Assembly: GCA_913055205.1 (NCBI GenBank)
Contig: CAJXJN010000001.1
Location: forward strand, 1-64,000
Origin: an uncultured Sulfurovum sp.
GTDB lineage: Bacteria; Campylobacterota; Campylobacteria; Campylobacterales; Sulfurovaceae
Direction: 5' to 3'
Length of the DNA: 64,000 bases
Shown: piece after piece, positions 1 through 64,000 of the stretch
Position numbering within the stretch: the stretch's first letter is position 1
Layout of the letters: each line of letters opens with the position of its first letter
Notes under the pieces: generated by a model
What the model was told of the DNA's origin: nothing
The model's database searches: none
The model's input: only the letters and a program-made list of their open reading frames with translations
Program-made: the position numbers and the translations under genes

Positions 1-629
1 TTGAACCTCTCTTTGGCGAAAGTGTAGATCTGATGGGTGGTGAGGTGTTTGGTATGGTGCTGTGCCAGGATGAGGAGCAGCTTTTGTTCATTTGCATCAA
101 AAGAGCTTTGGAAAAAGGTTTTCATCGCTTGTGTGTTGGTTTTTTGGGAACGTGCAAGCCCAGGCAGTGTACCGGAGCGTAAAAAGTGGTTAAATCCTCT
201 GCTCTGTGCCGAGGTGGTCTCGAAAGCAAGAAACTCTTCATAGTCTAAAGGAAAAAGCTCAACAGGGGTAAGTGTCTCGTCTGCCAGTTTGATGCGTGAG
301 AGGACGATGAGTCTCTCTACATTGGGGAAAGCGGAAAGAGTACCTTCGCTATAGTGATCCAAGATAAGCAGGGTGATACCTGTGCGGTCTATGAACTGTT
401 GCAGGGTAAGCGTAGAGAGAGGATTGAAAATAAGGTTCGGGTCTTCTAAGTCTATGTAGAGTGTGCTCTCTTCCTCCTCTTCAGAGAGCAGGTCCAGTAC
501 CATAGTGGTTTTTCCTGCACCACGCACCCCATAGAGGTTGATATTACCTTTGGATGGCAGTTGACATTTTCTTGTGACATAATTGTCACTGACCGGATGT
601 TGATTTTGATAATATTCAAGTAAATTCAT
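1..629 (-). CDS. AAA-type ATPase, C-terminal part beyond the window edge
   Basis: The reading frame runs from an ATG at 629 down to the window edge without a stop, about 209 residues. A P-loop GVRGAGKTT lies at residues 34-42 and a Walker B-like LLILD ends near residue 91. The layout (short N-terminal helix, early P-loop, then PLDYEEFLAFE and LRSGTLPGLA) is that of the archaeal-type AAA ATPases often paired with DUF4143 domains. These are commonly orphan or defence/toxin-associated, and the cellular role is not predictable here. It is divergent from rpsJ. The missing C-terminus would show whether a DUF4143 or nuclease domain follows. Confidence 0.75.
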   Translation of the reverse strand, partial: MNLLEYYQNQHPVSDNYVTRKCQLPSKGNINLYGVRGAGKTTMVLDLLSEEEEESTLYIDLEDPNLIFNPLSTLTLQQFIDRTGITLLILDHYSEGTLSAFPNVERLIVLSRIKLADETLTPVELFPLDYEEFLAFETTSAQSRGFNHFLRSGTLPGLARSQKTNTQAMKTFFQSSFDANEQKLLLILAQHHTKHLTTHQIYTFAKERF

Positions 630-704
630 AAGGTTCCATTTGATATTTTTCCTTATTGAAAGGAAATATTTTTTCATATTGTAGCGTTTTTAGACTGAAT
701 AGTA

Positions 705-733
705 TTGCACCTTTCAAAAAGTTTGGATATAAT
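705..733 (+). promoter_or_regulatory. Sigma-70 promoter of the S10 operon
   Basis: TTGCAC at 705-710 and TATAAT at 728-733 are separated by exactly 17 bp. It is the best matching promoter in the window and lies about 70 nt upstream of rpsJ, leaving a leader from roughly 740. Confidence 0.8.
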
Positions 734-810
734 TCGCGTTCCTAAATTTATGTTAGGCATAGTTTTACGCAATGTATAGCTATGAATAACGAGTTCTTTA
801 AAGGGTAAAA

Positions 811-1122
811 ATGGAAAAAATCAGATTAAAGCTTAAAGCTTATGATCATCGTGTTTTAGACAGATCAGTTGCTGCTATCGTAGATGCAGTTAAACGTACA
901 GGTGCAGAGATTAGAGGGCCGATTCCAATGCCAACTAAACTTAAGCGTTATACAGTTCTTAAATCACCACACGTCAACAAAGACGCTCGTGAGCAATTTG
1001 AGATCAGAATTCATGGAAGAATGATCGACATCGTTTCGGCTACTTCGGATACTATTGATTCACTTATGAAGTTGGATCTGGCACCGGAGATCGAAGTTGA
1101 AATCAGATCAATGGACAAGTAG
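811..1122 (+). CDS. rpsJ: 30S ribosomal protein S10
   Basis: The 103-residue protein has the complete S10 fold sequence, starting [17 protein letters not shown] and including the conserved GPIPMPTK loop. S10 belongs to the 30S head and also acts as NusE in antitermination. It is first in the cluster, downstream of the strong promoter at 705-733. The Shine-Dalgarno match (AAAGGG) is modest. Length is normal for the family. Confidence 0.98.
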
Positions 1123-1131
1123 GAGTAGAGA

Positions 1132-1713
1132 ATGGAATTTATCGTAGAAAAAATTGGTATGAGTAGAACTATCGACGTACCAAGTGTTCCAGTTACACTT
1201 CTTAAAGTCGTTGAAGCGAAAGTTTGTGAAGTGAGAGAAGACGGGAAAGCACTTGTTGCCTATAACAGCAGTAAAAAACTCAATAAGAGTATTGAAGGTC
1301 AGCAGACTAAATTCAATGTTTCTAAAGAGTTCAATAAATTTATGACTATCGAAGTAGCAGAAGGTACTGAAGCGGGTGACCTTAACCCGGCGGCACTAGC
1401 TGAAGCAACAGTAGTTAAAACTTCTCTTAATACTAAGGGTAGAGGTTTCCAAGGTGGTATGAAACGTCACGGATTCGGTGGTGGACCTGGTTCACACGGA
1501 CACAGATTTGGTAGACGTATCGGTTCTATCGGTAATGCTGAGTGGCCTGGACGTGTTCAAAAAGGTAAAAAAATGCCTGGACAATATGGTAACACTAAAG
1601 TGACTGTTAAAAATGACGTTGTGTCATTTGATGCTGAAAACGGCATCCTAGTATTAAAAGGTTCAATTCCTGGTCACAATGGGGCTAGAGGATTAGTAAG
1701 GATTGTTAAATGA
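1132..1713 (+). CDS. rplC: 50S ribosomal protein L3
   Basis: The 193-residue protein carries the L3 signature around [16 protein letters not shown], which contains the glutamine that is methylated in many bacteria, and the basic extension that reaches the peptidyl transferase centre. It follows rpsJ by 9 nt and overlaps the rplD start by 4 nt (ATGA), so translation is probably coupled. The N-terminus [13 protein letters not shown] is the usual short form. Confidence 0.97.
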
Positions 1714-2303
1714 GTAAACCAGTAGTAATTAAAACAACAGACCTTCCAGCAGCATTTTTGGAAGTTCACCCACATAACCTTTACCTTTATTGTAAAGCGT
1801 ATGCGTCTGGACTTAGAGCAAATACTGCACAGACTAAAAACAGATCTGCTGTACGTGGTGGCGGTAAGAAGCCATGGGCTCAAAAAGGTGGCGGACGTGC
1901 AAGAGCAGGTTCACTAAGATCTCCAATATTTGTTGGTGGTGGTGTTGCATTCGGACCAAGCACAAACAAGAATTATGATCAAAAAGTAAACAAAAAGCAA
2001 AAGAAACTTGCTCTCTATCATGCAATCGCAGAGATGGCAGCAAACGAAAGACTTTTTGTTGTAGACAACATCACAATTGAGTCTGGTAAAACAAAAGATG
2101 CATTGGCATTTGTAAACAGTCTTGAGCAAAGAGATGTACTTGTAGTGAAAGAGATGATCGATGATAAGACTTTCTTAGCATTCAGAAACCTCCAAAACGC
2201 ATACCTTATTGAATCAAATGAGCTTAATGCTTATCTTGCAGCGGCATATCACTCAATCGTGATCGAAAAAGCTGTATTTGAAAAATTGACTAAAGAGGCT
2301 TAA
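1710..2303 (+). CDS. rplD: 50S ribosomal protein L4
   Basis: The 197-residue L4 protein has the conserved arginine/glycine-rich loop ([20 protein letters not shown]) that lines the exit tunnel. In enterobacteria L4 autoregulates the S10 operon; whether that happens here cannot be told from the short leader. It overlaps rplC by 4 nt and is followed by rplW after 1 nt. Confidence 0.97.
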
Positions 2304-2304
2304 G

Positions 2305-2586
2305 ATGGCAGATATTACAGATATTAAATCAATTATGTATACAGAGAAGAGTTTGGCTCTTCAGGAAGAGGGTGTCATCGTAGTTCAAACAACTCCAAGA
2401 ATGACTAAAAACGGTCTTAAAGAAGTATTTAAAGAGTTCTTCGGGATCAATCCACTTAGAGTGAACTCAATGAGAGTAAACGGTAAAGTGAAAAGATTTA
2501 AAGGTATTGAAGGGAAAAGACCAGATCTTAAAAAGTTCTATGTCAAGCTTCCTGAAGATGCAAAAATCGAAAGCTTAGCGGTATAA
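2305..2586 (+). CDS. rplW: 50S ribosomal protein L23
   Basis: The 93-residue L23 homologue contains [11 protein letters not shown] near the N-terminus and a basic [10 protein letters not shown] segment. L23 sits at the tunnel exit and docks SRP and trigger factor. It is tightly packed between rplD and rplB. Confidence 0.96.
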
Positions 2587-2595
2587 GGATAGTAG

Positions 2596-3423
2596 ATGGC
2601 AATTAAAACATATAAACCAACCACACCTTCACGTCGTTACATGACAAACCTTGACAGTGGTGATATCACTGCTAAAGCAAGTGTTAGATCGCTACTTAAA
2701 AATCTTCCAAGATCTGCAGGTAGAAACAGTAACGGTAGAATTACTTCTCGTCACAGAGAAGCAGGTGCTAAAAAACTATATAGAATTATCGATTTTAAAA
2801 GAAATAAATTTAACATCGAAGGTACAGTAGCAACTGTTGAGTACGATCCGTACAGAAACTGTAGAATCTGTCTTGTCAAATATGTTGATGGTGACAGAAG
2901 ATATGTACTTCAACCAAAAGGTCTTAATGTAGGTGATAAAATCATGTCTGCAGAGTCAGGACTTGATATCAAGACTGGTAATGCAATGAAATTGATGAAC
3001 ATCCCTGTGGGTACATTGGTACACAACATTGAGATGAGTCCTGGTCATGGTGGTCAGATCGCACGTTCAGCGGGTGGTTATGCACAGATCATGGGTAGAG
3101 ACGGCAAATACGTTTCACTTAGACTTCCATCTGGTGAGATGAGATACGTTCTTGGCGAATGTCTTGCGACTATCGGTGCTGTTGGAAACGAAGACTTTTC
3201 TAACATCGTTATCGGTAAAGCAGGTAGAAGCAGACACCTCGGTATCAGACCACAGACACGTGGTTCTGCAATGAACCCTATCGATCACCCACACGGTGGT
3301 GGTGAAGGTAAAACGAACTCAGGTCGTCATCCGGTATCTCCTTGGGGTATGCCAACTAAGGGTTACAAGACTCGTAAGAAAAAAGCTAGTGATAAGTTAA
3401 TTATCTCTAAGAGAAAAAAGTAA
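2596..3423 (+). CDS. rplB: 50S ribosomal protein L2
   Basis: The 275-residue L2 protein is full length. It has the N-terminal [17 protein letters not shown], the central RNA-binding region, and the C-terminal [15 protein letters not shown] segment with the histidine important near the peptidyl transferase centre. It is a core part of the S10 operon, with a 9-nt spacer from rplW. Confidence 0.98.
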
Positions 3424-3434
3424 GGGGCTAAGAT

Positions 3435-3713
3435 ATGGCAAGATCGACAAAAAAAGGTCCATTCATCGATGGTCACCTAATGAAAAAAGTGCTTAAAGCA
3501 AAAGAAGAAGGGTCTAACAAACCTATTAAAACTTGGTCAAGAAGATCTGTGATCTTCCCTGAGTTTATCGGTTTAACGATCAACGTACACAACGGTAGAC
3601 AATTCATACCGGTATTTATAACTGAAAACCATGTAGGTTATAAACTTGGTGAATTTGCACCAACAAGAACATTCAAGGGCCATAAAGGTTCTGTTCAGAA
3701 GAAGGTAGGTTAA
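3435..3713 (+). CDS. rpsS: 30S ribosomal protein S19
   Basis: The 92-residue S19 protein starts [15 protein letters not shown] and contains the conserved [24 protein letters not shown] core (quoted in part). It binds the 30S head with S13. It lies 11 nt after rplB and 2 nt before rplV. Confidence 0.97.
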
Positions 3714-3715
3714 TT

Positions 3716-4054
3716 ATGAGTAGAGCATTATTAAAATTCGTAAGAGTTTCACCTACAAAAGCAAGACTTATTGCTAGAGAAGTACAAGGAATGAACGCAG
3801 AGTTGGCATTGGCTTCTCTTGAGTTTATGCCTAACAAAGCAGCAGGAATCATCTCTAAAGTAATTGCATCTGCAGTTGCAAATGGTGACTTTGAACCGGA
3901 AGAAGTAGTGATTACTTCTTGTAGAGTTGACAAAGCAGCAGTAATGAAAAGATGGAGACCAAGAGCTAGAGGTACCGCATCTAGAATCATTAAACCAACA
4001 GCACACATTTTAGTTGAAGTAGGTGTAGCTGAAAAAACTGGGGAGGACGCATAA
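3716..4054 (+). CDS. rplV: 50S ribosomal protein L22
   Basis: The 112-residue L22 protein has the [20 protein letters not shown]-terminus and the C-terminal beta hairpin [19 protein letters not shown] that reaches into the exit tunnel. It is adjacent to rpsC with 1 nt between them. Confidence 0.97.
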
Positions 4055-4055
4055 T

Positions 4056-4754
4056 ATGGGTCAAAAAGTTAATCCAATAGGTCTTAGACTTGGTATCAAC
4101 AGAAACTGGGAATCAAGATGGTTCCCGGCAAAAGGTAGAACAGCTGATTTCATCGCCGAAGATTACAAAATCAGAAAATTCCTTAAAAAAGAACTTTTCT
4201 ATGCTGGTGTTTCTAACATTATCATCGAAAGAACAGTGAAAAAATTAAGAATCAATATAGTTACTGCACGTCCTGGTATTATCATTGGGAAAAAAGGTGC
4301 AGATATTGAGAAATTGAAAGCAACACTTGTCAAAATGCTTGGCAAAGATGTAGCGATCAACATTAAAGAAGAGAAACGTCCTCAAGCTTCAGGTCAATTG
4401 GCAGCAGAAAATGTTGCAACACAACTTGAAAGAAGAGTTGCCTTCAGAAGAGCAATGAAAAAAGTGATCCAGGGAGCCCTTAAATCAGGTGCTAAAGGGA
4501 TCAAAATTTCTGTATCTGGACGTCTTGGCGGTGCTGAGATGGCAAGAACTGAGTGGTACTTAGAGGGTAGAGTTCCTCTTCATACGCTTAGAGCGAAGAT
4601 CGATTACGGTTTTGCTGAAGCACATACTACTTATGGAATCATTGGTATTAAAGTATGGATCTTCAAAGGTGAAGTACTTGCAAAAGGTATCCAAGCGGAA
4701 CCAAAAGAAGAGAAAAAAGGTGGTAGAAGACCATCTAGAAAAAGAGGTGAATAA
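4056..4754 (+). CDS. rpsC: 30S ribosomal protein S3
   Basis: The 232-residue S3 protein has a type II KH domain with the GxxG-type loop in [16 protein letters not shown], then the C-terminal S3 domain ([15 protein letters not shown]). A short lysine/arginine-rich tail ends the protein. S3 helps form the mRNA entry site with S4 and S5. Confidence 0.97.
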
Positions 4755-4756
4755 TC

Positions 4757-5182
4757 ATGTTAATGCCTAAAAGAACCAAATGGAGAAAGCAACAAAAAGG
4801 CCGTAATCGCGGTAAGTCTTTCAGAGGTAACAAGATTGAGTTCGGTGATATCGCGATCAAAGCAACTGAGGCTGGCAGAATTGATTCCAGACAGATCGAG
4901 GCTGCGCGTATTACTATGACTAGGAAAATCAGCAGAACGGGTAAAACCTGGATTAGAGTTTTCCCGGATAAACCACTTACTGCTAAACCGCTTGAAACAA
5001 GAATGGGTAAAGGTAAAGGTGCTGTTGATAAATGGGTTATGAATATTAAGCCAGGTAGAATTATTTTCGAAATGGCTGGTGTTGAAGAGAAACTTGCAAG
5101 AGAAGCTTTAACATTGGCGATTCATAAAATGCCATTTAAGTGTAAAATCATCGCTTTAAAGGATACTAATGAACTATATTGA
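4757..5182 (+). CDS. rplP: 50S ribosomal protein L16
   Basis: The 141-residue L16 protein begins [19 protein letters not shown], the usual bacterial start. The conserved [11 protein letters not shown] motif is present. It overlaps the rpmC start by 14 nt, so the two genes are probably translationally coupled. Confidence 0.97.
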
Positions 5183-5360
5183 TTTAAAAGACAAAAGTGA
5201 AGCAGACCTTGTAGCGATGCTTAAAGAGAAAAAACTTGAGTTGTTTACATTAAACGCAAAGCAGAAGACTATGCAATTAACAAACACTTCTGAGTTAAGA
5301 GTAGCGAAAAAAGATATCGCAAGAATCCAGACAGCATTAACTGCTGCTAGATCGAAGTAA
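5169..5360 (+). CDS. rpmC: 50S ribosomal protein L29
   Basis: The 63-residue, two-helix L29 protein is rich in lysine and includes [17 protein letters not shown]. The start lies inside the 3' end of rplP. The overlap is larger than elsewhere in the operon, but the next ATG would remove conserved N-terminal residues, so I keep this start. Confidence 0.94.
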
Positions 5361-5370
5361 GGGGTCATTT

Positions 5371-5619
5371 ATGCCAAAAAGACAAATAACAGGTACTGTG
5401 ATTAAAAAGGCTGGAGACAAAACTGCAACTATATTGGTTGAGAGAAGAGTACTTCACCCAAGATATCACAAAACAGTAAAAAGATTTAAGAAATATCTTA
5501 TTCACGATGAGAAAAATGAAATTAATGTTGGAGATACAGTGACTGCAATTGAATGTAGACCACTTTCTAAAACAAAAAGTTTCAGACTTCTTGAAATCGT
5601 GAAGAGAGGAGAAGTGTAA
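5371..5619 (+). CDS. rpsQ: 30S ribosomal protein S17
   Basis: The 82-residue OB-fold protein S17 starts [18 protein letters not shown], with the conserved [19 protein letters not shown] region (19 residues). It overlaps rplN by one base (TAATG). Confidence 0.96.
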
Positions 5620-5987
5620 TGATCCAAGGATTTACTAGATTAAATGTAGCAGACAACAGTGGTGCTAAAGAGATCATGTGTATCAAGGTTCTTGGCGGAT
5701 CTAAAAGAAGATATGCATCCGTAGGTGATGTGATCGTTGCTTCTGTAAAGAAAGCACTTCCGACTGGTAAAGTGAAAAAAGGTAAGGTTGTTAAAGCAGT
5801 TGTTGTTAGAACGAAAAAAGAGATCCAGAGAGAAAATGGGTCACTTATCAGATTTGATGACAATGCCGCAGTAATCATCGACGACAAAAGAGAGCCAATA
5901 GGTACACGTATCTTCGGTCCTGTAAGTCGTGAAACAAGATATGCAGGTTTTATGAAGATCGTATCACTTGCACCGGAGGTATGGTAA
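5619..5987 (+). CDS. rplN: 50S ribosomal protein L14
   Basis: The 122-residue L14 protein begins [19 protein letters not shown]14 binds near the sarcin-ricin region and L19. It is first in the spc half of the cluster but joined to rpsQ without a gap, so there is no visible separate spc promoter. Confidence 0.97.
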
Positions 5988-6220
5988 TGGCTAAAAAATT
6001 CAAGATCAAAAAGGGTGATCAGGTAATGATCATCGCTGGTGATGATAAAGGTAAAACTGGAGAAGTTCTTCAAGTTTTAACAAAAAAAGATGCAGTGATC
6101 GTTGCAGGTTGTAAAATGGCTAAAAAAGCTGTAAAACCAAGCGAGCAAAACAAAGAGGGTGGATTTGACAACAAAGAGATGCCAATCCATATCTCAAACG
6201 TAAAAAAAGTAGAGGGCTAA
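5987..6220 (+). CDS. rplX: 50S ribosomal protein L24
   Basis: The protein is 77 residues if started at 5987 ([15 protein letters not shown]), with the KOW motif [18 protein letters not shown]. Another ATG lies at 5981, but the Shine-Dalgarno GGAGG at 5974-5978 would be only about 2 nt from it. It is about 8 nt from 5987, which decides the start. The start codon shares its A with the last base of the rplN stop. Confidence 0.95.
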
Positions 6221-6224
6221 TCCT

Positions 6225-6770
6225 ATGAGTAGAATGAAGCAAAAGTACAATGACATCGTTCCTGCACTCAGAGAAGAGTGTGGGGTTGCAAATGCGATGC
6301 AGACTCCGAAGCTTGAGAAAATAGTAATCTCTGTCGGTGCCGGTGAAGAAGGTAAAGACAGTAAGCTTATTGCAAATATGGCTGATACTATCTCACTTAT
6401 CGCTGGTCAAAAAGCGATTATTGTCAATGCCAAAAAATCTGTTGCAGGATTTAAAGCCAGAGAAGGTGCACCAAGTGGTATCAAAGTAACACTTAGAGGT
6501 GAAAACATGTATAACTTCTTCGATAAACTTGTATCAATCGCGCTTCCAAGAGTGAAAGACTTTAGAGGTACACCAAGAAAAGGTTTTGACGGTAGAGGTA
6601 ACTATAACTTCGGTCTTCAAGAACAATTGATGTTCCCGGAAGTTGAGTTTGACAAAGTGATCAAAACACACGGTATGAACATTACTATTGTGACAAGTAC
6701 TGAAGATGACAAACAAGCATTCACGCTTTTAGAAAAGCTTGGTATGCCTTTTGCTAAAGGGAGAAACTAA
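6225..6770 (+). CDS. rplE: 50S ribosomal protein L5
   Basis: The 181-residue L5 protein is full length, with the conserved [20 protein letters not shown] stretch and [19 protein letters not shown]5 binds 5S rRNA in the central protuberance. It overlaps rpsN by one base. Confidence 0.97.
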
Positions 6771-6955
6771 TGGCTAAGAAATCAATGATTGCTAAGCAGA
6801 AGAGAAAAGCAAAGTTCTCTACGCAAGCGTATACAAGATGTAATATTTGCGGTAGACCTCACTCAGTATACAGAGATTTTGGTCTTTGTCGTGTGTGTTT
6901 AAGAAAAATGGCCAATGAAGGCCTCATTCCTGGTATGCGTAAAGCAAGCTGGTAA
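6770..6955 (+). CDS. rpsN: 30S ribosomal protein S14, zinc-binding type
   Basis: The 61-residue short S14 form has a four-cysteine zinc ribbon (CNICGRPH ... CRVCLRK). The longer zinc-free paralogue is not in this window. The zinc-type S14 is usual for Campylobacterota. Confidence 0.96.
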
Positions 6956-6968
6956 GGAGAATTAAAAG

Positions 6969-7364
6969 ATGATGACAGATATAATTGCAGACTCTCTTAC
7001 TCGTATAAGAAATGCTGCGCAAAGAAAATTAGACGTTACGACACTTCTTCACTCTAAAACGATTGAAGCGACTGTATCTATTTTGGTAGATAAAGGGTAC
7101 CTTGAGAGTTTCAAAGTAAAAGAAGACGGAAACAAAAAAACAATTAAAGTGGTTCTTAAATATGACGAAAATGAAAAAAGCGTGATCAATGAACTTAAAA
7201 AGATCTCTAAGCCGGGTAGACGTGTTCACAAAGGTAAAGATGAGATCAGAACATTTAAAAACGGTTACGGTACTTTGGTAGTTTCAACAAGCCAGGGTGT
7301 TCTTGCTAATGATGAAGCGTTTAAACGTGGAATCGGTGGCGAAGTAATCTGTAGTATTTGGTAA
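6969..7364 (+). CDS. rpsH: 30S ribosomal protein S8
   Basis: The 131-residue S8 protein has the conserved C-terminal loop around [20 protein letters not shown]. Two adjacent ATGs (6969 and 6972) follow an AAGGAGA site; [15 protein letters not shown] is the conserved N-terminus, so the true start could be 6972. S8 is the classical spc operon autoregulator. Confidence 0.96.
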
Positions 7365-7373
7365 GGAATAAAG

Positions 7374-7910
7374 ATGTCAAGAATAGGAAAAAGACCAGTA
7401 ACTGTGGCAAGTGGTATTGATGTATCACTCGACGGTACGACTCTCGTGGCTAAAAAAGGCAATCTTGAAAAAAGACTTGAAACTCACGGTAGAGTGGATG
7501 TTACTATTGATGGAAACGAAGTTACTTTTTTAAGAAAAGGTGATGAAAAGCAAGATGCAGCGTTCTGGGGAACATACAGAGCACTTTTTAACAACATTAT
7601 CATTGGACTGGATAAAGGGTTTAGTAAATCTTTAGAGATCAATGGTGTTGGTTACAGAGCAGCTGTTCAAGGTAAAGTACTTAATCTTCAACTTGGTCAT
7701 TCACATGATATCAATTTTGATATCCCTGAGGGACTTGAAATCAAAGTTGAGAAGAACATTATTACGATCAATGGTAGTGACAAACAATCTGTAGGTCAAG
7801 CTGCTGCTGAGATTAGAGCGTTCAGACCACCAGAGCCTTACAAAGGTAAAGGTGTGAAGTACACAGATGAAGTGATCATCAGAAAAGCTGGTAAAGCAGC
7901 TGGTAAGTAA
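7374..7910 (+). CDS. rplF: 50S ribosomal protein L6
   Basis: The 178-residue L6 protein has two similar domains and ends with the conserved [13 protein letters not shown] segment. It binds near the GTPase centre. Standard position between rpsH and rplR. Confidence 0.97.
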
Positions 7911-7920
7911 GGAGCGGTAG

Positions 7921-8277
7921 ATGTTAAAAAGTATTCAAAAAAGAAAAAATAAACTTCGCGCTCAGAGAAAATCTAGAGTAAGAGGTAAGATCTTCGGTAC
8001 AGATACTCTCCCAAGACTATCTGTGTTTAAATCTAACAAGCATTTCTATGCTCAAGCGATCGATGACAATGCTGGCATCACACTTGCATCTGCTGATGGA
8101 AGAAAACTTGGACTTAAAGCAAACCAGGAAGATGTAAAAAAAGTAGCTGCTGAGATGGCTAAAAACCTTGCTTCTAAAAATATCGACAGTGTTGTTTTCG
8201 ACAGAAATGGTTACCTTTACCACGGTGTTGTTGCATCATTTGCTGATGCGCTTAGAGAAGCCGGAATTAAGTTTTAA
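7921..8277 (+). CDS. rplR: 50S ribosomal protein L18
   Basis: The 118-residue L18 protein binds 5S rRNA. The basic N-terminus ([20 protein letters not shown]) and the C-terminal [16 protein letters not shown] region are present. Confidence 0.96.
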
Positions 8278-8283
8278 GGAAGC

Positions 8284-8727
8284 ATGATGGAAGAAATAGA
8301 AAAAGAATTTGAAGAAGTAATCGTAAATATCGGTCGTGTTACTAAAGTTGTTAAGGGTGGTAGAAGATTTAGATTTACTGCACTCGTAGTGATCGGTGAC
8401 AAAAAAGGTACAGTTGGATACGGATTTGGTAAAGCCAAAGAAGTTCCGGATGCGATTAAAAAAGCGGTTGATGATGCACACAAGAATCTTGTGAAAGTAA
8501 ACATCAAAGGTACAACTATCGCTCACGACATTGAGCACAAATTCAACGCAAGTAGAATCGTGCTTAGACCAGCGAGTGAAGGTACAGGTGTTATCGCCGG
8601 TGGTGCTGCCAGACCAGTACTTGAGCTTGCAGGGATCCAGGATGTTCTTAGTAAGTCAATCGGTTCTAACAACCCAAATAACCTAGTAAGAGCGACAATC
8701 CAAGCACTTACTAGAATCAAAGCGTAA
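8284..8727 (+). CDS. rpsE: 30S ribosomal protein S5
   Basis: The 147-residue S5 protein has the double-stranded-RNA-binding-like N-terminal domain ([20 protein letters not shown]) and the C-terminal S5 domain ([19 protein letters not shown]). The second ATG at 8287 is an equally good start. The next gene is rplO: rpmD (L30), found here in many bacteria, is absent, as is normal for Campylobacterota. Confidence 0.96.
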
Positions 8728-8737
8728 GGGGTAAAGT

Positions 8738-9136
8738 ATGGGTTTACATAATTTACAACCTGCTCCAGGTTCAACTCGTAACAGAAAAAGAGTTGGTCGT
8801 GGTCAAGGTTCAGGAACAGGTAAAACAGCCGGACGTGGTAACAAAGGTCAAAAAGCTAGATCTGGTTACAGTAAAAAAAGAGGTTTCGAAGGTGGTCAAA
8901 TGCCACTTTACAAAAGATTGCCTAAAATTGGTTTTACTTCCAAAGTAGAAAAACCATATGTGATCAATGTTGAAAAAATCAAAGCGATCGCTGAGCTTTC
9001 TGAAATTACTCTTGAGAGTATCAAGTCAGTTCACAAATTACAAAAAACTGTAACAAAAGTGAAGTTGATTGGTGCTAGTGCAAAAGATCTTGCACCTAAG
9101 ATCAAAGACGAAGCTGTTACAACAAGCGGAAAATAA
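8738..9136 (+). CDS. rplO: 50S ribosomal protein L15
   Basis: The 132-residue L15 protein has the glycine/arginine-rich N-terminal extension ([20 protein letters not shown]) that threads into 23S rRNA. Two bases separate it from secY. Confidence 0.96.
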
Positions 9137-9138
9137 TC

Positions 9139-10401
9139 ATGGGTAACGCTTTAACTCAAAAAATCCTTATTACATTAGGATTCCTTTTTGCGTACAGAGT
9201 TTTAGCCTATATCCCAACTCCAGGTGTTGACTTGGGTGTTATCAAAGAGTTCTTTGATAACAACTCAAGCAATGCCATTGGGATGATGAATATGTTCTCT
9301 GGTAATGCAGTTTCACGTTTAAGTATCATCTCCTTAGGTATTATGCCTTACATTACTGCTTCCATCGTTATGGAACTTCTCTCAGCAACTTTCCCAGCAC
9401 TTGGACAAATGAAAAAAGAGCGTGACGGTATGCAAAAATATATGCAAATTATTCGTTATTTCACTATTTTTATTACTGTAGTACAAGCTATTGGTGTCTC
9501 TATGGGACTTCAAAGTATGACAGGAAGAGCCGGACAGAGTGCTGTGATGATTGATCCTGTAACATTTACAGTGTTAACAACATTCTCTATGCTGACTGGT
9601 ACAATGTTGCTTATGTGGATCGGTGAACAGATCACACAAAAAGGTATCGGTAATGGTATTTCACTTATTATCTTTGCAGGTATTGTCTCCGGATTGCCAT
9701 CTGCTATCGGTAATACTATCAGAGGAGTAAATGCCGGCGAGATGAACTTTTTAGTAATACTTGGTATTTTAGCAGTCATGCTTATTACGATCTTGGCTAT
9801 TATCTATGTGGAACTGGGTGAGAGAAGAGTACCTATCTCTTATTCAAGAAAGACTATCATGCAGAACCAGACAAAAAGAGTGATGAACTACATTCCTGTG
9901 AAAGTAAACCTCTCAGGTGTTATTCCTCCTATTTTTGCATCTGCTGTATTGATGTTCCCGCTGACCATGCTTCAGGCAAGTACAACACCATGGGTTACAG
10001 CTATTGCTGATGCATTGGCTCCGGGCGGTATTGTATTTAATGCTGCGACGTTCTTGCTTGTGATGTTCTTTGCATTTTTCTATGCATCAATTGCATTTAA
10101 TGCGAAAGATATCGCAGATAACTTGAAACGACAAGGTGGATTCATCCCGGGTGTTAGACCAGGTGAGCACACTAAAGAGTTCTTAAATGAAGTAGCAAGC
10201 AGATTAACCGGTTCAGGAGCTGTTTATCTTGCGATCATCTCTACTGTGCCATTTGCGATTATATCAGGAATGGGTGCAAGCTTCTACTTTGGTGGGGTTT
10301 CTGTATTGATTATCGTACAAGTCGCACTTGACACCATGAGAAAGATCGAAGCACAAAGAACTATGAATCAATATGATACTTTAGGTAATGTAGGTCTATA
10401 A
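9139..10401 (+). CDS. secY: Protein translocase subunit SecY
   Basis: The 420-residue inner-membrane channel protein shows ten expected hydrophobic segments, starting with the LITLGFLFAYRVLAYIPTPG segment. The cytosolic NQTKRVMNYIPVKVN loop and the PGVRPGEHT loop are conserved. SecY exports preproteins with SecE, SecG and SecA. It overlaps map by one base, so the two are co-translated. Confidence 0.98.
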   Translation: MGNALTQKILITLGFLFAYRVLAYIPTPGVDLGVIKEFFDNNSSNAIGMMNMFSGNAVSRLSIISLGIMPYITASIVMELLSATFPALGQMKKERDGMQKYMQIIRYFTIFITVVQAIGVSMGLQSMTGRAGQSAVMIDPVTFTVLTTFSMLTGTMLLMWIGEQITQKGIGNGISLIIFAGIVSGLPSAIGNTIRGVNAGEMNFLVILGILAVMLITILAIIYVELGERRVPISYSRKTIMQNQTKRVMNYIPVKVNLSGVIPPIFASAVLMFPLTMLQASTTPWVTAIADALAPGGIVFNAATFLLVMFFAFFYASIAFNAKDIADNLKRQGGFIPGVRPGEHTKEFLNEVASRLTGSGAVYLAIISTVPFAIISGMGASFYFGGVSVLIIVQVALDTMRKIEAQRTMNQYDTLGNVGL

Positions 10402-11156
10402 TGGCTATTGCTATCAGAAAACCTGACGAGATCGCTAAGCTCAAAAGAGCTGGTGAGATCGTTGGAAAAACACTTCAATATCTTCAAAATACTATCAAGC
10501 CAGGTATGACGCTTCATGAAATAGATGCTATGGGCGAAAAATATCTTCGTTCACTTGGTGCGGAACCTTCGTTTAAAGGTCTTTATGGATTTACCGGTTC
10601 TGTCTGTACTTCAGTCAATGAAGTATGTATCCATGGTGTACCTACAGACAGAGTGATCAAAGAGGGTGATATTTTAGGCTTGGATATCGGGACAAAGCTG
10701 GATGGTTACTATGGTGATGCAGCCATTACAATGGCAGTAGGTAAAGTAAGTGCAGAAGATGAAGCACTTATCGCATGTTCTAAAGATGCACTTTATCATG
10801 CGATTGATTCTATCAAAGTGGGTATGCGTTTTAAGGAATTGACGAAAATTCTTGAAGACTTTATTACTGAGAGAGGATTTGTTCCATTAAGAGATTATTG
10901 TGGTCATGGTATCGGTACCAAACCACATGATGAACCCAATATACCCAACTATCTTGAAGGCAAACCAAATCAGGGACCCAAGATAAAGAACGGTATGGTT
11001 TTTTGTTTGGAACCTATGGTATGTCAAAAGAGTGGTACACCGGTACTGCTTGAAGACAAATGGTCAGTAGTGAGTGAAGATCAACTTAAATCAGCCCACT
11101 ATGAGCACCAGGTAGCAGTAGTAGATGGTAAAGCTGTGATCTTGACTGAAGCATAA
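10401..11156 (+). CDS. map: Methionine aminopeptidase, type I
   Basis: The 251-residue enzyme removes N-terminal methionine from new proteins. The metal ligands are recognisable: aspartates in DIGTKLDGYYGDAA, the histidine in CGHGIGTKPHDEPNIPN, and glutamates in FCLEPMV and YEHQVAV. It follows secY as in many spc operons. Confidence 0.97.
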   Translation: MAIAIRKPDEIAKLKRAGEIVGKTLQYLQNTIKPGMTLHEIDAMGEKYLRSLGAEPSFKGLYGFTGSVCTSVNEVCIHGVPTDRVIKEGDILGLDIGTKLDGYYGDAAITMAVGKVSAEDEALIACSKDALYHAIDSIKVGMRFKELTKILEDFITERGFVPLRDYCGHGIGTKPHDEPNIPNYLEGKPNQGPKIKNGMVFCLEPMVCQKSGTPVLLEDKWSVVSEDQLKSAHYEHQVAVVDGKAVILTEA

Positions 11157-11215
11157 GCTTCATGATAACTTCAGAGTTTAAAACTATAAATATAGAAAAT
11201 TCATAAAGGAATACA

Positions 11216-11434
11216 ATGGCTAAAGATGATGTAATTGAAATTGACGGCAAAGTAGTTGAAGCGTTGCCAAATGCAACATTTAGAGTAGAGTTGGACAATG
11301 GGCATATCGTACTTTGTCACATTGCCGGTAAGATGAGAATGCACTACATCAAGATCCTTCCGGGCGATAAAGTAAAAGTAGAACTCACTCCTTACAGTTT
11401 AGATAAGGGCCGTATCACATTTAGATACAAATAA
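11216..11434 (+). CDS. infA: Translation initiation factor IF-1
   Basis: The 72-residue S1/OB-fold protein IF-1 ends [12 protein letters not shown]. It has an AAGGAA ribosome site. Normally rpmJ would follow directly; here about 3.2 kb intervenes. The last 72 nt recur in diverged form at 14318-14383, just before the alpha operon, so this end is one border of an insertion. Confidence 0.98.
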
Positions 11435-11438
11435 TAAG

Positions 11439-11502
11439 GTAAGGTGCTGTCTCCTGATGGCACTATTTTATGTTTTGGTGCTGTGGGGACACAGCACCCT
11501 AC
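11439..11502. repeat. REP-like paired hairpin after infA
   Basis: The right arm, read on the minus strand, is GTAG followed by a hairpin with a 9-bp stem (GGTGCTGTG/CACAGCACC) and a 4-base loop. The left arm begins GTAAGGTGCTGTC and is more degenerate. The two face each other like a REPIN. It may also end infA transcription, since a T-rich stretch follows. Confidence 0.6.
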
Positions 11503-11581
11503 AAATTTTTATTTATCCTCCCCCAAAAAAACCACCAAACTTTTTGATAAAGATTAATTCCCTCCCCCATTCAAACTATGC

Positions 11582-11602
11582 TATACTTGAAAGCACTTTC
11601 AA
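11582..11602 (+). promoter_or_regulatory. Promoter and palindrome ahead of the cargo genes
   Basis: TATACT at 11582-11587 is a good -10 box. A perfect inverted repeat TTGAAAG-CA-CTTTCAA (11587-11602) covers the predicted start point, a position typical of a repressor operator. The cargo start codon follows at 11620 after a GGGGGAGAAG ribosome site. Confidence 0.45.
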
Positions 11603-11619
11603 AAACAGGGGGAGAAGTT

Positions 11620-12570
11620 ATGAAAAAGATTATAGGTTTACTACTATTTCTGCTTGCGGGGATACTCTTTGCAGATCAGATCGATGTCACTCAATCCCGG
11701 GGAACTGAGCAGAGTGTTATTGTTTCACTCAACCCTGCACCCGCTTCACCTGAAGTGGATGCCAACGTCACGATCGAAGCGGTCTTTGATGAAGCGCTCA
11801 ATCCGATTAGTACACAACACAGTGTTACGCTCAAACGTTTGACCGGACAAAAGAAAACATGGGGGATGTTTGGCTTTGGTGTTTCCAAAAACGATGATGA
11901 AACCATCAGCGGTTCTGTAGAGTATGACCAAAATGAAAATACCCTCTACTTTACCCCAGACCAGCCTCTTGCTGTAGGGTTTTATGAGATAGCGTTCAAA
12001 AATCTCATGAAGAAAATGCCCGGTACAGATATGCGTATCAAACCCATTGTCTACCGATTCTATGTCCCTGAAGTGGTTAACGGCTTCAAGCTGCCACCCG
12101 AACCCGATGAAGATAAAAACAATGAAACACTGCTTGGGCTTGACTTTAACCATAATGGGATCAGGGATGATGTGGAGAGGTGGATCATTACCCATTATGC
12201 CAACGACCCAAAATACCCGAAAACGAAAACGGCGATTGCACTTCAGTATGCTTGGGCAAGTCAGAGGATTTTGGAGAATCCTACAATGGAGAGCAAAAAA
12301 TATTTGGATGATGCCTTAGATTGTATGTATTATTGGGCAAATAAAGAAACAGATAAATACATGAATAATATGTCTGGTTTTGAAAGAGGAAAATTTAGAA
12401 GAAAATTATATGTTTTAAATGATCCTAGTTTAGATGATAAAATTTACAATACTAAAGAGCGTATTCAAGAATATTTCAAATTCAATGCCGCATTAAGTGG
12501 AAATATTTTTGATGGACGAGAAGAGAGCATTGATAACTGTCGCATCAATATTAATGAGCTGGGGGAGTAA
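11620..12570 (+). CDS. Exported protein with Ig-like domain and calcium-loop motif, unknown function
   Basis: From the ATG at 11620 the protein has 316 residues. That start is chosen because it gives a clean signal peptide (MKKIIGLLLFLLAGILFA) behind an excellent ribosome site. A bacterial Ig-like (Big_5/SbsA type) domain fits residues of about 25-145 (ANVTIEAVFDEALNPIS ... LYFTPDQPL ... GFYEIAF). Then comes a DFNHNGIRDDVERW loop resembling a calcium-binding EF-hand or thrombospondin-3 repeat, followed by a helical C-terminus. It ends one base before the next gene. I do not recognise a characterised family. Secretion and a partnership with the following hydrolase are inferences from order. 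Confidence 0.7.
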   Translation: MKKIIGLLLFLLAGILFADQIDVTQSRGTEQSVIVSLNPAPASPEVDANVTIEAVFDEALNPISTQHSVTLKRLTGQKKTWGMFGFGVSKNDDETISGSVEYDQNENTLYFTPDQPLAVGFYEIAFKNLMKKMPGTDMRIKPIVYRFYVPEVVNGFKLPPEPDEDKNNETLLGLDFNHNGIRDDVERWIITHYANDPKYPKTKTAIALQYAWASQRILENPTMESKKYLDDALDCMYYWANKETDKYMNNMSGFERGKFRRKLYVLNDPSLDDKIYNTKERIQEYFKFNAALSGNIFDGREESIDNCRININELGE

Positions 12571-12571
12571 G

Positions 12572-14290
12572 ATGAAAAAGTTTATTTTAGCAATGTCGGC
12601 GATTATTGGTTTTTCGGTTATAGTGTTTGCACTTCCTGTTAACGAGTGTAAAACAGATATCTATTTTGGTAATGGTGTTTGGAATACTGAAAAAAGTGCG
12701 GATATAAGTAGATAAGAACTTGATAATATCATTAAGGATGAAATCATCAAAGGAGATCCACTCCTCCAGACCAAATACGGAGAAGTTAAACTTCAATACA
12801 ATTGGGGTGGAGGTGCGATGGTGGATGTATTGGAAACCTACTATCAGCTAAAAAAAGAAGGGCAAGTGAATGACCTTGAGTTTTTTATGGTAATGATGAT
12901 CATCACAGGAGGGAATGCCGAACTCTCTACCTATGCAACTGGTGTAATGTTGGAGTCCATGCCGTTTGTAGTAGAAGCAGAACAAGAAAATGTAGATACG
13001 ATGATGCAAAAGTACTACAACGAAAGCTTCCGATACTCTCACAGAGTTCTACTCGTCTCCCATTCTCAAGGAAACCTCTTTGCAAACAGAGTATATGACA
13101 GTATCAATCCGTCTGATTATCAAAACTATTTTGCCAATGTACAGGTGGCATCACCGGCAAGCAGAGTACATGCATCAGACGGTACCTATATTACAGGCTG
13201 GGTCGATCCGATCATCAACCCTATTCCCGGAAGTATGGAGAGCAATGCTGACCTTGACGACTTTGGCGGGCATGCCTTTGTAACCGCATATCTGGACAGT
13301 TCAGATACCTACACCAAAATCGTAGATGCAATCAAAGCACAATTGGGGGTACTCGATACAATAGACTCCCAATGGAGCACCGACAAAGAGCTTGAAAGAG
13401 GCACCTGCGATTACCGCATCACCGTCAAGCACCGCTTCGATCCTGCACTGGAGATCGGAGAAAAGGTCTATCCGTTTGCACCAAACCAAAAGCTCTATAC
13501 GGCAACGAACCAAAAAAGCGGTGAAGTGGAATATGTTAAAGCAACCTGTGGCGGTACGGACTTTATGGATGACTGGGACGGAAAGAAAGACAATGAGTGT
13601 TGGATGATTGATAATCCTCAGGAGGAGAAAATAGGTGGAGAGTCATGTAAAGATCCATCTCTTTTTGAAGTGATATCTCAAACCGATCAAAATAGCAGAA
13701 ATTGGCGAGTTACCGTAAAAAACAAAGAAACTAACGAAACCATAACAGGCGTTTTTCCTTTTAATTTAAACGGGTCACTTTATCAGGTAGAAAGTGGTGA
13801 GTGGGTATTGGCTAGTTGTGGTGGTAGTAAGATTTTGAGTAGTTGGGATGGTCAACAGCCTAATGAGTTCTATATGATAGATAATGCACAAAAAGAGAAA
13901 ATAACAGCTGATATTCCTGATTATTGGTGTAGGGTTTTTGTTGAAATGGAATATTATAATGGGATGCTAAAGGGATTTTTTGAATATGAACGTGTCGAGT
14001 GCTGGAACTCTCTTAATAATAATGTTGATACAGTTCATTTTGTAGATTCGAATTTCGAAGGAGACAGAATATCTACAGAGGCTATGCAAACGATATTGCA
14101 GAATGATCATGATTCACTGGAGAGCTTAAGAGATCAATACTTTCAAGATAAAATAGCGCAATATGAAGAAGGGTATTCCTTTAGTTTGGAGTATGCACAG
14201 GAGCCCTACTGTGTTATTCGAGCAGATGAAGATGGATATGCTGATGTATTTTGTGCATCATGGAAACAGTTGTTATTTGAAGCAAATTAA
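12572..14290 (+). pseudogene. Secreted alpha/beta-hydrolase-like gene interrupted by one in-frame stop
   Basis: The frame from the ATG at 12572 gives a signal peptide (MKKFILAMSAIIGFSVIVFA) and then stops at TAA 12713-12715 (codon 48). The same frame is open again directly after the stop to 14290. Without the stop the product would be about 572 residues. The body has a nucleophile-elbow motif SHSQGN (serine codon 13064-13066), as in lipases and other serine hydrolases. After it come two tandem copies of a module of about 70 residues. The next ATG at 12818 would give 490 residues without a signal peptide. Either the gene is decaying, the stop is read through, or the base is a sequencing error. 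Confidence 0.75.
13407..13903 (+). repeat. Two tandem copies of a protein module of about 70 residues
   Basis: Copy 1 (about 13407-13632) runs from YRITVK to NPQEEKI, and copy 2 (about 13686-13903) from WRVTVK to NAQKEKI. Shared landmarks, in order, are RxTVK, a VxPFxxNxxLY segment, AxCGG, WDG, NExxMIDN and QxEKI. The spacing is conserved while the DNA has diverged, so the duplication is old. The cysteines suggest a secreted, carbohydrate- or surface-binding module, but I recognise no named domain. Confidence 0.7.
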
Positions 14291-14317
14291 CAGTTTAATA
14301 TCAAGTTATGAAGCAAG

Positions 14318-14383
14318 GGAGATAAAGTAAAAAATAGAACTTATAGCCTCGATAAAGGGCGTATCACATTTAGATACAAATAG
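14318..14383 (+). pseudogene. Diverged infA 3'-end remnant
   Basis: Read in frame the segment gives [21 protein letters not shown] and a TAG stop, against [23 protein letters not shown] in true infA (both quoted in part). Most base differences in the shared codons are synonymous (AGT/AGC, TTA/CTC, AAG/AAA, GGC/GGG, TAA/TAG). That is what two alleles of a functional gene from different lineages would show. It has no start or N-terminal part. Confidence 0.8.
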
Positions 14384-14386
14384 ACT

Positions 14387-14453
14387 GCCGGGTGTTGTCT
14401 GCTGACAACACCTTTTTTATTTTTTTGGTACCGTCAGGAGACACCACCCTGCA
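14387..14453. repeat. REP-like paired hairpin and rho-independent terminator
   Basis: A 9-bp stem GGTGTTGTC/GACAACACC (14391-14412) with loop TGCT is followed by a run of T, a standard terminator. A second, weaker hairpin in opposite orientation (14427-14448) completes a REPIN-like pair. It resembles the element after the other infA end. Confidence 0.7.
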
Positions 14454-14504
14454 TAAATCCCTCATTAAACACACAATATAAGAAAACGTTAAAATAAATT
14501 TGGG

Positions 14505-14669
14505 TATAATCCTCCTCCCTAAAACTATTAGGCTTAGGAAACTGCGTGAAGAATCTTTGATTAAGTAGCACTGATTACTCAAGGGTTGGATTATGGTACA
14601 TCAATAATCCACGCAACAAAAGAGTGCTCAATTAGCATTCCAGGTGCAAAAATATCGTAGGAGTAACCA
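14505..14669 (+). promoter_or_regulatory. Promoter and structured leader of the alpha operon
   Basis: TATAAT at 14505-14510 opens a leader of about 150 nt before rpmJ. In it, TGCGTG (14543-14548) can pair with CACGCA (14610-14615). Nested inside, GGATTAT (14588-14594) can pair with ATAATCC (14604-14610). In many bacteria S4 represses the alpha operon through a structured leader; that role here is inferred. Confidence 0.5.
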
Positions 14670-14783
14670 ATGAAGGTTAGACCATCAGTTAAAAAAATGT
14701 GCGATGATTGTAAGATCATTAAGCGCAAAGGTATCGTACGCGTGATTTGTAAAAATCCAAAACATAAACAGAGACAAGGATAA
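14670..14783 (+). CDS. rpmJ: 50S ribosomal protein L36
   Basis: The 37-residue protein [20 protein letters not shown] (first 20) has the zinc ligands CxxC, a later cysteine and a histidine, the zinc-binding form of L36. TAGGAG precedes the start. It ends 2 nt before rpsM. Confidence 0.97.
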
Positions 14784-14785
14784 AC

Positions 14786-15148
14786 ATGGCACGTATTGCA
14801 GGTGTTGATTTACCACAAAAGAAAAGAATGGAGTATGCACTTACTTACATTTATGGTATTGGCTTGACAACTTCAAGAAAAATTCTTGATAGAACAGGTG
14901 TTGATTATAACAAAAGGGTACATGAACTTTCAGATGCTGAAGCAGCTTTGATCCGTAATGATATTCAAGAGAATGTTATGGTTGAAGGTGACCTTAGAAA
15001 AAAAGTAACTTTAGATATTAAAGCACTTATGGACTTGGGTAGCTATAGAGGTCTTAGACACAGAAGAGGGCTTCCTGTTCGTGGACAAAAAACAAAGACA
15101 AATGCGCGTACTAGAAAAGGTAAGCGTAAAACTGTCGGTGCAGCGTAA
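14786..15148 (+). CDS. rpsM: 30S ribosomal protein S13
   Basis: The 120-residue S13 protein starts [20 protein letters not shown] and ends with the basic tail [20 protein letters not shown]. It contacts the 50S subunit and tRNA. Confidence 0.97.
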
Positions 15149-15161
15149 GGAGTAGCGAAGT

Positions 15162-15536
15162 ATGGCTAAGAAAAAAGCAAAAAAAAGTATTGCTAAAGGT
15201 GTAGTGTACGTAGCTGCAACTTTCAATAATACTGTAATTACAGTAACAGATGAAATGGGTAATGTTATTTCTTGGAGCAGTGCAGGTGCATTAGGTTTCA
15301 AAGGAAGCAAAAAGTCAACTCCTTTTGCAGCGACAGAAGCGGTAGCGGATGCGATGGCAAAAGCAAAAGAGAATGGTATTAAAGAAGTGGGAATTAAAGT
15401 ACAAGGTCCCGGTTCCGGTAGAGATACTGCGGTTAAAGCGATCGGTGCAACGGAAGGTATCCGTGTAACATTCTTAAAAGATATTACACCACTTCCACAT
15501 AATGGTTGTAGACCACCTAAGAAGAGAAGGGTATAA
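15162..15536 (+). CDS. rpsK: 30S ribosomal protein S11
   Basis: The 124-residue S11 protein of the platform ends with the conserved [18 protein letters not shown]. The asparagine-glycine pair there is the usual isoaspartate site. It follows rpsM by 13 nt. Confidence 0.97.
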
Positions 15537-15538
15537 GC

Positions 15539-16165
15539 ATGGCAAGATATAGAGGTCCAGTTGAAAAATTAGAAAGAAGACTTGGTGTTGATCTTGGATT
15601 AAAAGGTGAGAGAAAACTTGCTGGTAAAAGTGCATTGGAGAAAAGACCATATGCACCGGGACAACACGGACAGAGAAGAACAAAGATCAGTGAATACGGT
15701 CTTCAGCTTCAAGAGAAGCAAAAAGCTAAATTCATGTATGGTGTAAGTGAAAAACAATTTAGAGCACTTTATAAAGAAGCGAACTCTAAAGAGGGAAATA
15801 CGGGAGCGATCCTTATCCAACTTCTTGAGCAAAGACTTGATAACGTTGTTTACAGAATGGGATTTGCTACAACAAGAGCATCTGCCAGACAATTTGTAAA
15901 TCACGGACATGTATTAGTTGATGGAAAAAGAGTAGATATTCCTTCATTCAGAGTAAAAGCAGGTCAAAAGATCGAGATCAGAGAGAAAAGTAAAACGAAT
16001 CCTCAGATCCTTAGAGCAATCGAACTTACCAGCCAAACAGGTATGGTAGAATGGGTTGATATGGATAAAGAAAAACTTTTTGGTCTATTCACAAGAATTC
16101 CGGAAAGAGAAGAGATTGCAATCCCAGTTGAAGAGCGTCTAATCGTCGAGCTTTACTCTAAATAA
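15539..16165 (+). CDS. rpsD: 30S ribosomal protein S4
   Basis: The 208-residue S4 protein begins [20 protein letters not shown]. It contains an S4 RNA-binding domain ([20 protein letters not shown]) and lacks the N-terminal zinc-site cysteines, i.e. the C-minus form. S4 is a primary assembly protein and the classical alpha operon repressor. Confidence 0.97.
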
Positions 16166-16186
16166 TACATAAGTAAAGGCTAGCTA

Positions 16187-17188
16187 ATGAGAAAAATTAA
16201 AGTTGCACCATTTATGCCAACAGAGGTAGAAGTGAATGAGATCAGCGCTAATCGTGCTGAGATCATTGCTTACCCCTTTGAGAGCGGTTATGCTGTTACA
16301 CTTGCACACCCACTTAGAAGACTTATCCTAGGTTCTTCTATCGGTTATGCACCGATTTCTGTAAAGATCGAAGGTGCTGCACACGAGTTTGACAACATTA
16401 GAGGTATGCATGAAGATGTTGCTGTATTTATCATCAATCTTAAAAATATTCGTTTTAAAATTAAAGATGAAAGTGACAGAGTAGAGCTTAAATACTCTTT
16501 CTCCGGACATAAAGAAGTGACAGCAGAAGATCTTAACAATGATCAAATTGAAGTAGTAAACGGCGATCTTCCACTTGCTACATTGAATGAAGATGCAGAA
16601 CTGAACTTTACAGTAGTGATCTCAAAAGGTATTGGTTATGTACCAAGTGAAGACCTTAGAGATGATGTTGCCCCAGACAGTATCGCATTGGATGCTTTCT
16701 TTACTCCGGTAAGAAAAGCAAACTATAAGATAGAACCTGTACTTGTTGAGGACAATCCAAACTTTGAAAAGATCACATTTGATATTGAAACAGATGCTCA
16801 GATCGGTCCGGTAGAGGCATTTACAAATGCACTTGAAGTGATGAATAAGCAGCTTTCTGTATTTAATGGTGTCCTTGATGTTGATATCAGTACTACACCG
16901 GTAAAAAGAAACAGCGACGATAGTGAACTCAAACCTTTTATGCAGACTGTGGATAGTCTTGGGCTTAGTGCAAGATCATTCAACTCACTTGACAGAGCAG
17001 GTTTGAAATTCCTTGGTGAATTGGTATTGATGAGTGAAAATGAGATTAAAAATATCAAAAACCTTGGTAAAAAATCTTTAGATGAAATCAATGAATGTCT
17101 CGTAGAGCATGGATTTGGTTCTGAGTTTGAACTCGCAGATGTTACAAGAGCGAATCTTGTGAAAAAAATAGAACAACTTAAAGCATAG
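16187..17188 (+). CDS. rpoA: RNA polymerase alpha subunit
   Basis: The 333-residue protein has the N-terminal dimerisation domain (YAVTLAHPLRRLILGSSIGY), a linker, and the C-terminal domain with LDRAGLKFLGELVLMSENEI (NSLDRAG helix start), which binds UP elements and activators. The order rpsD-rpoA-rplQ is standard. Confidence 0.98.
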   Translation: MRKIKVAPFMPTEVEVNEISANRAEIIAYPFESGYAVTLAHPLRRLILGSSIGYAPISVKIEGAAHEFDNIRGMHEDVAVFIINLKNIRFKIKDESDRVELKYSFSGHKEVTAEDLNNDQIEVVNGDLPLATLNEDAELNFTVVISKGIGYVPSEDLRDDVAPDSIALDAFFTPVRKANYKIEPVLVEDNPNFEKITFDIETDAQIGPVEAFTNALEVMNKQLSVFNGVLDVDISTTPVKRNSDDSELKPFMQTVDSLGLSARSFNSLDRAGLKFLGELVLMSENEIKNIKNLGKKSLDEINECLVEHGFGSEFELADVTRANLVKKIEQLKA

Positions 17189-17206
17189 TTGTATTAAAGG
17201 AAAGAC

Positions 17207-17557
17207 ATGAGACATAAGCACGGTTACCGTAAATTAAATAGAACGTCTTCTCACAGAGCAGCGCTTCTTAAAAACCTTTCTATTGCTTTGACAAAAGAGG
17301 GTAGAATCGAGACTACATTGCCGAAAGCCAAAGAGCTTAGAAGCTACTATGAAAAATTGATCACAAAAGCATCGACTGGTGATTTTAATGCACATAGAGC
17401 GATTTTTGCAATGTTGCAACACAAAGAGTGTACAAATACGATTGTAAACGAGATCGCACCAAAGTATGCAGAGAGAAACGGTGGATATACAAGAATTATT
17501 AAAACACGTATGAGAAAAGGTGATTCAGCACCTATGGCTATCATCGAATTGGTATAA
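17207..17557 (+). CDS. rplQ: 50S ribosomal protein L17
   Basis: The 116-residue L17 protein starts [20 protein letters not shown] and ends IIELV. Its 3' half recurs at about 19245-19476, after the histidine kinase gene, including an 82-bp identical block (17445-17526 and 19304-19385). The copy here is complete and presumably functional. Confidence 0.97.
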
Positions 17558-17584
17558 TTCGGTCATACCACTGAAACTACAGTA

Positions 17585-17605
17585 TTTCAAGGCTTTGCCT
17601 TGAAA
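17585..17605 (+). terminator. Hairpin after rplQ
   Basis: A perfect 9-bp stem TTTCAAGGC/GCCTTGAAA with a TTT loop lies 28 nt after the rplQ stop. There is no T-run, so termination may be partial. A degraded version follows the rplQ remnant near 19445. Confidence 0.5.
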
Positions 17606-17767
17606 GCTTCCTTACCCTAAAACCTGCCAACTTTTTTACAACATTAAATCTTTTTATTGATCTTCTCCCTGCTAGACCTAAAGGGCAGCTCTAAAAAACA
17701 TGGATATATGACTAAAATGAGTTATTTACTTGAGTTTTTCTATGTTTATTGAGAGCGCTATTTTTGA

Positions 17768-17773
17768 TATAAT
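17768..17773 (+). promoter_or_regulatory. Promoter of the histidine kinase gene
   Basis: TATAAT lies 26 nt before the chosen ATG. TTATTG at 17746-17751 is a possible -35 box with a 16-bp spacer. A GGGGGG ribosome site sits at 17786-17791. Confidence 0.5.
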
Positions 17774-17799
17774 AGTGTAAAAGACGGGGGGTGTACGTT

Positions 17800-19152
17800 A
17801 TGGAGAAAGGAAATATAATCAGAAGAACGATAGATGAAAGGCAGTTATGGTTACTGTTCACTAATCTTCCGCTGGGTCTTTTGGGTACATTGGTAAGTGC
17901 TGTTGTGGTTGCGATCATCTTCTCAGACGCTATAGAGCAGTCTAGATTGGAGGGATGGTTACTGACCATGATGACAGTTGTGGCTTTGCGCTATATTCTT
18001 TATCTTTACTTCAAGTCTAAAATCAAAAGTGAAAAGCAGTATAGAAAATGGGAAATACTGTTTTCAATCGGTCTCTTTGCAACCGCTCTGGTCTGGGCAG
18101 CATCGGTATCACTTTTTTTTACGAAAGCTTCACTTTCTGATCAGCTCCTGCTCTCTTTTGTTTTAGGCGGTATGGTTTCAGGAGCGATGTCTGTAGCAGC
18201 ATACCGGTTTTATCTTTATGCACTCTACAATGTCCCGATTCTCGGTGTGTTGATGATCTATGTATTTATAAGCGGCAATTATTATTTTGGGGGTATGGTA
18301 GTCCTTTATATGATGATCACACTCGTAAATGCAAAACGTATGGCAGATGACTCTGCCAAGGTTCAGATACTTCAAATGAACAATGACAGACTCATAGAGC
18401 GTTTAATGAAGGAGAAAAACAGCGTCAAAGAAGCATTGGAAGAGGCAACAAATGCGAATAGTATGAAAGATCTGTTTATCGGTAATATCAGTCATGAATT
18501 CAGGACACCTCTAAATGCGATACAGGGTTTTTCTCAGGTGCTTCAGTATCAACCGGATGTGCCTGACAGCACGGTTACTATACTCAAGAAGATCAATGCC
18601 TCTGGAAATAAGCTATTGGCTCTTGTAGATGTACTGATGCAGTATTCTAAATATAAATCAGGTAATCTTGAGTATGTGCCAACAAAGGGTATGGTTCAAG
18701 AGGTCGTCTCTTCACTGGTTTCACAAGAGCGTGTAAGGGTATTGGAAAAACAGCTTACATTTGAGGTGGATATTCCGTCCAATACAATCATAGAGGCTGA
18801 TTTTGTAATGCTTAAATCTGTACTGAATATTGTGATCGAGGATGCCATTGAAAATGCACCAAAAGAGAGTAGAGTCATGATCACCGCCTTTTTGCAATCA
18901 GAGAATGATAGCTTCGTGATGAAAATATGTAACACAGGACCGGCACTGAAGAGTGAAGATACCAAAGAGCTTTTTGACCCGTTTGTGCAGATGCAGGGCA
19001 ATCACGAAAATCGAAACCTTGCCAGGGGACTGGGTTTTTACATCGCAAAAGGGATGATAGAAGATTTTCACCAAGGTTCATGTAGGCTTTTCAATACTCA
19101 AACAGAAGGATATTGTGTAGAGTTATCCATCCCCAATAAAGAAAATAAATAA
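17800..19152 (+). CDS. Orphan membrane-bound sensor histidine kinase
   Basis: The 450-residue protein starts at the ATG at 17800, 8 nt after the G-rich ribosome site; a GTG at 17791 would sit inside that site. The N-terminal 185 residues hold about six hydrophobic segments and no clear periplasmic sensor domain. A short coiled coil leads to a HisKA domain with the H-box ISHEFRTPLNAI (phospho-acceptor His232). An HATPase domain follows: the N-box LNIVIEDAIENAP is degenerate, while the F-box ELFDPF and G2 box GLGFYIAK are present. No response regulator is adjacent. The gene lies between rplQ and a diverged rplQ remnant, so it appears to be cargo inserted at the end of the alpha operon. Confidence 0.9.
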   Translation: MEKGNIIRRTIDERQLWLLFTNLPLGLLGTLVSAVVVAIIFSDAIEQSRLEGWLLTMMTVVALRYILYLYFKSKIKSEKQYRKWEILFSIGLFATALVWAASVSLFFTKASLSDQLLLSFVLGGMVSGAMSVAAYRFYLYALYNVPILGVLMIYVFISGNYYFGGMVVLYMMITLVNAKRMADDSAKVQILQMNNDRLIERLMKEKNSVKEALEEATNANSMKDLFIGNISHEFRTPLNAIQGFSQVLQYQPDVPDSTVTILKKINASGNKLLALVDVLMQYSKYKSGNLEYVPTKGMVQEVVSSLVSQERVRVLEKQLTFEVDIPSNTIIEADFVMLKSVLNIVIEDAIENAPKESRVMITAFLQSENDSFVMKICNTGPALKSEDTKELFDPFVQMQGNHENRNLARGLGFYIAKGMIEDFHQGSCRLFNTQTEGYCVELSIPNKENK

Positions 19153-19244
19153 GTGCTTTGTTAATGATCTACACCTAACAGATGTGTCAAGATCAAACTG
19201 GTAAAAAATTAAATTCAGAAAGATACAACGAGAAGAAAACTTAG

Positions 19245-19476
19245 AATAGATATAGAGCAATCTTCGCAAGGGTTACAACACAAAAAGTGTACAAATACTA
19301 TTCTAAACGAGATCGCACCAAAGTATGCAGAGAGAAACGGTGGATATACAAGAATTATTAAAACACGTATGAGAAAAGGTGATTCCGCACCTATGGCAAT
19401 TGTCGAACTCGTATCATTCGGTCATAGCACTGAAACTCCAGTATTTCAAGGCTTTGCATTGGGTACTGTTTCCTAA
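19245..19476 (+). pseudogene. Diverged rplQ 3'-end remnant
   Basis: The segment matches rplQ from about codon 65 to past its stop, with a frameshift near 19270 and no start. An 82-bp block is identical to rplQ. Differences outside it are mostly synonymous (TCA/TCC, GCT/GCA, ATC/ATT, TTG/CTC). The stop is replaced by TCA, so the frame runs on 21 codons to 19476. The similarity continues into the downstream hairpin sequence. Left edge is approximate. Confidence 0.85.
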
Positions 19477-19575
19477 ATTTTCCAAACTTAAATGATCCCA
19501 TTGACAAAATAACTCTTTTAGTGTATAAACAGCAATAAAGCATAGTACTGCACAGAGTTTTTACTATGATTTTGT

Positions 19576-19611
19576 TATAATTAAATTATATTAGACATCA
19601 AGTTCAGATGT
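19576..19611 (+). promoter_or_regulatory. Promoter and leader hairpin of the nifU-like gene
   Basis: TATAAT at 19576-19581 is followed by a GACATC/GATGTC hairpin (19594-19611 region) that ends just before the AAGGAG ribosome site. It could affect translation, but the stem is only 6 bp. Confidence 0.4.
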
Positions 19612-19628
19612 CATTGTAAGGAGAAATA

Positions 19629-19907
19629 TTGATCCCGTTTACAGATGAAGAATTGCAACCGGCTGTTGAAAATGTCATAGAAAAAGTAAGACCTTCCATT
19701 AAATTGGATGGTGGTGACATAGAGTTGATAGCGATTAAAAATGGTGTTGTTTATGTACAGCTCCAAGGTGCCTGTGTAGGTTGCGGCAGTAGTGGAACTA
19801 CATTAAAGTTCGGTGTTGAGAAACAACTTAAAACTTTGATACATCCGGAATTAACTGTAATGAATGTTCCTCAAGGCTGGGAAGATAAATTGGATCAACT
19901 AGGTTAA
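19629..19907 (+). CDS. NifU-like Fe-S scaffold protein (C-terminal NifU domain)
   Basis: The 92-residue protein begins with TTG after AAGGAG; there is no in-frame ATG that keeps the domain. It contains the NifU C-terminal domain with the ligand pair in GACVGCGSSGTTLK, which binds a transferable 4Fe-4S cluster. It lacks the IscU-type N-terminal domain, like NfuA-type short scaffolds. The TPR-like gene follows by 1 nt and murE is coupled after that. Confidence 0.9.
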   Translation: MIPFTDEELQPAVENVIEKVRPSIKLDGGDIELIAIKNGVVYVQLQGACVGCGSSGTTLKFGVEKQLKTLIHPELTVMNVPQGWEDKLDQLG

Positions 19908-19908
19908 A

Positions 19909-20490
19909 ATGAGTAAAATTAGTCAAGATTTATTATTGCAAAGAGCAGAGGGTGAATTTCTTAAAGGGGATTACAAAAATGCTTTAAGAAGTTATGGGCT
20001 TATTTTGAAAGATTACCCTTCACTGGATGAAGCAAGAATAGGCGTCTATTTAAGTGATCTGGGTACAGAGAGTGAAGAAGAAGCGCAGGCGCTGTTCGAC
20101 TACTATCAAATGATCAAAACGGAAAAAGAGAATGCTGTAGATATCATTGATAGCCTTATAGACTCTTTAGACAGTTCCAAACATAAGATACAGGAACTTT
20201 TAACCAACCCTTTACAGGAGCAGGTGGAGTATGGTGATGGCATACGCTATAGTGATTTTTTAGCCCTTGTGAAGAGTCGAGGAAGTTTTAAAAAGGCATT
20301 TGAAGACATTATGTTCTCGACTAAAGTGGTCATTACGGATAAAGATGAGTTTATAGATTTTGTGACACAATTGGCGAATGAAGGTTTTGATGAAATGGCA
20401 CTAGGCTATCTTGACGCAACCACGAGTCTTTTTGGTGATGACCAGGATGTATTGGCTCTTTATAATGTTGTCAGAGGAACACAGAATTGA
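19909..20490 (+). CDS. TPR-like helical protein, unknown function
   Basis: The 193-residue acidic protein has a clear TPR-like start (LLQRAEGEFLKGDYKNALRSYGLILKDYP, quoted in part as LKGDYKNALRSYGLILKDYP). No signal peptide or enzyme motif is visible. It overlaps murE by 4 nt and follows the NifU-like gene by 1 nt, so the three form one transcription unit. I recognise it as a conserved hypothetical of this phylum from context only. Confidence 0.8.
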   Translation: MSKISQDLLLQRAEGEFLKGDYKNALRSYGLILKDYPSLDEARIGVYLSDLGTESEEEAQALFDYYQMIKTEKENAVDIIDSLIDSLDSSKHKIQELLTNPLQEQVEYGDGIRYSDFLALVKSRGSFKKAFEDIMFSTKVVITDKDEFIDFVTQLANEGFDEMALGYLDATTSLFGDDQDVLALYNVVRGTQN

Positions 20491-21779
20491 AACTGGATTT
20501 TGAACAGAAAGGTTACAGCTTTCTAACAGATGATACGAATGCATTGGATGAAAGCACACTTTTTTTAAAGACAGCACAAAACAGTCCCTACTATGACAAA
20601 CTGGATTCTAAACCGGTATGTATAACCCCAAAGGAGCTTATTGCTTTTTGGGGGCTCGATAAGATGAAAGTAGTAGGAGTGACCGGTACGAACGGTAAAA
20701 CAACGGTCACAGCCGCGATATACTCTTTTTTACTCGATCTGGGGGAGAAACCTGCCCTTCAGGGTACAAGAGGCCTGTTTGCCGAAGAGAAACGTATAGA
20801 AGAGAAGAGTATGACGACACCTTCTATTCTGGAGACACTTCATAATATGAAGCAGACAATGGATATGGGGTGTAATTATTTCATCATGGAAGTAAGTTCC
20901 CATGCCATAGACCAGAAACGTATAGAGGGACTCCAGTTCGCACTGAAAGTACACACCAATGTAACGAGCGATCATTTGGACTATCATGGTACAGTAGAGG
21001 AGTATAGACGTGTTAAAAGCCTCTTCTTTGCAGATGAGACACCAAAACTGCTCAATAAAGATGATATTAAAAACATCACTTATAATCCTGTAGGAGCACA
21101 GAGCTACGGTGTTGATGAGCCTGCAACATTCAAAGTACAGGCATTTTCACTGCTTCACGGTATCACGGCAGGGATCAAGCATATGCAGACCGAAGCTACA
21201 TTCCAGTCTCCTATGGTAGGACTTTTCAATCTTTTCAACCTGATGGCAGCAGTAGGTTCTGTAGTGATGCTGACAGGCAGAAAAGTAGAAGAGGTATGTG
21301 AAGTGGTCGGAAACTTTGCCGGTGTTGCGGGGCGTATGGAAGTCGTAAGTCGGGATCCTCTTGTTATTGTAGATTTTGCACATACCGATGATGGTATGTA
21401 TCAGGTACTTGAGAGCATCAAAGATAGAGATATTTCTGTGGTTTTTGGTGCCGGAGGTAATCGGGATAAAGCAAAACGTCCACGTATGGGTGCCGTTGCA
21501 GGTAAATTTGCAAAGAAAATTTACGTGACGAGTGATAATCCACGTGATGAAGTACCTGAAATGATACTTGAGGATATTCTCGTAGGATTATATGGGAAAG
21601 ATCATGTAACAGCTACACCGGACAGAAGACTTGCTATAAAGATGGCCCTGGATGAACTTGAAGGCAATGATGCACTGCTTATTCTTGGAAAGGGTGATGA
21701 GGATTACCAGGAGATCAAAGGAGTCAAGTATCCTTTTGATGACAGAGAGGTTGTAAGAGAGTTATTGAATTTACAATAA
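20487..21779 (+). CDS. murE: UDP-MurNAc-tripeptide synthetase MurE, meso-diaminopimelate type
   Basis: The 430-residue Mur ligase adds meso-diaminopimelate to UDP-MurNAc-L-Ala-D-Glu in the cytoplasm. The ATP loop is VTGTNGKTT and the specificity motif DNPRDE predicts diaminopimelate rather than lysine. It is shorter than the roughly 495-residue enterobacterial enzyme because of a reduced N-terminal domain. The start is a TTG overlapping the previous stop (TTGA), indicating translational coupling. Confidence 0.96.
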   Translation: MKLDFEQKGYSFLTDDTNALDESTLFLKTAQNSPYYDKLDSKPVCITPKELIAFWGLDKMKVVGVTGTNGKTTVTAAIYSFLLDLGEKPALQGTRGLFAEEKRIEEKSMTTPSILETLHNMKQTMDMGCNYFIMEVSSHAIDQKRIEGLQFALKVHTNVTSDHLDYHGTVEEYRRVKSLFFADETPKLLNKDDIKNITYNPVGAQSYGVDEPATFKVQAFSLLHGITAGIKHMQTEATFQSPMVGLFNLFNLMAAVGSVVMLTGRKVEEVCEVVGNFAGVAGRMEVVSRDPLVIVDFAHTDDGMYQVLESIKDRDISVVFGAGGNRDKAKRPRMGAVAGKFAKKIYVTSDNPRDEVPEMILEDILVGLYGKDHVTATPDRRLAIKMALDELEGNDALLILGKGDEDYQEIKGVKYPFDDREVVRELLNLQ

Positions 21780-21784
21780 TGTTC

Positions 21785-21888
21785 TGTAGGTCGGGGTGTC
21801 CTCTCCCCGACAATTCAAATTAAATATATAAATTAAGTTTTTTTTTTATGCAAATTAATGTGTCGGGGTGAGGACACCCCGACCTACA
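21785..21888. repeat. REP-like inverted pair between convergent genes
   Basis: Arms 21785-21812 and 21861-21888 are inverted copies with 27 of 28 bases matching. Each arm is TGTAG followed by a GTCGGGG/CCCCGAC hairpin. A 5' GTAG next to a hairpin is the hallmark of REP sequences mobilised by TnpA-REP (RAYT) proteins. It lies between murE and the convergent membrane protein gene. Confidence 0.8.
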
Positions 21889-21889
21889 T

Positions 21890-23185
21890 TTAATGTACAT
21901 TTCCCATATCAAATTTTTCCCCGGTTTCCTGTATTTTTTTGTAAAGCAGATGTGCATGAATGATCTGGTATGTCATCCATCCGAATGAGATTATTGTCAA
22001 TGCTCCTGCAGGCAAAATAAGCTGTGGTATAAAGATCGACACTATAAAAGCAACAATCGTTGCCAGATGAATGTAAAGATGTTTTTTTGCTGTTTTAGGA
22101 TGGATGACCTCATGCATCATAGGGGCAGTGAAGTAACCCTGGCTGTTTAGGTGAAACCACGTGAGAAATGGCACAATTTTGTAAAACATTGCAAAAACGA
22201 TACTTAGTGCAAAGGAGGCAAAGAAGATGTAGCTTAATGTCTTGATGACAGCTATATCGGCAAAGAGTGTTACCCCTGTTGAAAACATGCTTAAGAGTAA
22301 AGCGCTGAGTCCAACACGCCAGAACCAGACAGTTGCATCAGAAAGTGGGCGCTTTTTTTGTGTCAATCGTTTGAGTGTCAACAGGGCATATCCGCTAAGC
22401 AGTAAAATAAGTAGAATATTGGAGATCATCCATATATCAAAATTAAAAATTCCTACTATTGAAGTGACAATAAGTAAACATAAAAGCGTCAAAGGCAGAT
22501 AGCGACTGACAAGATTCGGATAAGAGGGGGTAACATAAAACATTTCAATGACTTGAAATGAAATAGAGATAATAAGTAGTGCTATCCAACCAAAAAGACC
22601 AAAAGAATAATGGGCAACTTTAATCTGTATATAGTAGCTTCCCTCTATCACTCCTCCCAGTGTTGCTGTGAGGTAAAGAGCCAAGAGAACGACGATTCCT
22701 AATGAGAGTAATGCGATTAGCATCCCTTTTGAAGAGCTACTGTGGCTTTGAAGATCCAGTAAGTTTTTAAGCATGATAAATACAATGGGAAGGATGCTAG
22801 TTCCTAATAACAGTGATGCAAGCCCAAAGAGCCAAGGTATAGAGAGATGAAACGCAAAAAGCAGTGAAATCACACCCGCTATAAAAGGGTACTGTACCCA
22901 ATTGGCTTTTTGTATGGGAGAGGAAAGTCTTACTCCTGCGATCACAGGTAACATCTGAAAAAGTGCAGCAAACATAAAAGAGAGCATGACCCCCAGCGTG
23001 AAGGTATGTGTGAGGATAACGGCTTCTATAGTGTGTGGATCAAAAATAGCGGTTTGAAAAAAAAGAATAAATATGCCGGAAAGTACCCCAAAAAGAGCTC
23101 CTGAAAAAAAGAAACGAAATACAACTGAAATCGGAGGAGCCTGATCTAGAGAGAGACCATTTTGATTAAACACTGAGCAGCTCAC
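21890..23185 (-). CDS. Polytopic membrane protein, NnrS-like or heme-copper-oxidase-like
   Basis: The 431-residue protein has about twelve hydrophobic segments. Histidines fall within or at the ends of helices (THTFTLGVMLSFMFAALFQM, KVAHYSFGLFGWIALL, and HEVIHPKTAKKHLYIH). This pattern recalls NnrS and other subunit I-like proteins that bind heme and copper. It overlaps the DUF2249 gene by 20 nt and is last in a run with hemerythrin and FmdE-like genes. A role in handling nitric oxide or in copper/heme redox is inferred, not shown. Confidence 0.7.
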   Translation of the reverse strand: MSCSVFNQNGLSLDQAPPISVVFRFFFSGALFGVLSGIFILFFQTAIFDPHTIEAVILTHTFTLGVMLSFMFAALFQMLPVIAGVRLSSPIQKANWVQYPFIAGVISLLFAFHLSIPWLFGLASLLLGTSILPIVFIMLKNLLDLQSHSSSSKGMLIALLSLGIVVLLALYLTATLGGVIEGSYYIQIKVAHYSFGLFGWIALLIISISFQVIEMFYVTPSYPNLVSRYLPLTLLCLLIVTSIVGIFNFDIWMISNILLILLLSGYALLTLKRLTQKKRPLSDATVWFWRVGLSALLLSMFSTGVTLFADIAVIKTLSYIFFASFALSIVFAMFYKIVPFLTWFHLNSQGYFTAPMMHEVIHPKTAKKHLYIHLATIVAFIVSIFIPQLILPAGALTIISFGWMTYQIIHAHLLYKKIQETGEKFDMGNVH

Positions 23186-23438
23186 TTAAATTGATATCAG
23201 GGTTTTTACAGATGAGTATATGCCAATCCCCCTGTTCATCTTCTATGCTTAAAACTTGAAAATGTTGTTCAGCCGCAAGATCAAGGAGAGGAATGGGATT
23301 TTTACGATGGATCATATAAAAATAATTTTCTTCATTTAGCTCTCTGAGTGCTTTCATAGCAAATTCAAGTGGTTTGGGATGTTCCAAATCCCGTGCATCC
23401 AGTGCGATTTTTTTAAGATTTGGCATTTCGTGCCTCAC
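23166..23438 (-). CDS. DUF2249 domain protein
   Basis: The 90-residue protein matches DUF2249, a TusA-like small domain: LDARDLEHPKPLEFAMKALR, then a YFYMIHRKNPIPLL segment. DUF2249 proteins are often encoded with, or fused to, hemerythrin domains and with nitric oxide or denitrification genes. It sits between the hemerythrin and the membrane protein gene, overlapping the latter. Confidence 0.85.
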   Translation of the reverse strand: MRHEMPNLKKIALDARDLEHPKPLEFAMKALRELNEENYFYMIHRKNPIPLLDLAAEQHFQVLSIEDEQGDWHILICKNPDINLSELLSV

Positions 23439-23459
23439 TATACTTCATTTCAATTCTTG

Positions 23460-23900
23460 TCAAAGCTCTACTTTCTTCATATTTTCCAAAGTACACTCTT
23501 TTGTTTCCGGAGGGAGTACTCTGTCACACATTGCATAAAGCATCTGTTCCTCTTTCATGTTGTGCTGTTGTAGCAAGATCATCATAGATTCACAAAGAGA
23601 AAGATAGGCATCTTTGTCTTGAGATTCAAGTGCTTCAGCCAGCTTTCCTATGAGACCCTTTACCTGCTCATGCTCATAACGCATCACCTGAGTTGGTCCT
23701 TCAGAGCTTCCTGTCTGTGCTTCAAATGCCGGGAAAAGTTCTTCTTCTTCTTTTTTAAAGTGTCTCAGTGTATCATTTGAAAAAGTAAGAAAACTCTCTT
23801 CTGCTTTAGCCCAGTCACCTGATGCAGCAGCCTGTTCAGCTTCTGCAAAGTGAGTATCGCACTCTCTGTGTTCTTGTTTCATATATTGTGAAATGATCAT
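23460..23900 (-). CDS. Hemerythrin HHE-domain protein
   Basis: The 146-residue four-helix protein has the di-iron ligand pattern: HRECDTHF early, HFKKEEEELFP in the middle, and HEQVKG and HNMKEEQMLY later. Such proteins bind oxygen or nitric oxide or repair Fe-S centres (YtfE/ScdA class). It ends 21 nt before the DUF2249 gene and starts 3 nt after the FmdE-like stop, so all four genes share one transcript. Confidence 0.9.
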   Translation of the reverse strand: MIISQYMKQEHRECDTHFAEAEQAAASGDWAKAEESFLTFSNDTLRHFKKEEEELFPAFEAQTGSSEGPTQVMRYEHEQVKGLIGKLAEALESQDKDAYLSLCESMMILLQQHNMKEEQMLYAMCDRVLPPETKECTLENMKKVEL

Positions 23901-23903
23901 CGG

Positions 23904-24512
23904 TTATCCTTTATTAATTGTTATCATCTTGTCCCATAGCTCTGTAGAGAGCAAGATCTTCTCTACACGCGCTTGCCAGAGTCTTCCAAACTCTTTTTTC
24001 TCTTCATCGGAAGCCATGCCTTGTAGACTTTTTCCCATGAGCGGTTGCATCATGGCATCGGCTGGTATCATGGATGGATCATAGTTTAGAATCACACTTT
24101 CATTTGTATCAAGTCGGGTAAGTTTTACTTCACCCTCCATAGGTACGTTGTAGCTTACAAGGTTGTTTCTGGAAAAATTTCCTTTAATCCCTTGAAAGCC
24201 ACTGGCACCATTTGCCCCGGCGATGAAAGAGATAACATTACAGATCACTCCTGTTACACCTTCTGTTTCCCCATCTCTCATCGATACTTGAATGGAACCT
24301 CTCTGAGGTAATGTATCACTATAAAGTGTTTCAAGTCCTTTGAGTGCCATAAGGTATGCTCCTGCTACTGTAGGGCAGGAGTGTCCTGCCAGTTTTACAC
24401 AGTCAAGATAGCTGATCTCCAGATCACCGTTCTCTATGGCACCCAGAAAGTCGCTTAGCGGATCGTGAAGTTTGATTTGTTGTACTTTGTCATAAAAAGC
24501 AGGATATTGCAT
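23904..24512 (-). CDS. FmdE-like domain protein
   Basis: The 202-residue protein has the FmdE-type motif KLAGHSCPTVAGAYLMALKG, where the GHxCP residues bind metal in relatives of formylmethanofuran dehydrogenase subunit E. No methanogenesis genes are present, so the substrate is unknown. It is first in the four-gene minus-strand operon, behind a TTGAT-N4-ATCAA box placed at about -41.5. Confidence 0.75.
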   Translation of the reverse strand: MQYPAFYDKVQQIKLHDPLSDFLGAIENGDLEISYLDCVKLAGHSCPTVAGAYLMALKGLETLYSDTLPQRGSIQVSMRDGETEGVTGVICNVISFIAGANGASGFQGIKGNFSRNNLVSYNVPMEGEVKLTRLDTNESVILNYDPSMIPADAMMQPLMGKSLQGMASDEEKKEFGRLWQARVEKILLSTELWDKMITINKG

Positions 24513-24540
24513 GATGATTCCTCATAAAATTTATTATTAG

Positions 24541-24582
24541 ATTATAATGAAAAAAAGTAAATTTATGATTGATATTTATCAA
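24541..24582 (-). promoter_or_regulatory. FNR/CRP-type class II promoter of the FmdE-hemerythrin operon
   Basis: The palindrome TTGAT-ATTT-ATCAA (24569-24582) equals the FNR consensus. On the minus strand a perfect -10 TATAAT occupies 24546-24541. The predicted start near 24534 puts the palindrome centre at -41 to -42, the class II activator position. The site also lies 88 nt upstream of the plus-strand 2Fe-2S gene. Confidence 0.7.
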
Positions 24583-24670
24583 GAATAGAGTCTAATATGA
24601 AATTAAGAAACTTTCGATAAAATTACATCAAGTATATCGGAGTAAATTACTCTTAATTAAAGGATCAACC

Positions 24671-25048
24671 ATGATGAATGGCGTACCACAACCAGCATTT
24701 TACATTTTTAAGTGTCAGCAGTCAGCACCTCCGGGGATGCCAAAACCTAGCTGTGTAAGTCAAAATGACCCAGAATCAGCACAACTTTTCCAACATCTTG
24801 CACAGTCATTGATGATGAAAGGTATTATCGGAACAGTACAGCCTATCCAAACAGGATGTCTTAACCGTTGCCAACAAGGTCCGGTAATGCTTGTAGAGCC
24901 AGGACATACTATGTATGTCGGGTTAACAAAAGAGAAGATCGACCGTATCATTGATGAGCATATCATCGGCGGGAAGGTAGTAGAAGAGTATGTGATCCCT
25001 GCAGAGATGTGGGGAGAGCCAATAGCACCATCAGCAATGGCACGTTAA
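24671..25048 (+). CDS. 2Fe-2S thioredoxin-like ferredoxin
   Basis: The 125-residue protein has the four-cysteine pattern of thioredoxin-like 2Fe-2S ferredoxins: one early cysteine in FKCQQ, a second in KPSC, and two in CLNRCQQGP. The family is seen in NuoE-like and stand-alone (2Fe-2S) ferredoxins. Two ATGs are adjacent (24671, 24674); AAAGGATCAACC precedes them. It is divergent from the FmdE-hemerythrin operon and may share the FNR-type site. Confidence 0.85.
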   Translation: MMNGVPQPAFYIFKCQQSAPPGMPKPSCVSQNDPESAQLFQHLAQSLMMKGIIGTVQPIQTGCLNRCQQGPVMLVEPGHTMYVGLTKEKIDRIIDEHIIGGKVVEEYVIPAEMWGEPIAPSAMAR

Positions 25049-25138
25049 TATAACATCTAAAATATAATCGCACCAAACTTACGGTGCGATTTCCCAAATA
25101 CTTCATAATTTTAGTATAATATAAATATAGGATTTTGG

Positions 25139-25144
25139 TATAAT
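25139..25144 (+). promoter_or_regulatory. Promoter of panD
   Basis: TATAAT with an upstream TTTTGG stretch, about 100 nt before panD. No convincing -35 box is visible, as for many promoters of this phylum. Confidence 0.55.
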
Positions 25145-25208
25145 CCCACTAATAATGAATTAAATGATAATTCCTTTCTTAGACTTGAGTCAAAAAGGGG
25201 AAGGGATT

Positions 25209-25231
25209 AAAGATAAGCTTTTCTTATCTTT
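25209..25231 (+). promoter_or_regulatory. Leader hairpin abutting the panD ribosome site
   Basis: A 9-bp perfect stem AAAGATAAG/CTTATCTTT with loop CTTTT ends directly at the AGGAG site (25233-25237). It may protect the mRNA end or modulate initiation. Confidence 0.45.
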
Positions 25232-25246
25232 AAGGAGAACGTGAAT

Positions 25247-25615
25247 ATGAATATTACAATGCTTTACTCTAAAATACATAGAGCTACTGTAACAGATGCA
25301 AACCTTAATTATGTAGGTTCTATTACCATTGATCAGGAGCTTTTGGATGCAGCTGATATGCGTGTAGGTCAGAAGATCGATATCGTAAATGTCAATAATG
25401 GTGAAAGGTTTTCTACCTATATTATTTCCGGTGAAAAAGGAAAGAGGGATATCTGTCTTAATGGTGCAGCAGCAAGAAAAGTACATAAAGGTGATAAGAT
25501 CATTATCATTGCGTATGCAGATATGACTAAAGACGAAGCAGACAATCATCAGCCAAAGATCGTTATTTTGGATGATGACAACGGTATTGCTCAAGAGTTT
25601 GAGGGACTAGAATAA
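25247..25615 (+). CDS. panD: Aspartate 1-decarboxylase
   Basis: The 122-residue pyruvoyl enzyme makes beta-alanine for pantothenate. The self-cleavage Gly-Ser is in NYVGSITID. The start at 25247 ([16 protein letters not shown]) is preferred to a GTG at 25241, which is only 3 nt after AGGAG. The gene overlaps ybaB by one base. Confidence 0.95.
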
Positions 25616-25929
25616 TGTTTGAAGGATTTGATCTCGGCAATATGGGCAAGATAATGGAGCAGATGCAGGAGAAGGCAAAAGAGCTTCAGGAGCAGGCTAA
25701 AAATATCGAGCTGACCGCTAAAAGCGGTGGCGGACTTGTTGAAGTCAAAGCCAATGGTGCCGGTGAGATCATTGATTTGAATATTGATGAGAGTCTGTTG
25801 GATGATAAAGAGGCACTGCAGATACTCCTGATAAGTGCTGTGAATGATGTCAATAAAATGGTTGAAGATAACAAAAAGTCTCAAGCAATGGGAATGATGG
25901 GTGGAATGAATCCATTTGGAAAGAGTTAG
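25615..25929 (+). CDS. YbaB/EbfC nucleoid-associated protein
   Basis: The 104-residue protein has the family pattern: a helical MEQMQEKAKELQEQAKNIEL start, GLVEVKANGAGEI, and a methionine/glycine-rich tail. The family binds DNA as a dimer. In many bacteria it sits by dnaX-recR; here it is coupled to panD. Confidence 0.92.
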   Translation: MFEGFDLGNMGKIMEQMQEKAKELQEQAKNIELTAKSGGGLVEVKANGAGEIIDLNIDESLLDDKEALQILLISAVNDVNKMVEDNKKSQAMGMMGGMNPFGKS

Positions 25930-26043
25930 AGCGATCAGTTAGGAGAATCAACTGCCGGAATGGCATATGAAGCTTTGCTTTTGTATGTGTTATTCATTTT
26001 ATATGGTGGTGAGATGAACCTTCCCGGTTCATAAATGAGGGTT
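25930..26043. other. Intergenic stretch with a GAAGC-TTT-GCTT hairpin
   Basis: No gene is visible. The motif at 25969-25981 is a variant of the GGAGC-TTT-GCTTC hairpin found in other gaps of this window (32649, 35264, 60948). Confidence 0.35.
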
Positions 26044-26172
26044 CTATATTTTACTGATATCTACGAGATAATGAAACTCTTTGGAAGATTTGAGTTTAGT
26101 GATCGTTCTGGATGTTAATGATCTTTTCCCCTCTTTTTTGATGACTTGTTTGAGTATTCGGCTTATTTTCAT
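26044..26172 (-). CDS. Possible small basic protein, 42 residues
   Basis: A 43-codon frame starts at an ATG preceded by AAAAAGGAGCC, an excellent ribosome site with about 6 nt spacing. The product begins MKISRILKQVIKKEGKRSLT and has about a dozen lysines and arginines with few acids. No homologue is recognised. It fills an otherwise empty gap between ybaB and the ankyrin gene, and is divergent from the latter. Confidence 0.4.
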   Translation of the reverse strand: MKISRILKQVIKKEGKRSLTSRTITKLKSSKEFHYLVDISKI

Positions 26173-26271
26173 CTTGGCTCCTTTTTTATAAATTTATTCC
26201 GAAGAACGATCGAAGTGTAAACTAAAGATATTACATGTTAATAACAAGCTTTTTTATTTAAAGGAGAAGCA

Positions 26272-26802
26272 ATGAAAGAATTATTAGAAGCGATAGAACA
26301 TGATTCTCTGGTAAAAATAGAAGCACTGCTTAAAAAAGGGATAGATCTTTCTAAACCTGTTATCATAGGAGAAGAGTATGAACTTGATGAGCCTGATGAG
26401 ATAGGGTTGCTTTTTTATGCTATTCGTACGCATGCCTCTCTGGAAGCCATAAAGCTGCTCTTGAAGTATGGATTGGATATTCATGAAGTCGATTCTGATA
26501 AAGTCTCTCCTTTGGATACTGCGATCAAATTCAAACGAAAAGATATTGTACGACTTTGTATTGAGAATGGTGCAGACCTCAATACTACAAAAAGAAAAAG
26601 CGGTATACTCCCTCTACAACTTGCATCCTGTTTTGGAGATATAGAGATGGTAGAGCTTTTACTTGAAAATGGTGCGAAGATCGATGTAACAGATGCAAGC
26701 GGTATGAGTGCCAAAGATTATGCTAAAAAACTCGGACAAAAAAAGATGGAAGCTTTTTTAGAAGAAAAGGGTGCAAAGTTCAACATCTATCCTGAGAACT
26801 GA
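26272..26802 (+). CDS. Ankyrin repeat protein
   Basis: The 176-residue protein consists of four to five ankyrin repeats (for example IKLLLKYGLDIHEVDSDKVS, VRLCIENGADLNTTKRKSG, and LPLQLASCFGDIEMVELLLE with NGAKI). There is no signal peptide, so it is probably cytoplasmic and binds a protein partner. AAAGGAGAAGC precedes the ATG. The partner is not indicated by neighbours. Confidence 0.9.
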   Translation: MKELLEAIEHDSLVKIEALLKKGIDLSKPVIIGEEYELDEPDEIGLLFYAIRTHASLEAIKLLLKYGLDIHEVDSDKVSPLDTAIKFKRKDIVRLCIENGADLNTTKRKSGILPLQLASCFGDIEMVELLLENGAKIDVTDASGMSAKDYAKKLGQKKMEAFLEEKGAKFNIYPEN

Positions 26803-26803
26803 T

Positions 26804-26835
26804 AAGCTTGGTACAAGACCAACTGTTCCAAGCTT
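26804..26835 (+). terminator. Hairpin after the ankyrin gene
   Basis: AAGCTTGG (26804-26811) can pair with CCAAGCTT (26828-26835), an 8-bp perfect stem right after the stop codon. No T-run follows; the heptamer repeat begins at the hairpin edge. Confidence 0.5.
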
Positions 26836-26876
26836 TACTACTTACTACTTACTACTTACTACTTACTACTTACTAC
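26835..26876. repeat. Six tandem copies of the heptamer TTACTAC
   Basis: Six perfect copies of a 7-bp unit lie between the ankyrin gene and the porin Pho box. A perfect simple repeat is prone to slippage. It is 26 bp upstream of the Pho box, so copy number could alter porin expression. Confidence 0.9.
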
Positions 26877-26901
26877 TTCCTATATAAACAATATCTAATT
26901 C

Positions 26902-26934
26902 TGTAACCATTTTGTAACCCTTTTCTTTTATACT
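26902..26934 (+). promoter_or_regulatory. Pho box and promoter of the porin gene
   Basis: TGTAACC at 26902-26908 and 26913-26919 are direct repeats spaced 11 bp start to start. TATACT (26929-26934) follows after 9 nt, the geometry of PhoB-type activation replacing the -35 box. Confidence 0.75.
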
Positions 26935-26965
26935 TTCGCCATCAAAATAAAACAAGGAAGAAAAA

Positions 26966-28165
26966 ATGAAAAAAATCCTACTCTCAACTGTGGCTGTAGC
27001 AACATTGGCAACAGCTGCGACTGCAAGTACAAGTTCAGAGCTTGCAACACTTAAAGCACAAATGGCAGCAATGATGAAAAAGATAGATTCATTAGAGGCA
27101 AAACAGGCTAAGGCAGAAAAACAGGCTAATAAAAAGCAAGTAGTTGAAGTTGCCTCTGTTTCTCCGAAAGGAACTTTGGTTAAATCTAAAGTACCAGTAC
27201 TTAAGTTTTCCGGTAAACATTATCTTGGTTTCGTAAGTTCAAAAGCAGAGGGATCAGATAGAGAAAATGCATTTGAGACTAGAAGAAACTACCTTCAAGT
27301 GAAAGGATATTTTGCTGAAGATGCAAAAGATTACTTTAGAATCACACTTGATACTTTCCATAATGATGGTGACGATGGTGAGGATGAAGGAAGTTGGGAA
27401 GTAAGACTTAAGTATGCATATCTTTACTTAGATAATATTCTTCCATATACTGGTGTAGAGATCGGTCAGGCACACAGACCTTGGATCGATAACGAAGAGC
27501 ATGGTGGATGGAATTACCGTTCTATCTCTAAAGTTTTTGTTGAAGCGAGCAATGGTGCACACTTGACAAACTCTGCTGACCTTGGTGTAAACTTTAAAAC
27601 AAAAACTGAGTACTTCTCATCGGAACTTGGTCTCTTTAACGGTGAAGGCTACCATGGTGTAGAAGAGGGTGATGGTTTAAGTGCTGAGTGGAGACTTACC
27701 GGACATATACTTGGCGGAGGTACACATAAAGCGAAAAAGAAAAATACCTATGCTAACGTTTCATTTTTCGGTCAATGGAATGATACAAGCAATAAACATG
27801 GTGATGAAGACTTAAACTGGTATGGAGTTCATGCTGTATATAATCAGCCAGAGTTCCTTTTTGCCGGGCAATATGTAGAAACAGTAGATGCTGCTGATAC
27901 GCTTGGTGGTACGAACTATGCAGGTAAAGGATACTCATTCAATGGTGAATTTAGATTTGCAAAAGATTGGAACCTTATCGGTAGATATGATAATTTTGAA
28001 AAAGATAATTCATACTTTGGTGAGCAAACAACAACTATTGCCGGTGTGACATACAAATACAACAAAAGTGTAGAATTCATAGCCAACTACCTTGGTGAAG
28101 GAAACCTTAAAGATACTGGTGTAGATTCAGATGCTCTAATGTTAACTGCAGAAGTGAACTGGTAA
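26966..28165 (+). CDS. Outer-membrane porin, probably phosphate-selective type
   Basis: The 399-residue protein has a signal peptide (MKKILLSTVAVATLATAATA), then a coiled-coil segment (LATLKAQMAAMMKKIDSLEA), then a beta-barrel-like region ending in a C-terminal tryptophan (LTAEVNW). The arrangement resembles OprP/OprO-type phosphate and polyphosphate porins, which also carry a periplasmic coiled coil. It has its own Pho box and precedes the PiT transporter gene, supporting phosphate uptake across the outer membrane. Substrate is inferred from regulation. Confidence 0.85.
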   Translation: MKKILLSTVAVATLATAATASTSSELATLKAQMAAMMKKIDSLEAKQAKAEKQANKKQVVEVASVSPKGTLVKSKVPVLKFSGKHYLGFVSSKAEGSDRENAFETRRNYLQVKGYFAEDAKDYFRITLDTFHNDGDDGEDEGSWEVRLKYAYLYLDNILPYTGVEIGQAHRPWIDNEEHGGWNYRSISKVFVEASNGAHLTNSADLGVNFKTKTEYFSSELGLFNGEGYHGVEEGDGLSAEWRLTGHILGGGTHKAKKKNTYANVSFFGQWNDTSNKHGDEDLNWYGVHAVYNQPEFLFAGQYVETVDAADTLGGTNYAGKGYSFNGEFRFAKDWNLIGRYDNFEKDNSYFGEQTTTIAGVTYKYNKSVEFIANYLGEGNLKDTGVDSDALMLTAEVNW

Positions 28166-28194
28166 TTAACGTCTAAAATTTTATGTAAACTCCT

Positions 28195-28228
28195 AAAGAT
28201 GGGCATTACAGCCCATCTTTCTTCTTTC
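28195..28228 (+). terminator. Rho-independent terminator after the porin gene
   Basis: A 10-bp perfect stem AAAGATGGGC/GCCCATCTTT with loop ATTACA is followed by a T/C-rich run. Confidence 0.8.
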
Positions 28229-28257
28229 TCCTCCTTACTTTTACTATCAAAATAATT

Positions 28258-28302
28258 TAGTTACAATTTGGTAACAAAAATGTAATACTTTTTTTTTATA
28301 CT
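28258..28302 (+). promoter_or_regulatory. Pho box (three repeats) and promoter of the PiT gene
   Basis: TAGTTAC, TGGTAAC and ATGTAAT start at 28258, 28269 and 28280, an exact 11-bp period. TATACT lies at 28297-28302, 10 nt after the last repeat. Confidence 0.7.
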
Positions 28303-28328
28303 TCGTAAATTTTTTTCAAGGATAAAGA

Positions 28329-29870
28329 ATGAACAACACATTTAAGATGATACTGGGTGCAGGTTTTGCTGTAGCTGTGGCTTTTTATGCAAATGGCATC
28401 ATAGGGCAGGCAACACATGGAGGATTTCTAGTCCTTGCAGCCGTATTTGGTGCCTATATGGCGATGAATATAGGGGCAAATGATGTGGCGAACAACGTAG
28501 GACCTGCTGTAGGTTCCGGTGCATTGACCATAGGCGGGGCTATTGTGATCGCTTCTATTTTTGAAGCTTCCGGAGCACTTATTGCCGGTGGTGATGTTGT
28601 GGGAACGATCAAAAAAGGGATCATTGATCCTTCTGCATTTGGCGGTGATCCGATGCTTTTTGTCTATGCTATGTCCGCAGCGCTTCTTTCTGCAGCACTT
28701 TGGTTGAACCTTGCCACATGGCTTAAGGCACCTGTCTCTACAACACACTCTATTGTCGGTGGTGTACTTGGCGGTGGTATCGCTGCGGGTGGTTTTGCCA
28801 TTGTCTCCTGGGGGACGATGGGTAAGATCGCAGCTTCATGGGTGATCTCTCCGGTACTTGGCGGTGTGATCGCTGCAATATTCCTTTATGTGATAAAGTC
28901 TCAGATCCTTTACAAAGAAGATAAACTTGCAGCTGCAAAGAAGATCGTACCTATTCTTGTTTCCTTGATGGCAGCAGCATTTATTACCTATCTGACAGTA
29001 AAGGGACTTAAAAAAGTATGGCCTGTGATCGTAGATACATTGAGCTTTCTGCCGCAAACTAAAAAACCTACTTTTATAGTAGCTCTACTCTTTGGTTTGA
29101 TCGGTGCGATGATTACTTTTGTTGTTGTAAAGCCCAAAATTTCTAAAAAAATAATGGGTATGGAAAACTCTAGAGAAGCGCTTAATATTCTTTTTACGAT
29201 ACCACTTATTTTTGCAGCAGCATTGTTAAGTTTTGCACATGGTGCAAACGATGTTGCCAATGCTGTAGGACCTTTGGCTGCAGTAAATGATGCACTGACT
29301 CACCTTACTGTTGCTAAAAAAGCTGCTATTCCATTGTGGGTCATGGTTGTTGGTGGTGTGGGTATCTCTATTGGTTTGGCACTTTTTGGTCCAAGACTTA
29401 TCAGAACTGTAGGGTCAGAGATCACTGAGCTTGATCAGATGAGAGCCTTTTCCATTATGATGGCTGCAGCGATCACTGTGGTTATCGCTTCACAGCTTGG
29501 ATTGCCTGTTTCATCTACGCATATTGCTGTTGGAGCTATCTTTGGTGTTGGATTCCTTAGAGAGTGGTTGGACAGTAAAGCAATGGGAGAGAAGCAACAA
29601 AAGCTTAAAATAGAAGTAGATAAGCATACTAAACTCAAACAAGAGTTGTCAGAGCTGAAAACTGAAGAGGACTATAAGAGACAAGTTGAGTTGATGGAGT
29701 CTTTGAAAATACAAAAGAAAAAGGTAAAAAGTCTTAAAAGATCATTACGTGAGAACTATGTGAAGCGTGGAATGGTGAAAAAAATTGTTGCGGCATGGGT
29801 TATTACCGTACCTGCTGCGGCTGTACTTTCTGCGATCATTTTCTTTGTACTTAAAGGTTTTGCTGCATAA
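28329..29870 (+). CDS. Inorganic phosphate transporter, PiT family
   Basis: The 513-residue inner-membrane protein has the two PiT signature halves, AMNIGANDVANNVGPAVGSG and AHGANDVANAVGPLAA, each in a hydrophobic repeat. A long charged cytoplasmic segment (residues about 420-475, lysine/glutamate-rich coiled coil) precedes the last helix. PiT carriers move phosphate with a proton or sodium gradient. Usually PiT is constitutive; here it is preceded by a Pho box, so it is probably starvation-induced. Confidence 0.95.
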   Translation: MNNTFKMILGAGFAVAVAFYANGIIGQATHGGFLVLAAVFGAYMAMNIGANDVANNVGPAVGSGALTIGGAIVIASIFEASGALIAGGDVVGTIKKGIIDPSAFGGDPMLFVYAMSAALLSAALWLNLATWLKAPVSTTHSIVGGVLGGGIAAGGFAIVSWGTMGKIAASWVISPVLGGVIAAIFLYVIKSQILYKEDKLAAAKKIVPILVSLMAAAFITYLTVKGLKKVWPVIVDTLSFLPQTKKPTFIVALLFGLIGAMITFVVVKPKISKKIMGMENSREALNILFTIPLIFAAALLSFAHGANDVANAVGPLAAVNDALTHLTVAKKAAIPLWVMVVGGVGISIGLALFGPRLIRTVGSEITELDQMRAFSIMMAAAITVVIASQLGLPVSSTHIAVGAIFGVGFLREWLDSKAMGEKQQKLKIEVDKHTKLKQELSELKTEEDYKRQVELMESLKIQKKKVKSLKRSLRENYVKRGMVKKIVAAWVITVPAAAVLSAIIFFVLKGFAA

Positions 29871-29894
29871 TATTAGCTTTATAGTATGTTTGCA

Positions 29895-29910
29895 TGGGCA
29901 TTGCTGCCCA
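29895..29910 (+). terminator. Hairpin after the PiT gene
   Basis: TGGGCA/TGCCCA stem with loop TTGC, 25 nt after the stop. There is no strong T-run. Confidence 0.45.
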
Positions 29911-29957
29911 CCTTGAAATTTCTACTCAATACTCCTCATTCTTTATATCACCCAAAT

Positions 29958-30120
29958 CTCAAAATAGAAAAAAACATTGGCAACAACCATGATATTCATG
30001 GACATCGGGAAAAACCATCATCGAACCTGCGGGTACAACTTAAATTTTTCTCAAAGCCCATAAACACAAGCGTTGTCAATACTGTAAATTTCTATTTCGG
30101 GATTTGGAATGTAATCAAAA
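29958..30120 (+). pseudogene. Possible remnant of a calcineurin-like phosphoesterase
   Basis: One frame reads NNHDIHGHREKP and then INTSVVNTVNFYFGIWNVIK. This resembles the end of calcineurin-like phosphoesterases, which have a GHxH-type motif followed by an IN(V)SVE-NFYP-like C-terminus. No start, ribosome site or N-terminal metal motifs are present. The evidence is short and suggestive only. The regulator promoter starts at its end. Confidence 0.3.
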
Positions 30121-30145
30121 TGTTATCAATAAATATTACTATAGT
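30110..30145 (+). promoter_or_regulatory. Pho box and promoter of the interrupted regulator
   Basis: TGTAATC (30110-30116) and TGTTATC (30121-30127) are spaced 11 bp. TACTAT (30137-30142) or TATAGT (30140-30145) serves as -10. The ATG at 30149 follows within a few bases, so the mRNA would be leaderless. Confidence 0.6.
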
Positions 30146-30148
30146 ACT

Positions 30149-30832
30149 ATGGAAAATAAAAATATAGAAATTGTAATTATCGAAGATGAAGAAGATATTT
30201 TAGAGTTAGTTGAATATCATCTTTCTAAAGAAGGATATGAAGTCTCAGGCTTCCTCTCCATAGAGAATGTAGAGTAGTTCTTAGAAGAAGAGAACCCTTC
30301 CCTTATGATAGTGGATCGTAACCTTCCTGGTGTAGAAGGGAGTGAGTTTATTGCCTATTTAAGAGAGCAGGGTTATAAGATCCCTGTTATCTTCCTTACA
30401 GCAAGAGATAAAGACAGTGACCTGGAAGAGGGCTTCAACAGAGGTGCTGATGACTATATGACAAAACCTTTTAAGCCTAAAGAGTTACTGCTTCGTGTAT
30501 CAGCGCTCCTCAGAAGAAGCGGTGTCCAGGCAAGTGATAAAGTAAAACACCGTGATATAGTACTCGATATGCATCAGCATATTCTAAGCATAGAAGGCAA
30601 ACCTATAGAACTTACCAATCTGGAGTTCAGACTGCTATATACTTTCATCAAAAACCCTCATCAAGCTCTTGACAGAGATTTTTTAAGAGATGAGGTGTGG
30701 GGTGATGACAGTGTAGATTTTCATGACAAGACCATCAATGTGGCGATGAACCGTCTCAAAAAGAAGATAGATCCAAGCGGAGAGAAGGAGTATATTGCTC
30801 CTGTGTGGGGTATTGGATATAAGTTAGTTTAA
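30149..30832 (+). pseudogene. PhoB-like response regulator with an in-frame stop
   Basis: The frame from the ATG at 30149 reads like the intact regulator at 36023 but has TAG at 30275-30277 (codon 43), where the paralogue has CAG for glutamine. After the stop it continues as DRNLPG (phospho-acceptor region), a TKPFKPKELLLRV segment and an OmpR-type DNA-binding domain (TNLEFRLLYTFIKNP ... VWGIGYKLV). Restart at 30305 would lack the acidic pocket residues in IIEDEED. A single C-to-T change explains the stop. Function is doubtful unless the stop is read through or wrong. Confidence 0.85.
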
Positions 30833-31180
30833 TTTTTTCTTCTTCAATCTGGTAGGTGAATACTGTACAGCAAGTATCCTAAAGATGAAAAATATAAAAA
30901 TAACAAAGAGTAAAAAGAGTATATCCTCATAAGGCTTTTTGGGAAGTGCTGTTAAGATGATGACATCTCTGGTTAAAAAGATGATGAAAACATCCAGGAC
31001 ATAACGTAAGCGCAATCTTTTCTTTTCTATAAATTCTGCCACCATTTTTACCACTTCAATGATAACAATAAACTCCAAAAGTAGAATAATCGCCTTATAG
31101 AATGGATAATGTGTGAGTAGGATAGTGATAAATATCACCGAAGCCAGGAGTAGTTCGTAATTTTTCTTGATTAAATTCAT
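30824..31180 (-). CDS. psiE: PsiE-like phosphate-starvation membrane protein
   Basis: The protein has 118 residues from the ATG at 31180 (MNLIKKNYELLLASVIFITI); a longer start at 31219 would lie in the Pho box region. Four hydrophobic segments and the central EVVKMVAEFIEKKRLRLRYV region fit the PsiE family, whose function is unknown beyond starvation induction. It overlaps the end of the interrupted regulator tail to tail by 9 nt. A minus-strand Pho box (31218-31201) precedes it. Confidence 0.75.
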   Translation of the reverse strand: MNLIKKNYELLLASVIFITILLTHYPFYKAIILLLEFIVIIEVVKMVAEFIEKKRLRLRYVLDVFIIFLTRDVIILTALPKKPYEDILFLLFVIFIFFIFRILAVQYSPTRLKKKKLN

Positions 31181-31185
31181 GTGAA

Positions 31186-31218
31186 ATTTTATCTTCAATC
31201 TGTAACAAGTTGATAACA
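31186..31218 (-). promoter_or_regulatory. Pho box and promoter of psiE
   Basis: On the minus strand TGTTATC and TGTTACA (31218-31201) are spaced 11 bp, and TAAAAT (31191-31186) lies 9 nt further on. This is the mirror arrangement of the pstS Pho box, six bases away. Confidence 0.65.
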
Positions 31219-31224
31219 CTTTCT

Positions 31225-31257
31225 TGTAACCAAAATGTTTCCAAGTTGTCCTATACT
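31225..31257 (+). promoter_or_regulatory. Pho box and promoter of pstS
   Basis: TGTAACC (31225-31231) and TGTTTCC (31236-31242) are spaced 11 bp, with a partial third repeat TGTCC at 31247. TATACT is at 31252-31257. The predicted start near 31264 gives a leader of about 265 nt before pstS. Confidence 0.75.
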
Positions 31258-31280
31258 TTCGAAATCCAAAAGGAATGATA

Positions 31281-31465
31281 GGGGCTCTAGTACCCTTCCC
31301 ACTAAGGCAAACTCATTTCACCCTACGGGCGATAAGAAAAAGGCACATCTATGGCGTTAGATTTTTTTGAATTAGCTACGGCTAGTCCTGTAAAAATCTG
31401 CCTTGTACCTGTACCTTTTTCTTATCGTTAAAATAGTGTGTACTTAATGGGAGGGGTACTAGTGT
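31281..31465 (+). ncRNA. Long structured leader RNA upstream of pstS
   Basis: Nested complementarity defines a rod. The outer stem is CTAGTACCC-TCCCA (31288-31302) with TGGGAGGGGTACTAG (31448-31462). The inner stem is CGATAAGAAAAAGG (31330-31343) with CCTTTTTCTTATCG (31414-31427). Further in are AGATTTTT (31359-31366) with AAAAATCT (31392-31399) and an apical stem ATTAGC/GCTAGT closed by a UACG tetraloop (31371-31386). Unpaired stretches separate outer and inner stems, an outline like 6S RNA. No coding frame fits. It could be a regulatory leader or a processed small RNA. Confidence 0.5.
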
Positions 31466-31529
31466 TGCAAAGTTGACTCAAAGAGTAAACTTTCATACAC
31501 CTGACCTCAAACAATACAAAGGAAAACAA

Positions 31530-32531
31530 ATGACATTGAAAAAGATTATCACTGCAGCTGTTGCAGCATCTGTTGCTTTGACTGCTGTAAATGCAGATGA
31601 ACTTAAAGGTAGAGGTGCATCTTTCCCCGGTCCGGTTTATAAAGCTTGGACAGCTGAGTATTTCGCAGCTACAGGTAAAAAAGTGAACTATACGCCAACA
31701 GGTTCCGGTGATGGTATCAAGTCTATTAAAAAAAGAATGGTAGATTTTGCCGGTTCAGACAAACCGCTTAAGCCAAAAAAACTAAGAGATGCTAAACTTT
31801 ATATGTTTCCTTCAGTAGTAGGATCCATTGTCCTTGCCTATAATATTGATGGTGTAAAAGACGGTGAACTCAAGCTTTCACGTGCAGCGATCGATGCGAT
31901 CTTTACAGGAAAAGCAAGTTTCTGGGATGATGCTGTGATCACTAAAGAGAATGCCGGTCTTAAACTTCCGCATGAGCCTATTACCGTAGCAGTAAGAGCA
32001 GACAAATCCGGTACAACATTCAACTTTACATACTTTTTAAATAAGATCAATCCAGAGTTCAAAGTAAGCAAAAAACCAACCTGGAAAGTATCTAAAGTGG
32101 TTGCAGGTAAATCAAACTCAGGTGTATCGGCAAATATCCAGCAGATCAAAAACTCTATTGGTTACATTGAGTACTCATATAAAATTAAATTAGGCCTTCC
32201 GGCAGCACAGGTAGAGAACAAAGAGGGTAAATTCATTAACCCGACAGTTTCATCATTCCAGGATGCAGCGAAGTATGCGACTTGGACTCCAGAGAATGAC
32301 TTCTATGCAGTGATCGGTGACCCGGCAGGTGCTACATCGTACCCTATCGTAGCGGCAACATTCATCCTTCTTCCTGAAGAGAAAGCTGAGACAAACAAAC
32401 AAGTAACAGCATTTATAGACTGGGCATATACAAATGGTGACAAAGCAGCAGCAGAACTTGGTTATGTTCCACTTCCTGCATCAACTAAAGATGAGATCAG
32501 AAAATATTGGGAAGCAAAGGGTATTAAATAA
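31530..32531 (+). CDS. pstS: Phosphate ABC transporter, periplasmic phosphate-binding protein
   Basis: The protein has 333 residues from the ATG at 31530, chosen for the AAAGGAAAA ribosome site and the signal peptide (MTLKKIITAAVAASVALTAV). Phosphate-binding motifs are visible in GRGASFPGPVYKAW, GSGDGIKSI, DFAGSDKPL and RADKSGTTFNFTYFL. It delivers phosphate to PstCAB. It has its own Pho promoter and the long structured leader. Confidence 0.96.
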   Translation: MTLKKIITAAVAASVALTAVNADELKGRGASFPGPVYKAWTAEYFAATGKKVNYTPTGSGDGIKSIKKRMVDFAGSDKPLKPKKLRDAKLYMFPSVVGSIVLAYNIDGVKDGELKLSRAAIDAIFTGKASFWDDAVITKENAGLKLPHEPITVAVRADKSGTTFNFTYFLNKINPEFKVSKKPTWKVSKVVAGKSNSGVSANIQQIKNSIGYIEYSYKIKLGLPAAQVENKEGKFINPTVSSFQDAAKYATWTPENDFYAVIGDPAGATSYPIVAATFILLPEEKAETNKQVTAFIDWAYTNGDKAAAELGYVPLPASTKDEIRKYWEAKGIK

Positions 32532-32542
32532 GCTGGCTTACT

Positions 32543-32577
32543 TCTAACGCAACCAGTTGCGTGAGCCTGCTGCTGAA
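32543..32577 (+). terminator. Hairpin between pstS and pstC
   Basis: ACGCAAC/GTTGCGT around a CA loop, flanked by complementary GGCT/AGCC, forms a stable hairpin just after pstS. It has no T-run and may attenuate read-through or protect the pstS mRNA. A GGAGC-TTT-GCTTC hairpin follows at 32649-32661. Confidence 0.5.
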
Positions 32578-32678
32578 GTAAACTCAGTGTTAACAATCAA
32601 AATTTGATAAAGGTGCTAAAATGCACGTTTATAAATTTTGACACTACTGGAGCTTTGCTTCATGCGCGTCCTAATGAT

Positions 32679-32721
32679 GGTTATCAAAATGTTACCAATT
32701 TGTAATAAAATCGCGTAATTT
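32679..32721 (+). promoter_or_regulatory. Pho box (three repeats) and promoter of pstC
   Basis: GGTTATC, TGTTACC and TGTAATA begin at 32679, 32690 and 32701, an exact 11-bp period. TAATTT (32716-32721) is a weak -10 at the same spacing as in the other boxes. So pstCAB-phoU has its own starvation promoter. Confidence 0.65.
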
Positions 32722-32737
32722 TTAGTAAAGGTCGCAT

Positions 32738-33595
32738 ATGATGGGTGGAAAACTTTTTAGAAACTTCTCCTTTTTTTCAGCAACACTTTCCTTTTTTCTT
32801 CTTGTAGGTATCTTTGCGATACTCTTTACTTATGCACAAGAATCGATGCATGAGTTTGGATTTGACTTCCTTTTCAATGGGACTTGGGAGGCAGATGAAG
32901 ATGATGAAGGTGGGATTTTTGGTGGGTTTATCCCCATCATTGGTACACTGTTAAGTACGATTATCGCAATGGTCATTGCAACACCGTTGGCAATGGGAAT
33001 TGCTATCTTTCTTACTGAGATCGCTTCAGAAGCTATTGCAAAACCTGTCTCAATCGCAATTGAACTACTTGCTGCTATTCCAAGTATCATTTATGGGATG
33101 TGGGGGCTTTTTTATTTTGCTCCTATTGTTCAATCCACAGTTGGAGGGAACGGTGTTGGATTACTGACAGCAGGTATCGTGCTTGCGATCATGATCATTC
33201 CTTTTATGGCAGCCATTACAAGAGATTCGATGAATACGACACCGTTGGTACTTAAAGAGTCTGCATATGCTATGGGTGCTACCAAGTTTGAAGTGATCAA
33301 AGATGTGATTATGCCTTACTCCAAAGGTGGGATCATCGGTTCTATTATTTTGGCACTTGGGAGGGCTTTGGGTGAGACGATGGCAGTAGCATTCCTTATA
33401 GGTTCTGTGATGAGTATTCCTCGTAATATCACAGATCCTACGACTTCTATCCCGGTACTTTTGGCAAACAACTTTGCTGAAGCACAAGATTTGGAGATGA
33501 GTAGTATGTACTACTTGGCACTGATCCTTTTTGTAGTAAGTTTCTTTATTATTACCATAGCAAAATTCTATTTTCTTGGCAGAAAAGTAAAGTAA
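32738..33595 (+). CDS. pstC: Phosphate ABC transporter permease PstC
   Basis: The 285-residue permease has six hydrophobic segments and the EAA loop region ESAYAMGATKFEVIKDVIMP. It forms the inner-membrane channel with PstA. The start is ATGATG; 32741 is an alternative. It is 10 nt before pstA. Confidence 0.95.
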   Translation: MMGGKLFRNFSFFSATLSFFLLVGIFAILFTYAQESMHEFGFDFLFNGTWEADEDDEGGIFGGFIPIIGTLLSTIIAMVIATPLAMGIAIFLTEIASEAIAKPVSIAIELLAAIPSIIYGMWGLFYFAPIVQSTVGGNGVGLLTAGIVLAIMIIPFMAAITRDSMNTTPLVLKESAYAMGATKFEVIKDVIMPYSKGGIIGSIILALGRALGETMAVAFLIGSVMSIPRNITDPTTSIPVLLANNFAEAQDLEMSSMYYLALILFVVSFFIITIAKFYFLGRKVK

Positions 33596-33605
33596 GGGGC
33601 AGTTT

Positions 33606-34415
33606 ATGAATAGATTATTACTCAATAAAATTATACTTATTCTCTCAACGCTCTCCGCAGTGATTGGGATCGGTTTTCTTTTTTGGATACTTGCGACACT
33701 CAGCTATAAAGGCATTACAAGCATCCACTGGAGTACATTTACCCATGACCTTGTAAAAGGTGGAATAAGAAACCTGTTGGTCGGGCAGTTTACCATGGCT
33801 ATCTTGGCAAGTGCATTGGCTGTACCTGTAGGGATGATGGCAGGTATCTATCTCAGAGAGTATGGACATGGCAGCAAGTTAGCCTCTGTGATACGAAACC
33901 TCAGTGATGTGATGATGTCAGCGCCTTCCATCGTCATCGGCGTCTTTGTGTTTGCATTGCTGGTTGATCCTTTTGGCGGCTACAATGGTTATGCAGGTAT
34001 CGTGGCACTCTCTATCATGATGATACCTATTATCATCTCAACGACTGACAATATGTTGGCACTCGTACCTAAGGAGTTAAGAGAAGCAGGGATCGCGCTT
34101 GGTGGGAGTAAACATAAAATTATCTTGCAGATCGTTGTGAAGGCAGCCAAAGTGGGTATTACCACGGGTGTGCTGCTTTCGTTTGCAAGGATTATCGGTG
34201 AAACGGCTCCGCTGCTCTTTACGTCAGCCAATAACCAGTTCTTTACGATGGACTTGACAGGGCAGTTCCCTTCACTCACCGTAAGTATCTATAACCTTGC
34301 AACGTACCCGGATGAGGCAAGCAGGGAGTTGGCTTGGGCGGCTTCATTTATATTGACAATGATCGTACTGTGTATTAACCTTATCGGTCGATATGCAATA
34401 AGAAATAAAAAGTAA
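33606..34415 (+). CDS. pstA: Phosphate ABC transporter permease PstA
   Basis: The 269-residue permease has six hydrophobic segments and the EAA loop REAGIALGGSKHKIILQIVV, and AGIYLREYGHGSKLAS near helix 2, typical of PstA. It lies 9 nt before pstB. Confidence 0.95.
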   Translation: MNRLLLNKIILILSTLSAVIGIGFLFWILATLSYKGITSIHWSTFTHDLVKGGIRNLLVGQFTMAILASALAVPVGMMAGIYLREYGHGSKLASVIRNLSDVMMSAPSIVIGVFVFALLVDPFGGYNGYAGIVALSIMMIPIIISTTDNMLALVPKELREAGIALGGSKHKIILQIVVKAAKVGITTGVLLSFARIIGETAPLLFTSANNQFFTMDLTGQFPSLTVSIYNLATYPDEASRELAWAASFILTMIVLCINLIGRYAIRNKK

Positions 34416-34424
34416 GGACGTAGT

Positions 34425-35216
34425 ATGGCAAAAGAGAACTTGGTAATGGAGATCAAAGATTTTTCATTTACGTATGCGGGTGCAGAGAAGCCTTCATTGA
34501 AAAAGATCAATCTTCCTATTGAAGAAAATAAAATTACTGCGATGATAGGTCCAAGCGGCTGTGGTAAATCCACGCTGCTTAGAGCAATGAACCGCATACA
34601 TGACCTTTACCCGGGAAATAAGTATGAAGGAAAGATCAACCTCTATAAAGCAGATGGGAGTAAGCAAAATATCTTAGACATCAAAAAAGAGAATGACTTC
34701 ATCAAACTTCGTCAGGAAGTAGGAATGATCTTTCAAAAGCCTACTCCTTTTCCTATGAGCATTTTTGATAATGTTGCTTATGGACTTAGACTTTCAGGTA
34801 TTAAAAACAGGAGTGAATTGGAAGGACGTGTAGAAAAGGCACTTAAAGGGGCTGCCATTTTGGATGAGACCAAAGACAGACTCAAAGAGAGTGCACTGGG
34901 TATGAGCGGCGGGCAGCAGCAGCGTCTCTGTATCGCCAGAGCAGTTGCACTAAAGCCAAGAGTCCTGCTTTTTGATGAACCAACTTCTGCACTGGATCCC
35001 TTCTCTACCGGAGCCATAGAAGAGCTTATTGCTGAACTCAAAGAAGAGGTGTCAGTAGTCATCGTAACACACAATATGCAACAGGCAAGCCGTTTAAGTG
35101 ACTATACTGCATTTATGTACCTGGGTGACCTGGCGGAGTATGATAAAACAGAGAAGATCTTCCTCAACCCGACACAAAAGTTGACAGAAGATTATATAAC
35201 AGGTAGATTTGGATAG
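34425..35216 (+). CDS. pstB: Phosphate ABC transporter ATP-binding protein PstB
   Basis: The 263-residue ATPase has Walker [10 protein letters not shown], signature [17 protein letters not shown], Walker [13 protein letters not shown], and the PstB-specific [16 protein letters not shown]-loop segment. It powers PstCA. Confidence 0.97.
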
Positions 35217-35225
35217 ATCTATCAC

Positions 35226-35280
35226 ATTGCCAAGGGCAATGCTTTAGTGAGAGGAATTGTCTTGGAGCTTTGCTTCAAGA
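35226..35280. repeat. Dispersed intergenic element with GGAGC-TTT-GCTTC hairpin
   Basis: The hairpin ATTGCC-AAG-GGCAAT (35226-35240) is followed by GCTTTAGTGAGAGGAATT and a 9-bp hairpin TCTTGGAGC-TTT-GCTTCAAGA (35260-35280; written in parts). The same order of motifs recurs at 60904-60962 before nuoA. Confidence 0.7.
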
Positions 35281-35320
35281 TAAGGAGAAAATATAGATAA
35301 GATTTGGATAAGGAAGAAAT

Positions 35321-35986
35321 ATGTTAACAAAATATCAAGAAGCAAGACACGAGGTAAGAGCAGCTGTACTGGAAGTAGTACAACACCTGGCAGAGGCAAA
35401 TACTGAGGCATTAAAAGCACTTGAATCATCGGATGCAAAGCAACTGGAAGAAGTCAGAAAGACACTTAAGAATGTAAGTAAAGCTACAGAAAAGATAGAC
35501 AACGACATCGTGCTGATCTTTGCTCGTTATACACCAGAGGCAAAAGACTTAAGAGAGATGGTCTCGTATTTGAAGATCACTTCAGCATTGAATCGTATCA
35601 AGACAAATATTAGTAACTACCTGAAAAATATGCAAAGCATGCTTGCAGAAGAGGATGTAAATATCATTCAATTCATTAAAGAATCACTCAGTATCAATCG
35701 TTGTACCATTAATGCATTTGAAAAAACATTAGAAATGTTTAAAACATTTGATGATAACGATAAAATAAAACAACTTGCCATAGAGATAGATGTCGAGTAT
35801 GCCAAAACGGATGATATTTATGCACTGCTTGAAAAGAGTGCCGTGCAAAAGATGGGTGAGGCAGATGGTAAAGCGGAGGAGTATTTCAACCTGCTGAAGT
35901 ACATCCGTAAAAATCTTAAGATCATAGACAGATTGGATAGTATCGCTCAAAGAATCATCTTTTCCCGGATAGGTGGAAAACTTTAA
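35321..35986 (+). CDS. phoU: PhoU-like phosphate regulatory protein
   Basis: The 221-residue all-helical protein has the PhoU-type pairing of helices (RYTPEAKDLREMVSYLKITS followed by LNRIKTNISNY). PhoU links Pst transport to the PhoR-type kinase and keeps the regulon off in high phosphate. It follows pstB at 104 nt, with the repeat element between. Confidence 0.85.
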   Translation: MLTKYQEARHEVRAAVLEVVQHLAEANTEALKALESSDAKQLEEVRKTLKNVSKATEKIDNDIVLIFARYTPEAKDLREMVSYLKITSALNRIKTNISNYLKNMQSMLAEEDVNIIQFIKESLSINRCTINAFEKTLEMFKTFDDNDKIKQLAIEIDVEYAKTDDIYALLEKSAVQKMGEADGKAEEYFNLLKYIRKNLKIIDRLDSIAQRIIFSRIGGKL

Positions 35987-36010
35987 CTGGTGCGGTAATG
36001 TAGTGTATGC

Positions 36011-36023
36011 TATAATATATGCA
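36011..36023 (+). promoter_or_regulatory. Promoter giving a leaderless regulator mRNA
   Basis: A perfect TATAAT (36011-36016) ends 6 nt before the ATG at 36023, so transcription would begin at or next to the start codon. No ribosome site precedes the ATG. Confidence 0.55.
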
Positions 36024-36709
36024 TGCAAAAAGAGAATATAGAGATCGTCATTATTGAAGATGAAGAGGATATTTTAGAACTTATAGAGTACCATCTTTCC
36101 AAAGAGGGTTATGCTGTGACAGGTTTCCTCTCTACTGAAAATGTGGAACAGTTTCTGGAAGAGGAGAGTCCCTCTTTACTGCTTCTAGACCGGAATCTTC
36201 CCGGCATGGAGGGAAGCGAATTCGTCTCTTCCCTCCGAAAGACAGGTTATGATATTCCGGTGATCTTTCTAACGGCCAAAGATCAGGAATCTGACCTTGA
36301 ATCGGGGTTTGAAGCAGGTGCTGATGACTATATGACAAAACCTTTCAGCCCCAAAGAGTTGACACTCCGGGTCAAAGCCCTTTTGAAACGTTCCGGTGCC
36401 CTGCAGAAACAGTCACGTCTCAAGTACAAGTCTCTTACGATGGATCTGCTGAAAAAAGATCTGTATGTTGACGGACAGGCAGTTTCACTTACAAATCTTG
36501 AATTCAATCTGCTTTATACTTTTATGAAATACATAGACAAGCCTCTGACAAGAGATTTTCTTCGTGATGAGGTATGGGGATCCGATGGTGACGGAGTGAA
36601 TGACAATGCGGTTAATGTAGCTATAAACCGGCTTAAGAATAAAATAGACCCGGAAAATGAACAAAACTATTTTCATCCTGTCTGGGGTGTCGGATATAAA
36701 TTCAGTTAG
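36023..36709 (+). CDS. PhoB-like response regulator, OmpR family
   Basis: The 228-residue regulator has a receiver domain (IIEDEED acidic pocket, phospho-acceptor in LLLDRNLPG, lysine in TKPFSPKEL) and an OmpR/PhoB winged helix (TNLEFNLLYTFMKYIDKP ... VWGVGYKFS). It is the intact paralogue of the interrupted gene at 30149. No PhoR-type kinase is in the window. It most likely binds the 11-bp-phased TGTnAYC boxes. It is 8 nt upstream of ppk2. Confidence 0.93.
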   Translation: MQKENIEIVIIEDEEDILELIEYHLSKEGYAVTGFLSTENVEQFLEEESPSLLLLDRNLPGMEGSEFVSSLRKTGYDIPVIFLTAKDQESDLESGFEAGADDYMTKPFSPKELTLRVKALLKRSGALQKQSRLKYKSLTMDLLKKDLYVDGQAVSLTNLEFNLLYTFMKYIDKPLTRDFLRDEVWGSDGDGVNDNAVNVAINRLKNKIDPENEQNYFHPVWGVGYKFS

Positions 36710-36717
36710 GAAAAAGA

Positions 36718-37569
36718 ATGACATTTGAAGATTTTTTAGAGAAATTCAATGGCAGTGAAGCTTTACAGAAAAAGGTTTACAAAAAGTACAGTTATTATTT
36801 ACGGGAAAATTCACTTAAACCTTATCAGGTGGAGTTACTGAAACTTCAGAAATACCTGGAAGATAAGGATCAAAAAATGATCGTCCTTGTAGAGGGGCGT
36901 GATGCTTCTGGGAAAGGTGGTGCGATCCGTCGTATCACACGCTATATGAATGAAAAACATTACCGTACGGTCGCTTTGGGCAAGCCTTCTGATGTTCAGA
37001 GGTCACAGTGGTATTTTCAGCGTTATGTCGAGCAGTTTCCAAGAGGCGGAGAGATCGTACTTTTTGACCGGAGCTGGTATAACCGTGCGATGGTAGAGCC
37101 GGTCTTCAACTTTTGTACCAAAGAGCAGTATGAGATCTTTATGAAAAGTGTTCCCTCTTTTGAAGAGGATCTTGTCAATCATGGATTTTATCTTATCAAG
37201 ATCTATTTTTCTGTCACCAAAGAGGAGCAGCATGCCCGTTTTATCGAACGTGAGATAAATCCTCTGAAACAATGGAAGCTCAGTGAGATCGATGTGCAGA
37301 TGCAGGAGCGATGGGATGAGTTCACACAGATGAAGTACAGGATGCTGAAACAGACACATACCGAAGTCTCTCCATGGACGGTGATACGCAGCAATAATAA
37401 ATTTAAAGCCAGACTCAATGCGATCAAGACCATTCTAAACGCAGTACCTTATGAAAACAGGAACAGGGATCTTGATTTCAGTGTGGATGAACAGATCGTA
37501 CACAGCGGATACAAAGAGATAGAGATCATGGAGACGGATCTGAAAAGCAAAGGTAAGTTCATAGGGTGA
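36718..37569 (+). CDS. ppk2: Polyphosphate kinase 2 family protein
   Basis: The 283-residue protein has the PPK2 P-loop VEGRDASGKGGAIRRIT, Walker B FDRSWYNRA and lid arginines in the KQWKLSEIDVQMQERWDEF region. PPK2 enzymes transfer phosphate between polyphosphate and nucleotides. Length fits a one-domain PPK2; class cannot be fixed by eye. Being co-transcribed with the regulator ties polyphosphate use to phosphate control. Confidence 0.93.
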   Translation: MTFEDFLEKFNGSEALQKKVYKKYSYYLRENSLKPYQVELLKLQKYLEDKDQKMIVLVEGRDASGKGGAIRRITRYMNEKHYRTVALGKPSDVQRSQWYFQRYVEQFPRGGEIVLFDRSWYNRAMVEPVFNFCTKEQYEIFMKSVPSFEEDLVNHGFYLIKIYFSVTKEEQHARFIEREINPLKQWKLSEIDVQMQERWDEFTQMKYRMLKQTHTEVSPWTVIRSNNKFKARLNAIKTILNAVPYENRNRDLDFSVDEQIVHSGYKEIEIMETDLKSKGKFIG

Positions 37570-37650
37570 TTTTAAAGGATATTGGGCAAAAAATATGACA
37601 ATATGACATGTTTTTTCTTCTTTTGTGTTTGAACACGCTACACTTCCAGT

Positions 37651-39435
37651 ATGAATAAACTAGAAACCCTTGAACACTATTTTGGACACAGCAGTTTTCG
37701 CCCCTTACAAGAAGAGGTTGTTGATGCTATTTTGGCAAAACAGGATGTACTGATGATACTTCCTACGGGGGGAGGAAAATCACTCTGTTATCAACTTCCT
37801 ACGCTTTTAATGGAGGGCATTACGGTAGTGGTGTCACCACTGCTTGCACTCATGCATGACCAGGTGGTGGCACTCAAAGCCAATGGTATAAGTGCCGCGA
37901 TGTTGAGCTCTATGCAAGACCTTGATGAGAGTCATCAGATCGAGGCACAACTTAGAGCAGGGGAGATCAAACTGCTTTATGTGGCTCCAGAACGCTTAAC
38001 GAATGGCTATTTTTTGAACTTGCTGCATCAACTCCCTATCAACTTCTTTGTCATCGATGAAGCGCACTGTGTGAGTGAATGGGGACACGAGTTCAGGGAG
38101 AATTACAGACGACTCTCTTTGCTGAAAGAGCAGTTTGCCACTACACCCATAGCAGCGTTCACGGCAACAGCAACCAAAGCTGTGGAGCAGGATATCGCAG
38201 CCAATTTGGGCTTACAGGATCCCAAACGCGTAAGAGGTTCACTTTTCAGAGAGAATCTGACCATCAATGCCAGACACCGTATCAAAGACGGACGGGCTCA
38301 GCTTATGGAGTTTTTAAAACTTTATACAGATGAATCAGGTATTATTTATACACTTTCACGTAAATCAACCGAAGCGGTTGCACATTTCCTGCAGGGGAAA
38401 GGTATTGAAGCCAAGGCTTACCATGCCGGATTGCCTACCGAAGAGAAAAATCGTACCTATGCGGACTTTGTGGCAGACAAAGTACAGATAGTCGTAGCAA
38501 CGATCGCTTTCGGTATGGGAATAGATAAGAGCAACATTCGTTTTGTGGTACACATGACGATGCCTAAAACTCTGGAAAATTTTTATCAGGAGATAGGACG
38601 GGCGGGAAGAGACGGTGTGGCTTCTGAAACACTGCTGCTTTTTTCTGCTCAGGATATCGTTCAGCAAAAGATGTTCATAGAGGACCTTCCGGAGACTCCG
38701 TACAAACAACATGCCTTTAATAAACTTGACAGTATGGTACGCTTTGCCAATTCTGAAAATTGTCGCCATCAAAGCATTGCTGCCTACTTTGATGACCGTA
38801 TAGTATCTTGTGTTGACAAATGTGATAACTGTACGGCACCTGAGAGTGAAAAGGTTGACATTACTACAGCAGCACGTATGCTTCTTTCAACTATATTACG
38901 GACAGAACAGAATTTCGGTCTGCACTATGTGATAGACGTACTCAAAGGGAGCAAAGAGCAGAGGGTACTGCAAAACGGGCATGACACTCTTTCTGTCTAT
39001 GGTATAGGAGATGAGTACTCGAAGAGTCAATGGCTTACGATAGGGGATAAACTGCTTGAACTCGGTGCAGTGGAGATAGGAGAGTTCAAGGTTTACAAGT
39101 TGACAGCTTTTGGTGTGGAAGTCATTAAAGGTGCACATAGCATTGAACTTAAAAAAGAGAGGCTGACTGTTCAAAAAGCCCAGACTAAAAAGAGAGTGAC
39201 TTATTTTGATGATTATGATGTGGAAGTGTATGATGAGCTTCGTGAATTACGTACAAAAATCGCTTCAGAAAACGGTATTCCTCCATACATTGTCTTTTCA
39301 GACAAGACACTGAAAGATCTGAGTGTGAAACAACCGCAAAGCAAAGAAGAGATGCTTGCTGTACATGGGATAGGGGAAGTGAAATTTGAACGGTATGGGA
39401 AAGAGTTTTTAGCCTTGTTAAAAAGTGAGGCGTGA
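37651..39435 (+). CDS. recQ: ATP-dependent DNA helicase RecQ
   Basis: The 594-residue helicase has Walker A PTGGGKS, the DEAH box in VIDEAHCVSEWGHEFR, motif VI QEIGRAGRDG, the RQC zinc cysteines (ENCRHQ, SCVDKCDNC), a winged helix, and a C-terminal HRDC domain. It acts in recombination and fork repair. Length is normal. Confidence 0.97.
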   Translation: MNKLETLEHYFGHSSFRPLQEEVVDAILAKQDVLMILPTGGGKSLCYQLPTLLMEGITVVVSPLLALMHDQVVALKANGISAAMLSSMQDLDESHQIEAQLRAGEIKLLYVAPERLTNGYFLNLLHQLPINFFVIDEAHCVSEWGHEFRENYRRLSLLKEQFATTPIAAFTATATKAVEQDIAANLGLQDPKRVRGSLFRENLTINARHRIKDGRAQLMEFLKLYTDESGIIYTLSRKSTEAVAHFLQGKGIEAKAYHAGLPTEEKNRTYADFVADKVQIVVATIAFGMGIDKSNIRFVVHMTMPKTLENFYQEIGRAGRDGVASETLLLFSAQDIVQQKMFIEDLPETPYKQHAFNKLDSMVRFANSENCRHQSIAAYFDDRIVSCVDKCDNCTAPESEKVDITTAARMLLSTILRTEQNFGLHYVIDVLKGSKEQRVLQNGHDTLSVYGIGDEYSKSQWLTIGDKLLELGAVEIGEFKVYKLTAFGVEVIKGAHSIELKKERLTVQKAQTKKRVTYFDDYDVEVYDELRELRTKIASENGIPPYIVFSDKTLKDLSVKQPQSKEEMLAVHGIGEVKFERYGKEFLALLKSEA

Positions 39436-39443
39436 GGAATAAT

Positions 39444-39472
39444 TTGACAGGAGTATATATATACGGTATTAT
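39444..39472 (+). promoter_or_regulatory. Promoter-operator of the toxin-antitoxin pair
   Basis: TTGACA (39444-39449) and TATTAT (39467-39472) have an exact 17-bp spacer. The spacer contains the palindrome GTATATATATAC (39453-39464), a likely antitoxin binding site for autorepression. Confidence 0.7.
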
Positions 39473-39505
39473 ATGTATATAAGTGTATGTATAAAAGGAT
39501 GAAGT

Positions 39506-39754
39506 ATGACTGTTCGTAAGAATTTTTTGTTTGATGATAAAGTGGCAAAGCATCTTGAAGAGATTGCTAAAATAGAAGGAAAAACACAAACACAGATCGC
39601 CCAAGAAGCGATAGAGGAGCGTTATAAGCATATAAACATCAAGAAAAAGTTAGCTGTTTTGGATGAGATCACAGATTCATTCCATGGGCTTTTGACAGAT
39701 GTGGATGCCAAAGCTGTACGTATAGAACATGCAATGGAAAAATATGGTAAATAG
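39506..39754 (+). CDS. Antitoxin, ribbon-helix-helix type
   Basis: The 82-residue protein has an N-terminal ribbon-helix-helix-like segment (VRKNFLFDDKVAKHLEEIAK, then EGKTQTQIAQEAIEERY) and a C-terminal tail that would bind the toxin. AAAAGGATGA precedes the ATG. It overlaps the PIN gene, a typical antitoxin-first arrangement. Confidence 0.85.
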   Translation: MTVRKNFLFDDKVAKHLEEIAKIEGKTQTQIAQEAIEERYKHINIKKKLAVLDEITDSFHGLLTDVDAKAVRIEHAMEKYGK

Positions 39755-40175
39755 AGTCTATGTAGATACCAATATTTTTATAGATCTATTGGATGCTACT
39801 CGTCCTTTTGCAAAAGATACATCAAATGTTATACGTAAAATGATAATGAATGGAACACTTTTGTATATCAATTCTGATACTGTTACAAATACCTTTTATG
39901 TATTAAGCAAGCAAAAAAAATATACTCAAAAAGAGCTATTGGGGTTGATGCGTAAAAGTGTGTCTATTTTTATGATCGTTTCTGTAGAGTATGAAGATGT
40001 TACAGATGCCATCACTTTATGTGAAGATGAAAACACAGCATTTAAAGACTATGAAGATGCCTTACAATATGTCTGTGCAAAAAAAGTGGATGTAGAGTTG
40101 ATACTTACAAACGATAGAGGATTCATGTCAAAAGATATTGAGGTAAAAAGTACGAATGAGTTAAGTTTGGATTGA
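39744..40175 (+). CDS. PIN-domain toxin (VapC-like RNase)
   Basis: The protein has 143 residues from the ATG at 39744, overlapping the antitoxin by 11 nt. PIN acidic residues are visible in VYVDTNIFIDLLD, in the ENTAFKDYEDALQ segment and in ILTNDRGF. VapC-type toxins cut tRNA or rRNA; the target here is unknown. An upstream in-frame ATG at 39729 is less likely because it lies deeper in the antitoxin. Confidence 0.88.
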   Translation: MVNRVYVDTNIFIDLLDATRPFAKDTSNVIRKMIMNGTLLYINSDTVTNTFYVLSKQKKYTQKELLGLMRKSVSIFMIVSVEYEDVTDAITLCEDENTAFKDYEDALQYVCAKKVDVELILTNDRGFMSKDIEVKSTNELSLD

Positions 40176-40264
40176 GCGTATTGTTTTGGAAGTACTACTA
40201 TATACAAAGTTTTAGTATAGGTAGATAAAATATATAACTTGTGTAAGAGATTAGAAGGAGTATA

Positions 40265-40546
40265 ATGATATATCTTTATGAAAGTCAAAGTATTCCTAAT
40301 GAGTTAGTATCACATATTCAAAATACTCCATTGCTATATACTTATTTTGACATAAATTTCAAAGGTATAAAACCAAAAAACTACTGTGGGTTCTTATTTA
40401 CAAATGATGAGAGTTATTTTATAATCCCCAAAATAGCAGATGAAAATACACAAAACCTAAATACTTTTATCTACATGTTCATGTACGCCTATGACATCAA
40501 CTTAAAAAACGAAGATTTGATGAATGGTAACTCAAAAAACAGATGA
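40265..40546 (+). pseudogene. Truncated McrC-like restriction gene fragment
   Basis: A strong ribosome site (GAAGGAG) leads to a 93-residue product. The segment SYFIIPKIADEN-x-NLNTFIYMFMYAYDIN resembles the N-terminal part of McrBC subunit C or LlaJI-type proteins, which are normally 300-450 residues. The frame ends in unrelated sequence. Likely the left-over start of a deleted restriction gene next to a toxin-antitoxin pair. The family call rests on a short stretch. Confidence 0.4.
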
Positions 40547-40658
40547 GGAAGTTAAACAAGATTTGTTTGGTGAGTATTTATTTGAAGATGACAATTTATA
40601 CAAACGACCATTGTCAAAATTGACACGTGACATATCAAAAGAGTTAGGATTAGTATGA
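40524..40658 (+). CDS. Short frame, 44 residues, probably a remnant
   Basis: A 45-codon frame (MVTQKTDEEVKQDLFGEYLF at the start, KRPLSKLTRDISKELGLV at the end) overlaps the previous fragment in another frame. The composition looks like coding sequence, and it lacks a ribosome site, so it is perhaps the C-terminal tail of a deleted gene. No family recognised. Confidence 0.3.
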   Translation: MVTQKTDEEVKQDLFGEYLFEDDNLYKRPLSKLTRDISKELGLV

Positions 40659-40666
40659 AAGTTTTT

Positions 40667-40759
40667 GTAGGGTGCGTTTGCCAACGCACCAAATATTCAA
40701 ATAACAAAACAGATATTTTCTTCATGCAAACAAAAGGTGCGTTGGCAAACGCACCCTAC
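40667..40759. repeat. REP-like inverted pair before rnhB
   Basis: The left arm is GTAG plus hairpin GGTGCGTT-TGCC-AACGCACC (40667-40690). The right arm (40736-40759) is its exact inverted partner type, ending CTAC. The rnhB ribosome site GGAG begins at the very next base (40760). Confidence 0.85.
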
Positions 40760-40770
40760 GGAGTATGCTA

Positions 40771-41331
40771 ATGAAAAAATTACCCCTGTGCGGCATAGAC
40801 GAGGCTGGGCGTGGACCTTTGGCGGGTCCATTGGTCATAGCGGGAGTTATATTGAAAAATCCTGTTGATGGATTGATGGATTCAAAGAAATTGACAGAGA
40901 AAAAACGTGAAGCTCTTTTCCCCATGGTGATTGAAAATTCTGATTATCACATTGTCTCCTTTTCAGCAAAAGAGGTAGATGAACAGGGTATTTCCAAATG
41001 TTTACAAGAAGGTTTACAAAGCATACAGAAATATTTACCAAATGTAGAGTATCTTTTTGATGGGAACAGTACCTTTGGTGTGGACAACATTACAACTATG
41101 ATCAAAGCAGATGATAAAGTTCCTGAAGTAAGTGCCGCGAGTATTTTAGCCAAAGTGACACGTGACAGAGAGATGACAGAATTGGCTAAAAAGTACCCAG
41201 AGTATGGATTTGATAAACATAAAGGGTATGGGACTAAAGCACATATGGAAGCTTTAGTCAAATATGGAAGATGCGAACTTCATCGCTATACTTTCAGAGT
41301 GAAAGATTTGGATGAACCTCGGCTGTTTTAA
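40771..41331 (+). CDS. rnhB: Ribonuclease HII
   Basis: The enzyme has 186 residues from the ATG at 40771, which is 7 nt after GGAG; the ATG at 40765 would be 1 nt after it. The signature GIDEAGRGPLAGP holds the first acidic residues, and DSKKLTEKKR and ASILAKVTRD are conserved. It removes ribonucleotides and RNA primers. The window also encodes RNase HI. Confidence 0.95.
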   Translation: MKKLPLCGIDEAGRGPLAGPLVIAGVILKNPVDGLMDSKKLTEKKREALFPMVIENSDYHIVSFSAKEVDEQGISKCLQEGLQSIQKYLPNVEYLFDGNSTFGVDNITTMIKADDKVPEVSAASILAKVTRDREMTELAKKYPEYGFDKHKGYGTKAHMEALVKYGRCELHRYTFRVKDLDEPRLF

Positions 41332-41365
41332 TCAGCCTATATACAACTACGCCTCAGTTTTGGAG

Positions 41366-41404
41366 CTGTAAATGTGAGACTTTGCAGAGCTATTTACGGT
41401 TTTT
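41366..41404. terminator. Terminator between rnhB and the convergent DUF945 gene
   Basis: CTGTAAAT (41366-41373) pairs with ATTTACGG (41392-41399), followed by a T-run that reaches the stop codon of the minus-strand gene. Confidence 0.5.
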
Positions 41405-42740
41405 AGATCATGGGTGTTCCATTTACTGTCAGTTTTCCTTTGACAAATTCGATCTCATATATCTTTTTACCCTCTTTTTCAAGAGGAGGAAAGAGCATCA
41501 AAAGCATCAACGCTCTGGGTTCTTTTGCAATAAGTGTAAAGAGTTCTGTTGAGACAGAAATGTTTGTTTTACTGCTAAGTGCATCAAGTACGGCGAATGG
41601 ATTTTGAGAGACTGTACTGATATCAAATGATTTATCAAGGCCCCATGAAGAACTGAGTCTGAATCCATCCATCGTTGTCCCATTTTGTGTTATCTTTTTA
41701 ACAGAAAAATTTGGAATATTTATGCTAATACCCTTAGAGAGCATTTTTTGACTGAGTGCATTAATGGCTTTTGTATCATTGACATCAACATGTTGAAGTG
41801 CTTCAAATGCAACAATATCCAAGTTGTCAATAGTGAAATCAAAGCATACGTCATTCATCTTATATTTCTTTTGCGCTTCGGTTATTTCAAGTTTATCTGT
41901 TTTGCTTGTAATAGTACTCTTGAGAAGATCATTTTTTACACTGCTTACGGCAGATCCATTCAGATTTGTCATAAGCATAGAGAATATTGGTTCCGCTTGA
42001 ATTTCAATCTTCTCAACATGGTAATCAGATTTAGTATCATAAGGAGATGGACCGATGAATGTGTAGTCGGATGTAAGATTTGAAAGTTTCATAGTGAGTT
42101 CTTTCCCTGCATCCAAAGAGAGAAGTTGAAGTGTCTGCCGGACTGTTTTTACTTTCCCGTTTTCTATGGTACCTTCAAATTTGAAACCTTGACTTACAAA
42201 TGTGACTTTCTCTTCTTCCTCAAATATTTCATGGATATCCTTGATATAGCCTTTGAAACCGGTGAGCAGCTTATTAAAATCAAGATGTACGAGGAGTGTT
42301 TTGTCTACGATCATCTTTTTTAGACGTTCAATGGCGGCCTTGTCTTCTTTCTCTGTACTTTTCAGTATGCTTTCCGGAAGTCCTACAGGGTAAATATCTA
42401 AAGAAAGAATACTATATCCATCATGAAGATATTTTGCATCTATACCCAGTTTCAAACCTTTAAATACAAGAATATCTTTCTGATTGACCTGTACACCTTG
42501 GGAGATCAGGTAACTGGTGATCTTGGAGGGATCATCAAAACTTACCACGAAATGTTCTTCTGTCTCTTTTATATTTCTCTCTTGTACCCCAAATCCATTT
42601 TGTTGTAAAGTTGTCAACTCATTATTGACTTGTTTTTTTAACTCTTCAGTAACTTGGGTAGAACCTGCTGCAAAATAATAGAGTGTTGCAATGAGTACAA
42701 GACCGATAATACCAAAGCCTAATTTCTTACGACTCAGCAT
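41403..42740 (-). CDS. DUF945 family exported or membrane-anchored protein
   Basis: The 445-residue protein has one N-terminal hydrophobic segment (KLGFGIIGLVLIATLYYFAA) and a long periplasmic domain of the DUF945 (YdgA-like) type. The family is widespread in proteobacteria with no established activity. It has no obvious partner; aroC lies 93 nt upstream in the same direction. Confidence 0.7.
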   Translation of the reverse strand: MLSRKKLGFGIIGLVLIATLYYFAAGSTQVTEELKKQVNNELTTLQQNGFGVQERNIKETEEHFVVSFDDPSKITSYLISQGVQVNQKDILVFKGLKLGIDAKYLHDGYSILSLDIYPVGLPESILKSTEKEDKAAIERLKKMIVDKTLLVHLDFNKLLTGFKGYIKDIHEIFEEEEKVTFVSQGFKFEGTIENGKVKTVRQTLQLLSLDAGKELTMKLSNLTSDYTFIGPSPYDTKSDYHVEKIEIQAEPIFSMLMTNLNGSAVSSVKNDLLKSTITSKTDKLEITEAQKKYKMNDVCFDFTIDNLDIVAFEALQHVDVNDTKAINALSQKMLSKGISINIPNFSVKKITQNGTTMDGFRLSSSWGLDKSFDISTVSQNPFAVLDALSSKTNISVSTELFTLIAKEPRALMLLMLFPPLEKEGKKIYEIEFVKGKLTVNGTPMI

Positions 42741-42833
42741 TTAGTGCTTCGCTTGTACTGAATTTTATATAGATCATTTAGTGATTTATTGCATTGTGTT
42801 TTAATGTTTATCATTCTTGTCACATATATGCCT

Positions 42834-43916
42834 TTAGTTGGATTGAGGATAGAGTGCTTTTAGATGCTCCATCTTCTTACCCATATTGAGCAGGGTCATA
42901 TCGGCAAGAGTAAGTGCCATCATTGCTTCGCATACTACGGCACCGCGTATAGCTACACAAGGGTCATGCCGTCCTTTCAGGTTGCATTTTACCTCTTCAT
43001 TGTGGGTAGTAATGGTCTTTTGTTCCTGAAAGATGGAAGGGGTTGGTTTAAAATGTGTTTTGACGATGATCGTGTCACCATTGCTGATACCACCCAGCAT
43101 ACCGCCGGAATGGTTGCTTGTGAAACCGTTCAGAGTGATCTCATCATTGTTTTCACTTCCTTTAAGGTGGGTACTTGCTACACCATCACCTATCTCTACT
43201 GCTTTGGCGGCATTGATGCCCATCATTGCTTCAGCTAATATAGCATCAAGTTTATAGTAAAGTGGTTCACCCAGACCGATAGGTACGCCTGTAGCAGTAG
43301 TTAAGACTACACCACCAACTGAATCATGGTTCTCTTTCGCAGTTAATATAGCAGCTTCCTGTGCTGCTTCCATCTTGGGATCAAGGGCATACAGTTTAGA
43401 ATTCTTTGCATGTTCAAAATCCTGTACTTCACCTTTGATACCGTCTACTTCACAAAGACCGCTTTGTATGGAGATACCCAGCTCTTTAAGCATCAGTTTT
43501 GCAATGGCACCACCTGCCACTCTGGCAGCTGTTTCTCTGGCAGAACTTCGTCCACCCCCGCGGTAGTCTCTTAGACCATACTTGTGAAAGTAGGTAAAGT
43601 CAGCATGTCCCGGGCGGAAGAGGTCTTTAATATTGTCATAATCTTTTGATTTTTGATTGGTGTTAAAGATGACCATAGCAATAGGCGTACCGGTACTTAC
43701 ACCTTCGAAAGTTCCGGAGAGTATTTCAAATTTATCCTCTTCCTTGCGGCCGGTCTCAAGTTTGCTCTTTCCCGGTTTTCTACGGTCCAGTTCAGACTGT
43801 ATGAACTCTTCATCTATATGCAGTCCTGCGGGTACTCCATCAAGAATGCATCCTAAGGCTTTACCGTGAGACTCTCCAAAGGTTGTGAGGGTCAGTTTTT
43901 TACCAAAAGTATTCAT
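42834..43916 (-). CDS. aroC: Chorismate synthase
   Basis: The 360-residue enzyme converts EPSP to chorismate with reduced FMN. Family motifs are [32 protein letters not shown] and [20 protein letters not shown]. It overlaps rnc by 4 nt, indicating co-translation. Confidence 0.97.
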
Positions 43917-44584
43917 GAACGTAATTTCTCCAGTGCAATTTGAGCTGCTTTTTGCTGTGCTTCTTTTTTACTTTTTCCTCTTGCTGTGGCGATAGTTTTG
44001 TCATCTAATATGACAGCGATCTCAAACTCTTTTTTATGGTCCGGTCCGGAGGAGCCCAGCATTTCATAAAGAGGTGTTACACCATGTGTTGCCTGTGTCA
44101 ACTCTTGAAGCGCAGTTTTGTAATCTTTGGATAGAGATTGCAGATCTATCTTAGGATGACACTCTTCCAACAGTGTAATGGAAATTTCTTTTGCAACACT
44201 GAGACCGGCTTCTAAATAAATAGCGCCAATGATAGCCTCAAAGGCATTGGAAAGCAAAGAAGGTTTATTTCTGCCGTTGTTGTTCTCTTCTGCAGAGGAA
44301 AGATAGATATACTGTCCCAGATCAACAGCCTTTGCCAAAAGTGTAAAGCCACTTTCGTTGACAAGTGATGCACGGATCTTGGAAAGTATGCCTTCGTTTG
44401 AGTTTGGAAATTTAGAAAAAAGATACTCCCCTACAATGAGGTCAAGTACTGCATCTCCTAAAAACTCAAGCCGCTCATTATTGTAAGGCTTTTTATAACT
44501 TTTGTGTGTCAAAGCCTCAATAATCAATTGCTTATTTTTAAATGTATAATTCAGTCGTTTTTCAAGTTGACTATAATCGTTCAT
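43913..44584 (-). CDS. rnc: Ribonuclease III
   Basis: The 223-residue enzyme has the RNase III signature [19 protein letters not shown] with the catalytic acids and a C-terminal dsRNA-binding domain ([19 protein letters not shown]). It processes rRNA and structured mRNAs. Confidence 0.97.
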
Positions 44585-44609
44585 TAGTTTTCTCCTTATT
44601 TAATGTATT

Positions 44610-44661
44610 GTAGGGGCGCACTCCTGTGTGCTCCCGGACAGGCACAGGGGTCTGTCCCTAC
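44610..44661. repeat. REP-like inverted pair between rnc and rnhA
   Basis: The left arm is GTAG (44610-44613) plus a GGGCGCAC/GTGTGCTCCC hairpin. The right arm is GGACAG/CTGTCC ending CTAC (44658-44661). The conserved tetranucleotide of the right arm contains the rnhA stop codon (TAG, minus strand 44660-44658). Confidence 0.75.
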
Positions 44662-45113
44662 AGAGTCATTTTGATTCGTTCGGCTTCATTACGGGCCAAC
44701 TCATCACAGCGTTCGTTTTCCGGGTGTCCATTATGCCCACGTACCCAGGTACCATGTACATGATGTGGAGCAGCAGCTTCAAGGTAGGCTTTCCAGAGAT
44801 CCACATTTTTTACTTTTGCAAAGTTTTTTTTCACCCATCCCTCCAGCCATTCATTGATCGCTTTGACGACATAGGCGCTGTCGGAAATGACTTCTACATC
44901 ACAGGGTTCCTTGAGCAGTTTCAGCCCCTCAATGACCCCTTGAAGTTCCATGCGGTTGTTTGTTGTATGGGCATCTCCGCCAAAGTACTCTTTGCGGTTT
45001 CCTTTAAATTCCAGTATACCGGCATAGCCTCCGGGTCCGGGGTTGCCGAGACTGGAGCCGTCAGAGTAGAGAGTAATCTGTTTTCGGGCTTGATTTTGCA
45101 ATTTTTTCCTCAA
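44658..45113 (-). CDS. rnhA: Ribonuclease HI
   Basis: The 151-residue enzyme has catalytic residues in YSDGSSLGNPG, NNRMELQG, ISDSAYVV and GHNGHPENERCDELA. It overlaps the LapB-like gene by 53 nt if its first ATG is used; a later start would remove only the non-conserved N-terminal MRKKLQNQARKQ region. Its stop codon lies in a REP-like element. Confidence 0.95.
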   Translation of the reverse strand: MRKKLQNQARKQITLYSDGSSLGNPGPGGYAGILEFKGNRKEYFGGDAHTTNNRMELQGVIEGLKLLKEPCDVEVISDSAYVVKAINEWLEGWVKKNFAKVKNVDLWKAYLEAAAPHHVHGTWVRGHNGHPENERCDELARNEAERIKMTL

Positions 45114-46104
45114 CTTCTACAGAGTTTATCGCCATACAATTCGGACATCGTTTAAAGGAGACAGGGAAACTCTGTTTACATTTTTTACACAGGTATGAAA
45201 AAAGCAAATCTCCTTGCTCAAATCCACTTTGTTTTGCAGTGGCTAACATGTCAAGACTAAAGATACCGCTTTGAACAACCGGTTCTTGTAAATATCCTTT
45301 GGCATAGTAGAGTGTGCTTAGTTGTGTATTGGATGTGATTATATCTAAATCGAGTTGTGAATTTGGTAAGAACCAAAGGATATCTATCACCTCTTTAAGG
45401 CGTTCGGGATCAATGGTGTTCCATGCTACTTTGGTATCCAGTTTCAGCATCGCACTCACAATTTCTCTATAGAGTTTAGGTTCTTCTTTCAAGATATTTT
45501 TGAGTTTTTCCAATTTTTCTTCTGCAGAGATCATCTTGTTTACTCTTATTTCGGAGAGTTCGAGGAATTTTGTAAGGGTATGTGTGTCTTCTCCAAGCAT
45601 CTCTAATGGTTCTATGATCTCTTTTGCTTTATCGTATTTATGCATCACTTCATATACGATACCCAGTTCATAAAGCACTTGTACATTACGAGGTCTTTTA
45701 CGTAAGATTTCTGTATAGATGGATCTGGCACGTTCTAAAAATCCTGCATGTAAATAGGTATTCCCCAGTCTTTCCATAAGCTCTAATTTTGCAAGATCAT
45801 CAGAGATGTTTTTAATGATATAGAGATAGATATTGATAGATTTATGATATTCCCCTGAATTCTCAAAAGCTTTTGCAAGTAATGTGAGTGGTTTGAACAT
45901 ATGGGGTTCAAAGGGCATATCCCCTGTATCAAGAGCACACTCGGAACTGTCAAATTTTTCTAGAAATTTAAGAAGGTTCCCCCTCTCTTTTTGTTGTCTG
46001 TAAAGTCCCCAGGCATAGGTAACAACGGCAATGATTAAAGAGATGATTACAATTAACAAAATGCTAAAAAGCGGATCATTGTAAGCAGGTAAGATATTTT
46101 CCAA
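45061..46104 (-). CDS. LapB-like TPR protein with C-terminal zinc ribbon
   Basis: One N-terminal membrane helix (LFSILLIVIISLIIAVVTYA) is followed by TPR-type helices and a C-terminal rubredoxin-like ribbon (CKKCKQSF ... CPNC). This is the architecture of LapB/YciM, which controls LPS synthesis through LpxC and FtsH. The frame is open further upstream to an ATG at 46197, but that part lies in a dispersed palindrome. I choose the TTG at 46104 behind AAAGGGAA, giving 347 residues. Confidence 0.75.
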   Translation of the reverse strand: MENILPAYNDPLFSILLIVIISLIIAVVTYAWGLYRQQKERGNLLKFLEKFDSSECALDTGDMPFEPHMFKPLTLLAKAFENSGEYHKSINIYLYIIKNISDDLAKLELMERLGNTYLHAGFLERARSIYTEILRKRPRNVQVLYELGIVYEVMHKYDKAKEIIEPLEMLGEDTHTLTKFLELSEIRVNKMISAEEKLEKLKNILKEEPKLYREIVSAMLKLDTKVAWNTIDPERLKEVIDILWFLPNSQLDLDIITSNTQLSTLYYAKGYLQEPVVQSGIFSLDMLATAKQSGFEQGDLLFSYLCKKCKQSFPVSFKRCPNCMAINSVEVEEKIAKSSPKTDYSLL

Positions 46105-46126
46105 ATTTTCCCTTTGTATGATATGC

Positions 46127-46212
46127 TCGTCATTCTCAGGCTTGATCCGGAAATCTACAAGCCTGATTAAACTGCAAACTATGGATCCCCGTATCAAGAA
46201 CGAGGATGACGA
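46127..46212. repeat. 86-nt dispersed palindrome (CGTCATTCTC type)
   Basis: The ends TCGTCATTCTC and GAGGATGACGA are inverted repeats with 10 of 11 matches, and the pairing continues with interruptions through CTTGATCCGG/CCGTATCAAG (19 of 24 overall). This type of element is known as a dispersed repeat in many genomes. It occupies the gap between the divergent LapB-like and dnaG genes. Confidence 0.7.
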
Positions 46213-46247
46213 ATGTATAAAGTTGTCTTAGATTATATCAAATTAGA

Positions 46248-46260
46248 TATAATGTTGAAA
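46248..46260 (+). promoter_or_regulatory. Promoter giving a leaderless dnaG mRNA
   Basis: TATAAT (46248-46253) ends 6 nt before the dnaG ATG (46260). No ribosome site is present, so the transcript would start at the AUG. Upstream lies only the palindrome and a divergent gene. Confidence 0.55.
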
Positions 46261-47915
46261 TGATAGATAACGCCTCGATAGAATCTCTAAAAAACAGCAT
46301 TGATATTGTAGATGTAATCGGCAGCTTTATAGAACTGCGTAAAGCAGGTGCGAACTATAAAGCGAACTGTCCGTTTCACGGAGAGAAAACCCCCTCTTTT
46401 GTTGTAAGCCCAAGTAAGCAGATATATCACTGCTTTGGCTGCGGTGTAGGGGGTGACAGTATCAAGTTTGTGATGGAACTTGAGAAACTCTCTTATCCTG
46501 AAGCTATAGAAAAACTTGCTTCCATGTATAATTTTTCTTTAAATTATACGAAAGGCAGTAGTGATTATAGTGATGCAAAGCATGTGCTTGAAGCCATTCA
46601 AAAATGGTATGTAAAAAATCTTGATCAAAATCAAACAGCCAAAAAATATCTTTTAGACAGAGGTGTCAGTGTCAGTTCCATCGAGCGGTTTGGCATAGGG
46701 TATGTACCTGATAGTGCTTCGGTCATACATTTTTTAAATGCTGCACTTTTGCCTTTACCTAAAGCAATGGATGCAGGGGTCATCGCTAAAGGGGAGCGTG
46801 GGGAGTTTTACGCACGTCTGGTAGAGCGTATCACCTTTCCTATTTTCTCTGCAAATGGTGCTGCGGTAGGGTTTGGGGGCCGTACTATTACTAATCACCC
46901 TGCCAAGTACATCAACTCACCTCAAACAAAATTCTTTAACAAGTCACGTTTGCTCTATGGTTATGATCTGGCAAAAGAGAGTATTTATAAAAACAAAAAG
47001 CTTATTGTCTGTGAGGGCTACCTGGATGTCGTGATGTTCCATCAGGCAGGATTTACAGAAGCAGTTGCCACACTGGGTACAGCTTTGACCTCTGAACATC
47101 TGCCTCTTCTTCGCAAGGGGGATCCCAAGATCATTTTAGCTTATGATGGCGACAAGGCAGGAGTAACTGCAGCACTTAAAGCTTCACAAATGTTGAGTGT
47201 TGCAGGTTTTGATGGTGGCGTTGTCCTTTTCCCTGATGGACAGGATCCTGCTGATCTCATAGCCAGAGGAGAGAGTGAATCCGTAGCAAAACTTCTTCGT
47301 GAAGCGAAACCTCTCATTCCTTTTGTGCTGGAGCAAATCATCTATGCATATGATCTGAACGATCCAAGAGCTAAAGAGGCAGCCTTTGGAGCGGCCAAAC
47401 AGTTTTTGGAAGGCTTAAGCCAGATCATAAAAGATGCATATATTCCTATGGCTGCTACACTTCTGGGAGTGGCACCTGCACTTTTTGGGAGGCAGACACA
47501 ACCCCGAAGAGCAAAAGAGCGTTTTAGCCAAAAAAGAGATGATGTGGCACAGTTAAGTATCCTCAAAACACTGTTGGAAAAGCCAAATCTCATAGATAAC
47601 GTGCTTGATGTAATAGATATCAATATGTTTGGCGGTTATGCTTCTCTTTTTTCTGCATTGATCAACGGAGAAAAAGAGCATCCACATCTTATGGGTTTAG
47701 CGGTAGATGAAAGTTTACAGGTGATGAATGAAAAAGAACTGCAGGATGTGTTGCGTAATTTTCTCATCAAACATTATGATATGAAACTTAAACATATCGT
47801 AGCAGATACAAATATACCTTTTGCAAAAAAAAGTTTTTTGATACGTAAAATAAAAACAGATATAATTCCAAGACTGAAACGAGGAGAATTAGTAGCTTAT
47901 GAAATAAACTGCTAA
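46260..47915 (+). CDS. dnaG: DNA primase
   Basis: The 551-residue primase has the zinc-binding domain (CPFHGEKTPSF ... CFGCG), the TOPRIM domain (VCEGYLDVVMFHQAG, LAYDGDKAG) and a short C-terminal helicase-interaction domain. The start at 46260 is confirmed by the conserved N-terminus NSIDIVDVIGSFIELRKAG. It is divergent from the LapB-like gene. Confidence 0.97.
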   Translation: MIDNASIESLKNSIDIVDVIGSFIELRKAGANYKANCPFHGEKTPSFVVSPSKQIYHCFGCGVGGDSIKFVMELEKLSYPEAIEKLASMYNFSLNYTKGSSDYSDAKHVLEAIQKWYVKNLDQNQTAKKYLLDRGVSVSSIERFGIGYVPDSASVIHFLNAALLPLPKAMDAGVIAKGERGEFYARLVERITFPIFSANGAAVGFGGRTITNHPAKYINSPQTKFFNKSRLLYGYDLAKESIYKNKKLIVCEGYLDVVMFHQAGFTEAVATLGTALTSEHLPLLRKGDPKIILAYDGDKAGVTAALKASQMLSVAGFDGGVVLFPDGQDPADLIARGESESVAKLLREAKPLIPFVLEQIIYAYDLNDPRAKEAAFGAAKQFLEGLSQIIKDAYIPMAATLLGVAPALFGRQTQPRRAKERFSQKRDDVAQLSILKTLLEKPNLIDNVLDVIDINMFGGYASLFSALINGEKEHPHLMGLAVDESLQVMNEKELQDVLRNFLIKHYDMKLKHIVADTNIPFAKKSFLIRKIKTDIIPRLKRGELVAYEINC

Positions 47916-47953
47916 TTCATACAAATCAATAGAGAATAATTCAAGGAAAAACA

Positions 47954-48235
47954 ATGGCAACAGCAAGTGCAAGACATATCCTGGTAAATGATGAAGCGTT
48001 CTGTAAAGAACTTAAAGAGAAGATCAACTCAGGTGAAATCAGTTTTGAAGAAGCAGCAAGAGATCATTCCACATGTCCATCAGGGGTAAAAGGTGGAGCG
48101 TTGGGAACATTTGGTCAAGGTCAGATGGTACCAGAGTTTGATAAAGTGGTATTTAATGATGAAGTAGGTGTAGTACATGGACCGGTAAAAACTCAGTTTG
48201 GTTACCACCTTCTTGAAATAACAGAGCGTTCATAG
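47954..48235 (+). CDS. Parvulin-type peptidyl-prolyl isomerase
   Basis: The 93-residue single PpiC domain has SARHILVNDE, the CPSGVKGGALGTFGQGQMVP core and TQFGYHLLEI end. There is no signal peptide, so it is probably cytoplasmic. AAGGAAAAAC precedes the start. Confidence 0.94.
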   Translation: MATASARHILVNDEAFCKELKEKINSGEISFEEAARDHSTCPSGVKGGALGTFGQGQMVPEFDKVVFNDEVGVVHGPVKTQFGYHLLEITERS

Positions 48236-48242
48236 TTACCTG

Positions 48243-48264
48243 AGGTAGGTTTAACCTACCTTTT
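48243..48264 (+). terminator. Rho-independent terminator after the parvulin gene
   Basis: AGGTAGGT/ACCTACCT stem with TTA loop followed by TTTT. Confidence 0.8.
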
Positions 48265-48289
48265 GGTAAAATACTTTTTATTATCTTTT

Positions 48290-48365
48290 GGGGCATTAGC
48301 TCAGCTGGGAGAGCGCTTCGCTGGCAGCGAAGAGGTCATCGGTTCGATCCCGTTATGCTCCACCA
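48290..48365 (+). tRNA. tRNA-Ala (GGC)
   Basis: The 76-nt cloverleaf has acceptor GGGGCAT/ATGCTCC, anticodon stem CTTCG/CGAAG with loop CTGGCAG (anticodon GGC), T-loop GGTTCGATCC, and an encoded CCA. TATTAT at 48279-48284 is a likely -10 box. Confidence 0.95.
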
Positions 48366-48779
48366 ATCCCCAATCTAAACCAATTCAACTTAATCTATCT
48401 AAACCCCTTAAATACGAGCTTTAAAGCATATTTACAGTCTAGTCTAATCTAAATATATGGTAGTCAGATAGAATGGATGAAATATTTTATTTTAGAGATG
48501 CTATATACGCTTTTGCATCTTTTAGATTCGCCAATTTCAACAATAAGCGCAATTTTTCAAACTGGCTTATGAAAGATAGAGTTAATTGGAAATCGGTTAA
48601 TTTTTTCACTGGAAAAGAAGGAAAATACATGCGATATCAACAACCGTTCATCCTAAAAGAAAGATACCATATTTCATCTTTAATAAAGAGAGGGTACAGG
48701 TATTATGTATAGAGGCCAAGACTCTTTTGTTAAATGCTTATTATAAAAAAATCTGATAGTTTTTTGAAGAAAGTAAAGT
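48366..48779. other. Intergenic region between tRNA genes
   Basis: There is only one frame of note (48473-48712, 79 residues, starting MDEIFYFRDAIYAFASFRFA). It has no ribosome site and no recognisable family, and is rich in aromatic residues. I see no integrase, no repeat of the tRNA-Ala 3' end, and no other structure. Confidence 0.4.
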
Positions 48780-48854
48780 TGGTGACCCCTAGGAGACTCG
48801 AACTCCTGTAACATGGATGAAAACCATGGATCCTAACCGCTAGACGAAGGGGCC
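48780..48854 (-). tRNA. tRNA-Glu (TTC), copy 1
   Basis: On the minus strand the 75-nt gene has acceptor GGCCCCT/AGGGGTC, anticodon stem CATGG/CCATG with loop TTTTCAT (anticodon TTC) and encoded CCA. It is identical to the copy at 48900 and downstream of it on the same strand. Confidence 0.95.
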
Positions 48855-48899
48855 AACAAGAATTACCTAAAGACAGGTAAAAGATAAAACAAGTTAAAA

Positions 48900-48974
48900 T
48901 GGTGACCCCTAGGAGACTCGAACTCCTGTAACATGGATGAAAACCATGGATCCTAACCGCTAGACGAAGGGGCC
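48900..48974 (-). tRNA. tRNA-Glu (TTC), copy 2
   Basis: Identical in all 75 nt to the copy at 48780, at a 120-bp interval. This upstream copy carries the promoter (TATAAT, minus strand 49000-48995), and the pair is probably co-transcribed. Confidence 0.95.
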
Positions 48975-49063
48975 ATTCACAACTTGTGGACGGCATTATA
49001 TAACTAGGTTACTTAAAAAACTCTTAAACGATATAGATTTAAGTAAAAATAAGGAATTTTTTT

Positions 49064-49552
49064 TTGAAAATCAGAACTATTATACTTATACTGATGGGAC
49101 TATTAGTTCTAAATGCATGTGTACAAAAACAATATATTAAACAAAACAGTGCTTTGATAGTATTCAAAACACCTACCTTCAGGTATGCAGATATGGGATT
49201 TGTGTATGAGAACAGTGATGAGGTAAAAGTAGAGATCTATGGAAGCGGACAGGCCTTGATGACGTTGATAATTTCACAAGAGAAAATCTGTATGAGTTTT
49301 TTAGCATGTATGGATAAAGAAGAATTCAACAAAAAAGTGTTAAGTCCTATGTACTCACATGATATTCTTGAAGAAATTTTCAGAGGCAATCCTATCTTTA
49401 AAGGTAAAGGATTGAAAAAAAATCGTAACGGCTTTACACAAAAAATAATAAATTCAGATAAATATAGCATAGATTACAGTGTTTTAAATAAGCAAATTAT
49501 ATTCCGTGATACAATCAACGATATATTAATCAAAGTGAAGAGGATAGAGTAG
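49064..49552 (+). CDS. Small lipoprotein of unknown function
   Basis: A TTG start after AAGGAA gives 162 residues with a lipoprotein signal peptide ending in the lipobox LNAC (cysteine near residue 19). The rest is soluble and charged. The gene ends against nfo without a gap (TAGATG), so it is co-transcribed. No functional motif is recognised. Confidence 0.75.
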   Translation: MKIRTIILILMGLLVLNACVQKQYIKQNSALIVFKTPTFRYADMGFVYENSDEVKVEIYGSGQALMTLIISQEKICMSFLACMDKEEFNKKVLSPMYSHDILEEIFRGNPIFKGKGLKKNRNGFTQKIINSDKYSIDYSVLNKQIIFRDTINDILIKVKRIE

Positions 49553-50443
49553 ATGAAATTTGTCGGTGCACATGTAAGTGCAAGCGGGGGAGTCGATAAT
49601 GCACCATTAAATGCTATGGCTATAGGGGCCAAAGCTTTTGCACTTTTTACTAAAAATCAAAGACAATGGGTGGCTAAACCATTGGAGACTAAAACGATCG
49701 ATGCTTTCCATAAAAATCTTGAAGCTTCAGGGATCCTGCCTAAGCATGTTTTGCCTCATGACTCTTACCTTATCAATCTTGGACACCCTGAAGTAGAAAA
49801 ACTGGAAAAGTCCAGAGATGCCTTTATAGATGAACTTGAAAGATGTCGTATATTGGGCTTGGATAAGCTGAATTTCCATCCAGGATCGCACTTGGTGAAG
49901 ATTCCCAAAAAAGATCCGGGGTATGATGAGAAATTGATGGAGGCAGAGTTGCATTGTTTGGATGTGATTGCAGAGTCTATGAATAGAGCTATAGATGCAA
50001 CGCAAGATTCAAATGTAAAGCTGGTTATTGAAAATACAGCAGGGCAGGGAAGCAACCTTGGATATAAGTTTGAACATCTTGGACACATCATTGATAAAAT
50101 AGAAGATAAAAGCAGAGTAGGTGTTTGTCTGGATACCTGTCATACATTTACAGCCGGGTATGACCTGAGAACGAGAGAAGCGTATGATGAGACAATGGAA
50201 GCTTTCGGGCGTATTGTGGGATTTGAGTACCTGATGGGAATGCATATCAATGACTCTAAGCCAAAACTAGGCTCAAGAGTAGACAGGCATGCCTCATTAG
50301 GTCAAGGGGAGATAGGTTGGGATGCCTTTAGATTTATTATGAATGACTCACGTATGGATGACATACCGCTTGTCTTGGAAACAATTGATGAGTCGATTTG
50401 GGCGGAGGAGATTAGGGCATTATATGCTTTGATTGAACAGTAA
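49553..50443 (+). CDS. nfo: Endonuclease IV
   Basis: The 296-residue AP endonuclease has zinc ligands in [61 protein letters not shown] (20 residues) and LETIDE. It cleaves at abasic sites in base excision repair. Confidence 0.97.
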
Positions 50444-50465
50444 AATTAAAACAGAAGGAAGTAAA

Positions 50466-51665
50466 ATGAGTAAAATAATCAAAAGTTGTGTACTTAGTGT
50501 AGTAACAAGTTCTGTGGTGATGGCAGGGGGATACAAAATCCCGGAACAATCATTAAATTCTATGGCGCTGGGCGCAGCATATGTGGCACATACTACAGGG
50601 GCAGATACCGCGTATTACAACCCTGCCAATATGGCATTTATGGATGCGGATAAAAGTTATGTAGAAGGTGGTATAACATTGGCACACTTACCTTCTAATG
50701 TATATACATTGATACCCCCATATTCGGGAGAGTCAAACACAGAAGATATATTGATACCAAATATGCATTATGTCTCTAAACCTATAGGTGATTTCAGATG
50801 GGGTGTGAGTCTTACTGCACCGGGTGGTCTGACAAAAAAATGGGATACACTGTACCAAAAAGCATTTGCTGAAGAATTTACGCTTAAAGTTGTGGAGCTT
50901 AATCCAAGTATCTCATACAAAGTAGCAGATAATTTTAGTATTGGCGGAGGGCTGAGATTTATCTATAGTGAGGGTGTTATTAAAAATGATGCACTTGCTC
51001 TTGGTGCAACAAAGGTAGATATGGAAGGAGATACTTTTGAATTCGGTTACAATCTAGCTATGACATATAAACCGACTTCAGATATTAATCTTGCGGTAAC
51101 ATATCGTTCCAATATTGATCTTAATGAAGAAGGTACAGCAACACTTTCTGATAGTGACGGTATCATATATGATGGTGATGCAAGTGTATCTGTACCGCTT
51201 CCTGCAGCTTTAAATGTTGCAGTGAGTAAAACATGGAATAATACATTCACATTGGAATTTAATTATGAAAGAACCTATTGGTCTGCATATGAAACATTGA
51301 AATTTGAAGGGGTTCCTTTACCTGAAACAGATAAAAACTGGAAAGATACGAATACGTTTAGAGTAGGTGCAACCATGATAATGGATAAAATCACTATGAT
51401 GATGGGATTTGCGATCGATGAAACACCGGTACCGGAAGAGACACTTGGATTTGAACTTCCTGACAGTGATGCCACGATCTTCTCTATGGGATTCCGTTAT
51501 CAACAGACAGAGAATCTTTCATGGGGAGCTGCTTTCCTGTATGACAGCAAAGAGAGTAGATCTATAACGCCGGGGGTCAATCCTAATCCTGTCCTTGTAA
51601 ATGGGGGGAGTTTCCACGAAGGTGGAGCTTTCCTGACAACTCTAGGACTCTCTTACGAGTATTAA
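50466..51665 (+). CDS. OmpP1/FadL-family outer-membrane transporter
   Basis: The protein has 399 residues from the ATG at 50466, preceded by AGAAGGAAG. It has a signal peptide ending VVMAGG and the FadL-type N-terminus YKIPEQSLNSMALGAAYVAH with the NPANMAF motif. It is a 14-strand-like beta barrel ending in YEY. The family moves hydrophobic compounds such as fatty acids or hydrocarbons. The adjacent acyl-CoA synthetase (1 nt gap) supports fatty acid uptake. Confidence 0.92.
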   Translation: MSKIIKSCVLSVVTSSVVMAGGYKIPEQSLNSMALGAAYVAHTTGADTAYYNPANMAFMDADKSYVEGGITLAHLPSNVYTLIPPYSGESNTEDILIPNMHYVSKPIGDFRWGVSLTAPGGLTKKWDTLYQKAFAEEFTLKVVELNPSISYKVADNFSIGGGLRFIYSEGVIKNDALALGATKVDMEGDTFEFGYNLAMTYKPTSDINLAVTYRSNIDLNEEGTATLSDSDGIIYDGDASVSVPLPAALNVAVSKTWNNTFTLEFNYERTYWSAYETLKFEGVPLPETDKNWKDTNTFRVGATMIMDKITMMMGFAIDETPVPEETLGFELPDSDATIFSMGFRYQQTENLSWGAAFLYDSKESRSITPGVNPNPVLVNGGSFHEGGAFLTTLGLSYEY

Positions 51666-51666
51666 T

Positions 51667-53214
51667 ATGGATTATAAGTTTAACAACTTTTATGAACTCA
51701 TCACTTTTCAAGCTAAGAAGCGTAAATCAAAAGTTGCACTTTTAGTAGGTGATGAGAAGATTACCTATGGTCAAGTTTTAGAGAATGTAGATAAATTAGC
51801 TGGATTTTTAGCTGAAAAAGGTGTAAAAGAGGGTGATAAAATTGCACTTTTTTTACGAAATTCACCAGAGTTTATCTATACGGTTTTTGCTGCTTCCAAA
51901 CTGGGAGCCATTATAGTTCCTGTGAACACTTTTTTAAAAGAAGAAGAGCTTAGTTATATTTTGGAAGACAGTGGCAGTTCTGTATTGGTAGCATCTGCTA
52001 TACATGACAAAGTAGTGAACAGCAGTAAAGCAAGTAGAATTTGTCAGTTCATTTTATGGGAAGGTGATGTGTTAGTCGAAGGCGAGCAGCATCACTACTT
52101 TGAAGAGGCGTTCAAATCGGATATAACTGCAGAACATATACAAAGAGGACTTGAAGAGACAGCAGTCATTATCTATACTTCAGGGACTACAGGTAAACCT
52201 AAAGGGGCCATGCTAAGCAATAAAAATATACTTTCAAATGCAGATTCCGGAAGAAGAACTATTAATGTAAAAGCGAAAGATAGAGCCATAGTCTTTTTAC
52301 CTATGTTCCACTCTTTTACCTTTTCTATAGGTGTAATATTGCCGCTTTATGCCGGGGGGAGTATTGTCATTATAAAATCACTCAAACCTTTCTCAAATAT
52401 TTTTAAACAAGTGTTGACAAAACGTGTCACACTTTTCTTTGGGATTCCGGATGTATATAATGCTTTAGCTAAAGCAAAACTTCCATGGTACTTTATGTGG
52501 TTCAACAAAATTCGTGCTTTTATTTCAGGTGCTGCTGCTTTACAGCCGAAAACATTGGATGCGATGGCAAAGAAGTTTAAAAGAGCAACACTTTTAGAAG
52601 GATATGGATTGAGTGAAGCTTCTCCTGCTGTATGTATGAATACCTTCAAAAAACAGAAAGCAGGTTCTGTGGGAACAGCACTGTATAGCTATGAAATGAA
52701 AATCGTGGATGAAGATATGAAAGAGCTTCCACGCGGAGCTATAGGCGATATTATAGTCAAAGGTGACAATGTCATGCAAGGATACCTTAACCGTCCTGAA
52801 GCAACTGATGAGACGATTATAAATGGTTGGTTGCTCACAGGAGATATGGGTTATATGGATGATGAAGGTTTCTTGTTTATTGTGGATCGAAAAAAAGACT
52901 TGATTATTTCTAAGGGGATCAATATATATCCTAGAGAACTTGAAGAGGTGATCGATACCTTTGACGGTATATGTGCTTCTGCCGTGATCGGTATTGTCGA
53001 TGAGAAGAGTGGAGAGCTTCCTGTAGCTTATATAGAACTTGATGAGGATGTAGAGATCATAGATGAACATGCCCTCAAAAAGTATTTACGTGAACATCTT
53101 GCTAACTATAAAGTGCCAAAACATATTCATTTTATTGATGAGCTTCCTAAAAATGCTACAGGCAAAGTACTCAAGCGTGTGTTAAAAGACAGACTTAGAG
53201 AGGAAAAGCGTTAA
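51667..53214 (+). CDS. Long-chain fatty acid-CoA ligase (AMP-binding)
   Basis: The 515-residue adenylate-forming enzyme has the AMP-binding motif IYTSGTTGKPKGAMLSN, GYGLSEASPAVCMN, GDMGYMDDEGFLFIVDRKKD and the catalytic lysine in LPKNATGKVLKR. It probably activates fatty acids delivered by the FadL-type porin encoded just upstream. The chain length is not predictable. Confidence 0.93.
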   Translation: MDYKFNNFYELITFQAKKRKSKVALLVGDEKITYGQVLENVDKLAGFLAEKGVKEGDKIALFLRNSPEFIYTVFAASKLGAIIVPVNTFLKEEELSYILEDSGSSVLVASAIHDKVVNSSKASRICQFILWEGDVLVEGEQHHYFEEAFKSDITAEHIQRGLEETAVIIYTSGTTGKPKGAMLSNKNILSNADSGRRTINVKAKDRAIVFLPMFHSFTFSIGVILPLYAGGSIVIIKSLKPFSNIFKQVLTKRVTLFFGIPDVYNALAKAKLPWYFMWFNKIRAFISGAAALQPKTLDAMAKKFKRATLLEGYGLSEASPAVCMNTFKKQKAGSVGTALYSYEMKIVDEDMKELPRGAIGDIIVKGDNVMQGYLNRPEATDETIINGWLLTGDMGYMDDEGFLFIVDRKKDLIISKGINIYPRELEEVIDTFDGICASAVIGIVDEKSGELPVAYIELDEDVEIIDEHALKKYLREHLANYKVPKHIHFIDELPKNATGKVLKRVLKDRLREEKR

Positions 53215-53215
53215 G

Positions 53216-53240
53216 AAAACAACCATAGTTTGTTGTTTTT
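53216..53240 (+). terminator. Terminator after the acyl-CoA ligase gene
   Basis: AAAACAAC (53216-53223) pairs with GTTGTTTT (53232-53239), followed by T. The modular repeat element begins immediately after. Confidence 0.65.
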
Positions 53241-53325
53241 GGCTTTGAATCCGAAATGCTACCCTGACCGAAGGGAGAAAATCCCCTTGGGTACGGAACG
53301 AAGAGAAGCCATGCAGGCAGATTGG
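53237..53325. repeat. Modular intergenic repeat, long form
   Basis: Starts TTTTGGCTTTGAATCCGAA and ends CGGAACGAAG...AGCC...GCAGGCAG. GGCTT/AAGCC and TACCC/GGGTA can pair. The same boundary blocks recur at 63935-63991 after nuoD, but with only five bases between them. Confidence 0.6.
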
Positions 53326-53335
53326 AAGTGATACT

Positions 53336-54463
53336 GTGAAAGCTATAGTAAATGCAAAAATCCTTTATGAAGATAATATAATAGAGGGTAAAACAGTTTT
53401 ATTTGACAAAAAAATTGTCAATATAACGGATAAGATAGACGAGGATGATATAGAGATCATTAATGCAAATGGTGCTTATGTAAGTGCAGGATTCATTGAT
53501 CTGCATATCCATGGATCCGGAGGAGCAGATGTCATGGACGCAACACCGGAAGCATTAGAGAATATCTCTTCTGCACTGCTTCAAACAGGGACCACCTCTT
53601 TTCTGGCAACGACTATGACCATGTCACAAGAGCGTATTGACAAGGCTTTACAGAATATTCAACTTCACAGTCAAGATGTAACCGGTGCAGAGATCCTGGG
53701 TGTACATCTTGAAGGCCCCTTTATTAATACTTCTAAACACGGTGCTCAGGATAAAGTGTATATACAAACACCTGATATAGCATTGATCAAAGAGTATATG
53801 AATGAAGTGAAAATGATCACACTTGCTCCTGAAATTAAAGGAGCAGAATCTTTTGTAAAGTATTTATCAGCCCAATACCCTCATATTATTTTAAGTATCG
53901 GACACAGTGATGCAAGTTATGAAAAAAGTAAAGAGAGTTTTTCCTGGGGGATTTCCCACGCAACCCATCTTTTTAATGCGATGAACCCTTATCATCATCG
54001 AAATCCGGGGATCGTGGGAGCTGTCTTTGATGCAGATGTGACCTGTGATATCATTGCTGATCTTGTGCATACGCATCCCTCTATACTGAAACTTGTTTAT
54101 CAAATAAAGAGAGAAAAACTGATACTCATTACAGATGCAATGCGTGCAGGATGCATGAAGTCTGGTACGTATGATCTGGGTGGACGTAGTGTATTGGTAG
54201 AAGGAGACAAGGCAACTCTTGAAGATGGCACACTTGCAGGATCTGTACTAAAATTGAATGAAGCACTTAAAAATATGACGATGGCTACTTCTATGACGCA
54301 GGTTGAAGCTGTTAATGCGGTGACAAAAATACCTGCACAAAAACTGGGGTTGAAAAAGGGTGAACTTAAAATTGGTTATGATGCGGATATAGTGATTTTT
54401 GATGAAAATTTCAGTATTATATCAACCATTGTTGCAGGTGAAGTAAAGTATAAAAGGGATTGA
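53336..54463 (+). CDS. nagA: N-acetylglucosamine-6-phosphate deacetylase
   Basis: The 375-residue amidohydrolase starts with GTG about 7 nt after GGAAG. Motifs are HIHGSGGADVMD, HLEGPFI, GHSDASYE, HATHLFNAM and ITDAMRAG. It removes acetate from GlcNAc-6-P, the product of the PTS encoded here. It abuts the EIIA gene. No nagB deaminase is present in the window. Confidence 0.94.
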   Translation: MKAIVNAKILYEDNIIEGKTVLFDKKIVNITDKIDEDDIEIINANGAYVSAGFIDLHIHGSGGADVMDATPEALENISSALLQTGTTSFLATTMTMSQERIDKALQNIQLHSQDVTGAEILGVHLEGPFINTSKHGAQDKVYIQTPDIALIKEYMNEVKMITLAPEIKGAESFVKYLSAQYPHIILSIGHSDASYEKSKESFSWGISHATHLFNAMNPYHHRNPGIVGAVFDADVTCDIIADLVHTHPSILKLVYQIKREKLILITDAMRAGCMKSGTYDLGGRSVLVEGDKATLEDGTLAGSVLKLNEALKNMTMATSMTQVEAVNAVTKIPAQKLGLKKGELKIGYDADIVIFDENFSIISTIVAGEVKYKRD

Positions 54464-54934
54464 ATGTTCGGATTTTTAAAACGTAAAGCAAGAGAAGTAA
54501 AAGCACCGGCAGATGGTGAGATCGTAGCACTTGAAAGTGTGAATGATGAAGTCTTCTCACAAAAACTTGTAGGGGATGGAGTGGCTATTGTTCCTGTATC
54601 TAATGTATTTACAGCGCCTATAGATGGAACTATCACAAAAATATTTTCTACAAACCACGCGTATAGTGTCAAAAGTCCGAAAGATATGGAAGTGATGGTG
54701 CATATAGGTCTGGATACAGTAGATTTAAATGGAGAAGGTTTTGAACGATTGGCAAATGAAGGGGATAAGGTAAAAGCAGGAGATCCTGTCATACGGGCAG
54801 ATCTGGAGTATATCCGTAAACATGCCAAAGATATCGTCACTCCTGTTATTATTTCTGATGAAAGTGATGTAAAAAGTATAGAAAAAAAATTGAATATCGT
54901 TAAAAGCGGTGATATTATTATGGAGGTGAACTGA
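54464..54934 (+). CDS. crr: PTS EIIA component, glucose/GlcNAc type
   Basis: The 156-residue soluble EIIA-Glc domain has the phosphorylated histidine in VMVHIGLDTVDL and a second conserved histidine in STNHAYSVKSP. It passes phosphate from HPr to EIIB. As a free protein it complements the EIICB encoded on the other strand, which lacks a IIA domain. Confidence 0.93.
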   Translation: MFGFLKRKAREVKAPADGEIVALESVNDEVFSQKLVGDGVAIVPVSNVFTAPIDGTITKIFSTNHAYSVKSPKDMEVMVHIGLDTVDLNGEGFERLANEGDKVKAGDPVIRADLEYIRKHAKDIVTPVIISDESDVKSIEKKLNIVKSGDIIMEVN

Positions 54935-55026
54935 TGCCACAGAGTGACAATATATATTATTATGGTATTTACGCAGTAATTTTGGTAGCATTCTTTTTTG
55001 TTTTAAAGTCACCAAAAAAGAAGTAA
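54934..55026 (+). CDS. 30-residue single-pass membrane peptide
   Basis: The start overlaps the EIIA stop (ATGA) behind GGAGGTGAACTG, one of the best ribosome sites in the window. The product begins MPQSDNIYYYGIYAVILVAF and ends FVLKSPKKK: a short polar start, one hydrophobic helix of about 15 residues, and a basic tail, predicting a cytoplasmic C-terminus. Placement suggests a link to the GlcNAc PTS, perhaps binding EIICB. No homologue is recognised. Confidence 0.65.
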   Translation: MPQSDNIYYYGIYAVILVAFFFVLKSPKKK

Positions 55027-55070
55027 TTTAACTTTTGCATATACATTATCTTCATGCGTAACACAGGGAT

Positions 55071-55141
55071 TCTCAAGCCTGAGACAATGTAAAAAGTTAC
55101 ATATTAAACTGGCTATAAAACTTTGTGAATCCACAAAGTTT
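55071..55141. repeat. Palindromic element between convergent PTS genes
   Basis: A TCTCA-AGCC-TGAGA hairpin (55071-55084) and a 10-bp stem AAACTTTGTG/CACAAAGTTT (55118-55141) lie between the small peptide gene and the EIICB gene. The flanks carry CATTCTCA-like ends resembling the element at 46127. It probably works as a bidirectional terminator. Confidence 0.5.
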
Positions 55142-55193
55142 GAGAATGATGATGGAACTGCTTGTGTAAGAGTTAAGTTGTTCCGAGGGCTGA

Positions 55194-56573
55194 TTACTTT
55201 AATGCTTCTTTGATTCCTTCTGCTATCTTCTCTGCTTTTGTACCGAGTATGATCTGGATCGATCTTTTATCGGGACGGATGACACCTTTTGCTCCGAGTA
55301 CCATAAAATCTTCATCTTTGAGTGATGCGCTATCCTTTACACTCATACGAAGTCTTGTAATACAGGCATCAGTATCGAGGATATTTTCCTCTCCTCCCAG
55401 TGCTTCTATGAATACCAGTGCTTCATCGGAAGTAGAACCGGATGAAGTATCCTCCTGTAGCTCTGTTTCCAGTATCTTAAGTTTGAAGAGTTTGATGGTA
55501 TAGTAACTGAGTACAAAATAGAGTAGGGCAAAAAACACACCAAGAGGAAGTATACGTAATGGATGCGTAGCAAGTTTATAGTTGATCACATAGTCAATAA
55601 AGCCTGCCGAAAAGCCAAAACCGGCATGAATATCCAGCATTTGGGCTAAAGAAAGAGCCAAGCCTGTAAGAATAGCATGGAGTACAAAAAGCAATGGAGC
55701 GACAAAAAGAAAGAGAAACTCCAAAGGTTCGGTGATCCCTGTTAAAAATGAAGTGAATGCAACACCTGCTAAAACAGCACCTGCTTTTTTACGGTAGTTT
55801 TTGGGTGTATTGAGATAAATGGCATATGCCATAGCAGGAAGCCCGAACATCATGACTACATAAAAACCGGACATATAGACTCCGGCTGTTTTGTCCCCGG
55901 CAAAGAAGCGATGCAGGTCCCCATTGGCAACCACTTCTACGCCGTCTTTAAGGTGAGTATATTCACCCAACTGGAACCAAAAGACAGAGTTGAGGATATG
56001 ATGGAGTCCAAGAGGGATGAGAAGACGGTTGAGTGTACCGTAGATGAAAGTACCTATTTCGTTTAATCCTATAATCATATTGGAAAAGGCATCTATAGTA
56101 CCCTGGGCATAGTGCCAGAAGTAGCCAGCCAGGACTCCTACAACAATGGCAGAGAGCGCTGTAATAATGGGCACAAATCGTTTTCCTCCAAAGAAGCCCA
56201 GGAATTCAGGAAGTTTAATGTCATGAAAACGGTTGTAAAGTGTGCCTGCAAGTACCCCGATGATGATTCCCACAAAGACACCCATATTGACATCTTTGTC
56301 AATACTGATGTAAACAGCTTTGGCGATAAGTACGCCGATGGCTCCGGAGAGTGCAGCAGCACCATCATTGTTCTTGGCAAGTCCATAAGCGATACCTACA
56401 CCAAAAAGCAGGTCAAGGTTGGAAAAGATGGCATCTCCGGCACTTTTCATGATAAGGGCTATCTGCCCGTCAAAAATATCTCCAAATCCCAGGCGCAGCA
56501 GTAAGGCAGCAACAGGAAGTACTGCGATCGGGGTCATAAGTGCCTTACCTATACGTTGTAACAGATTAAACAT
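55194..56573 (-). CDS. nagE: PTS EIICB, N-acetylglucosamine type
   Basis: The protein has 459 residues from the ATG at 56573, overlapping the end of the EI gene by 8 nt. The EIIC part has about ten hydrophobic segments starting LMTPIAVLPVAALLLRLGFG. The C-terminal EIIB domain has its phospho-cysteine in DTDACITRLRMSVKD. EIIC-Glc family members with this EIIB type take up glucose or GlcNAc. The adjacent nagA favours GlcNAc. Confidence 0.92.
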   Translation of the reverse strand: MFNLLQRIGKALMTPIAVLPVAALLLRLGFGDIFDGQIALIMKSAGDAIFSNLDLLFGVGIAYGLAKNNDGAAALSGAIGVLIAKAVYISIDKDVNMGVFVGIIIGVLAGTLYNRFHDIKLPEFLGFFGGKRFVPIITALSAIVVGVLAGYFWHYAQGTIDAFSNMIIGLNEIGTFIYGTLNRLLIPLGLHHILNSVFWFQLGEYTHLKDGVEVVANGDLHRFFAGDKTAGVYMSGFYVVMMFGLPAMAYAIYLNTPKNYRKKAGAVLAGVAFTSFLTGITEPLEFLFLFVAPLLFVLHAILTGLALSLAQMLDIHAGFGFSAGFIDYVINYKLATHPLRILPLGVFFALLYFVLSYYTIKLFKLKILETELQEDTSSGSTSDEALVFIEALGGEENILDTDACITRLRMSVKDSASLKDEDFMVLGAKGVIRPDKRSIQIILGTKAEKIAEGIKEALK

Positions 56574-58398
56574 GTCTGATCTCCTCTTTGGTTTGCGCAA
56601 TGCTTTTAGGGGAGACACTTAAGGTCTCTATGCCCAGGTTTATTAAGGTTGCTATAGCCTTTTTGTTTGCCGCCAGCTCCCCGCAGATACTTACAGGTTT
56701 TGTTGCTTTTTTAACAATAGTGCCAATGACATTGAAAAGTACGGGTGATGCTTCATCCACCTTCAGTGTAGGATGGGTTCTTTCAATGGCAAAAAGATAT
56801 TGTCCAAGATCATTGGTACCGATAGAGTAAAAATCCACTACTTCATTGAATGACTCTATTAAAAAAAGTACAGAAGGTACTTCTATCATAATACCAAAGA
56901 GGATCTGTGAAATATCCAGCTGATGTTTTTTTGCGAGCTCTTTTGCAAAAGTCTTTGCTTCATGGAACTCTTCTACACTGCTTACCATAGGGAACATGAT
57001 CTTGATCGTTTTGTTCCCGGCAGCTGCGAAAATGGCATGGAGCTGTTCTGCCATGATCTCAGGGTGGCTTTGAAAAAGGCGTATGCCGCGTATGCCGAGG
57101 AAGGGGTTGCTCTCTTTAGGCAGTTGTAGATAGGGGAGTGCTTTATCCCCGCCTACATCCAGTGTACGTACGGTAATGTCGTCAAAATGGGAAAATATCT
57201 CTTCATAGGTTCTGGTTTGTCTCTCAAAAGAGGGTTTCTCCTCTTTAAATAAAAATTCTGTACGCAGAAGTCCTATACCCTGTGCACCTTCCTCCTTGGA
57301 TATTTTGACAGAGTCGATATCGGTAACATTTGCCATGACCTTTATATCTCTGCCTTTTTGTGTTACTGCAGGTTTAAAGCGTTTTTCTGAGGCTAAAGCT
57401 TTCTGTTCGTTATCTTTCTCCAAGCGCTTTCGTGCTTTTTCCATATCTGCCCGGGTAGGATCAGTAACAACTACACTGCTGTGTGCATCCAGAATGACAG
57501 ATCTTTCTGTATCAAACAGAGAAGTATCTGCAATGAGTGAAGGTATGCCGGCTCCACGAAGGAGAATGGCAGTATGGGAATTGATGGAAGTCTCTTTGAG
57601 GATCACCCCTGCAACATCTGTCTGTGACAACTGTTCTATTTGACTTGGGAACAGGTCGTTGGCCAACAATATGAAGGGTTTATCCGGAAAGTGTGCTTCC
57701 ACCTCCAACCCCAAGTGTTTTTTCACACGTTGCAGAATATCTTTATAGTCACTGATCTTTGCTTTCAGTTTTCCTCCTGAAAGTTCTGAGGAGGCATCTT
57801 TTATAAGTACTTCTAACCCGTGAAGAGTAGAGGCCTTTGCTTTAAGTGATGCTAAGAGTTCCTTTTGGGCAAGGTAAATGTTTGCATCACTGTTTTGTGC
57901 CTGTGTAGTATAAAGTATTTCAAGCTCATCTATACTTTGATGCACTGCTTCTTCAAAAGTAAGCTCACTCTTTTTTTGCACTCTTGTCTCTTTGTAGTGA
58001 TAGACAGGAGCGATGGCAATACCACTAGAGATAATATCCCCTTCTATGAACGCACCCTTATAATGGCTTTGCTCTTTTTGTATCGCTTTTATCTCTTTAT
58101 CTTCTTGCATGAGTGAAGTAAAAGTGTGTCTTAAAACTTCTAGTGCTTCTTTGGCTTGTTTGCCTTGACATGTGAGTTTAAACCTGCTCCCTTTTTCTAA
58201 CGAGAGAGCCAGTAGAGTGTTGACACCTTTTGCATCTACTGTAGTGCCTTCAAAAGAAGCTGTGATTTTACAAGGGTACTTTTTAGCTACAGAGACAAAT
58301 TGTGCAACAGGTCTTAGATGAAATCCGTTATTGGAGGTGACAGTAAGTGTTGTACCATCTGTTTTATAAAATAGATTTTTTAGAAATTCCATAGCCAT
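56566..58398 (-). CDS. HPr-Enzyme I fusion, PTS phosphotransferase
   Basis: The 610-residue protein fuses an HPr domain (residues about 15-100, phospho-histidine in NGFHLRPVAQF) to a complete Enzyme I (about 115-610) with SINSHTAILLRGAGIPS, the PEP-binding GLLRTEFLF and a DFYSIGTNDLGQY catalytic segment. It moves phosphate from PEP through its own HPr to EIIA. The HPr regulatory serine region reads KGVNTLLAL, so the usual HPr-kinase serine appears absent. It is first in the minus-strand operon. Confidence 0.94.
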   Translation of the reverse strand: MAMEFLKNLFYKTDGTTLTVTSNNGFHLRPVAQFVSVAKKYPCKITASFEGTTVDAKGVNTLLALSLEKGSRFKLTCQGKQAKEALEVLRHTFTSLMQEDKEIKAIQKEQSHYKGAFIEGDIISSGIAIAPVYHYKETRVQKKSELTFEEAVHQSIDELEILYTTQAQNSDANIYLAQKELLASLKAKASTLHGLEVLIKDASSELSGGKLKAKISDYKDILQRVKKHLGLEVEAHFPDKPFILLANDLFPSQIEQLSQTDVAGVILKETSINSHTAILLRGAGIPSLIADTSLFDTERSVILDAHSSVVVTDPTRADMEKARKRLEKDNEQKALASEKRFKPAVTQKGRDIKVMANVTDIDSVKISKEEGAQGIGLLRTEFLFKEEKPSFERQTRTYEEIFSHFDDITVRTLDVGGDKALPYLQLPKESNPFLGIRGIRLFQSHPEIMAEQLHAIFAAAGNKTIKIMFPMVSSVEEFHEAKTFAKELAKKHQLDISQILFGIMIEVPSVLFLIESFNEVVDFYSIGTNDLGQYLFAIERTHPTLKVDEASPVLFNVIGTIVKKATKPVSICGELAANKKAIATLINLGIETLSVSPKSIAQTKEEIRHV

Positions 58399-58407
58399 CT
58401 TTTATAT

Positions 58408-58444
58408 TTTGATAACTCAAAGTATATCAAAGATTTGCTATACT
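58408..58444. promoter_or_regulatory. Divergent promoters with an inverted repeat
   Basis: A minus-strand TATACT (58426-58421) serves the PTS operon and a plus-strand TATACT (58439-58444) serves the ATPase gene. A perfect inverted repeat TTTGATA/TATCAAA (58408-58414, 58425-58431) covers the PTS -10 box and may be an operator. Confidence 0.5.
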
Positions 58445-58466
58445 CAAATAAAAATTAGGAAAATGA

Positions 58467-60200
58467 TTGAAACACCTTATTGATTTTATTGAAGCAAAAG
58501 ATGTGAGTAAGACATCGATCTATAAACACCTTAAATGTACGAAAGGTGAAGCACAACTTGTGCAGTATGTATGTCAGCGTTATGTGAAAGGGCTTGAAGA
58601 GGTGCCTGTGCTGGAAATGCTGCAAGATAACTTTCCGGAAGAGGGATATGTGTACCTTAAAAAACTTGAATTGGTAAAAAACCTACTTGATCTGGGCTGG
58701 ATCATCCAGATGAGTTTTGGACAGGTCAAGGCACATGAAACATCTCAACTTGAACTTCTTAATACCTCTGTGACACCAAGTATCTCTCTTTTACGTCTGC
58801 TTGAAGAAGGGTCTTTGGAAATATTTCTTCCTGAAGTCAAACCTTATACGGATCACCTGGAGTACTTGCAGGACCAGTTTGACATGGTGGCTCTTTTGCA
58901 TAAGATAGCTACGTTTAAACAAGGTTTAGCAGACAACTCTTTAAGCATTGGACGGCTCAAAAACAAGTTGACTCTTTTGACAACACGTATAGAAGAGCGT
59001 GTTAAAATGACGGAGACCCCTATTGTGGTTGAAGAGTTCTTTAAAGAAAAAGAGCTTGACGAGAAAGAAAAACGTATCTTCCTTGCATTGCTTAAAGAGG
59101 AGTATAGTGGAGGAGAAGGGCAGTTTAGAGATATGAATACCCTTATAGAACTCATCTCTTTTGATGAGTATGAAAAGATAAAAAACAGAGCCCTGCTTGA
59201 AGATGGTGCAAAGCTTATTACCGAAGACATTATAGATTACGAAGAAATACTTAATATGTTTGGAGGAGTCAGCCGTTCGTTCTACCTGCAGGAAGAAGTG
59301 ATGCAACGCATTATCCATCCTAAGAAAAAGAAGAAAGTGACTAAGCTTAAGTTAGATGCACTTGTACAGGAACAGGAGCTTTTTGAGTATCTGAAACCTA
59401 CCACAACACTTGATGATGTAGTACTTCATCCAAAAACCAGAGAGACACTGAACAATGTTGTCAAACAGGTTGACAAAGAGGTCTTTAAAAAACTCAGAGA
59501 GTGGGGGATTAAAGATAAGCGTAAAGGTATTGATGCACGTATTATTTTCTATGGTGCAGCAGGGACAGGTAAAACGATGACAGCAATGAGCCTGGCAAAG
59601 ACACTCAAAAAGCCTATCCTCTCTTTTGACTGTTCCAAGATTCTATCTATGTATGTGGGAGAGAGTGAGAAGAATGTCCGTAAGATATTTGATGATTTTC
59701 AGGAGTTGAGCAAGAAGGCAAAAGTAGAGCCTATTTTACTGCTTAACGAAGCGGACCAGTTCCTGAGTTCCAGATCTGAAGGTACAGGGTCTTCTGCTGA
59801 CAAGATGCATAACCAGATGCAAAATATCTTTTTGGAGCAGATAGAAAAATTCGAAGGTATACTCATCGCTACGACGAATCTGCTCGGCAATATAGACAAA
59901 GCATTCTCCAGACGCTTTAACTACAAGATAGAGTTCAAGAAACCGGGTAAAAAACAACGCCTGAGACTATGGCAATTCATGCTCCCTGAAAACGCAGACT
60001 ATGAAGAGGGCTTCGATATGGCAGAGTTGGCCAAATATGAACTCACAGGCGGTCAGATCAATCTTATCATCAAAAACACAGCTTATAAAGTGGCTGTAAG
60101 AGATGAAAGTGTCTTTACAAATCAGGATTTCCTTGAAGAGATAGAAAAAGAGCTGGGTTCCAGTTTTGAAGGTTCCAAGAGTATGGGGTTCAAGGTTTAG
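58467..60200 (+). CDS. AAA ATPase with helical N-terminal region
   Basis: The 577-residue protein starts with TTG after AGGAAAATGA. The first 300 residues are helical and charged with no recognised domain. The C-terminal AAA module has Walker A GAAGTGKT (near residue 363), a modified Walker B LLLNEAD, sensor ATTNLL and arginine residues in AFSRRFNYKIEFKKPG. The fold resembles the FtsH/katanin/spastin class used for remodelling. The substrate is unknown. It is divergent from the PTS operon. Confidence 0.85.
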   Translation: MKHLIDFIEAKDVSKTSIYKHLKCTKGEAQLVQYVCQRYVKGLEEVPVLEMLQDNFPEEGYVYLKKLELVKNLLDLGWIIQMSFGQVKAHETSQLELLNTSVTPSISLLRLLEEGSLEIFLPEVKPYTDHLEYLQDQFDMVALLHKIATFKQGLADNSLSIGRLKNKLTLLTTRIEERVKMTETPIVVEEFFKEKELDEKEKRIFLALLKEEYSGGEGQFRDMNTLIELISFDEYEKIKNRALLEDGAKLITEDIIDYEEILNMFGGVSRSFYLQEEVMQRIIHPKKKKKVTKLKLDALVQEQELFEYLKPTTTLDDVVLHPKTRETLNNVVKQVDKEVFKKLREWGIKDKRKGIDARIIFYGAAGTGKTMTAMSLAKTLKKPILSFDCSKILSMYVGESEKNVRKIFDDFQELSKKAKVEPILLLNEADQFLSSRSEGTGSSADKMHNQMQNIFLEQIEKFEGILIATTNLLGNIDKAFSRRFNYKIEFKKPGKKQRLRLWQFMLPENADYEEGFDMAELAKYELTGGQINLIIKNTAYKVAVRDESVFTNQDFLEEIEKELGSSFEGSKSMGFKV

Positions 60201-60340
60201 GACAGATATATTAAATCCCGCAGGGGAGGACCACTGCAGGATAACAATTATAATTCGGGTGATGTGAAAAAAGTAGAGAGAAAGCTTCTCTCTGATGAAA
60301 AGAAAATAGTAAAGAAAAGCGGATTTTCTAAAAAGTAAAT
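60201..60340. other. Intergenic region with a weak palindrome and a tiny frame
   Basis: A 28-nt imperfect palindrome (60214-60241, ATCCCGCAG against CTGCAGGAT) follows the ATPase gene. TATAAT at 60249-60254 precedes a GTG-started 24-codon basic frame (60264-60338) with no ribosome site. I do not call it a gene. Confidence 0.35.
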
Positions 60341-60745
60341 CTACTTCACGATCTCCATATTCACGCCCATAAGTCCAATGATCCCCTGCTTTACGTTGAG
60401 CGGAGTGAACCCATTTTTTTCTAAAATACGCGAAGCTGAGACACTTCGGTTCCCGCTGCGGCAGTAGACGATGATCTTCTTGTGCTTATCAGCCTGAAGT
60501 TTATCCAGGTTTTTTTCCAGTTCACTCAGAGGAATAAGTTTTGCATTTCTCAGGTGACCGGACTTGAACTCTTTTATGGTTCTCACATCCAAAAGTGTTA
60601 CATTTTGGTCATCTTGCAGTAATTCTTGTGCCTGTTTGGCAGTAATGGATTCAAAGTTGGCGAATATCCATCCTTTGGTGTAGGAAAAGTAAACGACCAA
60701 ACCCACCATAGCGATCCAATAAAGTATATTCGTATATTTTTCCAT
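60341..60745 (-). CDS. Membrane-anchored rhodanese
   Basis: The 134-residue protein has an N-terminal membrane helix (NILYWIAMVGLVVYFSY) and a rhodanese domain with LLDVRTIKEFKSGHL and the active loop YCRSGNRS (catalytic cysteine). Such proteins handle sulfane sulfur at the membrane, which suits a sulfur-oxidising relative, but the substrate is unproven. Confidence 0.9.
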   Translation of the reverse strand: MEKYTNILYWIAMVGLVVYFSYTKGWIFANFESITAKQAQELLQDDQNVTLLDVRTIKEFKSGHLRNAKLIPLSELEKNLDKLQADKHKKIIVYCRSGNRSVSASRILEKNGFTPLNVKQGIIGLMGVNMEIVK

Positions 60746-60903
60746 ACTATAGTCCTAATAATATTTTTCAACATTGTAGCACTTTTTTTTGTTTCACATA
60801 GTTACATCCCCCTAAACTAATCTTTTAAAGCAAATTGAGTCTAAAGTAATTTAACTATCTTTCAGCTAATATAAAAATAATATTCTGAGAATACTCTCGT
60901 TAT

Positions 60904-60962
60904 ATTGCCAAGTCTTAAGACAAAGCTTTGGTGAGATGAATTAGGCAGGAGCTTTGCTTCTG
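60904..60962. repeat. Dispersed intergenic element upstream of nuoA
   Basis: ATTGCCAAG, GCTTTGGTGAGATGAATT and the hairpin CAGGAGC-TTT-GCTTCTG occur in the same order as at 35226-35280. The first hairpin is replaced by a GTCTTAAGAC palindrome here. Confidence 0.7.
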
Positions 60963-60991
60963 TAGAAGAATTAAATAGGTAAGGGATTAAT

Positions 60992-61381
60992 ATGACTCAT
61001 GTAATTACAGAACATCCATATTTTGGTGTATTTGTTTTATTTGCACTGACAGCAGTTGCATTTCCTGCAACGCTTATGGCGGCTCGTTTCATTAGTAGAA
61101 AACTAGCCAAACTTGACACAGAAAAGCTTAAACTCACCATCTATGAGTGTGGACCGGAGGTGACTAAGCAACCCAACACCATCTCTGTACAGTTTTACCT
61201 GATAGCACTCTTGTTTATCTTGTTTGATGTAGAGATCATCTTTATGTTCCCGTGGGCGATCGACTTTAAACTGCTTGGTTGGTTCGGTTTTGCAGAGATG
61301 ATACTATTTATATTACTACTTGCGATTGGTTTCGTATATGCATGGAAGAAAGGAGCACTTGAATGGCACAGCATCAAGTAA
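60992..61381 (+). CDS. nuoA: NADH-quinone oxidoreductase subunit A
   Basis: The 129-residue, three-helix membrane subunit contains the conserved YECGPEV loop and the [12 protein letters not shown] segment. It is the first gene of the complex I operon and overlaps nuoB by 19 nt. Confidence 0.96.
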
Positions 61382-61881
61382 ATTACGCCTCATCAGCAGG
61401 CTTGCCGATAGCATTGACTTCGGTAGATAAACTCGTAAACTGGGGGCGTTCAAACTCTCTTTGGCCGCTTACATATGGACTCGCATGTTGTGCGATCGAA
61501 ATGATGGCATCGGGAGCAAGTCGTTATGACTTCGATAGAATGGGTACGATCTTTAGGGCCTCTCCAAGACAGGCAGATGTGATGATCCTTGCAGGGACAC
61601 TTTCTAAAAAGCACTCAGAGTTTGCAAGAAGACTCTATGACCAGATGACAGAGCCTAAATGGGTCATCTCTATGGGTTCATGTGCAAATACAGGTGGTAT
61701 GTTCAATACTTATGCAACGGTACAAGGGGTTGACCGTATCATCCCGGTAGATATCTATCTTCCCGGTTGTGCCCCAAGACCTGAAACCCTTCAGTATGCA
61801 CTCATGATGCTTCAAAAGAAGATCAGAAGAGAGTCTGCAAATATGAATAACAATACAAAACAAAACTTGAGGTTAGTGTAA
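61363..61881 (+). CDS. nuoB: NADH-quinone oxidoreductase subunit B
   Basis: The 172-residue subunit holds the N2 4Fe-4S cluster: adjacent cysteines in [11 protein letters not shown], one in [10 protein letters not shown] and one in LPGCAPRPE. It overlaps nuoC by one base. Confidence 0.97.
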
Positions 61882-62663
61882 TGAGAAAATATACGCCAAA
61901 AGACAATGTTCAGGGTAAATCATACTATACAGATAGATTTTGGGTAGCACCACGTGTCCCAAGACATGAAGTAGAAGAAGGAAGTCACTTTGCGGATGTT
62001 GTAAAGGCTTTGGGCAGAAAAGCAAAAGAGTCTTATGTTGAGATAGGACAACTGGTAGTACATATTAAAGCAAGTGAAAATTTCAATGTACTGAAAACAC
62101 TCAAAGAGAGTTGTGGATATACCCAATGTTCAGAGCAGAGTGCAGTAGATTATTTGGCAAAAGATGGAGAATTTGAACTTTTTTATCAACTGTTGAATAT
62201 TTCTGAAGCAAAAAGAGTAAGAGTAGTATGCCGTATCAAAAAGGGTGAAGCCATAGAGAGTGTTGTGCCACTTTTCAAATCTGCAAATTTTGCGGAGCGT
62301 GAAATATTTGACATGTTCGGTATCAAGGTAAATAACCATCCATTCCTTAAACGTATTCTTATGCCTGATGACTGGGAAGGACATCCTCTCCTTAAAACCT
62401 ACCCAATGATAGGGGATGAGTTTGCTTCATGGTATGAAGTAGACAAGATCTTTGGCAAAGAGTATAGAGATGTAATAGGACCTGAGAACAGAGATCCTGC
62501 ACGCATTGACAGATATGATACAAAACGTTTCTCAAGAGTAGGATATGAAGTACCATTTGGAGCGGATATCTCTGAGGGTGAAAAAGAGAACCCTATAGAA
62601 TATAGTGAAACAGTTTTAGTTGATTATACGAAATCATCTAAACAATTAGATGAGAGAAGATAA
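61881..62663 (+). CDS. nuoC: NADH-quinone oxidoreductase subunit C
   Basis: The 260-residue hydrophilic subunit has the family motif FKSANFAEREIFDMFGIKVN and HPFLKRILMPDDWEGHPLLK (20 residues). It is separate from nuoD, unlike the NuoCD fusion of enterobacteria. Confidence 0.96.
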   Translation: MRKYTPKDNVQGKSYYTDRFWVAPRVPRHEVEEGSHFADVVKALGRKAKESYVEIGQLVVHIKASENFNVLKTLKESCGYTQCSEQSAVDYLAKDGEFELFYQLLNISEAKRVRVVCRIKKGEAIESVVPLFKSANFAEREIFDMFGIKVNNHPFLKRILMPDDWEGHPLLKTYPMIGDEFASWYEVDKIFGKEYRDVIGPENRDPARIDRYDTKRFSRVGYEVPFGADISEGEKENPIEYSETVLVDYTKSSKQLDERR

Positions 62664-62672
62664 GGGGAGAGT

Positions 62673-63902
62673 ATGCAACAAGTCAATAAATTAACGCCAT
62701 TTTTTGAAAACCTCAATTTTGAGCGTGATGACAATACAATGGTCATCAACTTCGGTCCTCAGCACCCTTCGGCACACGGTCAGCTTAGACTTGTATTAGA
62801 GTTGGATGGTGAGCAGGTAGTAAAAGCCTATCCGGATATCGGGTATCTTCACAGAGGTATTGAAAAGATGGCAGAAAATATGACCTATAATGAATTTTTG
62901 CCAACTACGGATAGACTGGACTACATTGCGTCAACCTCAAATAACTATGCGTATGCTTTAGCCGTAGAGAAACTTCTTGGTATTGAAGCACCCAGACGTG
63001 CACAGGTGATCAGAACAATGCTATTGGAACTCAATAGAATTATCTCTCACCTTTTCTTCATAGCAACACATGCACTGGATGTGGGTGCGATGTCAGTCTT
63101 CCTTTATGCCTTCCGTGAACGTGAATTTGCGATGGATCTGATGGAAGATTACTGTGGAGCAAGATTGACACACTCTTCAGTGCGTATCGGTGGTGTACCT
63201 CTTGACCTGCCTGCAGGTTGGGTAGAAAAGTTGGCGTCATTCTGTGCGAAAGTGAATCATGAAGTAGAACATACGTATGAAGCACTTTTAACGGAAAACC
63301 GTATTTGGAAGATGCGTTTGGAAAATGTAGGGGTTATCTCAGCAGAAGATGCTCTTTCCTGGGGCTGTACAGGACCAATGCTCAGAGGTTCCGGCGTGAA
63401 GTATGATATCAGAAAAGAGGAACCGTATGAGCTTTATTCGGAGCTTGATTTTGATATTCCTGTAAGTGACAGATGTGATTCTTATGGTCGTTACAGACTC
63501 TATATGGAAGAGATGAGACAATCCGTAAGGATCTTGGAACAGCTTATCCCTATGTATGCGAAGACCGAACCACAGTTGATGGCACATGCACCACAATATA
63601 TCTCTGCACCAAAAGAAGAGATCATGACACAAAACTATGCACTTATGCAACACTTTGTACTTGTCACACAGGGGATGAGACCACCAAAAGGTGAAGTCTA
63701 TGTCCCAACTGAGTCGCCAAAAGGTGAACTTGGATTCTATATTAAGTCAGAGGGTGAGCCGTATGCTTACAGACTGAAGTGTAGAGCACCGAGTTTCTTC
63801 CATACAGGATTGCTTCAGGAGATTCTTGTAGGTACTTATATAGCAGATGTCGTTACGATCATTGGTACTACCAATATCGTATTCGGTGAAGTTGACAGAT
63901 GA
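62673..63902 (+). CDS. nuoD: NADH-quinone oxidoreductase subunit D
   Basis: The 409-residue 49-kDa-type subunit forms part of the quinone site: [38 protein letters not shown] and the C-terminal [20 protein letters not shown]-like region. AAGGGGAGAG precedes the start. The rest of the operon lies beyond the window. Confidence 0.97.
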
Positions 63903-64000
63903 GAACCGTTGGAAAAGGTGAAGAGTTTCACCTTTTTTGGTTTGAAACCGAAGCGGTCGGAACAAAGTGTAGCCGCGTAGGCAGGAGGACAAATATATAA
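63899..64000 (+). CDS. Doubtful short frame coupled to the nuoD stop
   Basis: A 33-codon frame starts in the nuoD stop (ATGA) and ends exactly at the window edge with TAA. The same DNA forms a terminator hairpin and a copy of the modular repeat, which explains it better than coding. Confidence 0.15.
63913..63938 (+). terminator. Terminator hairpin after nuoD
   Basis: AAAAGGTGAA (63913-63922) pairs with TTCACCTTTT (63927-63936) and a T-run follows. It would attenuate transcription into any further nuo genes. Confidence 0.6.
63935..63991. repeat. Modular intergenic repeat, short form
   Basis: TTTTGGTTTGAAACCGAA, then GCGGT, then CGGAACAAAG...AGCC...GTAGGCAG. Boundary blocks match the long form at 53237-53325 and both copies are fused to the T-run of a terminator. 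Confidence 0.6.

Follow-up and report, generated by a model that had tools for sequence, protein, structure and literature searches.

The analysed genome (1.66 Mb, 86% complete, 47 contigs) carries an island of phosphate genes within the 64-kb window, the whole stretch of DNA that was analysed. Its order is small ORF (minus strand), ankyrin ORF, porin, PiT, RR2, psiE (minus strand), pstS, pstC, pstA, pstB, phoU, RR1 and ppk2. The genes discussed here are:

26044..26172, minus strand: small ORF of 42 aa, with an SD-like AAGGAG and no Pfam match
26966..28165, plus strand: porin-like protein, whose place next to PiT is conserved in relatives
28329..29870, plus strand: PiT-type phosphate permease (PF01384)
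30149..30832, plus strand: RR2, PhoB-like response regulator, with a TAG at 30275-30277 (codon 43)
30824..31180, minus strand: PsiE family protein (PF06146), start taken at the internal ATG 31180
31530..32531, plus strand: PstS
32738..35216, plus strand: pstC (from a Pfam transporter domain), pstA and pstB (from their own sequences and position)
35321..35986, plus strand: PhoU
36023-36709, plus strand: RR1, intact PhoB-like response regulator (36004..36709 with its promoter)

The name porin comes from the first-pass annotation only, since Pfam and NCBIfam searches with the protein at 26966..28165 returned no match. Each of the phosphate-uptake genes of the window is preceded by repeated short signals, and the same holds in related sulfur bacteria. 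The signals in the window, with their -10 elements, are:

26229..26246, minus strand: Pho box of the 42-aa ORF (TGTTATTAACATGTAATA); -10 TACACT at 26214-26219
26902..26919, plus strand: Pho box of the porin; -10 TATACT at 26929-26934
28259..28287, plus strand: PiT operator (pair 28270-28287 and half-site 28259); -10 TATACT at 28297-28302
30110..30127, plus strand: Pho box of RR2; -10 TACTAT at 30137-30142, six nt from the ATG
31201-31218, minus strand: Pho box of psiE; -10 TAAAAT at 31186-31191, five nt to the ATG
31225..31242, plus strand: Pho box of pstS; -10 TATACT at 31252-31257
32679..32707, plus strand: Pho box of pstC (pair 32679-32696 and a third repeat); -10 TAAAAT at 32706-32711

Half-sites recur with a period of 11 bp at all window boxes, and the -10 element starts 16 nt past the second TGT, that is, 9 nt past the second heptamer, at every listed site. 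The first-pass annotation had described 11-bp direct repeats before the porin, PiT, the broken regulator, psiE, pstS and pstC, with a -10 box about 9 nt away, and all of these are present with that spacing. It counted five promoter regions where its own list had six, and it overlooked a seventh, upstream of the unlisted, genus-conserved 42-aa ORF.

To avoid circularity, the scoring matrix was built from relatives only, with the window's own boxes excluded; the 73 distinct boxes take in overlapping registers and inverted PiT boxes. Scanned over the 64-kb window, the 18-bp matrix placed its top eight scores, from 27.7 to 15.9, all on reported sites. When box and -10 element were scored together in a 33-bp matrix, eight window sites exceeded 16.4, the best value from 40 dinucleotide shuffles, whose maxima averaged 8.6. 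A further site, the ninth, at the 42-aa ORF, fell just below the best shuffle at 16.2. One of 40 shuffles reached 21.9 with the 18-bp matrix, and the weaker sites therefore hold up only with the -10 included. The -10 was absent from the search pattern that collected the 73 boxes, and TANNNT stands exactly 16 nt past the second TGT in 54 of them (17 of 73 at the next-best offset). A box that takes over the role of the -35 element would be expected to show this spacing.

Position 4 of the relatives' boxes is A in 42 and T in 31 (C and G in none, n = 73), in a search that asked for W there and allowed one mismatch overall, so that C could have appeared. The consensus TGTnAYC proposed earlier needs W rather than n at position 4; it does not describe the PiT half-sites, which end in A (KGTWAYA) rather than C. 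Across six near-complete genomes from the genus, the strict pattern KGTWAYCAAWWTGTWWYC found 16 matches and its reversed control none. Fifteen of the 16 lie at PiT, RR2, pstS or pstC, in agreement with the proposal that the motif marks phosphate genes and is usable across the lineage. Stray matches depended on how the motif was written: loose TGTnAYC with up to two mismatches gave 34 matches against 17.6 expected and was dropped for genome scanning because its strays were too numerous. In the suggested genome scan with the paired motif, nine of 15 matches to a wider pattern (at most one mismatch) in the window's own genome fall in the island; the other six lie inside ORFs, and the reversed pattern gave eight. 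Upstream of pstS, scores of at least 15 were obtained at 53 of 76 loci and of at least 7.9 at 75 of 76, against a maximum of 4.6 for controls within pstS, many of these loci belonging to genomes that also trained the matrix. The scan covered 76 of 80 named loci, the other four having less than 400 bp upstream, and it found no box upstream of pstS at one locus (L296).

The available text of PMC4415409 defines a PHO box by two 11-nt direct repeats, each of seven conserved and four less conserved positions. The repeats described here have this structure, stand at a fixed distance from the -10 and precede phosphate-uptake genes. They lack the CTGTCAT core of the E. coli type, with C at position 4, and the earlier view that the box is distinct from that of E. 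coli is upheld by A or T at this position in 73 of 73 relatives' boxes. On sequence grounds, we classify the repeats as PHO boxes by layout and as a lineage variant that differs in sequence from the E. coli type. The motif TGTWAYC-N4-TGTWWYC-N9-TATAMT offers a lineage-wide tool for following phosphate control in uncultured sulfur-oxidising Campylobacterota.

The motif also leads to small proteins that annotation would overlook. The 42-aa ORF, for which a Pfam search gave no match, was found in 28 of 37 genomes from the genus but in none of 23 from outside it. Among the 24 of its 28 loci at which a script located the start, a box-like site lies 27-60 nt upstream of the ATG in 21 and farther away in two, and one has none; these loci were scored with the matrix that includes the -10, so the spacing between box and -10 is not independent there. 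A further ORF of 67-79 aa, absent from this window, lies near phoU or pstS of relatives, with a box upstream in several genomes.

The leader of pstS differs from those of relatives by an inserted repeat of about 190 bp:

31278..31470, plus strand: inserted palindromic repeat, with a terminal inverted repeat at 31285-31306 / 31443-31464

From the start of the box to the ATG the distance is 305 bp here, compared with 58-132 bp in relatives with a pstS box. The palindrome is bounded by the 22-bp terminal inverted repeat, and its RNA fold has an energy of -80.1 kcal/mol (z -6.4). An Rfam search with this structure returned only two microRNA models far below the cut-offs, which were discarded, and 6S RNA or another Rfam family was rejected in favour of a dispersed repeat. 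Of 60 genomes, 22 contain the palindrome core, and one of these (G016) has 13 copies, which have about 300 bp in common and terminal inverted repeats of their own. We class the insertion, by its sequence features, as a MITE-like dispersed repeat.

RR1 and RR2 of the analysed genome are 65% identical and fall into two separate groups in the tree (support of the RR1 branch 100/99). In RR1, and in the piece of RR2 past its stop, both Response_reg and Trans_reg_C score over the Pfam cut-offs, the domain pair of the OmpR/PhoB type. PhoB is the best-ranked NCBIfam family for each, though below the TIGR02154 cut-off of 296.2 bits (RR1 185.9; RR2, piece past the stop, 143.2), and the best solved-structure matches of the RR2 effector domain are 3t72, 1qqi and 1gxp. 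With RR2 aligned to PhoB and RR1 matched to RR2 by eye, both regulators retain PhoB Val197 and Arg201, share Lys203, and carry Asn, Ala and Asn in place of Asp196, His198 and Arg200; at position 194 RR2 retains Thr and RR1 has Ala. Arg201 is a guanine contact and position 194 a thymine contact in PhoB, according to the available text of PMC3973317. The change of box position 4 from C to A/T together with an altered recognition helix is suggestive, and only suggestive, of a link between the two.

The two genes differ most clearly in their promoters. RR2, in many relatives located between PiT and pstS, has a box in all 31 distinct upstream regions, the window's included (30 at 15 or above, one at 13.1), whereas none of 32 RR1 upstream regions has one. 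Instead, 23 of the 32 carry an extended -10, TGnTAnnWT, that ends 5-7 nt from the ATG; in the window this is TGCTATAAT, six nt from the ATG, with no Pho box. The end of the RR2 -10 likewise lies 5-7 nt from the ATG in all 16 cases listed. Transcription typically starts 6-8 nt past a -10, and the mRNAs of RR1 and RR2 are for this reason predicted to be leaderless; psiE of the window has the same layout, with five nt between -10 and ATG. A sensor kinase gene beside the regulator, as in PhoB/PhoR and the PhosS/PhosR operon, is missing: the island holds no histidine kinase, all 16 HisKA matches of the genome lie elsewhere, and the only one on this contig falls at window position 18466.

The PiT operator consists of three KGTWAYA half-sites in 11-bp phase, the first of which (28259) reads AGTTACA. 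Read on the minus strand, it also forms an inverted box. A box for a divergent gene was considered and dropped for a third direct half-site, because the porin runs in the same direction and several genomes lack the upstream arm. The operator, GGTAACAAAATTGTAATACTTTT-N4-TATAMT, is near-invariant across 19 sequences and occurs in 19 of 21 genomes with RR1 and in none of four without it (Fisher p 0.0012, ignoring kinship). Two RR1 genomes depart from the pattern, G001 with a weak operator and G009 with none; the operator was also read by eye in G008 and G033. Six genomes, two of them less than 90% complete, have RR1 without RR2 and without a PstS match (G007, G008, G014, G019, G022 and G036). All six retain the PiT operator, and some have further boxes, G022 before its porin and both G014 and G022 before the small ORF; upstream of the G036 porin no box was found at up to two mismatches. 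RR2-only genomes retain boxes at RR2, pstS and pstC. Because a few boxes persist in genomes that lack both RR2 and pst, RR1 can plausibly read them, which weakens the idea that RR2 alone does so; RR1 is nevertheless probably not the main box reader in the genus. The earlier proposal of the regulator at 36023, RR1, as the reader was incomplete, since the regulator with its own box in the pst island of relatives is RR2.

We read the repeats as the PHO boxes of a Sulfurovum phosphate regulon with two paralogous regulators, RR1 constitutive and RR2 self-amplifying, and give this reading a probability of about 0.72. Behind it stand the sites, their spacing and conservation, the promoter types and the distribution of the genes, all established above. 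Binding, activation, the phosphate response, the leaderless start and the division of labour, which we infer, would run as follows. On phosphate shortage, a phosphorylated PhoB-type dimer would bind head to tail on two, sometimes three, TGTWAYC-N4 half-sites, the second of which, over the -35 region, would set RNA polymerase on the -10 that begins 16 nt past the second TGT. RR1 would be made constitutively from its box-less, leaderless promoter with an extended -10, and RR2 from a leaderless promoter governed by a box of its own, through which it would amplify itself. RR1 would be tied to the PiT operator with its A-ending half-sites and could maintain C-ending boxes alone, and across the genus the boxes of pstS, pstC and RR2 itself would be read chiefly by RR2. 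If the RR2 stop codon is correct in sequence, the regulon in this genome would depend on RR1 alone. A fuller version we hold tentatively and at rather less than even odds: a two-tier, kinase-less and leaderless pair, with RR1 serving PiT and a few boxes and RR2 acting as amplifier for pst, of which lineages keep one, the other or both. The amplifier would here have been lost with all boxes kept, and the regulon would include two small proteins without a family (42 aa and about 69 aa).

It is less likely than not that the regulon is instead a single-regulator system of the PhoB/PhosR kind, in which one paralogue reads all boxes, the other acts elsewhere and the PiT operator differs by descent. 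Several boxes apiece in RR2-only genomes (G030, G034, G035, G006 and G026) fit such a system, and since Asn196, Ala198, Asn200, Arg201 and Lys203 (PhoB numbering) are common to RR1 and RR2, the two need not differ in specificity. It fits poorly with the boxes retained at PiT, porin and small ORF in RR1-only genomes, with the way the PiT operator follows RR1 and with Ala in RR1 against Thr in RR2 at the thymine-contacting position 194, a role taken from the available text cited above.

The RR2 stop itself may be an error of metagenome assembly, in which case the boxes are real and the system is a normal two-regulator one; we rate this a serious possibility, somewhat short of an even chance. The gene has a single TAG, confined to the window's RR2 and absent from the matches in relatives, the remainder is conserved, the box and -10 are intact, and its branch is short (0.10), unlike decay. 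Against this, the site bears no sign of error, in a genome known from one sequence. Chance likeness in AT-rich intergenic DNA, to which the frequent matches of the loose consensus would lend themselves, has a negligible probability: the strict motif, the relatives-only matrix and the fixed -10 distance rule it out for the six promoters first listed, and the boxes recur at orthologous positions. On the preferred reading, of boxes shared by a constitutive and a self-amplifying regulator, genomes with RR1 only, RR2 only or both would form a natural comparison on the role of positive feedback in the phosphate response.

A search of the literature on phosphate control in Sulfurovum or Campylobacterota and on paralogous PhoB pairs, in which subscription journals were mostly uncovered, found nothing like this arrangement. 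With E. coli PhoB and its PHO box the Sulfurovum system shares 11-nt direct repeats with a TGT core, a box that stands in for the -35, the targets pst and psiE, a PhoB-type effector domain and a box before the regulator gene (RR2). It differs in A or T rather than the C of CTGTCAT at position 4, in the replacement of PhoB Asp196, His198, Arg200 and the wing residue Arg219, in lacking an adjacent PhoR, and in having two paralogues with predicted leaderless mRNAs. The closest case to these boxes is the PhosR box of Campylobacter jejuni, GTTTCnnAAnnGTTTC, which is 11-bp phased with AA mid-motif. A 2006 C. jejuni paper reportedly calls PhosS/PhosR an operon in its title, and the sensor gene is adjacent to PhosR there, whereas the Sulfurovum island has none. 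The two systems belong to the same phylum and, as far as the available text of a review and of PMC3197622 goes, pst genes in C. jejuni are likewise under a PhoB-like regulator. E. coli phoB is reported to be positively autoregulated (PMC6194859), and RR2 likewise has its own box upstream; Sulfurovum adds RR1, a paralogue that lacks a box and is preceded by an extended -10 promoter, and it is this pair of regulators, one predicted to be constitutive and one autoregulated, that is the interesting part of the system.

Conservation at the PiT operator (28259-28287), the predicted regulator site before the phosphate permease gene, is far above that of the other Pho boxes, and the operator is nearly palindromic. 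Directly 5' of the porin promoter lies a TACTTACTACT-like tandem repeat (26835-26880).

Small open reading frames also carry Pho boxes, and relatives encode a further, more distant PhoB-like regulator:

26044-26172, minus strand: ORF of 42 aa, basic and conserved in the genus, preceded by a Pho box
L221:3165-3365, also L154, L157, L158 and L159 (loci of relatives): second small ORF, acidic and 67-79 aa long, which has a Pho box of its own
L155:8920-9573 and L156:11189-11845 (loci of relatives): third PhoB-like regulator, 49% to the intact regulator RR1

The 42-aa ORF, which is divergently oriented to an ankyrin ORF, is probably unannotated. The acidic ORF lies near phoU or pstS in relatives and is absent from the window. 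A box-like site is found upstream of the third regulator in the genomes G003 and G027.

Rfam places two tRNA genes, with equal scores and identical printed sequences, at a spacing of 120 bp:

48783-48854, minus strand: tRNA gene
48903-48974, minus strand: tRNA gene

The pstS leader is interrupted by an insertion, with none at this position in the relatives read:

31278-31470: MITE-like palindromic repeat

Its internal core is common to many dispersed copies across the genus, the terminal repeats of which differ (for example L017, L018 and the G016 copies L301-L313).
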